Shown: in pieces, positions 1 to 64,000 of the stretch
How positions within the stretch are numbered: position 1 is the first letter of the stretch
Layout: the number at the start of each line of letters is the position of its first letter
DNA from: Apostichopus japonicus
Lineage: Eukaryota > Echinodermata > Holothuroidea > Aspidochirotida > Stichopodidae
NCBI RefSeq assembly: GCF_037975245.1
Contig: NC_092562.1
Coordinates: 28,409,554 to 28,473,553 of the forward strand
Reading direction: 5' to 3'
DNA: 64,000 bases
The notes under the pieces: model-generated
Seen by the model: the letters and a program-made list of their open reading frames with translations, nothing else
Databases searched by the model: none
What the model was told of the DNA's origin: nothing
Translations under genes and position numbers: made by a program

Positions 1-1436
1 TGAAATATCATTTCTCGTAGGTCATTTTCTTTCACTTCATCAACAATCAGTTACTGGAATTTGTTTAATAGTGTATCATTTTTTTGACAACATTTTAGCC
101 TTGAAACACATGTAATTACATCTTTATTATTAAAATAATTTCCATCATGCATGAATTTGTCCTGACAACACTTACTCAAGCAATCAAGTGTTGTGTAGAT
201 TAAGTATATACGAGACTTATTGTACGCTACGTAAATTTACCAAACTACAGCTGTGTGTGGTTTTCGTTTGTTTACATAAAGCTAACGGTAGCAATTGCTC
301 AATGATATACCACAACATTAGAGAGAACAAGAATTTATTGAATCTCGTAAAAGCACTGGATTAATTACCGTAGAATATTTGAACAATTAGCATGGATAAT
401 TAACTGCACTTGTAGTGCTTAACTTGGGGCTAGTGCATGCTGAAATGTTTATGTTCAAATATATTGTGACAATTAAGAGCTCGAATTGTGAGTATGTGTG
501 TGTGACAGTGGGTAAGTGAAAGAGAGATTTTCAACGAACTGTGTATAAGATAGTTAACGATCGTTAAGACTAATTGAGTATTATATATAAATATAAATAT
601 TTATATTTATATATATGTGTGTATATTAAACAACGTACGAAAAGAAATATAAATTTACATCGTGAAATCCAGTCAGAGCATTATAGATAAACAAAGAGGC
701 AATTGGTAAAAATACCCTCACATTTGATCATTCGTATATGCAGTTTGCAATTATGCTTACTTGATTTCGACGTGTGTATATATACAACAGCCCAGCTGCA
801 ACAATCTTCTTCCTATGCGTCGTATACAATCCTTTAGCATTATGCTATAATTGCAAAGGACGTCATGAAATAAGTATAGTTGGAGTGGAATTTTAACTTC
901 AGTGGAGATGGACATGATTGCTGCATTTTATTGACTGTGTTTTATTACCGGTGTGTATCGTATTAATTCCTTTTAACTATTTATTGATAGAGGCCTGGTA
1001 ACCGCTCTAAGTCAGTTATTATAGCTTATTCGTACTGTTAATATTTTGTATAATGATTTTCGTTAGTCAGTAAATCAGTCTTTTCTGTATATTACCTTGT
1101 TTACAGTCGAGCATATCGACATTAGGTACACGTTCATTTGTACCTCCCCTTCCTTCATCCCCCCCCCCCCTGTGTAGGCTTCTGACATGTGCCTTCTCCA
1201 TGTACGTCATCATTATGTGTATACTCGATAAGTTATAACGATACGAGCATTATGTCCCTCCATACCAGTTGAAGAGCAGATCTACGAATTGAAAAATGAG
1301 GTCTTCTAAATCATAATTTTTTCTTCTGCAAATTTAGTTCACTCATTAAGAAGATAATTCCACTTTTACGTGGATGGGATGAAGATCGGTGAATCGCCTC
1401 AGTACAGATGAAGTTGACAAATCCAAAGGTTGACCA
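1..1436. other. AT-rich upstream region, no gene seen
   Basis: No convincing coding exon on either strand. It should contain the promoter and 5' UTR of the gene that starts at 1437, but I could not place a transcription start. An AT palindrome lies at about 571-616 (TATAAATATAAATATTTATA type), and a run of ten C lies near 1160. Everything else is unremarkable. Confidence 0.5.
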
Positions 1437-4400
1437 ATGATGACAGATTATGACCGTTACCTCGCCGATGACCATGAAGAGGAGTCCAACTGGGTTGAGT
1501 TACTGGTTGAGTTACTCCAAGAACTCTCAAAGAAACATGGAAATATTCCAAACTATTTATACAGGGCCATCAATGAGAGACCAGAAAATGCTGCATCAGT
1601 ATCGACCATGTTCGAGGAATCGTGTTCTCACTCGAAGCAGGGAAATGGTTCGAGAAAGCCTGAGAAAGAGGAGGACAGCCTGGCCAGTCCAGAGGTACAC
1701 AGGAGGAGTCCAGGAGTCGACTCTGGCTGTTCGGTGGGGTTTAATGATTATGAAGATGAAGATGATGAATACACTATAAATCGTGGTGAAAACTCAATGA
1801 AGAAGATTTTTAAAGACTTGGTATGTAAAGCAATGATTTGTTTTTAAACATTACGTACAATATGAACAAAATATTTCTCCGAAATCCATTATACTTTCAG
1901 GAATTGCAATATACTAAAAATATGATAAAGACAAAAAGTCTGTGGGATATGAGGCCCTGTTATACGGAATTTATTGCCCATCAATTGTGCAGTAATATAG
2001 TGACATCGGTTAATATCACTTTCAGTTTTCAAAATATACTTTCCGGTGTAGCAACTTTTTACTTTTCATCTCATGATGGCTCTTGAGTTAAGGCTTCACA
2101 TAATTAGACCCAGGATTGGTCGCTTAACTATTCAAATGCCGGTTGTAAGCTGTGATCAAGTGCGATATATGTAAAAGTATTCGTATCCTAAATATATACT
2201 AACGCGATGTAATCAACAGTTAACAATACACGAAAAACGATTACATATCCTATATAATCTTAAATTCTCTTTACCTGTTTATAACAGCAGGCGATTAACA
2301 ATTACTCTATCTTCTTGTTGGCAAGTTGCATAAGTTTCAATCGAAAACAAAATACTGCTTTAAGCGGAATTAAACTAAAAATAATTTTTTTTCCATACTT
2401 ACCAAACATCATCCTCATTGATATACTTAAGACAATGTGTAGATAAATTTAAAAGGCAAGCAGTCGTAGCGTGCAACAAAGAATGAAATCCACGATTTCG
2501 AATCTCATTTTTAAGATTTTCAAGATTTTCGAGAATGCCTCAGTGGACAAAGTTACTAACCTCCTACTTCAAAAAGTATACAATTTGTGAAACTCAATGT
2601 GTCGTTATTTACATTGTACAACCTGCTAATCCATTTGTTTATAATAAACCAAACTTAGTACAATTACTGTGAGATTAATTATTAATATAGTTTATTACAA
2701 ATTGTCAGCATAATATTAGTTTTTTTTTATAAATATGGAATCTCTAAATGTTGCATGAAGGTATAATGTAATATTGATGTGAATCCTCCAGCCTTATACT
2801 ACTCCTCATGTATGTAATGAAACGAAGCCTACAGAGGAAAATACGTTTAGCTAGGTTATTGTCTGTTGTTGCTGTGCCTTTCAACACGGAGCAAAGTCCA
2901 AAACACTAATTTAAGTTTTTGAAATACTAGAACAACTACATTATTTTATCATTTGATTATTTTTACACCTATTCTTTTAAGTTTGTAGGTTAACACTTAT
3001 TGCTCTGTTTCCTCAGTAATCAAACTTTCGGTCGGTGTTTCATACAAGTAATCACGAACACTGCACGTACGGTATTACGTTGTGACATCCACCCTTACAT
3101 TTGCAAAATTGACGCTCAAAGACAGAAGAGTTATGTCGATTACTCTTTAGAAAATTAGTTTAAGTTGAACCTAAGGATCTGATGCCATCCGAGAACTATT
3201 TACTGGTAGTGCCTAAATTACCTACGTCATCTGTTTCAACCTACACCGTGCGTGTTTCGCGGTTGCTCTCATACGTCACGTCCGGTCATATAGTAGAACT
3301 GGAAAACAATATAATTCCAGCTTGAGCTCGCCCAATACGTGGTAAACTGCAACCTCATCAACTAGTACACAAACAGGAAACCTTCGCACGAAATGCAGAT
3401 TTGAGATTTTGTTTTTAGAATGAGGCTTTAGATAAAAACATCTCAAAGACTTTGGGGCTTTAGTCGGGTTTAACATATAAGTAGTATAAGATTCGTGTTC
3501 TGTTAGTACTAAATGAAATTCATTTGTTGCAGAAATAAATAGTATAGTAAGCCTAAGCCATTTCCTTGATAACTTTGAATTTTCATGTAATTCATGATGT
3601 CAGCTTTGTTGAAAAATGCTACAAGCTGTGATAATGAAGTTGCTGACGATACCGTTTTATGTACACACTTAATTTCAAGCAAATTTATCACGGCTGCGTC
3701 GAAACTGTTGTAGATCTGTTGTGGCATATATGTATATCAGTTCAGCGAACTAATAAGGTGTATATAGATATATTGTTTTGACATTAATGCCACTAGTAAT
3801 AATATCATATTTTCTGCTTCATCAAGTCTTGTGCAGAATCATATACCCTATATCAATCGCTCGCACACCAAGCTTTCCTTATAGTGGAAAGTGGATGTTC
3901 CTGAAGTTCATCTTGATTCTCTGTTAATATCGTAAAAGCATTGGTCAAGTCTAAACGTATAATTTGTATAGCGGCTAGCTACAGATAGCAGCAAAACCAC
4001 AAGCCATTGTTGCGTTTCTTACAGTAGTAAGCCGCCTGTTCCATAAATCTTTCTCTCTGCTGAGAGCTATTATTTAAAGTATATGTCATATTATCTTGTT
4101 AAATTAGTTCGACTTTGTATTCATACTTCCAAACTGACTATATATGTGAAGTACATTATCTAAGAAGCCATCAACGTAATTACACTACGTGACATTCCAC
4201 TTCAGTATGCAAAGATACGAGGTAAGGCAACTTTATGACCTTAAGTACCATACAACGTCAATTATGTACGCCATATAAAATGTCCCAAATTTCAGTGTTT
4301 GACATTTTTAGAACTCAATGTCTGCATCAAGATTTCAGAACAGCATCTCTTTTTTATTACCATAATAGAGTAATCAGCAGCATAAAAGAAAGAGCAGGAA

Positions 4401-7061
4401 GAGGAATGACAATGATCTGGGCCCAGGGCAAGCACGGTCTCTCCAACAGCGGCATAGCAAGCAATAAGAAAATGAGGGGTCTACCACAACCCCCTCCCCC
4501 AGCCCCTCCCCGCGCACCCACGCCTTGCCCGGAGCATTGATTAGGATGTAAAAACTTTAAAATGAGCGGTAACTGTGATTTGCACCGATTCTCAAATGCC
4601 AGTCCCAGCAGAATGCTAATGTATTTACGTGCCTCGGCAATATCCTTTTAACACTTTTGTTAGTAACGTTGATGACAACATACAAACATGGCCAGGAGGT
4701 CTACGTGATAAGCAGCAACATGCAACCGTGGCTTATGCGATTCACAATAGAAATTTACGTTAGCATACTAATCTTGTAATCAAACAAACCATATCAAAGA
4801 TAAGCATTCTTTAACTTCGAATTAATCTCCTCCTCCCGTTCATTCAAACATCCCTTTGAACTCTGTACTTGTCAGGGTAAGTACACATTGTGATTGTGTT
4901 GGAACATGGTGTACACCGGCTGATATGACATAACAAAATCACTTTGTGGTACTGAGGTAAATTTAGATAGATCTTGGTTGAAGTGTTTGCACGTGTTAAA
5001 ATGGAGACGCTATACAGTCTGTGGATTGGCAGGGAAAAATCCCGGATCAGAATCATGCAATGACCGCTACAGAGAATTGAGGATATGAACTAATAACTGG
5101 AAATCATAGAAGTAAAATAAAGAGCAAGAATTATCTCAGAATACTACAGCTTCCGGGTACTTCGACACCTGCACCCCCACTGGGGCTTTCAAATATATTC
5201 AAGTGTGTTGTTTTGCTTTACTAAATCACTTTACTAAATCAGAGAAAATTGAATTAATGAAAAGTGAAAATGTTACAGCTGAAGTCCTCAGGACCACTCT
5301 CAGGGCTTAGTATATGCTATATAGAACTTAAATGCATCTCTCTGACACGTATTTGCGTGTTTATAAAACTTGCTACGAGAAAACAAGAAGTCTCAGAAAC
5401 GATATTTCCCACTATAGGCTTCTGTTGTACAAGAAAAGTAACTTCTCTTTCTAACACGTATTTATGTGCTTCAAAATTGGTAGCAAAGCCAATATTTATC
5501 TCAAAATGTTGCAGCTTTAGGAGGCTTCGCCACACCCCTCAACTCTCAGCAAATAACAGTGTACACAATTGGAATACTTCAGGTGTACACGTATACAGCT
5601 GTAATTATAAAGCAAATTATCCCTTTTTAAGGCGTTACTCAGTCAGTTCCTGAAGTAGGTCTCAACAAAGTTAGTCGGTCTCAAAATCGAGCTACCATTT
5701 CATCTAACGCATGTGATATTATATTGCCACCAGGAGGTGAAAAAAACTTACATTCCCTTCAATTAATTACCTGTTTATTTTTGAAACGTTAAACTCTTTT
5801 ATTTTACTTTTACATTGATTATGCAAAATTTATTTATCTGTAATGTTTCTTTTGTTTCTTTCAGCATGACTTGAGGCAGACGACCATCTCCTTGACCAAG
5901 AAATTCATAAATATATTTGATGTTATTGAAGATATTAAATACATGAATGAAAACACAAGCTCTCGAGAATCTTTGTCCAGTTCCGTGTCAGGATCTCAAG
6001 AACACTTATCCCAGAACCAAAGGCAAAGACGGTATCATCTTCGAAAGCTTAGTCGATCTGTCCCGAATGCCCGAGGAGCCTGTCCAGACGTCATTAACAG
6101 ACAGCATCGGAAGCAATCGGAAGACCTTCGTCTACAACTCTTTGTCGAGCAAACACAAGATGCAGGCATAGACAGTAATAAGAAAACTGCTTCATCTGAA
6201 GGCAAACTATATGAAACGGTTGTTACCAAAAGTCCAAGGAGGGCATCCGATGATTCAGCGGCTAGGATTCCAAAAGTAACTGAATCTTTGCACCGTCGTT
6301 CAAGTTCTTTGAGTTATGGAGAAAAGAAGGAAGATCAATGGATGCAAAACATATTGGATATAGACAAACAACACCGATCGAGCCCGAGTTTCGCCGACCT
6401 TCTTCGTGCTCAGACCGATGAAATCGGTCATTATTTTCAGTTTGATGGACCTGCCATAGTTAACAATTGTGTCAATGGTGATGGCAGCAACGATTCAGTC
6501 GCCGTAGACGTTGATGACATATCAATGGAAGTTGACAAAGTTCTAGAATCACAGCCAGAGAATGAAATTGATTTAGATGCAGTTAATGATAAATATGACA
6601 ATCTAGATGAAGATATTATACCAGCCGAAAATGTTCAACAACATCCGACGGAGAATCACGATGTAACTACATCGCCTCCGTATAGCCCATCATTAGTTAA
6701 TGGTGACAGTCCAAGAAGAAGTTGGCTTCATGGAGAGGGGAGGTCTAGTTACCATGAACGGAGAGAAAAGACTGACACGGAAGAAAATGAGACCAGATCA
6801 AGATCGCGTAGCCTTCATATCATCGAAGCAAACACCTCGGACGAGGATGATCAAAATGGCCACCATGATGATAAATCCAAGGAAACAATACCAAAGAAAA
6901 AGCCGAAGAAGAAACTGCAGAGAAGTCCGACGTTTCATAGTACGAAGAAATACAACCGGCCAACTCCAACCAAAAAGGAAGATACGAGTCTTAGTCCACT
7001 GTCTCCCAGATATATCAAGCTTTTGTTAATGCTAGAAGAAGGAGAGGCTACGGATTTATAG
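1437..7061 (+). CDS. Uncharacterised acidic/basic disordered protein, two exons
   Basis: I do not recognise this protein. Exon 1 is 1437-1820 and ends TTG|gtatgt. Exon 2 is 5865-7061, preceded by tttcttttcag. Both junctions are phase 0, so the joined frame gives about 526 aa. An in-frame TGA at 1431-1433 supports the ATG at 1437 (or the adjacent ATG at 1440). Residues about 18-48 look helical and leucine-rich (WVELLVELLQEL), then come acidic stretches near the end of exon 1 (DYEDEDDEY). Exon 2 opens with a predicted helix (KKFINIFDVIEDIKYM). It continues as Ser/Arg/Asp/Glu-rich low-complexity sequence with several SP motifs and a Lys-rich patch (KKKPKKKL), and ends LLLMLEEGEATDL. The lysine patch could be a nuclear signal and the SP sites kinase targets, but that is inference. 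No signal peptide or membrane segment is evident. Further upstream exons cannot be excluded. Confidence 0.6.
1821..5864 (+). other. Intron of the 1437-7061 gene
   Basis: A 4.0 kb intron with canonical ends (gtatgt and tttcag). It is AT-rich, and I see no terminal repeats, no LINE or hAT coding remnants and no conserved exon in it. Short open frames here (for example near 4235-4540 and 5264-5653) have no coding character and are best read as chance. Confidence 0.5.
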
Positions 7062-10000
7062 ATCAGTTAAAATTATATGTCTCTGGTAGTTTAATGTTTA
7101 CATGCAGTGCAGGAGTATCCAATAGGCAGATGAGGCGATTACCCAGCTGCCTGGGAATCAATGTGCATACGTGAACACTTCCAGTCAAGGCATACTAAAA
7201 CCTTTCTATTTTCAGTCGTGCCTGCCTAAGTTAATCATGGAAGGGCGTAAACATATGATGCCTTTGTGCACAAGGAATTGTCAATCCGGCACCTATGTGC
7301 ATAAGAAATTTTAGCTCAAAAACAATTATGACCAAATTACCAATCAAATCGGTGCTATTCACTTTCTTCGGGGATGTGGTTGGGGGGGGGGGAGCTTCGA
7401 TGGAGATTAAAGAATAGACGATATCATCATTTTTGTGTGCTACCTTTTCGATAGTCTGGGCCAAAAATTCCAGGTGTAGTGGTCTTTGTTTACATCGCTC
7501 CATTTATAGTTGTCGGGGATAACTCTAGCGCCGATATGAACAGCTGTGCATCTGGTCTTTAAAGATAAAGGTGTTACCATCTACATTAGTATGTAGGCTA
7601 TTGCTATAAGTAATCAATGGTGTTTTAGATCATCATAAATTTCGATTTATTGAAGCGAAGGTTAAACTGAGGCAATTATTTCCACTGACGCTTCCAATGT
7701 GCTTAACAGATTTTCTGTACTCGATTTTCTGACAAACAAATATCTTGCTCTCAACCAAATTACCATTTCCCAATATGTTACGCCAATGTACTTATAACGT
7801 TATAACGGATTCCATTTTATTTTTAATTAGAAGTAATCAGGTAATGAATGCACATAGACATCAAACATTTTTAACTGTCTATAATCATTTATGCATAACA
7901 ACAAGGGCTGCTTTACAAGTCGATTATTTACTTACTTACAATGGAGAGGCTAAAACTAAAATATTTCTTACATGAAAAATGCAAGTATACTTCCGACAAT
8001 TACTTAAGGCTGCTTTTTTTTTTAATTTTAGGCATCAATAGCATATTTTTGTTCACATTAAAAACTAATTTTTACTCTGCAATTGTACGCAGAAAATGTT
8101 AATTGGTCTTCTCGTCGTGTCTTCATTCTCTACACCACCGCCACGCCTGTGTTTGGTATCGTTCACTGCAGGCTATTCTCTTCGAGTTTACAAATAGAAT
8201 ATTAGGTCTGATAACGAATTCGACGAAACAGTCGTAGCATGCTTTTTACAATAAACTTGCACGGGATTATTAACTTAATTATTATTTTATTATTATATTT
8301 ATGAATATTAACTTTAAAATTGAAAAAAAAAATAATGTTAATGTTTTTTTAAATTCTGTTATTAAATAGGTTAAGGTTACTGAGATGTCTGATACAACCA
8401 TGCAAGGTTTAGTCATTGAGAGAAGTAAACTTCTCAGCGATAATGGTAATGTTGGCAACATTTCTAGTGATGGTTGGGCAGTGTAATGAACGGAACCAGG
8501 ATATAAATCATCTTAATTCATTTCAGTTTTATCATACCTCCAGTTGTCAACACAAAAAGGCGAGTAAACAGCACAAACACAGACCGATTATGGTTATTTT
8601 AGTTAATTCTGCCGACTGAGCCAATCAACCACTTTCGGTGGTCTCTTAGCTACGGTCAGTTGTGCTTTTCGTCCCTATAGTGATAACAACTGCCTTTCCG
8701 TATTTTTTGTTTGTTTTTGCGTCAATATTCTCTTGTCTATCAATTTGCCAATTTCCTAACTAAGGTTATATTGCAAATTATTGTATGATCTAACGTCTCA
8801 GTCTAAATGTCGGTGTTTATTTGGCGACGTTTATGACCAAACTGAGGATGTCATGCCAACAAAATAAAATGGTTTAATTTTATAGGCACTACCTGAATCT
8901 TCCCATTGATCAGTACTATGTAAGCGAATTCAATGATTAATATTATTGTACTATTGATCTTTACAACATGTTTAGTGTAACATATTGATTAAATAAGCCT
9001 AATTCGAAGAGCGACAAGTTCTTGTTAAAATATGTATGATATTTTTACCCATCTCAGAACATATACACTTATTATTCAACAGAATACGTTTATTGTCACG
9101 TTATATTTTAAACACGATCGACGTATTGCAATTAATAAACCCGGCATTTGTTTTTCGATGGTCTTCGTCACACCTCAGCTTAATTTTCAATTTTAACAGA
9201 ATATAAAAACATAAAGTCATATTAATTGTGACATAAAATTCCTTGTTTGGGTTTATTACGCGAAGCTGGTACACTCAGATAAGACAGTCAGATAATTCGA
9301 TAATTAATCAAACATTTTGTAATATGTAAAAACATTTCTAAAATGTAACATCATTTGAAATTCTTTTGTAAAGTATATTCTTATATACACAGTATGTTAT
9401 TGTGCAATAAAATATTGGTACTTCTTGTTGTTATAATAATATACTTATAAAAGGGGAAATGTACAAGAATATAACACTTTGTCACTATTCTATGACTTTT
9501 TATAAAATTACGTAAGGTTTTAGAAAACAGAGTAAAATATAATATTAAACGACACAAATTCCTTATATTTCCAATAGTACAGATTAAGAGGAAAAAACGA
9601 AATATAAGATGCACACAAAATTTGTTTTTTTCTTCTTTTGTGTTATGTATAGTATGGTGTTTTACAGGTCTCAACTACTATAATAATCCAATTGGGTAGA
9701 CAATCTGTCACCTACATGGAAGTTAAAACTATTCTACACTGTCAGTTGCAAACTCCATTTCACCTTTCATTCCCAACTCTTTCATTCCCAACTATTTCTA
9801 ACTAATAAATCCTTCCTTAATGCACTGACAGTATAGGGTGCACGGTCGTCTGTGACGTCATCCTATCATGTGCCCAGTATGTCAGCAAAATGAAGCTTCA
9901 CTTTATTGTTTTATAATGTTGCTAATTGAATTGATATGTGATTCATATTTGCTTAGTTGTCAACCTATCTTTTCTCGAAATTGCAATCACTGTGTCAGTG

Positions 10001-10077
10001 GATAAATCATTTCTACAGTATAAGGGGGAGGGAAAGGGAGGGGGGTGGAGCTCTTTTGCCATTATGATTATCACTTG
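7062..10077. other. Downstream/intergenic region without recognised gene
   Basis: It begins with the 3' UTR of the preceding gene, whose end I could not fix. AATAAA-type words occur (for example near 8860) but are far from the stop codon. The rest is AT-rich with a poly-G run near 7381 and many stop codons in all frames. I see nothing further. Confidence 0.45.
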
Positions 10078-10078
10078 C

Positions 10079-10125
<47 letters not shown>

Positions 10126-10250
10126 CCTATATATATAGGCCTATATATATATATATAGCTATATATATACCTATATATATACCTATATATATATCTATAT
10201 AAATATATTTATAAATATATATATAAATATATTAATAAATACATATTGAT
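10078..10250. repeat. (TA)n microsatellite with AGGCCTA interruptions
   Basis: About 45 bp of pure TA dinucleotide, then TATA blocks separated by AGGCCT, CTATATA and ACCTATATA variants up to about 10250. A simple repeat. Short open frames reading Tyr-Ile repeats come from it. Confidence 0.85.
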
Positions 10251-10339
10251 AACTTGTAGTTAAATGTCATACATTGGTTTTATTGCAAAATGTTGCATCA
10301 GAGACCGACAATTCTCAAGTTTAATTGTAAGACACGATA

Positions 10340-10867
10340 CGAAATTCGACGTTGTTAGGCAAAGTTAGTGCCTGGTGTGACCGAAATAAAATGGCAATCA
10401 ACACCACTAAAACGAAGGTATTATTGATGGGATCTGATCAGAGACTGGCTTTATTACCTGACAATGCAAATACTCTTTCTGTGACACTCGGGGGCAAAAT
10501 TCTCAAGACTGTCAAATATGAAGAACTATTAGGTGTAAAAATTGATAACAATTTATCCTGGCATATTCAGGTTGACAACGTTTGTAAAACAGTCTCAAAT
10601 CGCCTTGCCTTACTGAGACGCATACAACCATATTTTGATTTAAATACGAAAATTATCTTCTATAATGGGTATGTACGACCCATTCTAGATTATTGTAGTA
10701 TAGTCTGGGGTACGTGTGGAGCAAATGATTTACAAAAGTTGTTACATATGCAAAAAGCAGCAGCGCGTATTATTACGAACTAGGGAAGATATGAAAGCTC
10801 GACAGAATTATTTAAAATGCTAAAGTGGCACCCTGTCGATACGCAAATACGTATACGACGATTGATC
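10340..10867 (+). pseudogene. LINE reverse-transcriptase C-terminus, left half of a split copy
   Basis: The frame from 10352 encodes a stretch typical of the end of a non-LTR reverse transcriptase. It has WCDRNKMAINTTKTKVLLMG, then LLGVKIDNNLSW, then YNGYVRPILDYCSIVWG, and a tail resembling KAAARIITN. The 5' part of the element is missing (5' truncation is usual for LINEs). One in-frame TAG at 10781-10783 shows it is dead, and the same frame then continues to about 10867. There a DNA transposon (10873-17320) interrupts it, and the frame resumes at 17321. The exact LINE clade (Jockey, CR1 or RTE type) was not determined. Confidence 0.8.
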
Positions 10868-10872
10868 ATGAT

Positions 10873-11230
10873 AGACTGGTTCCATTTCTCATAAAGAAAC
10901 TTGTCGAAGGCATTTTTGAGTACAAGCAATTGAAATGGTTCTTCTTAAGTGAAATTTTATGCTGATTACAGAAAGTCTGGTCCCCAAGCTGAATTTTGAA
11001 AAGAAGCATGCCTAATTTGCATAAATTCAAAATGGCCGACATTTTGATGAATTTTGTGCATAACACAAGATTTAAAGGACGTAAAGACTTTGTTCTTGCG
11101 TCAATACCCTTGTTTGTAAGGTCAAAGAATGCAATTATAATAATAGTTGTATCATTGGGTCATAAGTTGACCCTTAATTTGCATAAATTCAGAATAGCCA
11201 CCGTTTTGATGCATAACTGAAGATTTAAAA
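10873..11230 (+). repeat. Left terminal inverted repeat with about two subrepeats
   Basis: Two related blocks start with a TTTGCATAAATTCAxAATxGCC-like segment (near 11016 and 11178) and run through AAGATTTAAA. They correspond in inverse to the right-end block. Subterminal tandem blocks of this kind are often transposase-binding sites, which is inference here. Confidence 0.7.
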
Positions 11231-11982
11231 CCCTTTGAATCCTAATGTCGGATGATCCAACAAAACAAGCGATCAATTTCAACAACATTCTAGCTCCGTA
11301 ACCCAGTACCCCCCCCCCCCAAAAAAAAAGCCTGAAAACGGTAGAGCTTTTTAATCTGTAGCCAGTTAAGCATAGGCCAATTATAGAAGATTTTACAGCA
11401 GATTTTCCAAGGAATGGGTATATGGCCAGTCTGGGGCATTTTACTACATTGCGCAATCACGGAATGACCGCACGGTGGATTCGTAATTAGTTTTCCAGTG
11501 AAAACAGCTCAAATACACGTACAAACAGTCAGAAAAAGGCTGAAAAGGTCAGTATGAATGCAAGGAATAATACTAGGGTAATTATCTCAAGCTATTAAGC
11601 CAATTTCTTGGTGTTTCGGGATGAATGTCTGGTAGGTAGGCCTAAAGCCTAGTTTAGTTTAGCCTAGCCTAGTGTGTGAAGTTAATAGGCCAATGAAGTT
11701 AATAAGCCTGGTCTAGGCCTAGCTTTATGTAGGCTTAGTCAGTTATTGTGTGAGGTTAATAGGCCAATGCTTTGATCGTGATTCACGACTGTTCAAACGT
11801 GATTTACGACTATTTTGAAGAATATCATGGCTCAAACATAATATTTCTGGAATCCTGACTAAATGCCCGTTCCATTGATATAGGTTGCCATCAGTGACAA
11901 AAATATCTAGTTTTAGAGTAAAAAAATAGTTTCATTAAATGCACTAAATAACTTTCGGACCACAGGGTGTCACAATATTTGA

Positions 11983-12987
11983 TTGTTTCATCACTTTTCA
12001 GATTACAAGACTTTAAAACGTGTTGAGTTGAGAATGGATCCGGTAATTTGCTTGAAGAGACCATCTTCTGTAGACACCACGCTATGCATACTTTGCCAAG
12101 AAAGAGGCGGTAAACTTAGCAAACCCGGTACACAAGGAATGAACACTTTAACCAAAGCAACTGCAACTAGAAGAAAATCAAAGAATGATAACTTCCGGGA
12201 AGTAACTGACCGCCTTACAGGACTTTTGAACTCTGAACCAATACCAGCTTTAACATGGCACATGAAATGTTACCGTCCATATACAGACAGTACCAAACTG
12301 AAGAGATTGGAACCAATATGTAGCTCAAGCAAATCTGCAGATGATGAAGCCTCCAGCAGCACCCCTTCGCAAACCTGGTCCTCAAAACGCCGAAGTAGTG
12401 TAGCTCCAATTAACTGGAAACTTTGCATGTTTTGTCAGAAGTTTACTCAACAGAGACTTAGATCTATTATGTCGCTTGAATTAAGTGAGAGCATATTAAC
12501 AGATGCTAAGTTTCATCAAACAATGGGCATTCACCTTTCTGGTATAAATGATCTAATAGCTGCAGAAGGGCAATATCATCTGGAATGCTTGGGATATTTC
12601 CGACGATCCGTAGCAAAAACTCGTTCTTCCGCTGGAACTGAATTCTCTGATGTGCCAATGGAGTGGCTCTGTACAGAACTAAGATATGCAGCAGAGAAAG
12701 GCCACGTTCTTTGCCTAGATGATGTGTGGAATCGGTACATGACAATCGCAGAGGAGTCAAATATACCGATACCGAAGTCATTTATTAGTCGCCGAGCTAA
12801 TTTCACTACCAAATTGCGGTCGAAAGTTGAGGATGTCATAACCTTTGTAGTTTCAGAGGGACCTCGTTCAGAAACACGAACCGTTTTACTCCCAATAAAG
12901 TATACTGGTTCTGTAATGTATATCTGCCAATCAACCGCAGAAGCCAAGGATGACGAACGTGCTAACGATACCACCGTATGTGCCTGA
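11983..12987 (+). CDS. N-terminal part of the transposon-encoded protein
   Basis: An open frame of 334 codons. It may begin at the first ATG (11983) or after an acceptor-like cacttttcag at 11992-12001, with a methionine at 12034. It shows two metal-binding-looking units: CILCQ followed by HMKCY, and CMFCQ followed by YHLECL. These suggest paired C2HC-type zinc fingers, as DNA transposases often carry at the N-terminus. It ends in a TGA at 12985-12987, but the neighbouring frame is open from 12917 and continues the protein, so a frame change lies between 12917 and 12984. It is probably the first third of the protein completed by the frame at 13194-16643. Confidence 0.6.
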   Translation: MFHHFSDYKTLKRVELRMDPVICLKRPSSVDTTLCILCQERGGKLSKPGTQGMNTLTKATATRRKSKNDNFREVTDRLTGLLNSEPIPALTWHMKCYRPYTDSTKLKRLEPICSSSKSADDEASSSTPSQTWSSKRRSSVAPINWKLCMFCQKFTQQRLRSIMSLELSESILTDAKFHQTMGIHLSGINDLIAAEGQYHLECLGYFRRSVAKTRSSAGTEFSDVPMEWLCTELRYAAEKGHVLCLDDVWNRYMTIAEESNIPIPKSFISRRANFTTKLRSKVEDVITFVVSEGPRSETRTVLLPIKYTGSVMYICQSTAEAKDDERANDTTVCA

Positions 12988-13193
12988 AGACGACACTTTT
13001 ATATCTTTGGTACATGTAGCTCTGAAGATTCGTGGTGATTTGATGGCAAAAGAAGGCCACAAAGGTTTGTCAGTCAGTGAAGAAGATTCTCTGGAATGTA
13101 TCCCAGATAGCCTCTATCTGTTTTTGAATCTTGTATTCAATGGTACCACTCAGCTTGAAAATGAAAACATAGGCGAAGGAGAGAGAGAATACA
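12917..13193 (+). pseudogene. Middle segment of the transposon protein, in a shifted frame
   Basis: This frame is open from 12917 to 13360 and carries coding-looking sequence up to about 13190 (PDSLYLFLNLVFNGTTQ). It links the N-terminal frame to the main frame, which is open from 13173. The second shift falls at or near a GAGAGAGA run at 13181-13188, a natural site for an indel. Both changes are +1 in the reading direction. A small intron is possible but I see no convincing pair of splice sites. Decay is the simplest reading. Confidence 0.5.
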
Positions 13194-16100
13194 ATGAAGC
13201 AAAGCATATTAAGTACAGCTCAAGATATTGTGTATGTTGCAAGTGGAGGCAAAAAGTGGACACCAAAACACATTGGTCTAGCCAGTACACTTCATCAGGC
13301 AACACGGTCCAAAGTTCTGGTAGATTTATTTCACAAGGCTGGTCACACACTAAGCTATAAGCAAGTTCTGCAATTAGATACAGCATTGGCAGAAAGTACC
13401 CCGAAGTCGATGGATCCACAAACTGGAGCTGTTATGCCTCCAAACATTATGCAAGACACATTTATGCACTTCACAGCCGATAATATCGACATTCTCGACG
13501 AGACTCTAGATGGAAAAAACACTTTCCATGCCACCCAGATGGCAGTATGGCAGCGAGGGCCATCAAATGATGTTCGCCTTAACGACATTACACGATCAAG
13601 CACAAGTAGCCAGACGTTAAAAGTGCCAGATGCAATGGATACCTTGATCCCCGTTAGTAAACCTGTTCAAAAGACAGAGCCAGTGTTACCGGAATGCTGC
13701 GAACAAGACATCGTTCTAGAACAGTCAGAGTGTGCGACAAAGTGTGCCAGAGAAGCATTTGCTACCGACCTGACATTCAACATTTTGCGGCAAAGAGGGA
13801 CAGTTACTTCCAGCTGGACAGTTTTCAACGAAAAAATTTCCTCTCAGTCTCAACCAATGACTTCAGTCGGCTATATGCCTATAATCCAGGCTCCAGCTCA
13901 TGAATATGACACTCTCAATACAGTTGTTCGTAGGTGCTTCCAAGTCTCCGCACATGCAGGGCAGGAGTTTACAGTTCTTACTGTTGACCAAGCCTTATAC
14001 TGCAAGCTAATGGAGCTCAAATGGGCCCACCCAGAAGAGTATAAGAACCTCATACCACGACTAGGAGGGCTTCATATATCAATGAACTTTCTCAACGTCA
14101 TTGGAACACATATGGAGGGCTCAAGATTAGCAGAGGTATGGATAGAGGCAGGTATATTTGGACAAAATACTGCCCAACAGGCAATGAATGGTAAGAGCTA
14201 CAACAAGGCCACGAGGGCCCATAAACTGACAGTTCAGGCTTTGTGGCGTTTGCTAGGGCCAAGTATTCTACACCATATTGACGCTACTGACAAGCAAATG
14301 TATGGTGACATTTCACAGGCTGATACACAAGACCTGATAGGAATTCTCAACAGTCAGTCATTCGGAAGAATAATGGAAAATTTTGAAGAAAAGAGACGAG
14401 AGGAGAATGTCAACTTTGACTTCTGGTGGAAATACATAAAAATGGTTGAGACTCTCCTTATGTTCACACGTGCCCAGCGTGATGGTGTATGGGATCTGCA
14501 CCTGTTTGCCTTCCGTGAGATGTTGCCCTACTTTCTTAGGTATGACCACTATAATTATGGGCGTTGGGGTCCCGTGTATCTTGCAGAGATGTCGCAGTTG
14601 CCAGCAGATGTATTAACTGAGTTTCAGCGGGGAAACTTTGTTGTGAAGGGATCAAATCGCCGATTCAATCAAGTTGATCCTGATCAAGCGCAGGAATGGT
14701 TGAACGGAACGGGAAAGCGTGGTGGTGGAATAGTTGGAATTACCAAGACAAGTTCTGCACTCACTCGCTGGGCTCTTTCTTACAATCTGCGTTCACATAT
14801 TGCATTGGAAACCAGAAGGATGTATCACATGAGTCACACGGACCGGCATTGTCGAAATGAAGAAATGCCTAGCCGCCAGGAGAAAGACAACACTGATGAG
14901 CAGTCCCTCGTGTCTGTATTTCAACGATTCAAGGTTTTTGATCCTACTGTCCAGCCAACTGCTCTTCAAAGCATTGTGACGAAAGATCTGGCTGATGAAC
15001 AAATTCAAGACTCGTTGTTAAATGCTCAGACCTATGGCAAGCAGCAGCTGCAGGAATTTGTCAAAGACAGACTTGTGATAGATCTTAATAAGTCCTCACC
15101 CAATAAATCACTTTATGACCCTATCACTAAAAACAATGCACCGACTTTTGAAACCCTGTACGAGGTCAAGATATCGGGTAGTGACAAGGATAAAACAAAG
15201 ATCCTGAAGACCGACAGGAACATCTTGCAACGTCTCATCATTGCATATGCAGGAGGGCGCAAAGTGGATCTTGATACTGTTCTGAAGCATGAACTGATGC
15301 CTGTACCACTCGCCCTTGCCAATGTTAATGGTACGCTTAGGACAGGGAACAAAGCAACCCTAGCCGACGTAATAACAGCGGAAGTCGAATGCCCTGCAAA
15401 TATTGATTTCAACAAAAGTACTGCTTGCTTGGTGATAGATGGGCAGGTCAGAGTAATTGCTGTCGGCAAGCCAACTAATGCTAAGACGTTTGGAGACCTA
15501 GCAGATGAGTTTACAAAGTCTATATATCAATCGGGTTCTAACTATTGTAGAATAGATGTGGTATTTGATAGATATCGTGAAGAGTCAATCAAATCTATGA
15601 CACGACAAAGGCGCTCTAAAACCATAAGACCAATACGACGCGTAATTGAAGGTAGAGATGTCCCTCTCCCAAGCTCATGGTCCAATTTCATATCCTCACC
15701 AGACAACAAGTCAGATCTTGCGAGGTTTCTTTCCGAGCAACTCTTAGAAAATGCTCCACCCGACAAGGAGTTGGTTGTAGCTGGTGGATTTGAGAATGAA
15801 CAGGAGGTAAAATCTTCTCACACAGCAACTAACATCATGCCTCTCAGAGCGTCTCACGAAGAAGCAGATACTAGACTTGTCCTGCACGCAGTCAACATCC
15901 CTTTTGACACAGTTGTGGTTTCAGCACAAGACACCGATGTCCTTCTGCTCTTGGTTGCACATTTTCACCGTGTCCAGTGCAACCACTTATGGATGATGGC
16001 TGGAACGAAGAAGAAAAGGAAGTACATTCCTGTTGATGCCGTTCGTCAAAAATTGCCGACTGGTTCTGAAAATGCCTTACTTCCATTCCACGCACTAACA

Positions 16101-16643
16101 GGGTGCGACACAACTTCTTACTTCTTTGGTCACACAAAGAAAACAGCATGGAGAGTGTTTGCTACCCATTTTGAACTACTGAGTAGTCTTGGTGAAGGCT
16201 TGTTAAATGCAGATAAGATATCATCCACAGAAAAGTTTGTATCCCTCATGTATGGTGTTGACACAGCTTCGGTAGATACTGCACGTCGAATCATGTTTGA
16301 GAAGGCCAAAAAACATGAGTGTTTGCCTCCGACCAGTAATTCGCTACATCATCATATCCAGCGTGTACACTTTCAAACCATGGTATGGAAAGAAGCTCAC
16401 TGCCCAACACCTGATCTACCAGATCCAGCTGATATGGGTTGGAAGCGAGGAGATACAGGATTGCGACCCATTCTGATGACTCTGGATCCCATTCCCGACG
16501 TGTGTGTGGAACTGATTTCTTGCGGATGTACAACAGCATGTAATACCATGCAGTGCAAGTGCAGAAAGGCACGTATTCCTTGCATTGGCCAATGTGGCTG
16601 TAGAAAACGTGGACCCGAATGCTTCAACGTAAGAGACAACTAA
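13194..16643 (+). CDS. Transposase-like protein with XPG-like motif and C-terminal CXC cluster
   Basis: An open frame of 1149 codons. Visible landmarks by residue: KKWTPKHIGLA (20-30); TADNIDILDETLDGKNTFHA (94-113), rich in acidic residues that could be catalytic; DHYNYGRWGPVYLAEM (about 452); HEEADTR (about 889) followed by a DTDVLLLLVAHF stretch (about 915), a spacing and pattern like the XPG/FEN1 internal nuclease motif; LTGCDTTSYFFG (about 969). At the C-terminus (about 1108-1145) a dense CxC cluster resembles the tesmin/TSO1 CXC fold. I know similar large proteins from marine invertebrate genomes as uncharacterised multi-copy genes. The inverted ends and target duplication around this copy show it belongs to a DNA transposon. 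The upstream frame changes mean this copy is probably not fully functional, although this stretch itself is intact. Confidence 0.7.
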   Translation: MKQSILSTAQDIVYVASGGKKWTPKHIGLASTLHQATRSKVLVDLFHKAGHTLSYKQVLQLDTALAESTPKSMDPQTGAVMPPNIMQDTFMHFTADNIDILDETLDGKNTFHATQMAVWQRGPSNDVRLNDITRSSTSSQTLKVPDAMDTLIPVSKPVQKTEPVLPECCEQDIVLEQSECATKCAREAFATDLTFNILRQRGTVTSSWTVFNEKISSQSQPMTSVGYMPIIQAPAHEYDTLNTVVRRCFQVSAHAGQEFTVLTVDQALYCKLMELKWAHPEEYKNLIPRLGGLHISMNFLNVIGTHMEGSRLAEVWIEAGIFGQNTAQQAMNGKSYNKATRAHKLTVQALWRLLGPSILHHIDATDKQMYGDISQADTQDLIGILNSQSFGRIMENFEEKRREENVNFDFWWKYIKMVETLLMFTRAQRDGVWDLHLFAFREMLPYFLRYDHYNYGRWGPVYLAEMSQLPADVLTEFQRGNFVVKGSNRRFNQVDPDQAQEWLNGTGKRGGGIVGITKTSSALTRWALSYNLRSHIALETRRMYHMSHTDRHCRNEEMPSRQEKDNTDEQSLVSVFQRFKVFDPTVQPTALQSIVTKDLADEQIQDSLLNAQTYGKQQLQEFVKDRLVIDLNKSSPNKSLYDPITKNNAPTFETLYEVKISGSDKDKTKILKTDRNILQRLIIAYAGGRKVDLDTVLKHELMPVPLALANVNGTLRTGNKATLADVITAEVECPANIDFNKSTACLVIDGQVRVIAVGKPTNAKTFGDLADEFTKSIYQSGSNYCRIDVVFDRYREESIKSMTRQRRSKTIRPIRRVIEGRDVPLPSSWSNFISSPDNKSDLARFLSEQLLENAPPDKELVVAGGFENEQEVKSSHTATNIMPLRASHEEADTRLVLHAVNIPFDTVVVSAQDTDVLLLLVAHFHRVQCNHLWMMAGTKKKRKYIPVDAVRQKLPTGSENALLPFHALTGCDTTSYFFGHTKKTAWRVFATHFELLSSLGEGLLNADKISSTEKFVSLMYGVDTASVDTARRIMFEKAKKHECLPPTSNSLHHHIQRVHFQTMVWKEAHCPTPDLPDPADMGWKRGDTGLRPILMTLDPIPDVCVELISCGCTTACNTMQCKCRKARIPCIGQCGCRKRGPECFNVRDN

Positions 16644-16804
16644 TTGGTGGTTATTCAGAGACATAAATTTCATCCGTAAGTAAATGATCAATGAATTCTT
16701 TATGTTCCAATGTAATGTAAAAAGTATAAATTATCATTTTTAAACTCTAGAAACCGTTTTTGGCAAAAAGCGACATTAATCTAAACCCGAGAAAGACAGA
16801 TTAG

Positions 16805-17320
16805 ATAACTTTTAGAATGGCGTATTGTTGAACTTGTGCAAGATAGGTGTGAGCATATTACCCAATGATATAATTACGGTTATAAATGAATTTTTTGACA
16901 CTGAAAACATAGGTATAGACACAACAATGAAGTCTCTACGGGTCTTGAATCTTGAGTTATGCATCAAAGCATCAAATTGGCGGCCATTTTGCATTTATGC
17001 AAATTAAGTGTAAACATTTATCATCCAATCATACAATTAATGTTATAAACGTACTCTTTGACACTGAAAACATAGGTATAGACACAAGAACGAAGTCTCT
17101 ACGAGTCTTGAATCTTGAGTTATACACCAAAATCATAAAGTTGTCGGCCATTTTGAATTTATGCAAATTAGACACATTTTCTCTCAAAATTCAGCTTGGG
17201 GACCAGGCTTTTTGAAATCAGCATAAAATTTTCATAGAGAAACAATATTTCAATTGCTTGTACTCAAAAATGCCTTCGTCATCATTTTAGGGGGATCTCT
17301 ATGAGAAATGGAACCAGTCT
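16805..17320 (-). repeat. Right terminal inverted repeat, tandem subrepeat array
   Basis: About three related blocks of roughly 150 bp (recurring ACTGAAAACATAGGTATAGA, GAAGTCTCTACG, CTTGAATCTTGAGTTAT and GGCCATTTTG words) run to the outer end. In reverse complement they match the left end, which has fewer copies. Unequal block number between the two ends is visible. Confidence 0.7.
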
Positions 17321-17780
17321 ATGATGTACAAGACCATGAATGGCCTCTCCCCAAATTATCTAACCCAGTTATTCAACTTTACACACGAAATTCATAATCA
17401 CAATTTGAGATCCACGACCCAAAGTAACTTATACCTGAAAGATGGTAAAACGGAATATCACAAGCGTAGATTTTCCTTCATAGCTGCCAAAGAATGGAAT
17501 AGTTTGCCAGCTGAATGCAAGCATGCCAAATCTTTACCTATTTTTAAAAGTTTAGTCAATGAATTTTTCAAGTCTTAATCATCTCATTACGCTTTTATGT
17601 TCTATACCCATTTTTACAGTTTTGTGATTTACTGTTGTATATTTGTATGTTTAATAGTCTTACTCTTTGTTTATTGTTTTATAATATTATTCTTTTTATA
17701 CTGATTGTATTCCTCGGGGAAGATTAGCTTTGGCTAACCGAGTCACCCTTTTAAAGGTTAATAATAATAATAATAATAAC
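17321..17780 (+). pseudogene. LINE reverse-transcriptase C-terminus, right half plus 3' tail
   Basis: Continues the LINE interrupted at 10872. The frame gives MMYKTMNGLSPNYLTQLF, then HNHNLRSTTQSNLYL, then FSFIAAKEWNSLPAECK, and a stop at 17576-17578. This is the usual final segment of CR1/L2/Jockey-like ORF2 proteins. The 3' UTR ends with a GGCTAACCGAGTCACCC block and an (AAT)n tail at about 17760-17780, typical of a LINE 3' end. This half has no internal stop. Confidence 0.8.
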
Positions 17781-18954
17781 CGAAGATTTATGAAACCCTA
17801 TAAAATGAAACTCACTTATTAAACACCATCTTGATATCAGAAGCTCCAATCATGTCTCTATGGAAACGGAGTTATTTGATGCTAATTTCGTTTTCTTTTG
17901 GGGCACTTGCTGACGTAAAAAAGATTACATATGATAATGTCATACCGTAGGCCTATGTATCCGAACTGTTGATCAGGTTGTGCATATATAGGGCTATAAA
18001 ATAGTGACGGAAGGCTATAGTGATCATCTATACACGCACCACGACGTATAATGTAGTTAAATTTGCATGCTAGCATAGTCATGCCAGAGCCAGTGAGAAA
18101 CTGATTCAGGGGGTAAGGGTTTTGCGCCCTCTCCTATCCTTTTCCAACCTCACAAAAAAATCATAGTGGTATTAGGACAGATTATTTTAAGATCTAATTT
18201 AGGACAAATATGCCTCAGAATGCCCAAATTTAAGCCAAACATTTTAAGACTCTCCAACCCATTGCTCACTTCGGAATCGGTTTCAACTAACCCCCACCCT
18301 CATTTATAAATTCATGTTTTCGCAAATACTAGTAAACCTTAGTTGATATAGTTAGTGCGGTACAGTGGCGTAGCTAGGATTTTTTGAGTGGGGGGCCATG
18401 GGGGGCTGTTCTTTCTTGTGGGGGGGGGGGCGGGGGTTACTATCTAAGCGGAGCGCCACCTTGGTTGATGCGGAGCGTACAGAGAAAATTTGAGATTTCA
18501 GCACCCCCCAGATCGCAGGAGATGGCACCTGTGAGGCAAAATAGCAACCAAAAAGATGTGCGACTTTGGTGACAGAAATGCAAAAAAAAAGCTTGAAATT
18601 TTCTCTTTCATGCTGACTGGCCTTGCCAACTCAGCCAGACTTTTAACTTGAGGGAAGTTGGCATCATTTGTCGTTTCAAGGTGTCAAGGCCTTTCTCCTA
18701 ACTCAAACCCCTGTGGGCTACCGGTAGGTTTGTAGGATATGCCCACATGTGGACTTAAATAGCATTAGAGGAAGGGGATGGAAGACTAACACGCATCGAT
18801 GTTTCGGTAATGGTCCACATTTGTGGCTCGGTGCTAATTAGGCCATTTATTGGGTTTTTTGAGGCAGCTGTCATCAGAATCTGGGTTTTTGTGCCAATCG
18901 ATGACCGATAACATGTATTGGTATGTAAATTTCTTCTTCATATATCTAGCAACA

Positions 18955-19175
18955 CTCTAAAAACAAATGAGTGGATTTCATTCCATTGGGGTGATCACTC
19001 GGCGCACTTCAAATTAAGAGTGAAATTTAACTCTATTGGAGTTATCCCTCACTCCTAATATGAGTGAATATAACTCTATTAGGAGTCAAGATTTACTCCA
19101 ATGGAGTGGAAATTCACTCTTATACCGGAATGTGCTCAGTGATCACTCCCATGGAGTGAAATTCACCTATGTTTT
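18955..19175. repeat. Clustered ACTCC/GGAGT words, imperfect inverted repeats
   Basis: The words ACTCC, ACTCT, GGAGT and GAGTG recur many times in both orientations (ACTCTATTGGAGT and CACTCCTAATATGAGTG style), giving overlapping small hairpins inside the larger hAT-like element. Function unknown. Confidence 0.6.
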
Positions 19176-19452
19176 TATCAGTACAGTACAGTGCATATCA
19201 TCATAGACGTACTACGTACGTTCGTATATTAGACGCACTCAATACCCACGATACGATATGGTCCTTGAGAAATAATTTCCACTCATCATTTTTTAAGGCG
19301 ATACAGTAGTGAGTAGTGAACAGTCATAGCCGCATGTTTGCAGGAATTTCAGAATTACCAATATTTTACATCTCTACCAGTAGTGGAAAATCATGTTTCG
19401 ACAGTTTCGTGGGCATAAAATAAGTAGTTTTGTGGAATATTCAATGACATAT

Positions 19453-20183
19453 CAGAGGCGGATGCAGGGTTTGTGACAGGGGGATCTGACTGGTCCAGCC
19501 GCGCCTGAACGTAAGACTATGTAAGCGGAGCGCCATCATCGGTTGGCGCGGAGCGTACAAGAAAATTTTTGGCTTTACAAACCCCCCAGATGGCCGGAAA
19601 CGGCACTTCCCTAGTATTCCAAGCTGCATGTACCTAGCCTGAAAAAATGGATCTAATGTCAGCAATTTCTCAATTGATGAGAAAAAAACAATCTATGAAA
19701 TATGGTATTACATATCAGATGAGTTGAGATGATACAAAAATCATAATGCCTTTAGCCCCCAATCCCCTCCCGTTCCGTCACCACTGTTTGATGCAGGGCC
19801 GGATCCAGGATTCTGGAAGGGTGAGGGGTTTGCTCATGAAAAATTCATTAGCGCATCCTAGCAGCCTACCGCTCTGTAACCTCACCGCCCAAAAAAATTT
19901 GAACACCACCTCAATTTTGAAACTTTTCTGTCTGAAAATTGAGATTGTAAGACACTTTTGGCACGTGTAGCACGCGTGCACACTATAGTTCATTTGACGG
20001 AAATGACACACCTGGCTGACTTGTGAGGATAACCGCTTTTCTGACGTCCTACATGTTTAAAATTGGCGTTTAATTTAATTATTTTTTTCTCTGTCTTTTT
20101 TTTCCTCTTTTTTATCCTCTTTTTTTTGGCCAAGAGCAGGGGGGAGGGGTCCGGACCCCCTGGACCCCCTGGATCCGCACCTG
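19453..20183. mobile_element. hAT5-like non-autonomous element, 5-bp target duplication, nested
   Basis: The left end is CAGAGGCGGATGCAGGG and the right end CCTGGATCCGCACCTG. It is flanked by CATAT at 19448-19452 and 20184-20188. It carries a hairpin core copy at 19516-19558 and a pyrimidine tract near the right end (about 20088-20133). It is the inverted counterpart of the element at 23562-24613, with long near-identical stretches, and lies inside the element 18363-20613. It has the 5-bp duplications described for the hAT5 group; that assignment is by analogy. Confidence 0.8.
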
Positions 20184-20621
20184 CATATATTCATTTGACT
20201 CGAGGCAATATATGAATACCTGATACCTCGGCTCAGTACAAACGGTGCCAATCTTTTGATAGATTGTTGCGCTAGGTGGAAGCACTGAACATATTCAGCA
20301 GATATCGATATCGCGCAGCACAACAAGGTTCGTGGTGTATGGTCGCAATCGTCGCATCGACCATTGCCATGCCATGCTGTGTGACCATTCTCATGATTAC
20401 TACAGATATTGTATTATTCTTATTCTACCAGATGTAGACGAGAAAATTGTGTAACTCTATTTCCCAAATTATTGAACAAAAAATATTAGTGAATCGCACT
20501 TATTTTTTTTTTACAACATTTTTTTTTACCCCATTCCCAGTGGGGGGCCAGTGGGGGGCCAGCCGATTTCAGGGGGGGCCTCGGCCCCCAGGCCCCCCGT
20601 AGCTACGCCACTGGTGCGGTA

Positions 20622-21866
20622 CCATAGCTGGAATAGTTTTAATTGACAGTAATGCCATAAAACATCGTCGAACATCCTCGACCCCCCCCCCCCCCCGCAT
20701 GCATGTCAGTCTCGCAGGGCAATAGTCACTGGGGTGTGAGGAAATTGCTACCACAAACCCCTCTACTGTGTTCTTCTTGCTTTGTTGAATTTCTTCCAAA
20801 TCGCTCAGATTTGATAATACACGCACTCAGGCGCAAAACAGGATACTAGCAACATGTACTACACAAACTTAGTTCAAATGATGGATCGTAGCACCACTTC
20901 GCCTCTAATTAGTTCCCTTACAAACACACAAACACACTCACACACGAAACCATCCCCTTTCAACTCCACGCCCCAAAATAAAAGTAATTGTGAGCAAACA
21001 TTGCGTGCAGACCTAACTTATTGCCCGAATATGCCTCAGAATCACGTCTACATGTTTTTTTTTTGGGGGGGGGGACCGGGGGGGGGGGGGAAGACGCCAA
21101 CACACCGCTCATGGGAGTCGGCTTCAGCGGCCCCAAGGTTATACCTCTTCCTGTATATAATCCTAGAACCCCTCCTAGATATAGTATCACCAGATAAATT
21201 GTAGCTAATTCCACAGACAATGGAAATTTAAGGTTTGGTTGTTGTTGTTGTTTTTCTTCCATCAGCATGACTCATCAATACTCAAGAGTTAGGGAGTACT
21301 TCTCGGCTTAAAGTACCAGCATGCTCATACAGGGTGTGATATGGCGTGCATTGAGATTGAACCCCCTCGTACTTTGCCGTTTGTTTGTGGTTATATGTTC
21401 CCGTGGGATATAGGATCATGTTAGAGACATGCCCTACAATATTGCATTTCAACTAAACCAAACTTTATGAAAACTGATAGTCAAAACCAAACCATATTCG
21501 AGATAAGTAACAATACCTTGCACCTTTTTTTCTAACGTACTATTAAACGTAGGGCATCTATTTTGGTGGGCACCACAAATATTTGAATATTGTTATTATG
21601 ATGATGACGACGATGATGAAATAACACAACCACGCAACAAATTGATGGTTTTACTACGTTAACACGCATGTAATTAAATTATATCACATATTAAAATTGC
21701 TGCATTGCAATTGACTTTCACAACCATATAAAGAATTATTTGTCGGCCTTTCGAGTAACTGTTAACATGACATGTTTGATGACATTTTTTTCGTTGATGT
21801 GTTACACTTAAATCGACAACAATACGTCACAACCTGAGTGATAGTTGTGGAGTTGTCAAACAATAT
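20622..21866. other. Non-coding, low-complexity region
   Basis: Holds poly-C and poly-G runs (about 20682-20696 and 21063-21090) and a GTT repeat near 21239. No gene, complete element or splice-linked frame recognised. Confidence 0.4.
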
Positions 21867-22668
21867 CAAGGGCGGCGGAAGCACTTTTAATCTGGCGGGC
21901 ACCGACGTCGAAGGGCACTTTGCAGAAATTCGATTGGACTGGTGCAGCCTGATATTTAGTACCCTTTATAACTCTTATTGTTTTATCTTATTTGCGTATA
22001 CACATCACTCCATCAACGCCACCCCCCCCCCTACCTCAAGGAAAAAATGCATACTAGCACTGCAATATCCAATGTGCAAATTGGAAAACAAGTTTTCTTT
22101 CAAGAAAAAATGAGGTGAAATCATTATAATGTCCAAGTCCCTGCACACGCGATCGATTCATGCATGAAAGCAAATGAAAAATGTCAAAATAAGAAAGGGT
22201 GGGGTAGGTTATGGGATATTAAAACTATACTCATTATTCATAGTAGGCTATAAATAGCTTCTGCTTATTACAAAGTCACAATGTAATATAGCAATGCATA
22301 AAGTTTTGGAAAATATGATATTATTATTATCATTATTATTGTAACGACTTCCCCAATAATTTTAAATAATATGGAAGGGTAATAACACTGCAAATGATTG
22401 TATATTATTGGCATGCGGTGTAATAACGAGTGCATGCCTATATGATATATGCACATTACGACGTTGCGCGCGAAAAATTTTGGTTATATTTTTCGGCCAA
22501 GTCGTTACAGCCCCCAAATCAAATTGGGCTCTTACGCATATTCTGACCTATAGTAAGGTATGGTGATCAAGAGTACAATTTTTATGTAGAAAAAGGGCAA
22601 ATTTTTAACCTGAGGAAAAGTGGGGGCACGTGCCCCCTGTCCCCCCCCCCCCCGTTCCGCCGCCCTTG
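21867..22668. mobile_element. hAT-like MITE with 8-bp target duplication (7/8 identical)
   Basis: The left end is CAAGGGCGGCGGAA and the right end TTCCGCCGCCCTTG. The flanks are AACAATAT (21859-21866) and AACAATAC (22669-22676), one mismatch apart. The interior is AT-rich without coding potential, with poly-C near the right end. The duplication length suggests hAT. The termini differ from the CAGTGGCG group. Confidence 0.75.
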
Positions 22669-23125
22669 AACAATACTCACTCTCACCATTGTTTTTTTTT
22701 TTAATGTGATGTCGTACGTCGTGTAGCAACACATAAACTCAAATAACATTAACTATAACACCCATATGTCTCTTCAAGACCACCGTAAGCAGCTAACAAA
22801 TAGGATTATGAAGTTCACCAGCTCAAATTATCCGGCTGATAAAAAGTAGGCCTACGGTGATTTAGCAGATTATCTGGTACTACAGTATCATATTGATATC
22901 AAGGAATCAAAACAGGATGCTATAATTAAATACAAGGTCTGATTTGATTAGCACCTCACCGACTGAACTTTGACCTTCATAAAATGCAGAAAATAGATTC
23001 AGGTTGATAGGTTGCTGTCTTGTTTGTTTACTTTTGACAGACATTTTTTGTTAATGTAAATTTAAAACGAAAACGAAAGAGTCGATTATAGACTTTCACC
23101 TTTAGAACATATTGTCTAGGATCTA

Positions 23126-24763
23126 CAGTGCCATTCCGACATAGGTAGGCTACATAGCGCCATACTTTTCCGCCATAGGTTTCGATCCCTTCGCGCCATG
23201 GCGGAAAGGCTCGAAACTAGCTATGGCGGAAAGGTACAACTTAGGAATGGATTTTACGGTGGTGTACAGGAATGTATCTGTGAAACTTTCCTCGAATCGC
23301 GTAGAAGGATAATACACCGTCTTCATATGTGACGGTTCGCTGGATAGACTGAATTGTAGTTGAGACAAAATGGACGAATTGATAGTCTTTAATGTACAGG
23401 TTGATTGAATAGTTTTTTTTGTAAGTTCGTAAGACTCGATACACTGTCTTGATATATATAGTAGTTGGTTGAATAAATCAAAATAAATTAGGCTGATCGT
23501 TTATTCAAAAGACCGATTCTGTTTTGTGCGCCTAGCTAGAGTGAAGCGAAGCAATATTAAGCAGACGCAGATCCAGGGGGGGGGTCCAGGGAGTCCGGAC
23601 CCCCTGCTCTTGGCCAAAAAAAAAAAGAGAAAAAAAAGAGAGAGAAAAAAAAAATTTAATTAAACGCCAATTTTAAACATGTAGGACGTCAGAAGGGCGG
23701 TTATCCTTACAAGTCAGCCAGGTATGTCTTTTCCGTCAAATGAACTATAGTGTGCACGCGTGCTACACGTGCAAAAAATGCCTAAAAATCTCAATTTTCA
23801 GACCGAAAAGTTTCAAAATTGAGGTGGTGTTCGAATTGTTTTGGGCGGTTAGGTGGCAGAGCGGTAGGCTGCATAGGATGCGCCGACGAATTCTTCATGA
23901 GAGATCGTTTTCTGCGGTGAGAAGGCATAAACTGTTCTCCGATCAACAATGGGCAAGGAACGTCTCACAGCTCTTGTTCTCATGAACACGTATTATAACA
24001 CTCCTATCGACACTGACGAAGTGGTCCGAAAGTTTTCTCTCCAATCTACCATGAACAGATCATCAATAAAACTACCTAACTCGTACTGATGCAGATACAT
24101 TTCGAGTGAGTTTCTGTAGGTGCTTTGAATGGCTAAAGTGAAGGGGGTTCCCTGTTGTACTTAAATATCCAAGAATTTCACAATGGATAGAGGGAAACCC
24201 ACTCCCCTTAGACCCTAGGATCACTGGAGGCCAAACCCCTCACCCTTCCAGAATCCTGGATCCGGCCCTGCATCAAACACTGGTGACGGAACGGGAGGGG
24301 GACTGGTGGCTAAAGGCATTATGATTTTTGTATCATCTCAACTCATCTGATATGTATTACCATATTTCATAGATAGTTTTTTTCTCATCAATTGAGAAAT
24401 TGCAGACATGAGATCCATATTTTCAGGATAGGTACATGCAGCTTAGAATACTCGGGAAGTGCCGTTTCCGGCCATCTGGGGGGGTTTGTAAAGCCAAAAA
24501 TTTTCTGGTACGCTCCGCGCCAACCGATGGTGGCGCTCCGCTTAGATAATCTTTCGATCAAGCGCAGCTGGACCAGTCAGACCCCCCCGTCAAAAATCCT
24601 GCATCCGCCCCTGTTAAGTGCATATACAATACACCCACAATAATGTGCTTTCCGCATCACAAAAAGTGCTTTACCGCAAAGGCGGTAACATATGGCACTT
24701 TTAATATGGCGGAAAGAGTACATTTTCTATGGCGGAAAGTACCAATGGCGGAATGACACAGCC
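23126..24763. mobile_element. TIR element with repeated GGCGGAAAG motifs (split by another element)
   Basis: The left end (CAGTGCCATTCCGxCAT) and the right end (ATGGCGGAATGACACAG) are imperfect inverses. Near both ends the word GGCGGAAAG or its complement CTTTCCGCC occurs repeatedly, at about 23165-23236 and about 24648-24757. A complete hAT5-like element (23562-24613) sits inside. I found no clear target duplication, so the exact ends are uncertain. Confidence 0.55.
23562..24613. mobile_element. hAT5-like non-autonomous element, 5-bp target duplication
   Basis: The left end is CAGACGCAGATCCAGGGG and the right end CCTGCATCCGCCCCTG, flanked by TTAAG (23557-23561 and 24614-24618). It is the reverse-oriented relative of 19453-20183, with the same internal order. 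It also holds about 310 bp (about 23895-24215) that the other copy lacks. It has a purine tract near the left end (about 23609-23655) and a hairpin core at 24508-24548. Confidence 0.8.
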
Positions 24764-25642
24764 CCTCAGTTGAAGTTACTCAGATGTTAGCATGGCCAGT
24801 GAGTTATTGTGTTAAAGAGGCATGACTGTTTGTCACCAGTGTCCAAGTAGTTTGATTCGTCTTTCTTCAGCAGATCTTGATTAAAGGGAAAGCCTATGTA
24901 CAGATTATAGATGCACTTGTAAAATGAGGTGTCACCAGTACTTTTAAATTCCTTTACTGCTTAGAGGGCGCTCTTTCCATTTGTTACAAAACACCATTTT
25001 CACATCCTGAACTCCTACATAACTAACACAATCTGTACTCCCTTATCCCTATTACCTAGTTTATTTACTAGGTAACTCACTTTATCCTAACAGCTGGCAT
25101 CACCGGTTTTCCCCATATTATTTACATCTCATTTCTTAAGATTTGCTTCATAATTAAGTTCTTAGTACCATCACTTTCTTTCTTCTGCCTCAAAGTATAG
25201 CTAAAGAAATTTCTTTACATGGCAATGCGACAGTTTGAGACATTCCCTTAATTATTTGAATTTTTGTAATGTTTGATCACATACAGGTAATACAAAGATC
25301 ACTATCAACAACTGAGCACTCTCAACTGATTTGTATTGCTGTTCTCTTCATCATGTAGCAACAATTAGTACAGAATGTAATTATCACTGTGCATCTCCAC
25401 TCTGGGAGAATTTGTATTTCTTAAAGCAGAAAAACATAGTAGACTTCAGTAACTGGTACCAGCTTGCTGCCTGCTTAGACTTATCTTCAAACTAATGAAC
25501 TTGGCTCTCAGGATCACCATCTACGCATTCTTCTATCATACTGCAGTGCAAAGGTTCCGAACTGGATTATCCATCATGCTTGATCCTCCTTGAAAGCTTT
25601 CTAAAATCATATGCGGGATATGAGTTTACCCCATAAAGGATA
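24764..25642. other. Region 3' of TIMM29
   Basis: Probably contains the TIMM29 3' UTR (minus strand). A minus-strand AATAAA (TTTATT on the plus strand) occurs near 25068-25073, about 570 bp beyond the stop codon, and could be its polyadenylation signal. I see no other coding sequence. Confidence 0.4.
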
Positions 25643-27192
25643 TCACCTCACCATATCCCCTTCAAATTCATTTTCATTGATGTCATAGTCGATCATAGCT
25701 TTCTCCAAATGCAGCCATCTTCCATGGACCCCGATGTCGACAATCCTCTCAGGAAACTCTTTCCATGGTACTTTCAAGTGTGTACATGTGGAATCAAACA
25801 GACTTAGATTTCTACTATAGTTGTCCCTCCACATGATGGAACACACACCTAAATTCATGCGTTTCAGAACACCCTTGTTTCTCATTTCGAGTAGGTCCTG
25901 GGTGTGTGAGTCAGATGTTTGATTGCGGACTAAGTCACTGACTTGCAGTAAGTCGTTTGACGCGTCCACCAAGGCTCGATCAAAAGAATCTTCATCTGGA
26001 TTAGTGGAACCCAAATAACCAATCGCTGAAAGTCCTGTGATGTAAAAAGCTGCCTTTATGGGGCGATCTCTGGCATCTTTGAATATATCCATGGTAGATG
26101 ACTTGTAATCTCTCATGATTTGCAAGACATAGTCTCCTGAAAATGAAACAAAATGTAATACTAAACAAATTGAGAAATGTACTGCAAGAATTTATATATG
26201 TTAGGAGTAATTATAGAATACAGGGCCACTCGATGATTCTATCTGAGCATCCGGATGCGCGGATGCTCAGTCTCACCCTAGTACGTATGTGAGTAAAAAA
26301 TGTCATAGTCCCAGTTCTTTCTTTTTGAGTGGATGCGCGGATGCGTGGATGCGAAGTCAAAAATTTCCTAAGTCCTTTCCTAGTACTTCTGTGGTGGAAT
26401 TTTAGAGGGCGTCGCACATGTACGGATGCCTTTTAAGAACGACACACCATTGATGTGGAATATCTTCGTACATACGGATATTTCAGTATTGGAAATACGT
26501 GATGGTATATGTTGAAACTTTTTGAAAATTATTTAATTCCATTCCTAGTACTCCCGGGGTGGATGCGCGGATGCGAAGTCAAAATGAAATATGTGATGGT
26601 ATATGTTGAAACTTTTCGAAAATTATCTAAGTCCTTTCCTAGTACTCCATTGGTGGATGCGCGGATGCGGAGTCAAAATGAAATACGTGATGGAATTTTA
26701 GAGGGCGTCATACGTGTACGGCCATGTACAGACACACCGCGCATCCGGATGCTGGGAAGAGTTAATGAATGGCCCTGTATTCTATAATTGTACCCCTACC
26801 ATATGTTATATAGCACACCAGTCATATACCAAACCTAGTTTGACAACCAATCGCGCAATGTTCTGTTTAGCTTGTTCAGAGCTACCTCACAATTGCCTAG
26901 TACTAATACTAGACCTAGCAGAATAGGTGCCTATTACTAATAGGCACCTAATACTAATAGTATTAGTATTATCGTAACTAACGTGAGGCATAGGCTAGCC
27001 TACGCCGAGCTGTTACTGTTTGTTTGTGCAGCATAATGCCACCGATGCTGTTTGTCTGACCATAGTTTGAAGAATATATGTTATTACGAAATCCGACTCG
27101 AAATCCATACCAAACTTTTTGACTGCAGCACTATTCACAAGCCTTTTCGTAATGTTTGTCACTTTGCCTGCCTTCCCTATAGGGGCTGCCAT
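25643..27192 (-). CDS. TIMM29: Mitochondrial import inner membrane translocase subunit Tim29
   Basis: Tim29 is a metazoan subunit of the TIM22 complex, which inserts carrier proteins into the mitochondrial inner membrane. Exon 1 is 27192-27111, ending TTTG|gtatgg on the minus strand. Exon 2 is 26136-25643, preceded by cattttcag. The junction is phase 1 and creates a GDY sequence. The product is about 191 aa from the ATG at 27192 (context AAGATGG); an in-frame ATG at 27219 would add nine residues. Family hallmarks I recognise are the RDYK and RPIKAA region, one membrane segment (about AAFYITGLSAIGYLG), MNLGVCS, VDIGVHGRW and a C-terminal DYDINENEF. The human protein is longer, mostly at its N-terminus. 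The gene is divergent from CHERP, and a MITE occupies much of its intron. Confidence 0.85.
26210..26788. mobile_element. MITE with palindromic ends and internal tandem units, in TIMM29 intron
   Basis: The ends ATTATAGAATACAGGGCCA and TGGCCCTGTATTCTATAAT are perfect inverses of 19 bp. Inside, a unit containing GGTGGATGCGCGGATGCG, AGTCAAAATGAAATA and CCTAGTACTCC recurs about three times. GCATCCGGATGC palindromes lie next to each end. No target duplication was recognised. Non-coding. Confidence 0.7.
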
Positions 27193-27664
27193 CTTGTTTT
27201 CGTAGCGTAAAGAAAACATTGACCTCGAATATAAGAAGTAATAGCTAATTTGACCTGTTAATTTTGTGTAAATATTAAGTTTTTATAAAGTTGACACATA
27301 TTCGATAGTAATTTAAATGTAAATTTATTTCGTTTTTGTCACAAATATCCTGCAGGTTTTTATAGCAATGAATATTGAAGATCATTCGTAACTGATTATT
27401 ACACTACGCAACCACAGTTATGGCTGTAAGAATAGACTGCATGACTGACGTTACTTAGTGATCACGTTTTGGAAAACGTCGTGAAACCAGGCTCGATTTT
27501 ACAGTACAGGCGCTCGAGCGGTAATAAGACATACAGTACACACAGCAACCACTATAGTACCAGTCAGCTTCCAATTTCCTATGTCCAAAATCACTGGCAT
27601 TTCTAATGCTAGTGACTTCTTGATGAACTTCTCGTTAAAGCTTTACGACAAATAATAAATAGAA
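27193..27664. promoter_or_regulatory. Putative bidirectional promoter of TIMM29 and CHERP
   Basis: The start codons of two divergent, conserved housekeeping-type genes are 472 bp apart, so this interval must hold both 5' UTRs and both promoters unless unseen leader exons exist. No TATA box is obvious at a useful position, and a modest CpG-containing stretch lies at about 27465-27525. Transcription starts are not visible from sequence alone. Confidence 0.6.
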
Positions 27665-30600
27665 ATGGACGATAACGTGAAAGCACCATCAGGTAAACAT
27701 GCATTTCCGCCAAATGCTTTACAGCCTATGCCGATCATTACTCGCTAGGCCTAACAAGTAACATATCTAGCGTAGGTCTAGTAAGCAGTAAACCGAATGT
27801 AAATATTAGGCTACAGCCTGTATGCTATCAAGACTTGTTGTAGCTTAGTGTAGGCTAGGGCTTGCTGGGCCCAAGGACCAAGTACATTTGGTTACAGTAT
27901 TCGTATGGATAGGAATATGTCAATCCCAGAAGCACAATTGCTACATTCTAAATTTCTAAACCAATGCAATCAATGTTAGCTGAAATTAAGATGAAATGTG
28001 ATATCCTGACAAATAGAAAAAAAGAGGCCTAGGCCTAGGTTAGTTACAGTAACATCACCTCCCGAGCTGGTTATTTTAAGTAAATTTTACTCCATGTATA
28101 CTGTAATGTTAAGTTTGCAAACGGAACGGTACAGGCTATTAACAGGATAGTCCAGCAGAAAAGTAGGCTAAGGTTAGCCTTACTACTACTAGTAGTAGTA
28201 TAGCTAAAACTGATTCTTCCAATCAAAAAGAATTATTTGGTGCTTACAAAATATTTTACATGATGTCAGGTTGATAATAAGCATCATGCTTCCTCCCTAG
28301 GTCTTTTAATATAATGTCAATTTGGCCTTGCATATATCAGCATACTTAGTCTGTGCCTGTTTTCTTGGCCTCTGTTGGGAATGACTAACAGACTTTACAA
28401 ATACAATCCACTTACTTCAGTTATTTCCTTTGTCTGCAATGGGTACTGTTATTCTCCGCACACGTTACTTTCCGCTGAAACAATACAGTGTTTTCTGCAC
28501 ACAAATTTGTCAGTGGAAAACGATGTTTTTTTAAGCGGAAAGTGCCATTTTTTTGGGAGGAGCAGAATGGCTTACTGAAATGATTAGGCACATGGAAGGA
28601 TTTAGGAGGATGGAGAAGATAGAATTTGACTGTAGCAGGATAAAATGAAGCTCTGAGACTAGGATAGCTTAGGTTGTAGCTTAGGCTGTAAGCACTAGCT
28701 TAGATGTAAGCACAAGTTAATTTTAGTTAAACAGTGCCACCTTTTTTGGTTGAAGTTTTCGATATGGCGTGAAGGTGAAAAAAGGTCAGCAGCCTTGACG
28801 ATTTGGTCTCGCTTAGTTTCATCCTTTAGGGGCCGGTCGGGTGGGGGGCGTGGGGTGTCTTTTGTGATATTTTCACATTAACAATAACAGAGTACAGAGT
28901 GAGAATATATAGGGCTATATAATATTATGCCTCATACTTCTTTAAGTGATCCCTAATTACATACACCCCAAGCCTCCTGTAAATTATAAGCAGCTTAACT
29001 GTTCTGACATGAGCTCAGTCTAACCATCCTTATCGACGTTCTTTGATACTTTCTCATGTTTTTTCATCATCCTGAAATTGGTATCCTAAAATTGAGAAAA
29101 ATGTAGTGTACAGGTAAGTGGAATAAAAAGTTGATTTTCGCACAAGAATTTTTTCAGCGGAAAGTAATGAGCGGAAATTACCATGTGCGGAGAACAACTG
29201 AAAACATCTGCAACCACAATGTATAGTAAATAATGTGTTTGCAAATGAGAGTGCTACATGCTGAGTGCTTTAATTTATGGAGCAATAAATTTGATATAAA
29301 TTTTTGGTTTTTTATACTTTTCATACTTCAGACCCAGAAGTGAAGAACATTGTTGATAAACTTGCCAACTTTGTTGCTAGGAATGGTCCAGAGTTTGAGA
29401 AAATGACCAAGCAGAAGCAAAAAGACAACCCAAAGTTCCAGTTTCTCTTTGGTGGCGAACACTTCCAGTATTACATAAGTAAAGTTAAGAGGGAGCAACT
29501 AAGTAAGTACCGTATCATGCTTGCCATGTCAAGAGTTATCCTCACATTCCTCTTTCCATACTGTAGACTGTAGGCATGACTGTTTGAAAGAAAAGATATT
29601 TGTCTTCAGAAAAGGCCAGGAAGTAAAAGTTACAAGAAATTGAAAGAGGTTTGATTGAAAATGAAACTATCACCATTATTTATGATGTGCGCACAGCACA
29701 GGTTGAAGTTAGCCAGGTACTTCCCAAATGTAGTTATGAGTAGTATTGCTTCTAGAAGTGGAAGAACAATACTTTTCTCAAACAATCCATGGAAAATACC
29801 CACTCTCTCTGGAATCTTTAGACAAGTACTTAAAAACCTTGCAGAAGATTTTTTTTTTTTCTATGGTTAGCTTCTTTCTTTCTTTTCTCCGTTCATGTAG
29901 TGTGCTAGAAGGAACTACCTATCCCTCGGTATCCGTTGTTTTGACTTGTTTGTATGTATGTACAGTATATGTGATCTTCCCACAAGCAGGAACTCGCGAA
30001 AGAAGCCATGGAGGCTTAAAGACTCGCAAGCTGACCGAAGCCAATCTCTCGGCACACATCCATTGAACGTCCATGTCTGGAAGTTGTTATTGAACAACAC
30101 CCTTGCCAGACAACACACATTGCTGTCGGCGGGAATCGAACCGGGGATCTCATGACTGGGAAACACCGGCGTTAACCACTAGGCTATACACTCCGCCAAC
30201 TAATTGCATTACAGTGTATAGTATTAGGCTATACACTCCGCCGACTTAACTAATTGCATTTCAAATGATCATTTTCTCCAAAGCTGACCAAAATGTAGCC
30301 TTAACATATACTATCCTAGTTAAATTCTTTCTATTTTGTGATATCATTTACACCTATTCTGATGACCTTAAAAAAGTGTGAGACATGTGCTACGATCACC
30401 ACCACAATGATATTCTAATTGGCAACTTTGATTGACGCTTGTGTGACATACAGTATGTTGAACAAGGTAGCTTTTGAATGAGACTTCGATACCATCAGGT
30501 GACACTTCTTGCTTGCTTCACTTCTTAGTCCTCTTAAAGACTTTCTTCCAGCTCTGATAAAATCCCACAGATTCACTATGCACTGTAATTGTTCTTTTTT

Positions 30601-33600
30601 TGGTCATTTCCTTGTGCAGTACTCCAGGATCAGAAACAGAAAATCGCCGAGCAGCAGGCCAAAATTCAGGAAGTTATTACCCGACAGTCAATTCAGACAG
30701 CACCATGGCAACCACAGATACAACAGCAGCAACAGTTCCAAGACAAAATTAAGGAAAGCGAAGAAAACCTGGCAAAGCAAAAACAGATGCTACTGAGCCA
30801 GCAGAAAGTAAGTACTACTCTACCTAGGTCAATTGCTGCATGAAACTGGTTTAACAATTGTCCCCACCTGTGCAGGGAATAAATTTAGTGTTCAAATTTT
30901 GCATAGCTCTGAATTTTTTTCTCTTATAAAGCAGTACGGTTCCTGTGTAAAAAAAACTGCTATGCGTCTTTTCACTGGGACAGCGATTTGCCTACTTTGC
31001 ATCACACTTTAGGATGTGAAACTGGATAAATGATTTCCTTGCAGTGTGTTCAAATTTGACTCCAAGGTCACCAAAGAAACAGCTCAGCATCAGGAAATAA
31101 TTGTGTGTCGAACTTTGTGTAGCAGTTTTTAAGGCTCTAAATTTTTATCCTGTCTCAAAACAAAATCTGTGATACATCTTTGGACTTGTATTGCAATTGC
31201 CCATTTTGCATCGCATTTTTGTGATGCGGCACTGGATAAATTATTCCCAGAGTCAACGTTCCAGCTTGAAAGCTTTTCATGGTTTACTTCACTTCTGCAA
31301 ATCGAAGCATAAACATTTATATTTGGAAGATATTGTCCTCGCTAACGTTTAGTTAATTTTTAGCCCCTTTTTTGATGTGTACACCTCAGAGACTGGAGAC
31401 CAAGTTGCTGATAAACATTTTTTCTAACACCTGGGACTCAGAATCCTGCCTCTGTAACAACGATGCATGTTGACTCTCTGCCATTTAGATGTACTGTTAT
31501 CATCTAAACTTTTCTTTGCGGGGGGGGGGGGGGGCAGGATTGGGTAGGGGGAGGTGTGATGGAATGAAGTCAGCTACTGTTCATATTTTGGTACAATTTT
31601 CTTTTCTGTCTAGGAACAAATGGAGTCTGTGGTAATGAGCAACCGCTTGGACAAAATTCAGGATTTGGCTCAGGCAATGGACATCAACTTGAGTGAATTT
31701 GATGCTACACTACAGGCGATCATAGACTCTTGTACTAAAGATGCGATATCTGTAAGTTTGGAAACACATTGAGAAACAAAGGACAATGATATAAAGACTT
31801 AAGTGTTTGTTTTATTCATTACATACAGAAGGGCATCAAAGTCTCTTTAATATTTGGATTACAAGGCATTTGGATATCCATAAACTTGCCATTATTATTA
31901 TTATTATTACTACAATATTTTAATCGGGTTAAAATTTGTCATATTGGATTTCTCTAAGTTGATACCAAGGTCATAGGCTTTGTGTTTTGTATGTATGATC
32001 TACTGTGCTTGTACGTATAATTATCTATGTCTTGTAAAATCTATGTGTTGTATGTATTATCTTCTATGTATTATCTATGTATCGAATATCTATGTCTTGT
32101 ATGTATCATCTACCATGCTTGTACCATCTTGTTTGTATATAATATCAATCATGCAAAGTTACACCTTATTATAAAGAATTATGTTAAATATAGCAGTGGT
32201 TGAGATGGATAGTGAGTCATCTGATCAGAAGCACTGAAGGTTAATTTCACCAAAATATTGGGAGAGGTCCATCATTCTGCTTAAAATATTTCGGAGCCAA
32301 TGTTTGCTCTCATAGTGTCAACTTTGACACGACAGTACATTATTTTCTTACTATACTACTGTCGTATATCAGTTGGAAGATTAAAAACCAAAAAAAGTTT
32401 TCAGAAGAGAAAGAATTTTTTTTTAAGTTATACTATAAGACTTCTTTGCATCTGGACTTTCTTTTTCCCCCCACAACCTTGTGTACAGATAAACTACAAT
32501 TTGAATCTTTCTAAACTTTTCGGAACTGTTATATTTCTTGATCGACAGGCTGGTAAACAATGGATCTTTGCCGCAGCCAAGTCTCCACAACATGCGGAAG
32601 TTGTCGCCAAGTATCTCCTCCAGAAGATTGCTCCGAAAAACATTCCTTTCACTACCAAGCTCCATCTGATTTACCTCATCAACGATGCTCTTCACCACTG
32701 GTGAGACTTCATTTTTATCTTTCCTCCTAACAAGTAGTTATCATCACTGTCATCGTCACAACATACGTCTTTTCGTATCTTTCAGTTGAATAATATCAAC
32801 CAGATCACTTTCAGTTAATTTTTGCATATCATGTCTCAATTATGTATGTGTGTATGTTAGATCCTACTGCGAGCAGAAACTCGCGAAGAAGCCAACATTG
32901 GCATATCAAAGCGGCAAGCTGACCAAAGTCAGTCTCCTAGATTCATATTTTAACGTCCATGATTATGAATTGTCAATTGTCGACAACTCTGTAACTGGAC
33001 GACATACATTAATCTTGGAGTGACTCAAACTCGAATTATACCTTTGTTTGCATGACTGGAGTAATGTTCAAGTCTAAAATGTCATCACAGAGCCCACTAG
33101 TGGTTGGACTTTTCATATTTTTCCCTATTCAGTGTATTGTCATTTTTTTTGGTACCCATGTATTATTAATAACATAATTTTGTGCCCTTCAAAATCTATG
33201 CAGTAATGACCACATTGCTGTTCATAAATGGAGTTTAATTTATTTTACAAACCATGTTATGAACATACCAATACAGAATATTTGTGTCCCACCAACTCAG
33301 TGTAATGCTTTACTTTGTCATTTGCAATCTTTTGTAAGGTTGTCTCCTCATTTAATCATCCCTGATCAGATGTTAGCTGAATAAAGAAGTAGTTTTAAGG
33401 CTCCTTATCTATCCATTTAAGGTGGACTATGATATTACAGGGGTTAAAGGTTGACTACGATACCAAGGGTTGACTATAACACTCAGGGGGTTAAAGTTTG
33501 CTATGATATCACAGGGGTTAAAGGTTGACTATGTAACCACAGGGGTTAAAGGTGGACTATGATATCACAGTGGTTAAAGGTTGACTGATACCACAGGGGT

Positions 33601-36600
33601 TAAAGGTGGACTATGCTACTACAGGGGTGTGGCAACTTCATGTCATAATACAACATTGATGTATCTGCTTTCTAGTTGCATCCTGCATTTTCTATTCCTA
33701 GGGGACTGTTCTAATATATTCTTTTTGATCCATAGTGTAAAGAGAGAGGCCAAAGATCTCCACACTGCCTTGGGGACTGTCATTATTCCCATCTATTGTG
33801 GGTCTTACCTCACAGCTAATGATGAAAACAAAGCAAAGCTTGATAAGGTAAGGTTCTAAATCTGTCTCTCAGGCATGAGCTTTTTCCGCGAATTCGCGGA
33901 ATATCCGTGATTCCTTTTCTACCTTGGGGACAAAAACTATTATCCTAACACACTGTAGCATACGCAAACTGGAGCCTATTCCGCAATTTTTGCCAAATTC
34001 TGTGATTCTTTTTTTTTACCCCAGGTTCATTCTTGGTCTCTATCCATCTTACCTTTTGTGAAAACACACACATCAAGAAAATAAAAACATGTTATCTATT
34101 GATATCCCTCTCTGATTCTAGCATGTGGCCTCATTCCATCCATGGCATGTTAATTACATTGTCAAGTGTCAGTAGAGAGGGTTTGATGGTTTGAACATTT
34201 TCAGAACCTAGTGGTGTGCTTTGTTACTCTTTATAAATTCATTTCAATCTTCACAAGGCAGCTACTGCTTTTCTATTTACCTCTGTACTCAAAAACCTTC
34301 ACATTTCTGTTAGTAATCCACGTGCTACAGCTTTAGGTCACTACATACATTGTTAACAAGAAGCAACCCCCATTTTATTCCCATTAAATTTGATTTCTAC
34401 TTCCAAGTATATGTGTGCAAGTGTAACGGCACTGCTACAACATGTCAGAGACCATCTCAAGATGTAATCCTGTTGTACAATAAGTACAAGGGACCTGCCC
34501 AATCACTCTGTGGGTCTTGCATGCATGGTGAGGTTTGCTTCACCAGTGCTCTAGTTTGCTTTTGTGACTTCTTTTCATCATTTCATTTTCAGGTTTTGAA
34601 ATTGTGGGCGACCAATCATTATTTCCGAGAGGGCATCATAGACCAGTTGAAAAAACCGGTGATATCAATGTCCACCTACCAGGTATGTCACGTACAAGTG
34701 GGGAGATAAGTAGGTTAAACATATGTGACAAGTAATAAGAAGTATAGATCTGCAGCAGAAATTAGATAAATCTATGGATATGCAGCAGGACGTACCTCAT
34801 GCATAACTATCTTTACATACCCCAGCCAATCCTCACGTGACAGTATTTCTCAAGAGAACCGTTTTGTACACAGTTTAATATGTCGAGCAATGTCATCATG
34901 CATGATACAGCCCAATGAATGACGGATCTTGTGGAGCGGAAAACCCTATGGTTAGGGTTAACCCCTAGGGTTAACCCTAACCCGAGAAATGCTACATCAC
35001 GTGTAGTATCATACAATACGGTACTTCTTGCCACATTATAACTTGTCTTGAGAGATGAAAAAAAGTTGAGGTCTTGGTGACATACCTGTTCACTCAATGA
35101 ACTTTTGTCGGCAAGTGTCGTGTCACACAGTGTTGGCTGATGAACTCCCACAATGGACAGTTGCGTTCATTTTGGTACAAGAGTCAGTGTTATTGAAGAA
35201 GGGGTGGTGTAAATATCATCATTGTGTGCTTGGAAAGATCGTGTGATATCAATAATGGGGTATTTTAAATACTGGCTAAAGTTGAGGCAAAAATTAAAAT
35301 TTGGTGAAGAAAATATTTCATCATTTCATCTAAGAGCAGCTACTGTGGTATATTTTGTGGAGTGAGGCAGTATGTATGATGTAGAGGTAGTTCACATTTA
35401 AACAATTTATGACAATGACAACAATTTATTTCCAGCAACTTTATACAGTTCATGAATGTTTAACAAAGCATAAATGAATAACAAAGCAAAAACGAATATT
35501 TTTGATATACAATACAAACAAGAAGAACAGGTACAAAGTAAAACACTTTCATCATGATATTTTATGCGCTATAATTAAGCTATACAAATGCAAAACCTAT
35601 ATCTCAAGTTGACAACAAGATATGAGAATTATGGGGGTTTCAAGTCCCAGGGCAGAATATTTTCATCTGCTATGTAAAATGTCATTCTGTCCGCCATTGG
35701 GAATGTCTCATAACAGGTCACCGTGTAGTGTGCAATCCTGGCTTTGTTGTCAGAGAGTGGAAACTACAGACATTTAAACTGTAGACTAACTTGTTTCATA
35801 ATGTTGTACCATTTTAAAATAAAGTGGAACACACAAAATGACTTGAAAACAAGTGAAAGCATGAAATGTTAAGAGGTTGTGAGGTTAGTGGAATAAGAAG
35901 TACTATGCTCCATCTCATCCTCATCTGTCCAAAGGCTTTCCAAATCAAAGAGAATCACGAGGCTATCCAAGGCGTCCTTGCCTCCGTACAAGAGAAGATC
36001 AAAATTCTGGAGAAGCAGCACGGTGAATACGTAGCACACATGCAGTTACAGCAACATCAACAGCAGTTACAGCAACAGCAACAACAGCAGTTACAGCAAC
36101 AACAGCAGTTGCAGCAACAGCTGCAGAAACAACAGCAGCTACAACAAATACAGATTTCACAGCCAGTTTTGGAAGTTCTGACCACATCTCAAGGTCCGTC
36201 CGGTGCGACCCAACCCCATGAGATGGCGGTGCCTAAGATGTCACTAGCGCCATCAGACCAGCAGGGGTATCCCCCATCCTCCCAGGAATCACCCATACTG
36301 CAGCCACTGCAACAGCAGCCCCAACAACAGCCTCCTAACCAACAACTAACAGACAGTATTATTCAGGACAAGGTAGGTTACCATGGTTACACATTCTGGT
36401 AGAGATTTTACTGCTAAGGCTAATTGTTTATTTTCTGGAACGGATCTTTCACTGAGATGCCATGTTTCACCAAAGGGGGGAGGGGAGGGGGGGGTGTTAA
36501 TAACTGAGATTCTTTTGTTACTGAAAAAATATTTCTGTTTGTGTATGTCATTTCTTTCTGCTGAAGGGCTTGTATGTGTATGACTCAGACAAGATTTCTA

Positions 36601-39600
36601 TAAATGGGTTGACATCTGTTATTAAAATGGTTACATCTATGTGGTAAGTGTGCCGTTAGTGTGCTGAACGTGAGGGAAGCGCTCGTTTTCTCCCGGAGAT
36701 AAGCTATAGATATTGTAAGTGATAAGTAATTGCCATGCCTTATTATTGCTATCTACAGTTGTTCATTACAGAATATCAATGAAACTGTAAACGTTAAAGT
36801 CCAACAACACTAACTGGTTTATTACACATATCTGTATTATTTATGAATGGTGCCTCCCATTTTCAGGTCTCTGTTGTCAACATATTTAATCAGTCACGCT
36901 ATGTTTGTCTTGCCCACCATCAGTATCTTAAGACACGGTTTGAAGTTGCAATTCAACATGGCAGTGAACTAGCAACACAATTGAAACCGGAATTTCATAT
37001 TCTGGCATAGTTACTACCAATGTATGGGTTGGGTTGGTGTGTGGGTGATATAAGTGTTACTGTTTTCTTGTATTGTTCTCTCTATTTACTTATGGGAGTG
37101 CTCTACTAGACAAGCCCTCTGGGTTTTTTGGAGTGCTTCCTTTCACAATTTTCCCTGTTGTTGATATGTTTTGTCACTTAGTTAACTTCTCTGTATTTAT
37201 ATTGTGAAGAAACAAATAAATGAAATGAAATGTTATAGTTATTAATATGTTATAGTGAGACAGATTTGTAGAAGTGTGAAAGGTATATTTTTTAATGATC
37301 TTGAAGGAGTAACTTAAAAAAATGGTTTTGCTCTAAACCTGAACTATAAAGAGCTCCATTTAAAGATGACCATTTGAGATGAGAGTAATTATTGCTTATA
37401 TAATCTCTCTTGTTTACCTCCAATAGATACCACAAGTCGACCATCATCCTCTAGTGAGTCAGTCTGAACCACAGGCAACCAATCAAGGCTCACAAGAGAG
37501 GGAAGCACCCTCTCCTTCTCCTATGAGTCAAGGTAAGTCTTTAAACTATTTATTACGCTCTGTCATGTATATATGCATGCTTTGCCATGTATATGCATGC
37601 TTTGACACAATGCTTCACGCTATTCATTTAATCCTTTCTATCGTAATCATCTTGGGGCAGTAATCGGTAAAGTAGTCTACGGGTATCACTCGTGTAAGGT
37701 ACATGGTGGAGGTGAAAATCTTTCAAATCAAGCTCTTACAACTGCATTTTGTCATTTTTGTGGTAACTTCCCAACATTGAAACCAAACCAAACCAAAAGA
37801 TTTCTCAACAATTCCAAACTCAACCTACTTTCCGTGTGGTACCGAACATATTTGAGTCCCACGCAGGTGGTGTAAAAATGTGGTATGGTTCATCTGCAAA
37901 CCTCAACAGTGTTTTGTTTAATTTCAACATCCCTGATATGCTTTTGGTGGTTTCAGTAATGATGTGTTAGTACCTTACATTATAATGGGTGGAGTTTGTC
38001 ACTTGTGACAGTGAAAAAAAATACTGCATGCATTCATTTGTTGTCGGTTAGGAAATGCCTCTGGTGTTGGGCTATATAATAAGGTATTTGTAGCTTCACA
38101 TTGAAAATGGTGCGGTTGCTTTTTATTAATTCATATCTATTCCGTATTCATTATTGCCATCATCGTACTTAAGGTCTTACACAAAACAATAGGTCAGAAA
38201 CACAACAATTAGAGATTAGTAATTGACGGTCCTGCTTTTTTTTTTCTTCTCTCTCTCCTATTGTAGCATCCTCTATGCCCCCATCACTGGTGTCATCACC
38301 TCTTACCTCAATCAGACACCCCATGTTACACCCCGTAGGACAAGCTACAGGTCCACAAGGTACTCCTCAAGGTAAAACGTGTGAGATGTCATGGTCATGT
38401 TTGAGATGGCACTGTGTATTGAGAATTCTCTTACCGAGAAACAAACTCCCTGCAGCATCGTCAGTAATTATGACTTTAACACTTAGCGTTAGACAAACTG
38501 TCCCCACACTGAGGACGGCCTGATTGTCCCCACACTGGGGAAGGCTGATTGTCCCCACACTGAGGAAGGCTGATTGGCAGCCCCAATGTGTGTCTGTATC
38601 AATATCATTTAATCTCTTTTCAACAGGTACAACAAATTTATCGAAACTCTTGTATGATCTCCTCTCTGCGGTGTTTCATTTTGTCACTTTCATGAGAATA
38701 ACATCAATCCGTGTTAACTTCTTGTGTGTGTGTGTGTGTGTGTCCACTTTCATCTGCTCATTTAACATGTCAAGCACAATGAGAGTATTGTTTGGGTGGT
38801 GGTTTGCTCACTATTATCACCATGGTCAAGTGGTAGGGCCAGCCAGTGGTCAAGGGGTAGGGCCAGCCAGTGGTCAAGTGGTAGGGCCAGCCAACATGGC
38901 CTACAGTCTCTCCTTTATGATTCGGAAAAAAACAACCTGAATTAGGTGAGGAGTAACAATGTAAAATTATATAACAATGCCTGCTGAATATGCAAATGAA
39001 TTATCACAATGGGGCTCTCCAGCCAGGCCCAAATCACAGAGGGCGCTGTCATATGGGGCCGTGCCTGTTCTGCGAAACGTGACAAGTTGCAGGCAACGAT
39101 TGCTGATCATAACAGTACAGTGACATATTTATTGAAGAAAATAGCTTTTTGAAACCTGTCGCAAAATTTCAAGGCAGACTAATTTTTTTTCTTAATTTGT
39201 GTAAGTTGCGTTTCCTGAAACCCTTTGTATTTTTTTCCACCAAACTGCTCAAAAGAATTCAACCTTACACTTAAGTCAATGATCCAGCCTGTCTGTATAC
39301 AAGTTCACCTGGTGTGTACGCATTCTTGCGAGCATTTCCACACGATTGTGTTATTTTGATTGAGATATCTGTAAACAGACTGTACAGATTACACACAAAA
39401 GGACCGATATGATAGCGCCATCTGTAGAAGAAGTGCTTGGGAGCTCCATTGTTGCAGTTACTGTATGTCTGGAATGCATTGGTCAACTATCAAGCAAGGA
39501 TTGTTCTGCAACAGTCTACCATTTACTACATAGGATTGTGTGAATTTCTCCATGACCTTTGTCGGTAGCATATACTGTAGACATTTCATTTCATTACATT

Positions 39601-42600
39601 TCAAATCTATAGAAACAGCCTCTTCTCATTAATAGTATGCCTCCTAATGTATCCTTTCCTTTTCACTGATGGATGCAAAGCATCTACCACTGTCATCCCA
39701 TTATAAGTACTGTAATTGTCTTATCCGTAGAGTTCATATGATGCAGCGAGAGGTGCGAGCTAGCAATGGTACATTCTGAGTGATTTTTAGCTTTCACTTT
39801 GAGAAAGCTTGTATTCATAAGCATCCCTTTTAATGGTTGTTTTGGACTTATTTAACTAAGAGTTAGAGGGTCCAAGTCCTTGTGCATGGGCTCTTACAGT
39901 AATCTCTCTTACCTCACCTATCCCAGTTGTACAGATTGGAACCTGCTAGGTAACTGTATGTAAACATGAATATACATAAACATGAATTTACCTTTCATGA
40001 GAGATGCAGTAATTTACTAAAAGTATCCCATATCGCTTAATATGTGATTGCAATTTTTGTTTTTATCATGTTAAAGACACATACCTTGCTGGAGGCAAAA
40101 GGAATCTATGTGATGGGGTGATGGCATGTGTTTGTGTGCGTGTGTATATGTATGTGACACTTGCTTGTAAATATGGTAACTCAAAAAGTGTATGGTGGAT
40201 TAACTTTATACTTGGTATGTGGATCTGTCTTATTGAGTACAAACAAGCCTATTGTTTTCTGTGAAGTTCAATGGTCATTTGGGGTCAACAGAAGTCAAAG
40301 TCTGAAACTTTGTGAACATGATAACTCATTAACAATTCCATCTGATTCTGAAAACTTCATCATACGATGCCCCAGCTAACGACAATTCACCTACAGTTAT
40401 TTATATTAAGCACAAAGGTCTCTCTCAACACTGTCCAATCAAAGAGGCACTACCTGTTTAAAAATTTGAACTATTGTACTCAGGCATGCTTCACGTTGCT
40501 TGAATTATTTCTCCTTTTCGTGGATGTTTACAGGTTTGCCACCAGACCCTAGCCAAGTACTACCAATGTTTGACCCCAGTCGACCCCCTCCTGGATTCCC
40601 TCCAGGACCACCACCTTTCCAACCAGGTGAGACATGGTTTAATTACCAGTAGCCTTTAACCTGGTCAAAAGAATTAAAGAAACCATAATCAATGAACAAA
40701 TCAGTTATTGTTACTGCATCTGATATTTTTCAACGAAACAAATGAATGCATGGCAAAAAGAACATGTTCCATTTATGTTTAAATGAAGACATTAGTTGTC
40801 TCTTGCCATGATGTGGTAGAGATGTAATGGATGGTTGGTTTAATATCATCCATTATCAATCCTCCGTCCTGCTTTATAGTCGTTCATTTTATTCCGGCCT
40901 TCAAGAGTCTGCATTCGCTGTTCCATTTCACTGAGGTGCAATGTCCACGTGTCTCATCTGGCGCTCAAGTTTACGCTTTCTCTTCTTTTGAACGTTTCAT
41001 TCGTCAGGGATGCCCCCACCAAGTTTCCCACAGTTTCCTCCGATAGGAGGAGGAGGACCCTTCCCGCCCATCGACATGTCGGTGCCGCCACCACAGTTTG
41101 GTCAGCCACCGCCCCATATAAGAATTCAAGGCCCACATCAAGGCTCCAACAGCCCTCATCAGGGTCCACCGCATGACCCTCCACCGCAGGGACCTCATCA
41201 GATACAGAGTTTAATGCCACCTGTACTGGATCCAAATGACCCCTCCTTGATTCCCCTGGCACCTTACTATGAGCTTCCAGCTGGGTTGATGGTGACCCTT
41301 ATAAAGGTGAGACAACAAAATTCATCACATGTTCTATGTTCAGTGATTCCACTCTGCATGAAAATACCTCTTTCGATTTATTTTTTATGTTGTCATTGAG
41401 TATAAATGATATTTCAAAAGACAGCAAATTATCGTGAAAGTATACATATCACGTGTGATTATGGAATGTCGGCAATTGTGGCGAAGTTTGCTTAAAATAT
41501 GGACTGGGCACCACTCAAAAAAAAAAAAATCTTCTCAATAATAGTGACATCTTTGATTTCACACCAATATGCAATATGAGTGCGTTTACATACCTATTTT
41601 AGTCCTACCCTTTTTGGACTTTTATATCTATGATTTTTTACCCACTTTCGTCCTAATTTGTCTTCGGTTTCATTCTATGGTTTTTTCTACGATTTCATAA
41701 GGACATGCTGGACCGCCTGAGAGTGGTTTTGATAAATATTTCCATGTACAATATTTCATTGATGCATTGATAATTGAATTTTTACTTATCCGTGACTAAC
41801 TCTCATAGAATTGAGTATTGCAAGGAAAATGTCACGTGACACGTTGCAGTAACAATTGACATGTCTAGATTATTTTGGCTTTGATAATGAAAACATTAAG
41901 TAGTCTTGTTTAGATTCAACAAGCAGGTGTTATAATTGATTCATTTCTCCATCAGCTCGAAGACACCGATTACAGACCTCTGGACCCAGATGCCCTAAGG
42001 CTCCCTCCTCCTCAGCCACCTAGCCAGAGGCTACTAGAAGCAATAGAGGCATTCTATGCCCCTCCAACAAGAGAAAATCCTAGAAACAGGTAAACCTTAT
42101 CTTCTTGTGGTTAAACTTCCTGTTCATATCTGTAATCAAAGCTCTCTAACATTGGTAGTACTTGGGCCAAGATCTGGTGGCATACCTGTAAAATGTATGT
42201 TGCAACATTATTTTGTTACAATCTTGAACATTCTAAAAAATGTATTTTGTCTTTCAGCATAATGTGTATGGCAAGCAGTTTGTTATTTAGGTGAATTTAA
42301 AGTGAATTTATAATTTGTGTGGCAAGAGGTTTGTTAAAGGGAATTTATAATGTGTGTGTGGCTGTGGTTAGGGGTTTGTTAAAGTGAATTTATAATATGT
42401 GTGTGGTAAGAGGTTTGTTAAAGTGAATTTATATTGTGTGTGTCAAGAGGTTTGTTAAACTGAATTTATAATATGTGTGTGGCTGTGGTAAGAGTTTGTT
42501 AATATGAATTATAATGTGTGTGTGGCAAGAGGTTTGTTAATGTGAATTTATAATGTGTGTATAACGTTCCACCTTAAAGGAAATCTTTGTAATGATATAG

Positions 42601-45600
42601 ATCATGTTTACTACAAATGTTGACCATTTGTTTTCCTTCTAATCAGTGATGGCTGGGAACAGAATGGACTCTTTGAATTCTTTAAAGTAAAGCACAAGTA
42701 TGTGACAGCAAGAAAAGAAAGAGGAGAGCATCGTCGGTCCAGGTCCAGGTCGAGAGGCCGCAGACGGTCCAGGTCCAGATCAAAAACTCCTCCCAGGAGA
42801 CGTTACAGGTAATCCTTGTCTTCCCAAAGTGGGACCAGTGTTGTTAACTTTGTAATAGTGATTAAATTATCACATACGGTGCAATCAAATGGAGTAAAAG
42901 TTTTGAACTTTTTCTGATTTATGAGTTTAAAGATGTATGCAGTATCTATCTTAATGTATCCAATTTGCTTTCTATTTGGATCCATGTCAGTAAATGTTTG
43001 TCATCTCTCTTGGAATGCAGTTTACAGACCTGTGTTGAAAATGAAATAGAAGTGAGGTGTTTAACATATTCTGTTGTATGAAATGCATTCAGTGTTAATT
43101 AATGTTGGTGATCTTATGTCAGATTCTGTGGAATGTATGGTTTCAGTATGGTTTCAGATTGATTGTATGTATGGTTTCAGATAGATTGTATATATGGTTC
43201 CAGTATGGTTACAGATAGATTGTATGTATGGTTTCAGATAGATTGTATGTATGGTTCCAGTATGGTTTCAGATATATTGTATGTATGGTTACAGATAGAT
43301 TGTATGTATGGTTTCAGATATATTGTATGTATGGTTTCAGATATATTGTATGTATGGTTACATATAGATTGTATGTATGGTTTCATATATATTGTTTGTA
43401 TGGTTTCAGATAGATTGTATGTATGGTTTCAGATATATTGTATGTATGGTTACAGATAGATTGTATGTATGGTTTCAGATATATTGTATGTATGGTTTCA
43501 GATAAATTGTATGTGTGGTCATTCCAGTATGGTTACAGATTGATTGTATTTATGGTTTCAGATATTGATTTCAGATAGATTGAGAATTTGGTTATAATTA
43601 CATCATGTCTCTTCAAAGAATAATTTGGATTATAAATTTGTATGTTTAAATTTCTGTAGTAGTTTTGTCAAATACCTCGGACTGCATGTCGCATCCAGGT
43701 CATATATGATGCAATTCAAAATAGTATCAGGTTTTTGGCTTATTCTGCTTCTTTCTTTTTTTTCAATAAAATATCAAGTTTAAATGTTATTGCAATGTTT
43801 CTCACATTTTCGGAAGTACATTTTCAAGCACATGTTAGCCCCAGGGGAAAAAAAGAGTAACAGTTGGTAATATTGTTGAATCTATCTGAAGCAATTTCAA
43901 CATCTGTACTTCTTTGCATCGTACAGACTTTGTCTCATCTCAAGACAAGTATTCAGTTTGCAGGCATGAGCTTTTTCTGCGAATTCGCAGAATATCCGTG
44001 ATATTCTTTTCTACCTCGCGAACAAAAACTATTATCCTAACACACTGTAGCATACTCAAACTGGAGCCTATACCGCAATTTTTTTAGTTCCGTGATTTTT
44101 TTTTTTACCCCAGGCTCATCCCTGAGTTAGTCATCTTCTTCTTTAAGCTCATTGATATGTCACCATTAGTGGACTGACTAATTAAGTATCCATTTTATTT
44201 CAATCAATGCAATGTTCCTTTTATTGGATTTGATTTTCCTATCGATACAGGTCAAAGTCAAGATCCAGAAGTACATCTCCTCCATATCAGAGAAGTTCCA
44301 AATCCCCCTCCCCAAGCAGAAGGCAGCGCCCCCGACGTTCGATATCAAACTCGCCCCCGTACCAACGGACTTCCAGGTCGCAGTCCCGCTCAAGGTCCCG
44401 TTCACCAGCACGGTCCCGTTCACCAACACAGCGAAAGCGATCAAAGTCTAGGAGCCCAACACCTGATTACGGAGTGTAAGTATTCCCCAGCCCCCTCCCC
44501 ATCCCCCCCCCATCCCTGCTCATTCCCTGCAAGTTTCCTTCCTTTACAGAATTGTCTTTGAACAGGTATGGATTAGTTGTGACTTGCTGTTCGTAATTGA
44601 AACTCTGTAATATCATGAAATGTTGTTTAAACTTGACTTTTCAATCTAGAAGAGGCCGATAGTATCAAGTCATTGTATTGATTTCAGTAGAGTGATTTCA
44701 CTTTTTTGCTTTTTTAATCAATTGAAACGTCCGTTAGTATTGATTCCAGCAGAAGAGTTCACGTTTTATGCTTCTTCATATCAATGTCCTACCGTAACTG
44801 AATAGTTTATTGAAGCATTATTACTGCAGTATAGGAGTTTACTTTTATGCTTCTCCATATCAATGTCCTACTGTAACTGAATAGTTTATTGGAGCATTAT
44901 TACTGCAGTATAGGAGTTTACTTTTATGCTTCTTTAATATCAATGTCCTACAAGTTGAAAGTATTAATTTGACCATGTTTAATATTTCATCACTCTCTAG
45001 ACAACCTTTTTACCAGATGAACACAGAAACTAAATTAGGGGAAGATAACAAAGGCCACCAGCTGATGAAAAAGATGGGTGAGTGTAATTCTTGTCAGAAT
45101 TCTGTTTCTCCTAGAAGATGAAACGCATGTTATGAAAGCTGCTGGTACATGAGCTTTATCAGGTCGAGCCCTCCAAAATGATAAAGTCATAATATCACAA
45201 AATATGTAACGTAACTACGGTGCAGTAGATCTGGTTTCTTCCAACAAACCAAACATCGATTCGATTACAATCACAAACGTGGGTAGATGTGTTCGTATGA
45301 AAATGACACATATCTTTGCCAAGTTTTTGGGGGAAATATTTTGGAACAGTATCGTAATAATATAAACATATATACTGATTGAAACTATTGAAAAATTGAA
45401 ACTATTTTATAGAGAAGAGTGTGGACATAGTTGTGAAGTCAAAGAGACTAACTGATTTCTGCTGAATTGAGCAGAAGTTTTAGAAAATCGGATCATTTAA
45501 TCCGATTCCGTTGTAATTGCAAAGGAATAAATTTGGTTTATCTGGTATGGCAAATCGTTTCTGATGTTTAAACCGAATGTGGTCTCTAAGTTTAGTTCCC

Positions 45601-45628
45601 AGAAATTTTCTTTATATTCTTTTCTTTA

Positions 45629-45682
<54 letters not shown>

Positions 45683-46260
45683 TATATACATATACATGAA
45701 CTACGTTGTTATCTTCTTGCATAAATAATGGGTGTGTATTCCAGATGTTTCTGATATATTTGAGGCAGATTAGATTTGAGAAGTAACAACACCTGGAATA
45801 CACTTATGTTGTAGTATTCTTCTCTGATGTCCTTGCAAAACTTCTTAATATGTTGTGTTGTAGTTATGTAGCTCAATCCGTCCTTAAAATAACTCTGAGT
45901 GTGTTTACTTTCAAGTAACACCTCAACCTACTATCATATACTGTTCTCCAGTTTGTGAGAATTTCATATAATTCTGTCGAATGTGAACCCCACATACATC
46001 CTAACTTTCTTGACGAACAAAAAAAAATTACACTACCCAGCACCATCAGCTTTTAGTGAGATGTATAAGCCTGCCTCTTCTTTTCAGGATGGTCTGGTCA
46101 AGGCCTGGGTGCCCAAGAGCAAGGACGAGTGGACCCTGTGGCCGGTGGCGAGGTCCGTGAAAAGATGGACCAATTTAAAGGGGTCGGGGTACCGGTCAGC
46201 GATCCGTTCGAAAACTTCCGGAAGAGCAAAAGTTACACTTTCAATCGCAGGGGACGTTGA
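27665..46260 (+). CDS. CHERP: Calcium homeostasis endoplasmic reticulum protein (SR-related, SCAF6)
   Basis: Human CHERP is a U2 snRNP-associated splicing factor also linked to ER calcium release. Seventeen exons with GT-AG borders and consistent phase: 27665-27692, 29332-29502, 30620-30807, 31614-31751, 32549-32700, 33736-33847, 34593-34682, 35935-36372, 37427-37532, 38267-38371, 40534-40626, 41008-41306, 41956-42089, 42647-42808, 44251-44475, 45001-45077, 46088-46260. The total is 2691 nt, 896 aa (human 916). Order of domains: SURP module (about 11-60, VARNGPEFEKM, FLFGGEHFQYY); CTD-interacting CID (about 155-290, CTKDAIS, LHLIYLINDALHHC); Gln-rich tract (about 330-370); Pro-rich linker; PYYELPAGLM segment (about 625-640); RS region (about 700-810); G-patch (about 828-870, GWSGQGLGAQEQG) and a conserved tail with SYTFNRRGR. 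No stop or frame break. Exon 1 contributes only nine codons plus one base. Confidence 0.95.
28447..29200. mobile_element. TIR element with GCGGAAAG motifs, in CHERP intron 1
   Basis: The left end near 28447 (TTCTCCGCACACG, then TTACTTTCCGCTGAAA) is inverted at the right end (TTTCAGCGGAAAGTAA, then GTGCGGAGAAC, ending about 29200). The recurring GCGGAAAG word links it to the element at 23126-24763. No clear target duplication, so the ends are approximate. Non-coding. Confidence 0.55.
29950..30197 (-). mobile_element. tRNA-derived SINE (reverse orientation), CHERP intron 2
   Basis: Read on the minus strand from 30197, it begins GGCGGAGTGTATAGCCTAGTG. This includes a pol III A box (TAGCCTAGTGGTTAACG), followed by a B box (GGTTCGATTCCC) at about 30131-30142. 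The remainder is an unrelated body ending near 29950. The promoter boxes show a tRNA-like head. A second, more diverged copy lies at 32845-33110. A small duplicated stretch (CTATACACTCCGCC) follows at about 30229-30243. Confidence 0.75.
32845..33110 (-). mobile_element. Second, diverged copy of the tRNA-derived SINE
   Basis: Shares AACTCGCGAA, GAAGCCA, GCAAGCTGACC, AAGTCAGTCTC and AACGTCCATG blocks in the same order as 29950-30197. The tRNA-like head (about 33017-33110) is strongly degraded, so this copy is older. It lies in CHERP intron 5. Confidence 0.6.
33420..33625. repeat. Minisatellite, unit about 27 bp
   Basis: GGTTAAAGGTTGACTATGAT and ATCACAGGGG variants occur about seven times in CHERP intron 5. 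Unit length varies slightly. Confidence 0.8.
33870..34035. mobile_element. Short MITE, copy 1, CHERP intron 6
   Basis: A 166-bp unit from CAGGCATGAGC to GGTTCATTCTTG, flanked by the 6-bp repeat GTCTCT (33864-33869 and 34036-34041). An internal CCGCGAATTCGCGG palindrome lies next to the left end. About 85 percent of it can be read across in the copy at 43961-44124. Confidence 0.65.
36010..36160 (+). repeat. CAG/CAA tract coding poly-glutamine in CHERP exon 8
   Basis: Mixed CAG and CAA codons with interspersed CTG, TTA and CAT, reading Gln with Leu and His. The mixed codons should make it less prone to slippage than pure CAG. A second, looser Gln-rich part is at about 36298-36345. The minus strand gives an Ala/Val-rich shadow frame. 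Confidence 0.85.
37084..37230 (+). mobile_element. LINE 3' terminal fragment, CHERP intron 8
   Basis: The block from about TATGGGAGTGCTCTA through CTTCCTTTCACA to GAAACAAATAAATGAAATG matches 63097-63235 in order and spacing, and both end with an adenine-rich tail. This is the usual form of a severely 5'-truncated retroelement. No coding part remains. Confidence 0.6.
38823..38892. repeat. Short minisatellite, about three units
   Basis: GGTCAAGTGGTAGGGCCAGCC-like units with spacer AGT, in CHERP intron 10. A separate 28-bp tandem (GATTGTCCCCACACTG) lies at about 38505-38575. Confidence 0.75.
42290..42560. repeat. Minisatellite in CHERP intron 13
   Basis: About seven variable units of GGCAAGAGGTTTGTTAAAGT followed by GAATTTATAATGTGTGTGT. 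Confidence 0.8.
43130..43570. repeat. Minisatellite, unit about 22-24 bp, CHERP intron 14
   Basis: GATTGTATGTATGGTTTCA with AGATA or AGATAT links, repeated nearly twenty times with small changes. Units are contiguous, without unique spacers. Open frames here read a repeated YVWFQ pattern and are not genes. Confidence 0.9.
43961..44124. mobile_element. Short MITE, copy 2, CHERP intron 14
   Basis: From CAGGCATGAGC to GGCTCATCCCTG, so the inverted ends are better preserved than in copy 1. The flanks AGTTTG and AGTTAG are nearly a 6-bp duplication. Same orientation and order as 33870-34035. Confidence 0.65.
44757..44951. repeat. Tandem duplication, unit about 90 bp
   Basis: Two and a third copies of a unit with ATGCTTCTxCATATCAATG, TCCTACxGTAACTGAATAG and TACTGCAGTATAGGAG, in CHERP intron 15. 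Confidence 0.8.
45631..45696. repeat. (TA)n microsatellite
   Basis: More than 45 bp of TA dinucleotide in CHERP intron 16. Confidence 0.9.
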
Positions 46261-46628
46261 CGAAAACATCTTGTTTCTTTAACTCTCTGTAATACAAATA
46301 GACATGTTGTTGAGTGGGGAGTATTTTGCACCACACAGAGTGAGTGATAGAGAAAGAGCTAAGGCTTTGTTGGTAGCAAGTGGCTGGAAGCTTTAAGACA
46401 AGGAGGTTCAGAATTTTCAGAATTTTGAAGATTTAATCAGAAAGGTCTGCACATGGTCAGAACAACATGTACATCAGAATGCAGTGTATATTTCAGTTTG
46501 TCTGTCAGTTTGGGTACGGCTTGACAAGAAACCAAATGTTTCCCAATATTTTGGCATGAGTCATTCTGGAACAGTAGAGAGCACATCGCTCCCAACTCAC
46601 TGATTCTCCGAGGTGAACCGACCGTTAG

Positions 46629-46634
46629 AATAAA
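46629..46634 (+). promoter_or_regulatory. Candidate CHERP polyadenylation signal
   Basis: AATAAA about 370 bp after the CHERP stop codon, the first canonical hexamer I noticed in the 3' UTR. Other sites further on could also be used. The 46635-47046 stretch after it shows only a poly-G run (about 46805) and no gene. Confidence 0.5.
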
Positions 46635-47054
46635 TATTCGAGGTGTTTGAAGTAAAATTAGCCACTGTAGTGTTTAACTCCAGTCAGAATGTGTATAGGG
46701 CAACACTGATTGCATCTATAAAGAGTATATGTAGGATCTTAATGGTTAAGATTAATATCACTGAATGGTTCATAATATAAGGCCAACATTGTGTGTTCTA
46801 ATTGGGGGGGGGGGTGAAAGGGGGGGAGAATTTTCTAACGAAATATTCACTGTCTATGAGGATTGACGAACAAACAGTTCACCCATCCCCTGCATCATTA
46901 GGTTAGTTTTTGCTCTGTTTCTCCAGCAAATTGTAACCGTTATGGACTGCAAACTTTACTCATGTCAAACATTTGTAAATCTGTGTGAATATATTTGCTC
47001 CAGAAATCATTCATTCTGTTTGTCTATGTGTGGTGTTTTCCTTGAACTTATTCA

Positions 47055-47451
47055 CAGTGGCGGAGCTAGGGTATCGGTCAGAGGGGGCGAGAATGGTCTG
47101 TAGGGGCGCTTTCGACACTATCTAAGCGGAGCGCCACCACAGGTTGGCGCGGAGCGTCCTGTTTTTTTTTGAGTAAAGATACTCCCTAGATCGCCGGAAA
47201 AGACCCTTTCCGGGCCTTGCTAATTTGCACATAAACGAAGAATAAATAGCTGTTAGAGAATTTTGTCAGAAAATTACAGCACGAAAATGTGACAAATGTC
47301 AGTAGGTATTTGAGAGCGTAATACAAAAGTCAATAATCGGGAATAAGTAAAAAGTGGTAAAAAGCTGAAAAGGGCGCCAGCAGTCCATTTGAGTCCGTCA
47401 GGGGGGGGCATTCGCCCCCCCCCCCCCCGACTGTTGGATGCTCCGCCACTG
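47055..47451. mobile_element. hAT MITE, 397 bp, perfect 8-bp target duplication
   Basis: The left end is CAGTGGCGGAGCTAGG and the right end GATGCTCCGCCACTG, flanked by CTTATTCA at 47047-47054 and 47452-47459. It contains the hairpin core at 47119-47159 and poly-G/poly-C next to the right end. It is the inverted relative of 56044-56419. Non-coding. Confidence 0.9.
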
Positions 47452-48114
47452 CTTATTCATTTATTTATATATTGTACAGATGTAAAGGGGCCATCCAAAA
47501 TGTAAGATCTTTTTTTTGTAACTGTTTTTTATAGTTTTCCACAAAGTAGAGAATTGTTAAGCAACTAAGAAAATAATTTCTCCACTCATGTTTAGCTGCG
47601 AAATGTTTCAATTATTACTTGGCAGATTTAATCCAAAAGTACTTTTTTTTTTCTTCAACAATTGTCTGCAAAAGGTTTAAATAGTTCTCATTGATGTTGT
47701 GTGTAATGCTTCATTTTGCAGGGAAATATTAAATATATGTTACTGGATTCTATCAATGATTAAAAAAAAATATGATATTATTGAGATCTTGGTAGGTTTG
47801 CAAACAAAGTTCATTAACAAGTGGAGTGCTAATTGCTTTAACTACCCAGGATCATTAAAACGAAGTAAAGAAAGCGCTGTGCATTGGAATAAACTATTTA
47901 TTACGTTCGACAGGCGTACTGTTTGCTATAGGCTATTGCTTGAATAATGTCCAGACTTGCTACCATTTGTATTATACCATTATAACTGTAGCTTTATAAA
48001 AGGCCCCTGGTATGTGGACCAACTTAATATTCAATCCTCGAATGGGATTAGTCCATTTATCATTATGTCACTTCAAATCGTTCTGCAAGCTTTCATTGTT
48101 AGCTCGTTGACCGG

Positions 48115-48320
48115 ACAACTCCCCCTGGACGAGTACCCCCCAAACAATTCCCACCCGGACAGTTGCCACCCCAGAAAACTCCCCAGGACAATTCCCACCC
48201 CAGTCGACTCCCCACTGGACAATTACCCCCGGACAGTTACCCCTTGCAGACAATATCCCCATGGAATCCCCCCCCCCCGAACAATTTCCCCTGGACAATT
48301 TGCCCACAGATAATTGTCAA
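48115..48320. repeat. VNTR, GGACAATTCCCACCC-type unit
   Basis: About twelve degenerate units of 15-18 bp. The reverse complement of the same unit makes up 50285-50425, so the two arrays form an inverted pair about 2 kb apart. Confidence 0.8.
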
Positions 48321-50284
48321 TTGGGAGCACCCAATTAGGAAGATTTTATAACGCTAGTTACCAATAAAAACTGCGTCCTATATTATTTTGTGTTAGCATA
48401 ACCAGCAGGCCCAACTCACCTGAGCATAAAATAATGGCAAAGTTAAAGATACGAACAACGAGTATCTGTGTGCGAGATTCTTGTGCATTAGTGATATATT
48501 TATTTATTTCCGTTTTCTGTGTGTAAACCATGTCTGCCCTGTAGAGAGTGACTTTCGCTTAATTTTTCCACATAAAGGTGTGAGATATTGGTTTACTATG
48601 GTCTACTTACATAGAGATCTGAATTACCACTCGTCCTGTCACGCTACCATTGTTATAATTTTACAATGTAGTAAAACAAACGAACACCGTTGAATTGAAA
48701 AGCTTAAATAGCAAAATTATAGCTTCACTGACACAATTATTATATTTTTATAATTCAGTAAATTTGTGAGAAAATTTGTTTTGACGCGCTTCGCGCGCAA
48801 GCTCCTTTGATGCTGTGAAAACTCCTTGCACATGCATGTTAGCTAGATAACCTTAACATTTTCTGCGCTCTTCTCGCGCACTATAGCTGCATGTGTGTCC
48901 GGATAGACTTTTTTTGTCTTCCTTGCCAGAGGCAAATGGAATCTATCGGTGTAGTGGCTGAAATTCCAATTGGATGGGTTTTGAAGAAATTCCGACTGCT
49001 GCCTTGTGCCTCCCTACGCCCCCCCCCCCCCTCCGCTTCTCGTCAACGATACGGTCAGAGTCAGTCAGACACCCCGTCTTTCGCGACTGCACTTTTGTTC
49101 CGAACTTTTTTCGATACATTTTAACCCACTGGCCCTCACTTCACAAACTTATGAATCACTCTGGTTAAGCAAGTAAGCAACTGAGTATAAGTTATATGTT
49201 GAATGCTACATAGACTACTTACTACAAAAGCTTTGTTAATTTAACAAAGGGAAACCATTTTTTTCAACAAATTATATATTCGACGACATAGTGAATGACC
49301 AAAATATACAGTGCTTTTTCCTAGCGCTTATTTTTTTTATTTTTTTTGGGGGGGGGGGAGGAGCCGGCGGGGCTATTTATCACACACATGAATAATCTGC
49401 CTATCATCTTCGTCAAGGACCGATAGAGTTCTTAGAAATAAGTATCAAAACATACTTCAAAAACATACAGTTTTCAGTGGTTGCGGTTCTCACGTATGCG
49501 ATATACGCCAACCTGTTTGTAACCTGATAGTTAACTCTGCTCTAAGATGAATAGACAAAAGTTCGCCGATAAAACAACTACAACCGTGACTAAAACTAGT
49601 AGTGTTTTCGTGGCAGCCATATGCATATAAAATAGCTGTAAACGGCGCTAATATTCACGTTTAGTCAGTCTGACTCTGCTAATGCGAAACTATAGCCGGG
49701 AAATATCCCTAGAGCGGGGAGGATGCAGTTAAGGAACATCGCCCACATGTTACATATACCAAATTATTTACCCAATAATTTCTAAAGAAAGTGCAATCTC
49801 AACTCATCATGGATTTCTAGGCCACTGTAACTAGTAGTAAACCTAGCCTAGGGCCCAATGGAATTTGGAAAAGCCGATACTTTGAAGAATATTGTTTGTA
49901 CTTGATTAAAGGTCAATTTTTTTCAATTTGAGATTCACAATCACAGGAATATATATAGGCCTAGGTGCGACAGTGCGACTGCCACACTCCAATTTTCCAA
50001 CTATCGTCAGTTTTACCAAGTTTGGGGTGAGACATCCCCCCCCTCCACAACCCCCCTCTAGCGACGTCCCTGCACGCATGTGTGTGTGTCTGTTTGTCTG
50101 TGTGTCTGTGACACCGGCTTCCAATCACGATAACCGAATGATGCAAGATCCGATCGGTCTCATACTTGGTGGGTAGGTTACCCATAGTGAGTAGATGGTC
50201 CCTATCGTTTTTGGTGCCAATTCTCATTAATATTCAAAAGTGGACGGACTCCGTATCTCGGCAATCGAATAGCGGATTTTGTCA

Positions 50285-50425
50285 GGGTTGGCAATTGTCC
50301 GGGTGGGAATTGTCTGGGGGGGGGGGGTGATTGTCAGGATTGGGAATTGTCCGGGTGGGAATTGTCCGAGGGGGAATCGTCCGGGGGGTAATCGTCCGAG
50401 GGGAAGTTGTCCGGGAACCGTGAGC
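50285..50425. repeat. VNTR, GGGAATTGTCCGGGT-type unit (inverse of 48115-48320)
   Basis: About eight units of 15-17 bp, including GGGAATTGTCCGGGTG and GGGGAATCGTCCG variants. Confidence 0.8.
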
Positions 50426-50928
50426 TCTATGTATAATTAAGTAAGAGGGCCTGATGTTTTGATACTGAACATAAACGTAAAGAAATCGATTGTATCTTTC
50501 GTATTAAGTCTCACATCACCCGCCTCAACAAAGACTTGGGACCCCTTAACAACTATCAGTTCTAACATATGTAATCCGTTGCTCCTAAATCCTCTTCCTG
50601 TGTATAGTCATGGTTTATTTGGTTCAATTCCATCAATGCAACTTACACTTATCTAGCGTCATACTTTCATTGTGTTACATTTTGTACTTTTTATTGTACA
50701 GCTAAGTATTGCTGACGAAGGTCCCAGGTGGACCGAAAATTCCAATATATTTTCTAAAACTTTCCTCTTTATTTGTTCAAGTCTTATTCCTCGTTCGACA
50801 TTTGCGAATAAGTAATTACTGCTACCCATTCAGTTACTTATTCGACAATGGTATCGACGTAATACCTATGCCAAGACAAAAGCTTTCTTACAAGATGTTC
50901 AACATTTATCGTGGAAAGAGGTTTATCG

Positions 50929-51570
50929 ATGGGTCATATGAACTCTAATGACAATGTAGAAGGGTACTGTAATATATCTTGCCCGGTCCAAAGAGTTCTT
51001 GACCAACTAAAATGACAACTACTTCATCAGTTCTTAAATTAATGTAACGTGACCTGAAAAAATCACTTTAGGCCCTAATCAAGACCAGAACGCCTTGGAC
51101 CACCTAACCAATGGGTCATACGAACTCTAAAGACATTGTAGAAGGATACCATATAGCGTCTTGCCCGGTCCAAAGAGTGCTTGACCAATTAAAATGACCA
51201 CTACAACAACATTTCCTAAATTAATGTAACGGGACCCGAAAACTCCTTAAGGCCCTAATCAAAACCAGCACGCCTTGGACCACCCAAACCGATGGGTAAC
51301 ATGAACTCTAGGGACATTGTAGAAGAGTACCATAATGCGTCGAGCCCGGTCCAAAGAGTGCGTGACCAGCTAAAATGACCACGACATCATCACTTCTTTA
51401 ATTGATGTAACAGGATCACGAATAAAAAGCATTTGGGCCCTAATCAAGACCAGAACGCCTTGGACCACCAAACCGATGAGTCATATGAACTTTATAAGGA
51501 CATTGTAGAAGAGTACCATAATGCGTCTTGCCCAGTCCACAGAGTGCTTCACCAATTAAACTGACAACAT
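50929..51570. repeat. Satellite-like tandem repeat, unit about 182 bp
   Basis: Three full units and part of a fourth, starting at about 50929, 51111, 51292 and 51475. Each starts GATGGGTCATATGAACTC or a close variant, then GACATTGTAGAAG, then CTTGCCCGGTCCAAAGAGTG, then CCCTAATCAAGACCAG and CGCCTTGGACCACC. No coding sequence. Divergence between units is moderate. Confidence 0.85.
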
Positions 51571-51591
51571 ATACATATTCACTACATATAT

Positions 51592-51752
51592 ACTTCCGGG
51601 TTTTCCTTTTTCGGTTCTCCCTTTTCAGTAGAGATTGGCATAATAGGGCAATCTCCAAAAATAAGAACCGGAAAACGAAGACAAGTTTTCAAATATCTTA
51701 CTTCGGTATTCCGATAGCATTCACTTATCGTCTTTGGAGATGTAATAAAACT
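51592..51752. repeat. Left member of an inverted repeat around the hAT element
   Basis: Contains AGAGATTGGCATA, GGGCAATC, AAATATCTTACTTCGGT and CACTTATCGTCTTTGGA, which occur in reverse complement and inverse order at 54675-54838. Neither is coding. Confidence 0.65.
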
Positions 51753-52278
51753 GCGCGACATCCAAATACAGTCTCGATGTATTCAGAATATCACTCTTAA
51801 TAAGAGTTCTGTTAAATATTATAGATAAAGCATGTATTTGCATCTCTTCCGGCCTTTTCTATTTTTCAGGACAGCGTAGTATCATGTATAATATACAGTG
51901 TTGACATGTAAGCAACTTCGCTAATACAACACAAAGCTCGATATCCACATAAACATTTATTCAAAATGGCCTTTTCCTTGTTTGGGTCTTCCATTCAGAA
52001 ATTGGCGGGAAAACGCAGACTTTCCCAATTTCCTTTCCTTGGTGTGCTGATGGCGTTGCCAGGCACTTGTATGCCTTGTACATGCAAAAATACTGCACGA
52101 CATCGTCATATGCAGGCTCTCGATATAATGAGAATTGATTTTTGAGAAGTTAAACATGTTATAGAAGAGACTAAATTAGAAAGCTTAAACGAAATAGACT
52201 AAAACATAGTAAAATAAAATAGACTAAAATAAAATGAAATATTTTTTTCTCCAGAATATATTTGCTTTGTGTTTGGAT

Positions 52279-54426
52279 CAGGCCCGTCGCACCCGCTACG
52301 GTAGGTACGGTATTTACCGTACCACTTTTCAGCTAAAAAAAAAAGAGAGAGGGGGAGAAGAAAATAGGTGAGGGAGTTAGAAAATACAGTTCGAATCAAT
52401 AAAATGCACGAGTCTTCATGACCAAAGCCGACCCTCTGTACCATCATTGTGTCCTATGATGCGATGAGCCCCGGATGAGCCGGCACGAATTATTCAACGA
52501 ATCTCAAGTTGTAACTGGGGCGATAGGGGCCTACGATTCGAGTCGCACCGAATTTCCCCAAACCCCCGAATTCCCCCCATTTCCCTAAGAAGGTGTCAAA
52601 CCCGGAGATGTTTTACTTAGTTGAGCAGTGTAACAGTAAATACCGTCCGGATAATTAGGGCAACGTACAATGTATAGGGCGTGTCCCCGCGCTGCGCTAC
52701 ACCGGCAACTCAACGCAAAGGAAAGTGCCAGCCAGATTAGTTTCTGGTTCGGCCGCGGATATCATGCCTCCAGAATCAGTGGAGGACTACTTCAGGCGAA
52801 TATACCTGGAGGCAGTTGACACCATTGTCAACTGCATCCGCGATAGATTTGATCAGGAGGGTTACAAAATCTACTCAAAACTACAGCAGCTACTTCTCAA
52901 AACGTGTAACCAACAACATGTTGACGAAGAACTGTTAAAATTCGTATGTGACTTTTACGGCGAGGATCTCCGTAAGGGCGAGCTCAGAGTCCAACTAGAA
53001 ACCCTTGGGGAAACCATGGAAGCTACGGCCAAACAATCAGAGTGGACTTTGCCAGAGGTTGTTGACCACATGCGAGGGTTGAGTTTCGGTAATCGTGAGC
53101 TCCTCTCACAAGTGTGCACGCTTGTCAAACTAATTTTAGTGATGCCTGCGACAAATGCAGTAAGTGAACGCTCATTTAGTGCTATGAGTGTAAAGAGTTA
53201 CTTAAGGTCTACAATGACCCAGCAACGACTCAACCACCTTATGATCTTACATGTACACAAAGATTATGCGGATCGATTGAATCTAGTTGATGCAGCCAAC
53301 GAATTTACCAGTGCCAAAGACCATCGACGCTCGGTGTTTGGTACTTTCCATTGATTTGAGTTCGCAGTAGAACGCTGCACACTAACCGATAGCCGGTGCT
53401 CCTTTTAACAGCGCCCATGCCCAGGAGCCCATGCTCTTCAGTATAGTAGTCGTTGTGATACCGGGAGCTTATAGGAGCATTAATTCCAGGAAGAAAGAGG
53501 GCTAAATTATACGAAAAATGCTCACATTTGCTGACCCTACAACTCTAATCCTCAACCCTAACAAAGGATACAGTAGATCATCCTATACAACTGAATTGCT
53601 ACAGGCAATCGGGTAATATCCTATATTCTGCGCCCCAACTGCAGAAAGAACAATGCTTGGAATTTGGAAATTGGAAAAAGTACTGCAGTATGGAGAGGAT
53701 TCCACCCAGGTGTTGGTTGTCACCAACGCCGTAACGAAATAATCATTGTTAACGTTTATTGCATAATTTCAAAAGCCTCACAGAGACTAACCGCACTCGG
53801 CGAAATCTTTGCTCACCCACAAAACATTTTTGAGGCCCTAACCTCAAAGGAAGGTAGACTAATTGAGGAATCATTTTAGATAATCGTAACACTCATAAGA
53901 ACTAGCAAAATTATCAAATTCGGATAAACTGTAACTATTACAGTACAGGCAGTTCTGAACCTTTCATTTATTTTTACTGGCGTAACGACGGTGCGGCCGT
54001 CCCGCCACTAAGTTGGAAAGGACCTCCAGCCCGTCGGAATTTCTACCATTCATACCCCTACTATAAGACCCTAGCTAGTAGCTATACCGCCCTGCCCACA
54101 CTTTGTAAGTTTAAAGTGCTATATGCTCTTCCGGTGCAGCTGTAAGGACATGGGCGCGAGAAGGTAGAACATCCATGACTAAAGATGGGATTCTTCAGTT
54201 CATGTAGTTATAAATGAAAAAATACTGAGTTCGCAGGAGGAAAGTGTACAACATCGTGGCCAAATTTTGCCCCGCAAGTGCCATTTCCAGCCATCTGGGC
54301 GGTTAGAAGATTCAAAAATTTTCTTGTACGCTCCGCGCCAACCGATGGTGGCGCTCCGCTTAGATAGTAAATCGAACCGGTCAACAAAAATACCGTACCA
54401 CTTTCAAATACCTTCCGACGGGCCTG
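52279..54426 (+). mobile_element. hAT element with transposase remnant, perfect 8-bp target duplication
   Basis: The left end is CAGGCCCGTCGCACC and the right end CTTCCGACGGGCCTG, flanked by GTTTGGAT at 52271-52278 and 54427-54434. A GTACGGTATTTACCGTACCAC block sits inside the left end and a related TACCGTACCACTTTC block near the right end. It includes a hAT C-terminal coding frame (52725-53354) and the hairpin core at 54326-54366. At 2148 bp it is too short to hold a full transposase, so it is an internally deleted or decayed copy. Confidence 0.9.
52725..53354 (+). CDS. hAT transposase C-terminal fragment
   Basis: A 209-codon open frame. The C-terminal half matches the hAT dimerisation region: LILVMPATNAVSERSFSAM, then KSYLRSTMTQQRLNHLMI and LHVHKDY. 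The upstream part resembles the region before it in ZMYM-type or TTF-type hAT proteins. The BED finger and the catalytic segment are absent from the frame and from the 450 bp upstream inside the element, so it could not act as a transposase alone. It might still dimerise if made. The first methionine is an arbitrary start. Confidence 0.8.
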   Translation: MPARLVSGSAADIMPPESVEDYFRRIYLEAVDTIVNCIRDRFDQEGYKIYSKLQQLLLKTCNQQHVDEELLKFVCDFYGEDLRKGELRVQLETLGETMEATAKQSEWTLPEVVDHMRGLSFGNRELLSQVCTLVKLILVMPATNAVSERSFSAMSVKSYLRSTMTQQRLNHLMILHVHKDYADRLNLVDAANEFTSAKDHRRSVFGTFH

Positions 54427-54674
54427 GTTTGGATAGAGGTGAATTGTGTATGACGGTATTCCATATACGTATACCAGTAGAATGAACGGTATAAGTCGTT
54501 CATACGTAAAAAACGAAAGTGAAAAAAAAAAACACATAAGTCTAGAACATCAAGGAATATTAAACCGGCCTAGTGGATAAGGGCGATGACATTTGAAGAA
54601 TTTTGGACTTCCTGTGGGATGTTAATGTACTCCTTATTGAAGTAGTGGACAGTTGATTTAATACAATTTTAACC

Positions 54675-54838
54675 ATATTACCTTTCCAAAGACTATAAGT
54701 GAATGTGAACGCTATCGAGACACCGAAGTAAGATATTTGAGAAAGTCTTCGTTTTTTCGGTTCTTCGTTTTGGAGCATGATTGCCCGAATATGCCAATCT
54801 CTAAAAGGAAGAACCAAAAAAGGAAGATCGGGAAATAA
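54675..54838. repeat. Right member of the inverted repeat (partner 51592-51752)
   Basis: Contains CCAAAGACTATAAGTGAATG, ACCGAAGTAAGATATTTGA and ATATGCCAATCTCT, the inverse of the left member. The hAT element 52279-54426 lies between the two. Confidence 0.65.
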
Positions 54839-55029
54839 ATCTGAACCAACGGCCTTGACAATGGCTTTCATCGTTACTCACGTGTCAATACTGTACAGTA
54901 TATATATATACTATTTGCTGAAAGGACACTGCCATAGACAATTTCGGAAGAGCCTGATTATATATTTTTAACTTCTAACACGTAATACAGGTGCGTATCC
55001 AGGGGGGGCGTTGGGGGCGCGCGCCCCCC

Positions 55030-55160
55030 GGGTAAGAAAAAGAGAAGAGAAAAAAGAGAAGAAAAAAGGAAAAAAGAGGGGAAAAAAGAGGAGGAGGAGA
55101 GGAAGGAAGGGAAAAGAAAAAGAAGAAAGAGAGAAAAAGGAGAAAAAGAGGGAGTAAAAG
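55030..55160 (+). repeat. Polypurine tract of about 130 bp
   Basis: Almost only A and G (GAAAAAGAGAAGAG style). The shadow frame on the other strand reads Phe/Leu/Ser only. Shorter purine tracts occupy the same place, next to the G-rich end, in the related elements at 19453-20183 and 23562-24613. Confidence 0.85.
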
Positions 55161-55439
55161 CAAAACGCGAAGACACCGGGAAGAGAAAGAAGAACAGTGA
55201 CATCATTACAGCGCTGAAGGGTAGCCAGTGGACGGATCAATGATTTCGTAAAAGTGTGACTCACCCTACCCCTTACACCGACAACTCCATTTTTTGACGT
55301 TTCCATTTTCCTCTCTCACTAATGATCTATATATATACTATATATGGTCTATCATAACGCGTGTGTAGAATTGTGCTATGAAACCAACTGTGGCTGGTCT
55401 CAAACTCGACCGTGTCGTCGGGGAACATGACGCATTTTG

Positions 55440-55688
55440 GGATGGTGGCGACCGCCCGCCCCCCCCCCCATTCAGCATTTTTTTAAATGATATCGCTAAG
55501 TAATTTCAAAATAGAAAGTGCTTTGAGGCAACTTACAAGGCCTGGGAAGTGTCATTTCCAGCGATCTGGGAGACATTTTCGGCCAAAATTTGCTTGTACG
55601 CTTCGCGCCAACCTATGGTGGCGCTACGCTTAGATAATTTGCCTACAGGCTTCGCCCCTCCCTTGGCAAATTCCTCGCTACGCCCCTG
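55440..55688. mobile_element. hAT-like MITE fragment related to 61007-61282
   Basis: The right end GCTACGCCCCTG and the order poly-C, GATATCGCTA, AAGGCCTGGGAAG, core (55596-55636), CCCTCCCTTGGCAAATTCC match the reverse complement of 61007-61282. The left end is degenerate and no target duplication was found. Confidence 0.6.
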
Positions 55689-56043
55689 TTCGAATTTGTA
55701 AAGCAAACAGCAGATATAACATCATATCAGTGAGCATGAAAATGGCGTTCCAGGATGAAAAGCCTCAAAACTGTCAGACTTGCCTGAAAAAATAACCAAA
55801 AATTTTCGCGCGCGAAGCGCGCGGTCAACGTGTTCATGTCAATATCATATAAGCAAGCATCGGTTATTACATCGCATGCCATCATGTACCGTACGGTCCG
55901 TTAAAATTGCGCAGTATACCGCGGGATGCTAATGTAAACAACGACATGTCTCATGTAGATGTATAAAAAGCATGGAGGTCCAATTATGTCAAAACTCTCT
56001 TTTACATTAGTAATGGTGAATTAGGGCCTGCACCCCCGCCGCG

Positions 56044-56419
56044 CAGCGGCGGAGCGTCCATATGGTCAGGGGGCGGATGCCCCCCTGACGGACTCAAATG
56101 GACTGTTGGCGCCTTTTTCAGCTCTTTACCACTTTTTACTTATTCTAGATTATTGACTTTTTTATTGCGCTCTCATCTACTTATTGACATTTGTCACATT
56201 TTGTTGGTGTAATTTGGCGATGACACCTTATTCTTCGTTTATCTGCAAATTAGCCAGGCCCGGAAAGGGTCATTTCCGGCGATCTAGGGAGTATCTTTAC
56301 TCAAAAATTTTCTGTACGCTTCCCGCCAACCAGTGGTGGCGCTCCGCTTAGATAGTGTCGAAAGCGCCCCTTCAGACCATTCTCGCCACTCCTGACCAAT
56401 ACCCCTAGCTCCGCCACTG
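56044..56419. mobile_element. hAT MITE, 376 bp, perfect 8-bp target duplication
   Basis: The left end is CAGCGGCGGAGCGTCC and the right end CTAGCTCCGCCACTG, flanked by CCGCCGCG (56036-56043 and 56420-56427). Same family as 47055-47451, in the opposite orientation, with the core at 56314-56354. Nested inside 54988-57106. Confidence 0.88.
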
Positions 56420-57111
56420 CCGCCGCGCCTCCTACGCCTATGTGTGTAGTGTTCGGTTTCGGAAATATCTGCTATTTTTTCATTTCCTTCAACCAAGTTT
56501 TATAATAGCCGTTATAACAGGTTTTAATATTTGTACACCAATAAATTAACTGTGTCTGAATTTTCGAAAATTTCTGACCAACATTCTACATCACACTTCC
56601 CTCTACTCGTGCAATTTTGACCGGTCTGTTAGGGGTTGAAGGGAGTTTTTTCTATATTGGTTGTCCATGGATGAAATTTTGTACAACATTATGGGTATGT
56701 TTTGAAGTGAGTTTATTCACGAGAAATGTGAATTTTCAAATTCTGAACAAATATGGGGCTTAAAACCTTGAAAAGTGGGGCTGATGGGTATTGTGGGCCG
56801 CGACGTAGAATCACCTACAAAAGCAAAGACCCACAGGAGATGCGATCAGGTCGAACATGATGTGTGCCGGGTTGACAATCTTCAAAAAGGTTATGGATGG
56901 ATAAAAAACTATTAGGAAATACTTGGTTCTCAGGCAAAAAGTGTACATCTGGTTGGTCATTTCAAGCCCGAGAAGTGCCGTTTCCGGTGATCTGGGGGGT
57001 TTCAAAACAAGAAGTTTTCTTGTACGCTGCGCGCCAACCGATGGTGGCGCTCCGCTTAGATAGTAATTCGCGCCCCCCGGGTTTGAAAATCCTGGATACG
57101 CGCCTGTAATA

Positions 57112-57799
57112 TAAATCATCAATATTTTCTTTGAACAAAATGTTAGGCACTTAAGGCAGATATACATGGTGATAAGTAGTTGCACATTGGAAAATTATAT
57201 TTCTGTGGGTGCAGTATGAATTAAAGTCAACCGGAGTCACCAGTGGCCAAATTGGAACCTAAATTCATAATCTACCGTATCTCCCATCGACCAGTCTAGT
57301 AAATAACATGTGCGTTTCATCTCACAAGCACAGCAGGCCTGTTGGCACTTAGAAGTAATACGGGCTTCCGTAGAATCCAATCAAGACGCAATGCATTTCG
57401 CATTTTGGTGTTGAGGGAGCTTGCTAGCCTGTAGTGGATGAATTACACGTGTTGATGCATGAGGTTCCTCCAAGAGATAGATCTCCCCCACCCAGGTTAA
57501 CTACTTTACACGTGGGTGTGACAAGACTCTGGAAAGTACCACCCTTTGTTCCACTGAAGGTGTGACAGATTTAACCATGAAAGTTTCCCCCACTATATCA
57601 TAAGCTCCCTGAGATTATGTAATATTACTTAAGACACCACAACTGAAGCTTAACACACGGAAACACTCTATTACCCCACAATGCAAATACCACAGATAAC
57701 TAGACATCCTGTGTGGAGAATTTTATCTACTAATCTAGGAGGAATTAAAATCAACATCAACGTTTGACAGTTAGGCTAAGCCTTTATAAGTGATCACCC
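57112..57799. other. Non-coding stretch
   Basis: No coding frame or repeat ends recognised. It leads up to the U2-like sequence. A CTTTATAA word at 57782-57789 lies only 11-18 bp before it. Confidence 0.4.
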
Positions 57800-57930
57800 A
57801 TCGCTTCTCGGCCTTTTGGCTAAGATCATGTGTAGTATCAGTTCCCTTTCGCCGGATGCAAGGGGACTGGAGTTGAGAGCGGATCAGTCGTTCGGTTTCC
57901 GTGCCCAGGTTCTTTCCTGGGTGACTTTTC
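57800..57930 (+). ncRNA. U2-snRNA-like 5' end joined to other sequence
   Basis: Positions 57800-57839 match the first 40 nt of U2 snRNA with one visible change (ATCATGTG for ATCAAGTG). This includes the 5' stem-loop and the branch-site recognition word GTAGTA. After that the sequence departs from U2: I see no stem-loop IIa/b and no Sm site. Two new potential hairpins follow, one at about 57842-57868 (CCCTTT paired with AAGGGG) and one at about 57904-57921 (CCCAGG paired with CCTGGG). Possible readings are a snRNA-headed SINE, a recombined U2 pseudogene or a U2-like RNA of unknown role. I cannot tell which. It is not a normal U2 gene. Confidence 0.5.
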
Positions 57931-58424
57931 CTACAAAAAGTATCCATCCGTTCATCGATATGGAAATAAAAAAAGGTGACTTTTTACGCTTATGTATTAT
58001 GTATATGGATAAATACCGAACATTACTCTTATCACTTACCCGCAAACTTATCGTAAGGTAATGTATATTAAGTATCCAAAATGACAGTTCAAAAGTGATT
58101 TCTCATTCGTAATTAAGTAACGCACTCAAAACTTGTACCGTAGTTTTGGCTTGCATTGTTTGAAAATAGCACTGTACACGTAGATCAATTTGTACGTCTT
58201 CATACAAACATTGTCCATTCGACTTTGAGATTGACTTTGATGTTATCCGTTTTTTCGAAAGAGTAGGTGTACGTTTCACAACAGAGACAGGATATGGCGA
58301 CCAGAGTGGTAAGTAGTGTACTCCTGACATAACTGAACCAACTTCGAAAAAGATAAAATTCGCCTCTAATATGCAACTTTTAATGTCTGGAAAGAGTCAT
58401 TTCCGGTATCCGGTACCATGTACC

Positions 58425-59470
58425 CCCCCCCCCTCCTTTTCGCCAGGCCTGTTTCTGTCCATCCCTTTCAATATTACACCAATTTCAAAACTGATGAATT
58501 TATTACAAAATGCTGGAGATTCGATGAGCATTGGTTAACATTAATATGGCATATAATGCCAAAAGTATGGACCAGCTTGTGTCCATATGTTGAAAGTGTA
58601 GAAATTGCAGTTAACCTAATGCATTTCAACCAAAATATTATTAACTTTTTAACAGAGAAATGTCGTGTAAAGAAAAAATAATTCAGAAATTTTCAAATGA
58701 TTTCACACGATTTTTTTCTGCAAACTTCATAAAACATTTCGGCTGCATTTAATTTCAAAAGAAAACATACAAAACACGTTGTTCTAACTTTGTGGACCAC
58801 AACTTAACTGTTCTGCGCATTCAACCGTAATTACTGGTGTGTTATTCATGAACAGTCTAATGGTAGTAGCCACATAGATGTTTCTGACTGAGTAGTACCA
58901 AATTTGTAAAGTCTGAAACTCTGAATATTTACATCATGGCTTGAATATTCAGTGACAACCTCATCAAATATAAAACACTACTGATGAAGCAGGATATATC
59001 TTACTACAGAGTATACTAACATTAATCCAGGGATACAGATCTCTCCAAAACGTAAATATCAAAAGAAACAGTGAAAGTTAATTATTTAGTGAATTAACTA
59101 CCCCTGAACTAAGAAAATATGAACACCTTTTAACTGATAGAAGGTAGCAGTTAACAATATTTCTCAGTTCTGTATTATCAATGAAATATTCATCTTTCTC
59201 GGAGCATAACTTTCTTGACTGATATTTACACAACTAGTTTAAACGTTAGTTATTATGTACAAGATAATCACTGGCGGGCTGAAAAGAAATCCCGTTTGGG
59301 AGAATCTTTTACATAGTTTCATAATACTTTGATCGATTTTTTTCCCGCTATGGTTATAAAACAACTGATTTATCGTTAGTTTTTATGTGCAATAGGATAT
59401 AAATAAGGGCTCAAAAAACTTGTGTTTTCATTCTGTTATTGAAAAGTTTGAAAGTGTGAAATACCAATTT
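58425..59470. repeat. Duplicated segment, copy A
   Basis: About 1 kb with a diverged direct copy at 60345-62185. Shared blocks in order: CTGTCCATCCCTTTCAAT, GGAGATTCGATGAGCA, AATATGGCATATAATGCCAA, ATGGTAGTAGCCA, AACATTAATCCAGG, ATCACTGGCGGGCTGAAAA. No coding potential noted. A TCATTTCCGGTATCCGG fragment just before it (about 58396) resembles part of the hAT repeats. Confidence 0.8.
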
Positions 59471-60344
59471 GTGACATCATCAATTTACCACAAAGCTCAA
59501 AGTTCAACAATAGATGATTGAGTATTTCGAATTCATCTTGTCATTTTTTTCTTTCATTAACATGTTCATGTGACATTACGTTGTCCGTTACTTGACTCGG
59601 TAAGTTCGTCGTGACTTTGTTATGACTAGTGGTAAACACAATAAAGTGACATCTGTTTTATGTCTCACAAACAATAATCAGACGATAACATTTGAACATA
59701 CAGATGAGAATATTGCGCAGTGTAATTGTTTATTCACCTTTATTAACATATTACCGATGATGAACATCTTCATATCATATCAACAATCATAATTACATAG
59801 GATCAGATGACATAGTCTGACATACGTACATATATATATTTCTATCACCAAAAATCGAAACACATTACTTATAGGTTGTATTCAAAAGGATAATCATGCA
59901 AATGTGCAAACACTTTCGAATGTTTCACATTAATTTGCGATACTTTGGACAACAACAGCAAAGCGTTTGGTGTAATGAATTCTTGCTGAATTAATGAAAC
60001 TTGGTATTTACTAAAATGAGAGCTTTTCTGAAAAAAAACAAACAAAGAAAACAAAAAGTGTAAATGAAGTAGTAAGGTATGTTTAAGACGCACTCACTGC
60101 ACAGAAACATTAAAATATACTCTTCATGTTGTAGACACTCGTACCAGACAGTTAATACTCCTTCCCAGAGACAAGGAGACCCTGGTCATGCCCCTGGGAC
60201 CTTTATCTCACTGCCCTCCCCTTCCCCCCATGTTTGAAGTTTTCATAAATTCATGGACACTTAAGAATACATAATTTTTGATCCCATATTTTCCATGGTA
60301 TTATAACTAACCATTGGGCCCATTGCTGTAGCCCACCCTCCTGC
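59471..60344. other. Spacer between the duplicated segments
   Basis: AT-rich, with a pyrimidine-rich stretch near 60210-60235. No gene or element recognised. Confidence 0.4.
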
Positions 60345-61006
60345 CCCACCCCCTTCTCGTCAAGCCTAGGCTCTGTCCATCCCTTTCAATTACACTAATT
60401 TCAAAACAGATGAATTTAGGACAAATGCAGGAGATTCGATGAGCACTGGTAACCATTAATATGGCATATAATGCCAAAAGTTTGGACCAGACTGTGTCCA
60501 TAAGTTGAAAGTGTAGAAATTGGAGCAAAACCCAATGCATTTCAACCAAAAAATTGTTAACTTCTGAAGCGACGGAGAAACGTCGTGTAAAGAGTGAAGC
60601 AAAGCATAAATTTTCAAATGATTTCACACGATATTAGTCTGCAGACATCTTAAACACATTTCTGCTGCTTTTAATAATAACAAAATCATGTTCACGAAAT
60701 GATGAAATGATCCATCAAGTTCAAACGAAAAGATATGAAAGCACGTTGCTCTTACTTTGTGGACCACAAAACGGTTCTGCATTAAGCTAAATAAGTGGTT
60801 TGTAGTCTGTTGCTATTCTTGAACAGCCCAATGGTAGTAGCCATATAGATGTGTCTGACTGCATGAGAAGTTTTGTTTGGTCTGCAAATCTGAAAATTCA
60901 CAACATGGCTTGAATATTCACATCCTCATCAAATATAATAATCATAAATTACATTAATATATCGCTTAATACAACATTTCAAAGCGCTTTACAATGTAGG
61001 AAAGAG

Positions 61007-61282
61007 CAGGCGCGTAGCAAGGAATTTGCCAAGGGAGGGGCGAAACTGTAGATTCGGCATTGCAAACTATCTAAGCGTAGCGCCACCATGTTTGGCGCGA
61101 AGCGTACAAGAAAATTTTGGCTGAAAATGCCTCCCAGATCGCTGGAAATGGCACCTCCCAGGCCTTGTAAGTTGTATCTTAGCATTTTCTCTTTTGAAAA
61201 TACTAGCGATATCATAAAAACATTTAAAAAAATATGCTCAAGGGGGGGGGGCGCCGCCCCCCCCCCCTTGGCTACGCGCCTG
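61007..61282. mobile_element. hAT MITE, 276 bp, perfect 8-bp target duplication
   Basis: The left end is CAGGCGCGTAGCAAGG and the right end CCTTGGCTACGCGCCTG, flanked by GGAAAGAG (60999-61006 and 61283-61290). It contains the core at 61069-61107 in a TAAGCGTAGCGCC variant. Youngest layer of a three-level nest (duplication, retroelement, MITE). Confidence 0.9.
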
Positions 61283-61396
61283 GGAAAGAGACAAAGGAAT
61301 CCAAGGTACAAAAATAAACTAGAAATCAAACAGAAATGTTTTAAGTTGTCTCTTGAAATACAGAGGGAGAGGCACGAATATGAATGGCAGTTCGTT

Positions 61397-61630
61397 CTAA
61401 AGAGAAGGCGCAGCGACAGAAAAGGCACGATCGCCATAACGAGGGCGGGTACGTGGACCAGGAGTTAATTGCAAATGCGCATGATAGGAAGAGCGAAGGG
61501 TAACTGTAGTTGACCGACGCAGAGGAGTAAGAAGGTCAGTGATATATTGAGGGGCAAGCCCGTTGATTGCTTTGTAGGTGTAAAGTAGGATCTTAAACTG
61601 GATGCGCTGAGAGACGGGAAGCCAATACAA
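61397..61630 (-). pseudogene. LINE reverse-transcriptase C-terminal fragment
   Basis: The minus-strand frame reads YWLPVSQRIQFKILLYTYKA, then INGLAPQYITDLLTP, then RYGDRAFSVAAPSL. This is the standard tail of CR1/L2-type ORF2 proteins (compare KTMNGLSPNYL in the split LINE at 17321). Both ends are missing. It belongs to the insertion 60943-61700. Confidence 0.75.
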
Positions 61631-62185
61631 TGAACGGATTACAGGAGTGATGTGATCAAACTTTTTAATGAGTGAGACTAGGCGCTCAGCAGCCTAGTCT
61701 CTCTATAAAACACCATTGATGAAGCTGGAAATATCTTACACAGAGAAACTAACATTAATCCAGGTTTACAGATCTCTCCAAAGATGTCAATATCAAAAGA
61801 AACAGTGAAAAGTAATACTTTGGTAAATATTACCACTAAAACAATTTTAACTGACAGAAGGTAGCAGTTCACAATATTTCTTCTGTATTATCAATGAAAT
61901 ATTCATCTTTCTCTGAGCATAACTTGCCTTAACTTGACTGATTTTTACACAACTAATTTAAACGTTAGTTTTTCTGTACAAGATTAATCACTGGCGGGCT
62001 GAAAAAGAAATCCTGTCTGGGAAAATCTTTTACAAAGTTTCATAATACATTCATCGCCTTTTTTGGTCTTTGTTATAAAAAGACTGATTTATAGTTAGTA
62101 TTTTATGTACAATAGGATAGAATAAGAGCTCAAATAACTTGTATTTTCATTCTATCATTGAAAATGTATTTATGAAATAACAAGA

Positions 62186-64000
62186 AACTCATCAGAGTTA
62201 ATACAAAATCAGGGAAATTTCTGCTGTCTTTGGCCTTACTAAAAGCAATGCAGTCCTTCAACCATATTGAACTTAATATATGTCTTACCCTGCAATAACT
62301 CTTTTGGGGCTAATGGAGCACAGAAACCTCACCCCCACCCCTCCATGCACACTGTACCTTCCACCTCCACCCCCCCCCCCAACTTGCTGTGATCTTTGAT
62401 CAAACCTATAGTTTCAAAATTGTTCAGAAATGTTTTATATCCACTGCTTGGAGCTATATAAAAGTAACTGTGATTTGTGGATTGTTTTTTTTCTTATATT
62501 GAATTCATCCTGAGAACTAGCATACTGTTATGCTAATGATGCAAAAATGAAATGATTTTCCTGAATTTCCCATGTATAACTGCTCTCGCTTCATTCATAC
62601 GATACATTGCACAAATATGGTATCCTCTGTCAAGCCCGCCCCGCATGCGTCGTGCCGTACTTTCCTTGGTCAGCACTAGGAGCTCTCTGAGTGGCTGGCA
62701 TGAGAGCACCAACCGATTTCCAACATTTGGAACACAGGTTTTTCTTTGCTGGATCTCCAAACATGCCATCTGGACAACCTGTGGACGTGATAAAAGAATT
62801 GAATGCTTAATAAAGGGTTATGGTTATGGTTGCACACTTAAACGACCTCCCTGCTGCACTAATTTTACCCTGCCCCCACCCCCCCCCCCCCAACAACCAC
62901 TTACCTCCTTTTTTCTGCACTTATCATTCAGGCGACATCTGAAAAATTACTATGAAAGCTTTTATTGATTGTATCCGTTGTAAGGGGGTGGGAGTAGGTG
63001 GTGGTGGTTGGGGGGTAGTGTTATTTGTCTTATTTGTTAAGGTTATCTGTTTTTATTGGAGGGGGGGGGGGTCTTTTTAGGTGTTAAGGTTTTCTATTTT
63101 CTTTGATGGGAGTACTCTATTCGATTAAGCCCACAAGGGTTTCTTAGTTTACTTCCTTTCACATATTTTACTTATTTGCAGTTATATTGTCTTGTTCACC
63201 TTGTATTACTATGTGTTGAAACAAATAAATCATCAAGATTTAGCGTACTACACGAACTGGTTAAATGTTTTCACGACGTCATCTTCACTCTAATCTAATA
63301 TTCTGACTTCATCAGAACTAAAAAAAAAACTTCAATCCAGAAACCTTTTAAGACATGAATTAACTTTCTCAAAGTTTACTCGTGAAGGCGAAAATTGCGA
63401 GGTGGAGTGTTGCTCTTTAATTTCTAACCATGGATATTCGTTTCCTTTGGTTCGAGTATCAAAGAATTGTACAAAACGTAGCAACACTGATTTATGCTAA
63501 TTATGAAAGTGACTTAAGATGCAGAGGATTATATGTCTGGAGGAGAAAAGGAGTGGTGGGAGAAAAAGAAATATGGGGGGGGGGGGGGTGAATATGGGGA
63601 GAACTGTGAATATGTGAACCAAGTTGAGCTGTCATATCCTTATTTTACTTACCCCCTGGTCTTTGGCATTTGCTTCTTTTGTACTGAGGGGGAATTCTTC
63701 CGGTGGTGTTGGGTATGTGGGGCTCGCGTCTGACATGTCTGGTCTGACATATACAAACCTGAACGTGAACAAAAGATATACTGTTAAGTCAATCATGAAA
63801 ATAACACTTTACAAAGTTCAAAGCTAAGAGAGATGAACAAAAATTCTTACTACTCTGTTATGGGAGTGAGAAAGGAATTATTAATAGTAAATTATTGGGT
63901 GTTTGAAAACCCCTAATAAAATTGTTTAGCCATATTCCCTACGGACAAAGGGTCTTCTAATCTTTTTTGCTTTATCCTAGTTTCAAGATAAAATGTTAAC
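62186..64000. other. Terminal region, no gene recognised
   Basis: Contains poly-C runs (about 62370 and 62879-62891), poly-G runs (about 63060 and 63575) and the LINE 3' fragment at 63097-63235. A 138-codon frame at 62552-62968 has no recognisable motif and ends in low-complexity Pro. I take it as chance. Confidence 0.4.
63097..63235 (+). mobile_element. LINE 3' terminal fragment
   Basis: Matches 37084-37230: GATGGGAGTACTCTATTCGA, CTTCCTTTCACA, and TGTTGAAACAAATAAATCA at the end. Two dead, 5'-truncated copies of one family are therefore present. Confidence 0.6.

Follow-up and report, generated by a model that had tools for sequence, protein, structure and literature searches.

A probable nuclease-bearing, AcademX-like Academ transposon in the genome of the holothurian Apostichopus japonicus

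The window analysed here, a stretch of 64,000 nucleotides of the Apostichopus japonicus genome (contig NC_092562.1), contains a DNA transposon of 6450 bp on the forward strand at positions 10872-17321, which reads TAGACTGG...CCAGTCTA and whose ends are set by four complete copies at different sites. The same comparison of copies identifies the trinucleotide TGA on either side of the element (10869-10871 on the left, 17322-17324 on the right) as the target-site duplication. The termini are inverted repeats: the left arm, on the forward strand, extends over at least 10872-11165 and is 79% identical over 298 bases to the right arm, which lies on the reverse strand at 17018-17321; in a second complete copy, L009, the arms are 77.8% identical over 387 aligned columns. 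The inner part of the right arm is partially duplicated at 16856-17006, and two partial copies of a subterminal unit of about 150 bp, 78-79% similar to the left arm, are found at 16856-17170. No tandem array was detected by TRF. Elsewhere in the window, a 405-aa open frame at 5844-7061 weakly resembles the leucine rich adaptor protein family (LURAP, E = 2.2e-4, below the cut-off) and is possibly an exon of a host gene.

The host genome (671.6 Mb in 35 contigs) was searched with the first 300 bases of the element, which gave 23 matches. The complete copies, apart from that in the window, are L009 (C9:12.4M; 6451 bp), L010 (C9:20.3M; 7719 bp) and L011 (C16:0.65M; 6432 bp), and the four members of this family are 98.8-99.4% identical in pairwise comparisons, from which we conclude that they are young. 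L010 (C9:20317900-20326000) exceeds the window copy in length by about 1.27 kb. With the C-terminal third of the protein as query, at least 121 matches reached E <= 0.001; these are matches to the protein, fragments included, and not transposon copies. Two related families with about 30% protein identity are present in the same genome, one comprising L034-L036 (8391 bp, L049) and the other L026/L027 (8991 bp, L048). No relative was detected in scans of viral contigs, whether the query was the protein, its core or the XPG-like alignment, and a scan of prokaryotic contigs yielded a single one (L072) among five pattern matches. This relative, a 1466-aa frame on contig JAJRVU010000273.1 of a Planctomycetota bin, is identical to the host family member L048 at 1190 of 1453 aligned residues (82%) and is probably eukaryotic DNA inside that bin.

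The protein frame of the window copy is broken into two open stretches on the forward strand, the first of 334 aa (11983-12987, with its first ATG near 12036) and the main one of 1156 aa (13173-16643). Single frames of 1551, 1572, 1554 and 1552 aa are found in L048, L049, L050 and L009, respectively, and the longest frames of L010 and L011 encode 1276 and 1356 aa; in L066, L067, L069 and L071 the protein occurs as two frames, of about 580-670 and 760-950 aa. The first stretch contains two zinc-finger-like CxxC...HxxxC units, the first recognized by eye (12085-12270) and the second at 12424-12588; similar cysteines and the histidine of the second unit are seen in three aligned related families, one of which has an insertion. 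The main stretch comprises a conserved core, presumed to be the transposase (13935-15377), an XPG/FEN-like nuclease region (15375-16232) and a C-terminal CXC (tesmin/TSO1, LIN54-like) cysteine cluster (16521-16622), a domain named from the matches of the relatives. The two zinc-finger-like units, the HEEAD...DTDVLL stretch and the cysteine cluster that the initial annotation had described are all present in the window frames. For the comparisons below, 20 rows were picked from a longer list of frames (alignment A1), and 14 of these were used to assess conservation after L009, L040, L041, L045, L066 and L067 had been dropped as near-duplicates or fragments.

The nuclease region is marked by three motifs, EEAD (nt 15858), DTD (nt 15930) and GCD (nt 16101), and the EE, D, D and D residues of EEAD/DTD are identical in all 13 rows. 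When a 19-row profile of the region was compared with the PDB at E <= 10, all five matches were to EXO1 (four) or GEN1 (one), with E-values of 0.53-1.6, none of them significant alone and the four EXO1 sequences being versions of one protein; in the EXO1 alignments two stretches follow one another as they do in the element, although the first contributes no more than 1.2 bits. A 12-row profile (A4), made of 11 of the 19 rows of A2 plus L072, matched GEN1 alone (E = 0.91), EXO1 dropping out. In hhalign comparisons with nine bacterial and phage 5' nucleases the score was 27.8 (probability 6% at best), against 22.7 for the best of 100 column shuffles, 13.6 for the reversed control and 14.1 for the core alignment, and the alignment places DTD over DxD and the GCD...GKGK stretch over its 5'-nuclease counterpart. 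With E. coli PolA alone, HEEADTR/DTD falls over VEADD/DKD at a probability of 2.4%. Comparison with an asteroid-like protein of the host that matches XPG_N gave a score of 21.8, which exceeds every one of 40 sequence shuffles (maximum 20.5) but not the highest of 40 column shuffles (22.7), and its addition to the nuclease set lowered the score from 27.8 to 24.1. Genome searches with XPG_N (three matches) and XPG_I (six matches) listed none at the places of the transposon protein matches; the matches in host XPG genes are split, which suggests introns. One of the 20 members has a match, at E = 0.038, to the model for archaeal flap endonucleases. The XPG-like character proposed initially is favoured by the acidic motifs and by the weak EXO1 and GEN1 matches but not by Pfam, where XPG is absent from the eight families listed for 19 domain members. 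With similarity near the detection limit and results pointing both ways, the region is, in our judgment, quite probably an XPG/FEN-like nuclease.

Within the core, aspartates are identical in every row that has the residue, at nt 13986 (7/7), nt 14544 (9/9) and nt 14682 (9/9), in the 14-row alignment, and we infer that these three positions are a candidate transposase triad. DUF6589, a family of unknown function, recurs in the core in seven of the 20 members (best E = 0.0046), every score seen being below the Pfam cut-off, and the core matches none of the named transposase models. A profile of the core gave nothing significant in the PDB, with one weak unrelated match, and searches of the PDB with single sequences likewise produced weak unrelated matches; a literature search in one library returned no paper on DUF6589. 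For the pair L048 and L072, dN/dS is 0.156 overall, 0.113 in the core, 0.098 in the XPG-like region and 0.244 in the tail, values that indicate purifying selection on the protein, nuclease region included, in this one pair of relatives.

The C-terminal cluster shares its cysteine pattern with the CXC domain of LIN54 and tesmin. The profile search that the initial annotation had proposed for it bears out the assignment for the relatives, nine of 20 of which match the Pfam TCR (CXC) model at E <= 1 (best 3.3e-7, some below the cut-off), but the window protein itself has no match to the Pfam CXC/TCR models. A profile of the full protein had one match in the PDB, to LIN54 (E = 0.014); two stretches of the LIN54 chain were matched, whereas one CXC unit is seen in the element protein. 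No paper joining tesmin, the CXC domain and a DNA transposon was found in a literature search of one library.

We consider the element to be very probably a nuclease-bearing, AcademX-like Academ transposon of the autonomous cut-and-paste type, matched to that group by description and recently inserted in LINE-like sequence. The central core would then act as a DDD/E-type transposase, predicted to cut the ends and join them to the target, whose two strands would be attacked with a stagger of 3 bp; the duplication would arise when the host repairs the 3-nt gaps. The XPG/FEN-like domain may cut or trim 5' flaps or the non-transferred strand at the transposon ends, and the CXC domain and the zinc-finger-like units might hold the ends or chromatin. 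Because its frame is broken, the window copy would need protein from another copy. It is conceivable, though rather unlikely, that the element represents a distinct branch of Academ that combines a LIN54-like CXC domain, a FEN-type nuclease and a transposase in one protein and in which the nuclease performs an essential DNA-cutting step; if so, a repair-type flap nuclease has been turned into part of a transposase. It is very unlikely that transposition is catalysed mainly by the nuclease, with the core serving as a DNA-binding scaffold instead of a DDD/E enzyme. The complete conservation of the acidic residues, a dN/dS as low as that of the core in the one pair compared and the lack of a match between the core and any named transposase model would agree with such a role, but invariant aspartates are found in the core too, and no FEN-type enzyme is known to join DNA strands. 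Also counting against it, Academ is listed among the DDD/E superfamilies in the excerpt of PMC9587614. Because this genome contains several recent, nearly identical copies as well as relatives with single long frames, it would allow the role of the FEN-like nuclease in transposition to be tested.

The AcademX-like reading was first obscured by the ends. The initial annotation had placed the element at 10868-17325, with inverted ends starting AGACTGG and a 5-bp duplication, and in the window alone ATGAT on both sides with AGACTGG ends can also be read; as the empty site is the same under the ATGAT and TGA readings, the other copies alone can decide. They establish that the duplication is 3 bp long: a 3-bp duplication and TAG...CTA ends are found in all nine copies with both ends seen, distributed over three families (4 + 3 + 2), which rules out ATGAT. 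The duplications in the window family, in element orientation, are TGA, CAT, TAC and TAT, none of which extends to 4 bp, and all four complete copies start with TAGACTGG and finish with CCAGTCTA. Those of the L034-L036 family, whose far end was set by comparing three copies, are GGA, ACA and GTA, and those of the L026/L027 family TAG and ATG. The count of nine excludes L012, L013 and L063-L065 (one end seen), L014-L017 and L050 (ends not found) and L066-L071 (taken for protein only). The visible end of L012, a partial copy, is TATACTGG, as opposed to TAGACTGG in the complete copies. A short end pattern was uninformative, its 11,273 matches being fewer than those of its reversed control. The view of the locus as a DNA transposon with intact, inverted ends is thus confirmed by the four complete copies, whereas its span is corrected to 10872-17321 and its ends begin with TAGACTGG (TAG); the genome search with the ends, suggested as a check on the generality of the 5-bp duplication, retrieved copies with 3 bp. 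A separate superfamily defined by 5-bp duplications and AGACTGG ends is accordingly very improbable: the window copy by itself permits it, but the other three complete copies of the family have 3-bp repeats and flanks without a 5-bp repeat, and all five copies of the two related families have 3 bp as well. That the protein is a host gene or a co-opted protein between unrelated repeats can be dismissed with near certainty, for although CXC and XPG-like domains do occur in host proteins (LIN54, EXO1/GEN1 chains), the whole unit, both ends included, recurs at other sites, each time flanked by a different 3-bp repeat, and the protein has many matches.

The Academ-type element separates two parts of an open frame on the forward strand, the left at 10331-10871 and the right, in frame with it, at 17325-17574, labelled LINE-like by eye. 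When the flanks are joined with one copy of the repeat they read ...RIRRLIM|MYKTMNGL..., open in one of three frames, and retaining both copies of the 3-bp repeat does not close the joined frame either; the frame therefore supports an insertion without fixing its exact base, contrary to the earlier contention that frame, ends and ATGAT together did so. The left part contains a pre-existing stop near 10781-10783. Judged by eye, the interrupted frame is plausibly that of a LINE reverse transcriptase, as had been proposed at the outset. Its interruption and resumption are borne out, but its LINE identity receives no Pfam match at E <= 10, be it from the left piece (150 aa), the right piece (82 aa) or the joined one (112 aa), and the PDB yields just one match to the left piece, weak and unrelated. 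The LINE label is plausible; since the Academ placement is independent of it, the odds of that placement are unchanged by its weakening.

Among known systems, the element fits Academ, a known nuclease-carrying group, rather than a new system. Kolobok and piggyBac elements duplicate the 4-bp TTAA, at variance with the nine duplications given above, and Zisupton/KDZ elements duplicate 8 bp, against 3 bp here. The 5' nucleases of the FEN1/EXO1/GEN1/XPG type share with the element the order of the acidic motifs and the aligned GCD...GKGK stretch (EXO1, GEN1 and 5' nucleases); the version in the element differs in being fused to a transposon core. Within Academ, the nuclease of AcademX is of the XPG type. 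Helicase is absent from the 14 Pfam families listed for the 20 members at E <= 1. The excerpt of PMC10045372 gives AcademH duplications of 9 or 10 bp and a relation to helicase, so that this group shares the superfamily name with our element but differs from it in both respects. For comparison of size, curated bivalve Academ elements have a mean length of 5565 bp in the excerpt of PMC10294476. For the AcademX lineage, PMC4455052 and PMC10045372 cite Kapitonov and Jurka 2010 and Kojima 2020. The initial annotation had named Academ as the nearest group but doubted it on the length of the duplication, a doubt that rested on the 5-bp reading; with the actual 3 bp the apparent conflict is removed, and the placement agrees with the duplication length of 3 or 4 bp that the excerpt of PMC10045372 gives for AcademX, a group that it also relates to a nuclease. 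It is on the 3-bp duplication, the probable nuclease and the lack of a helicase match that the fit to AcademX, a group known here by its description, is founded.
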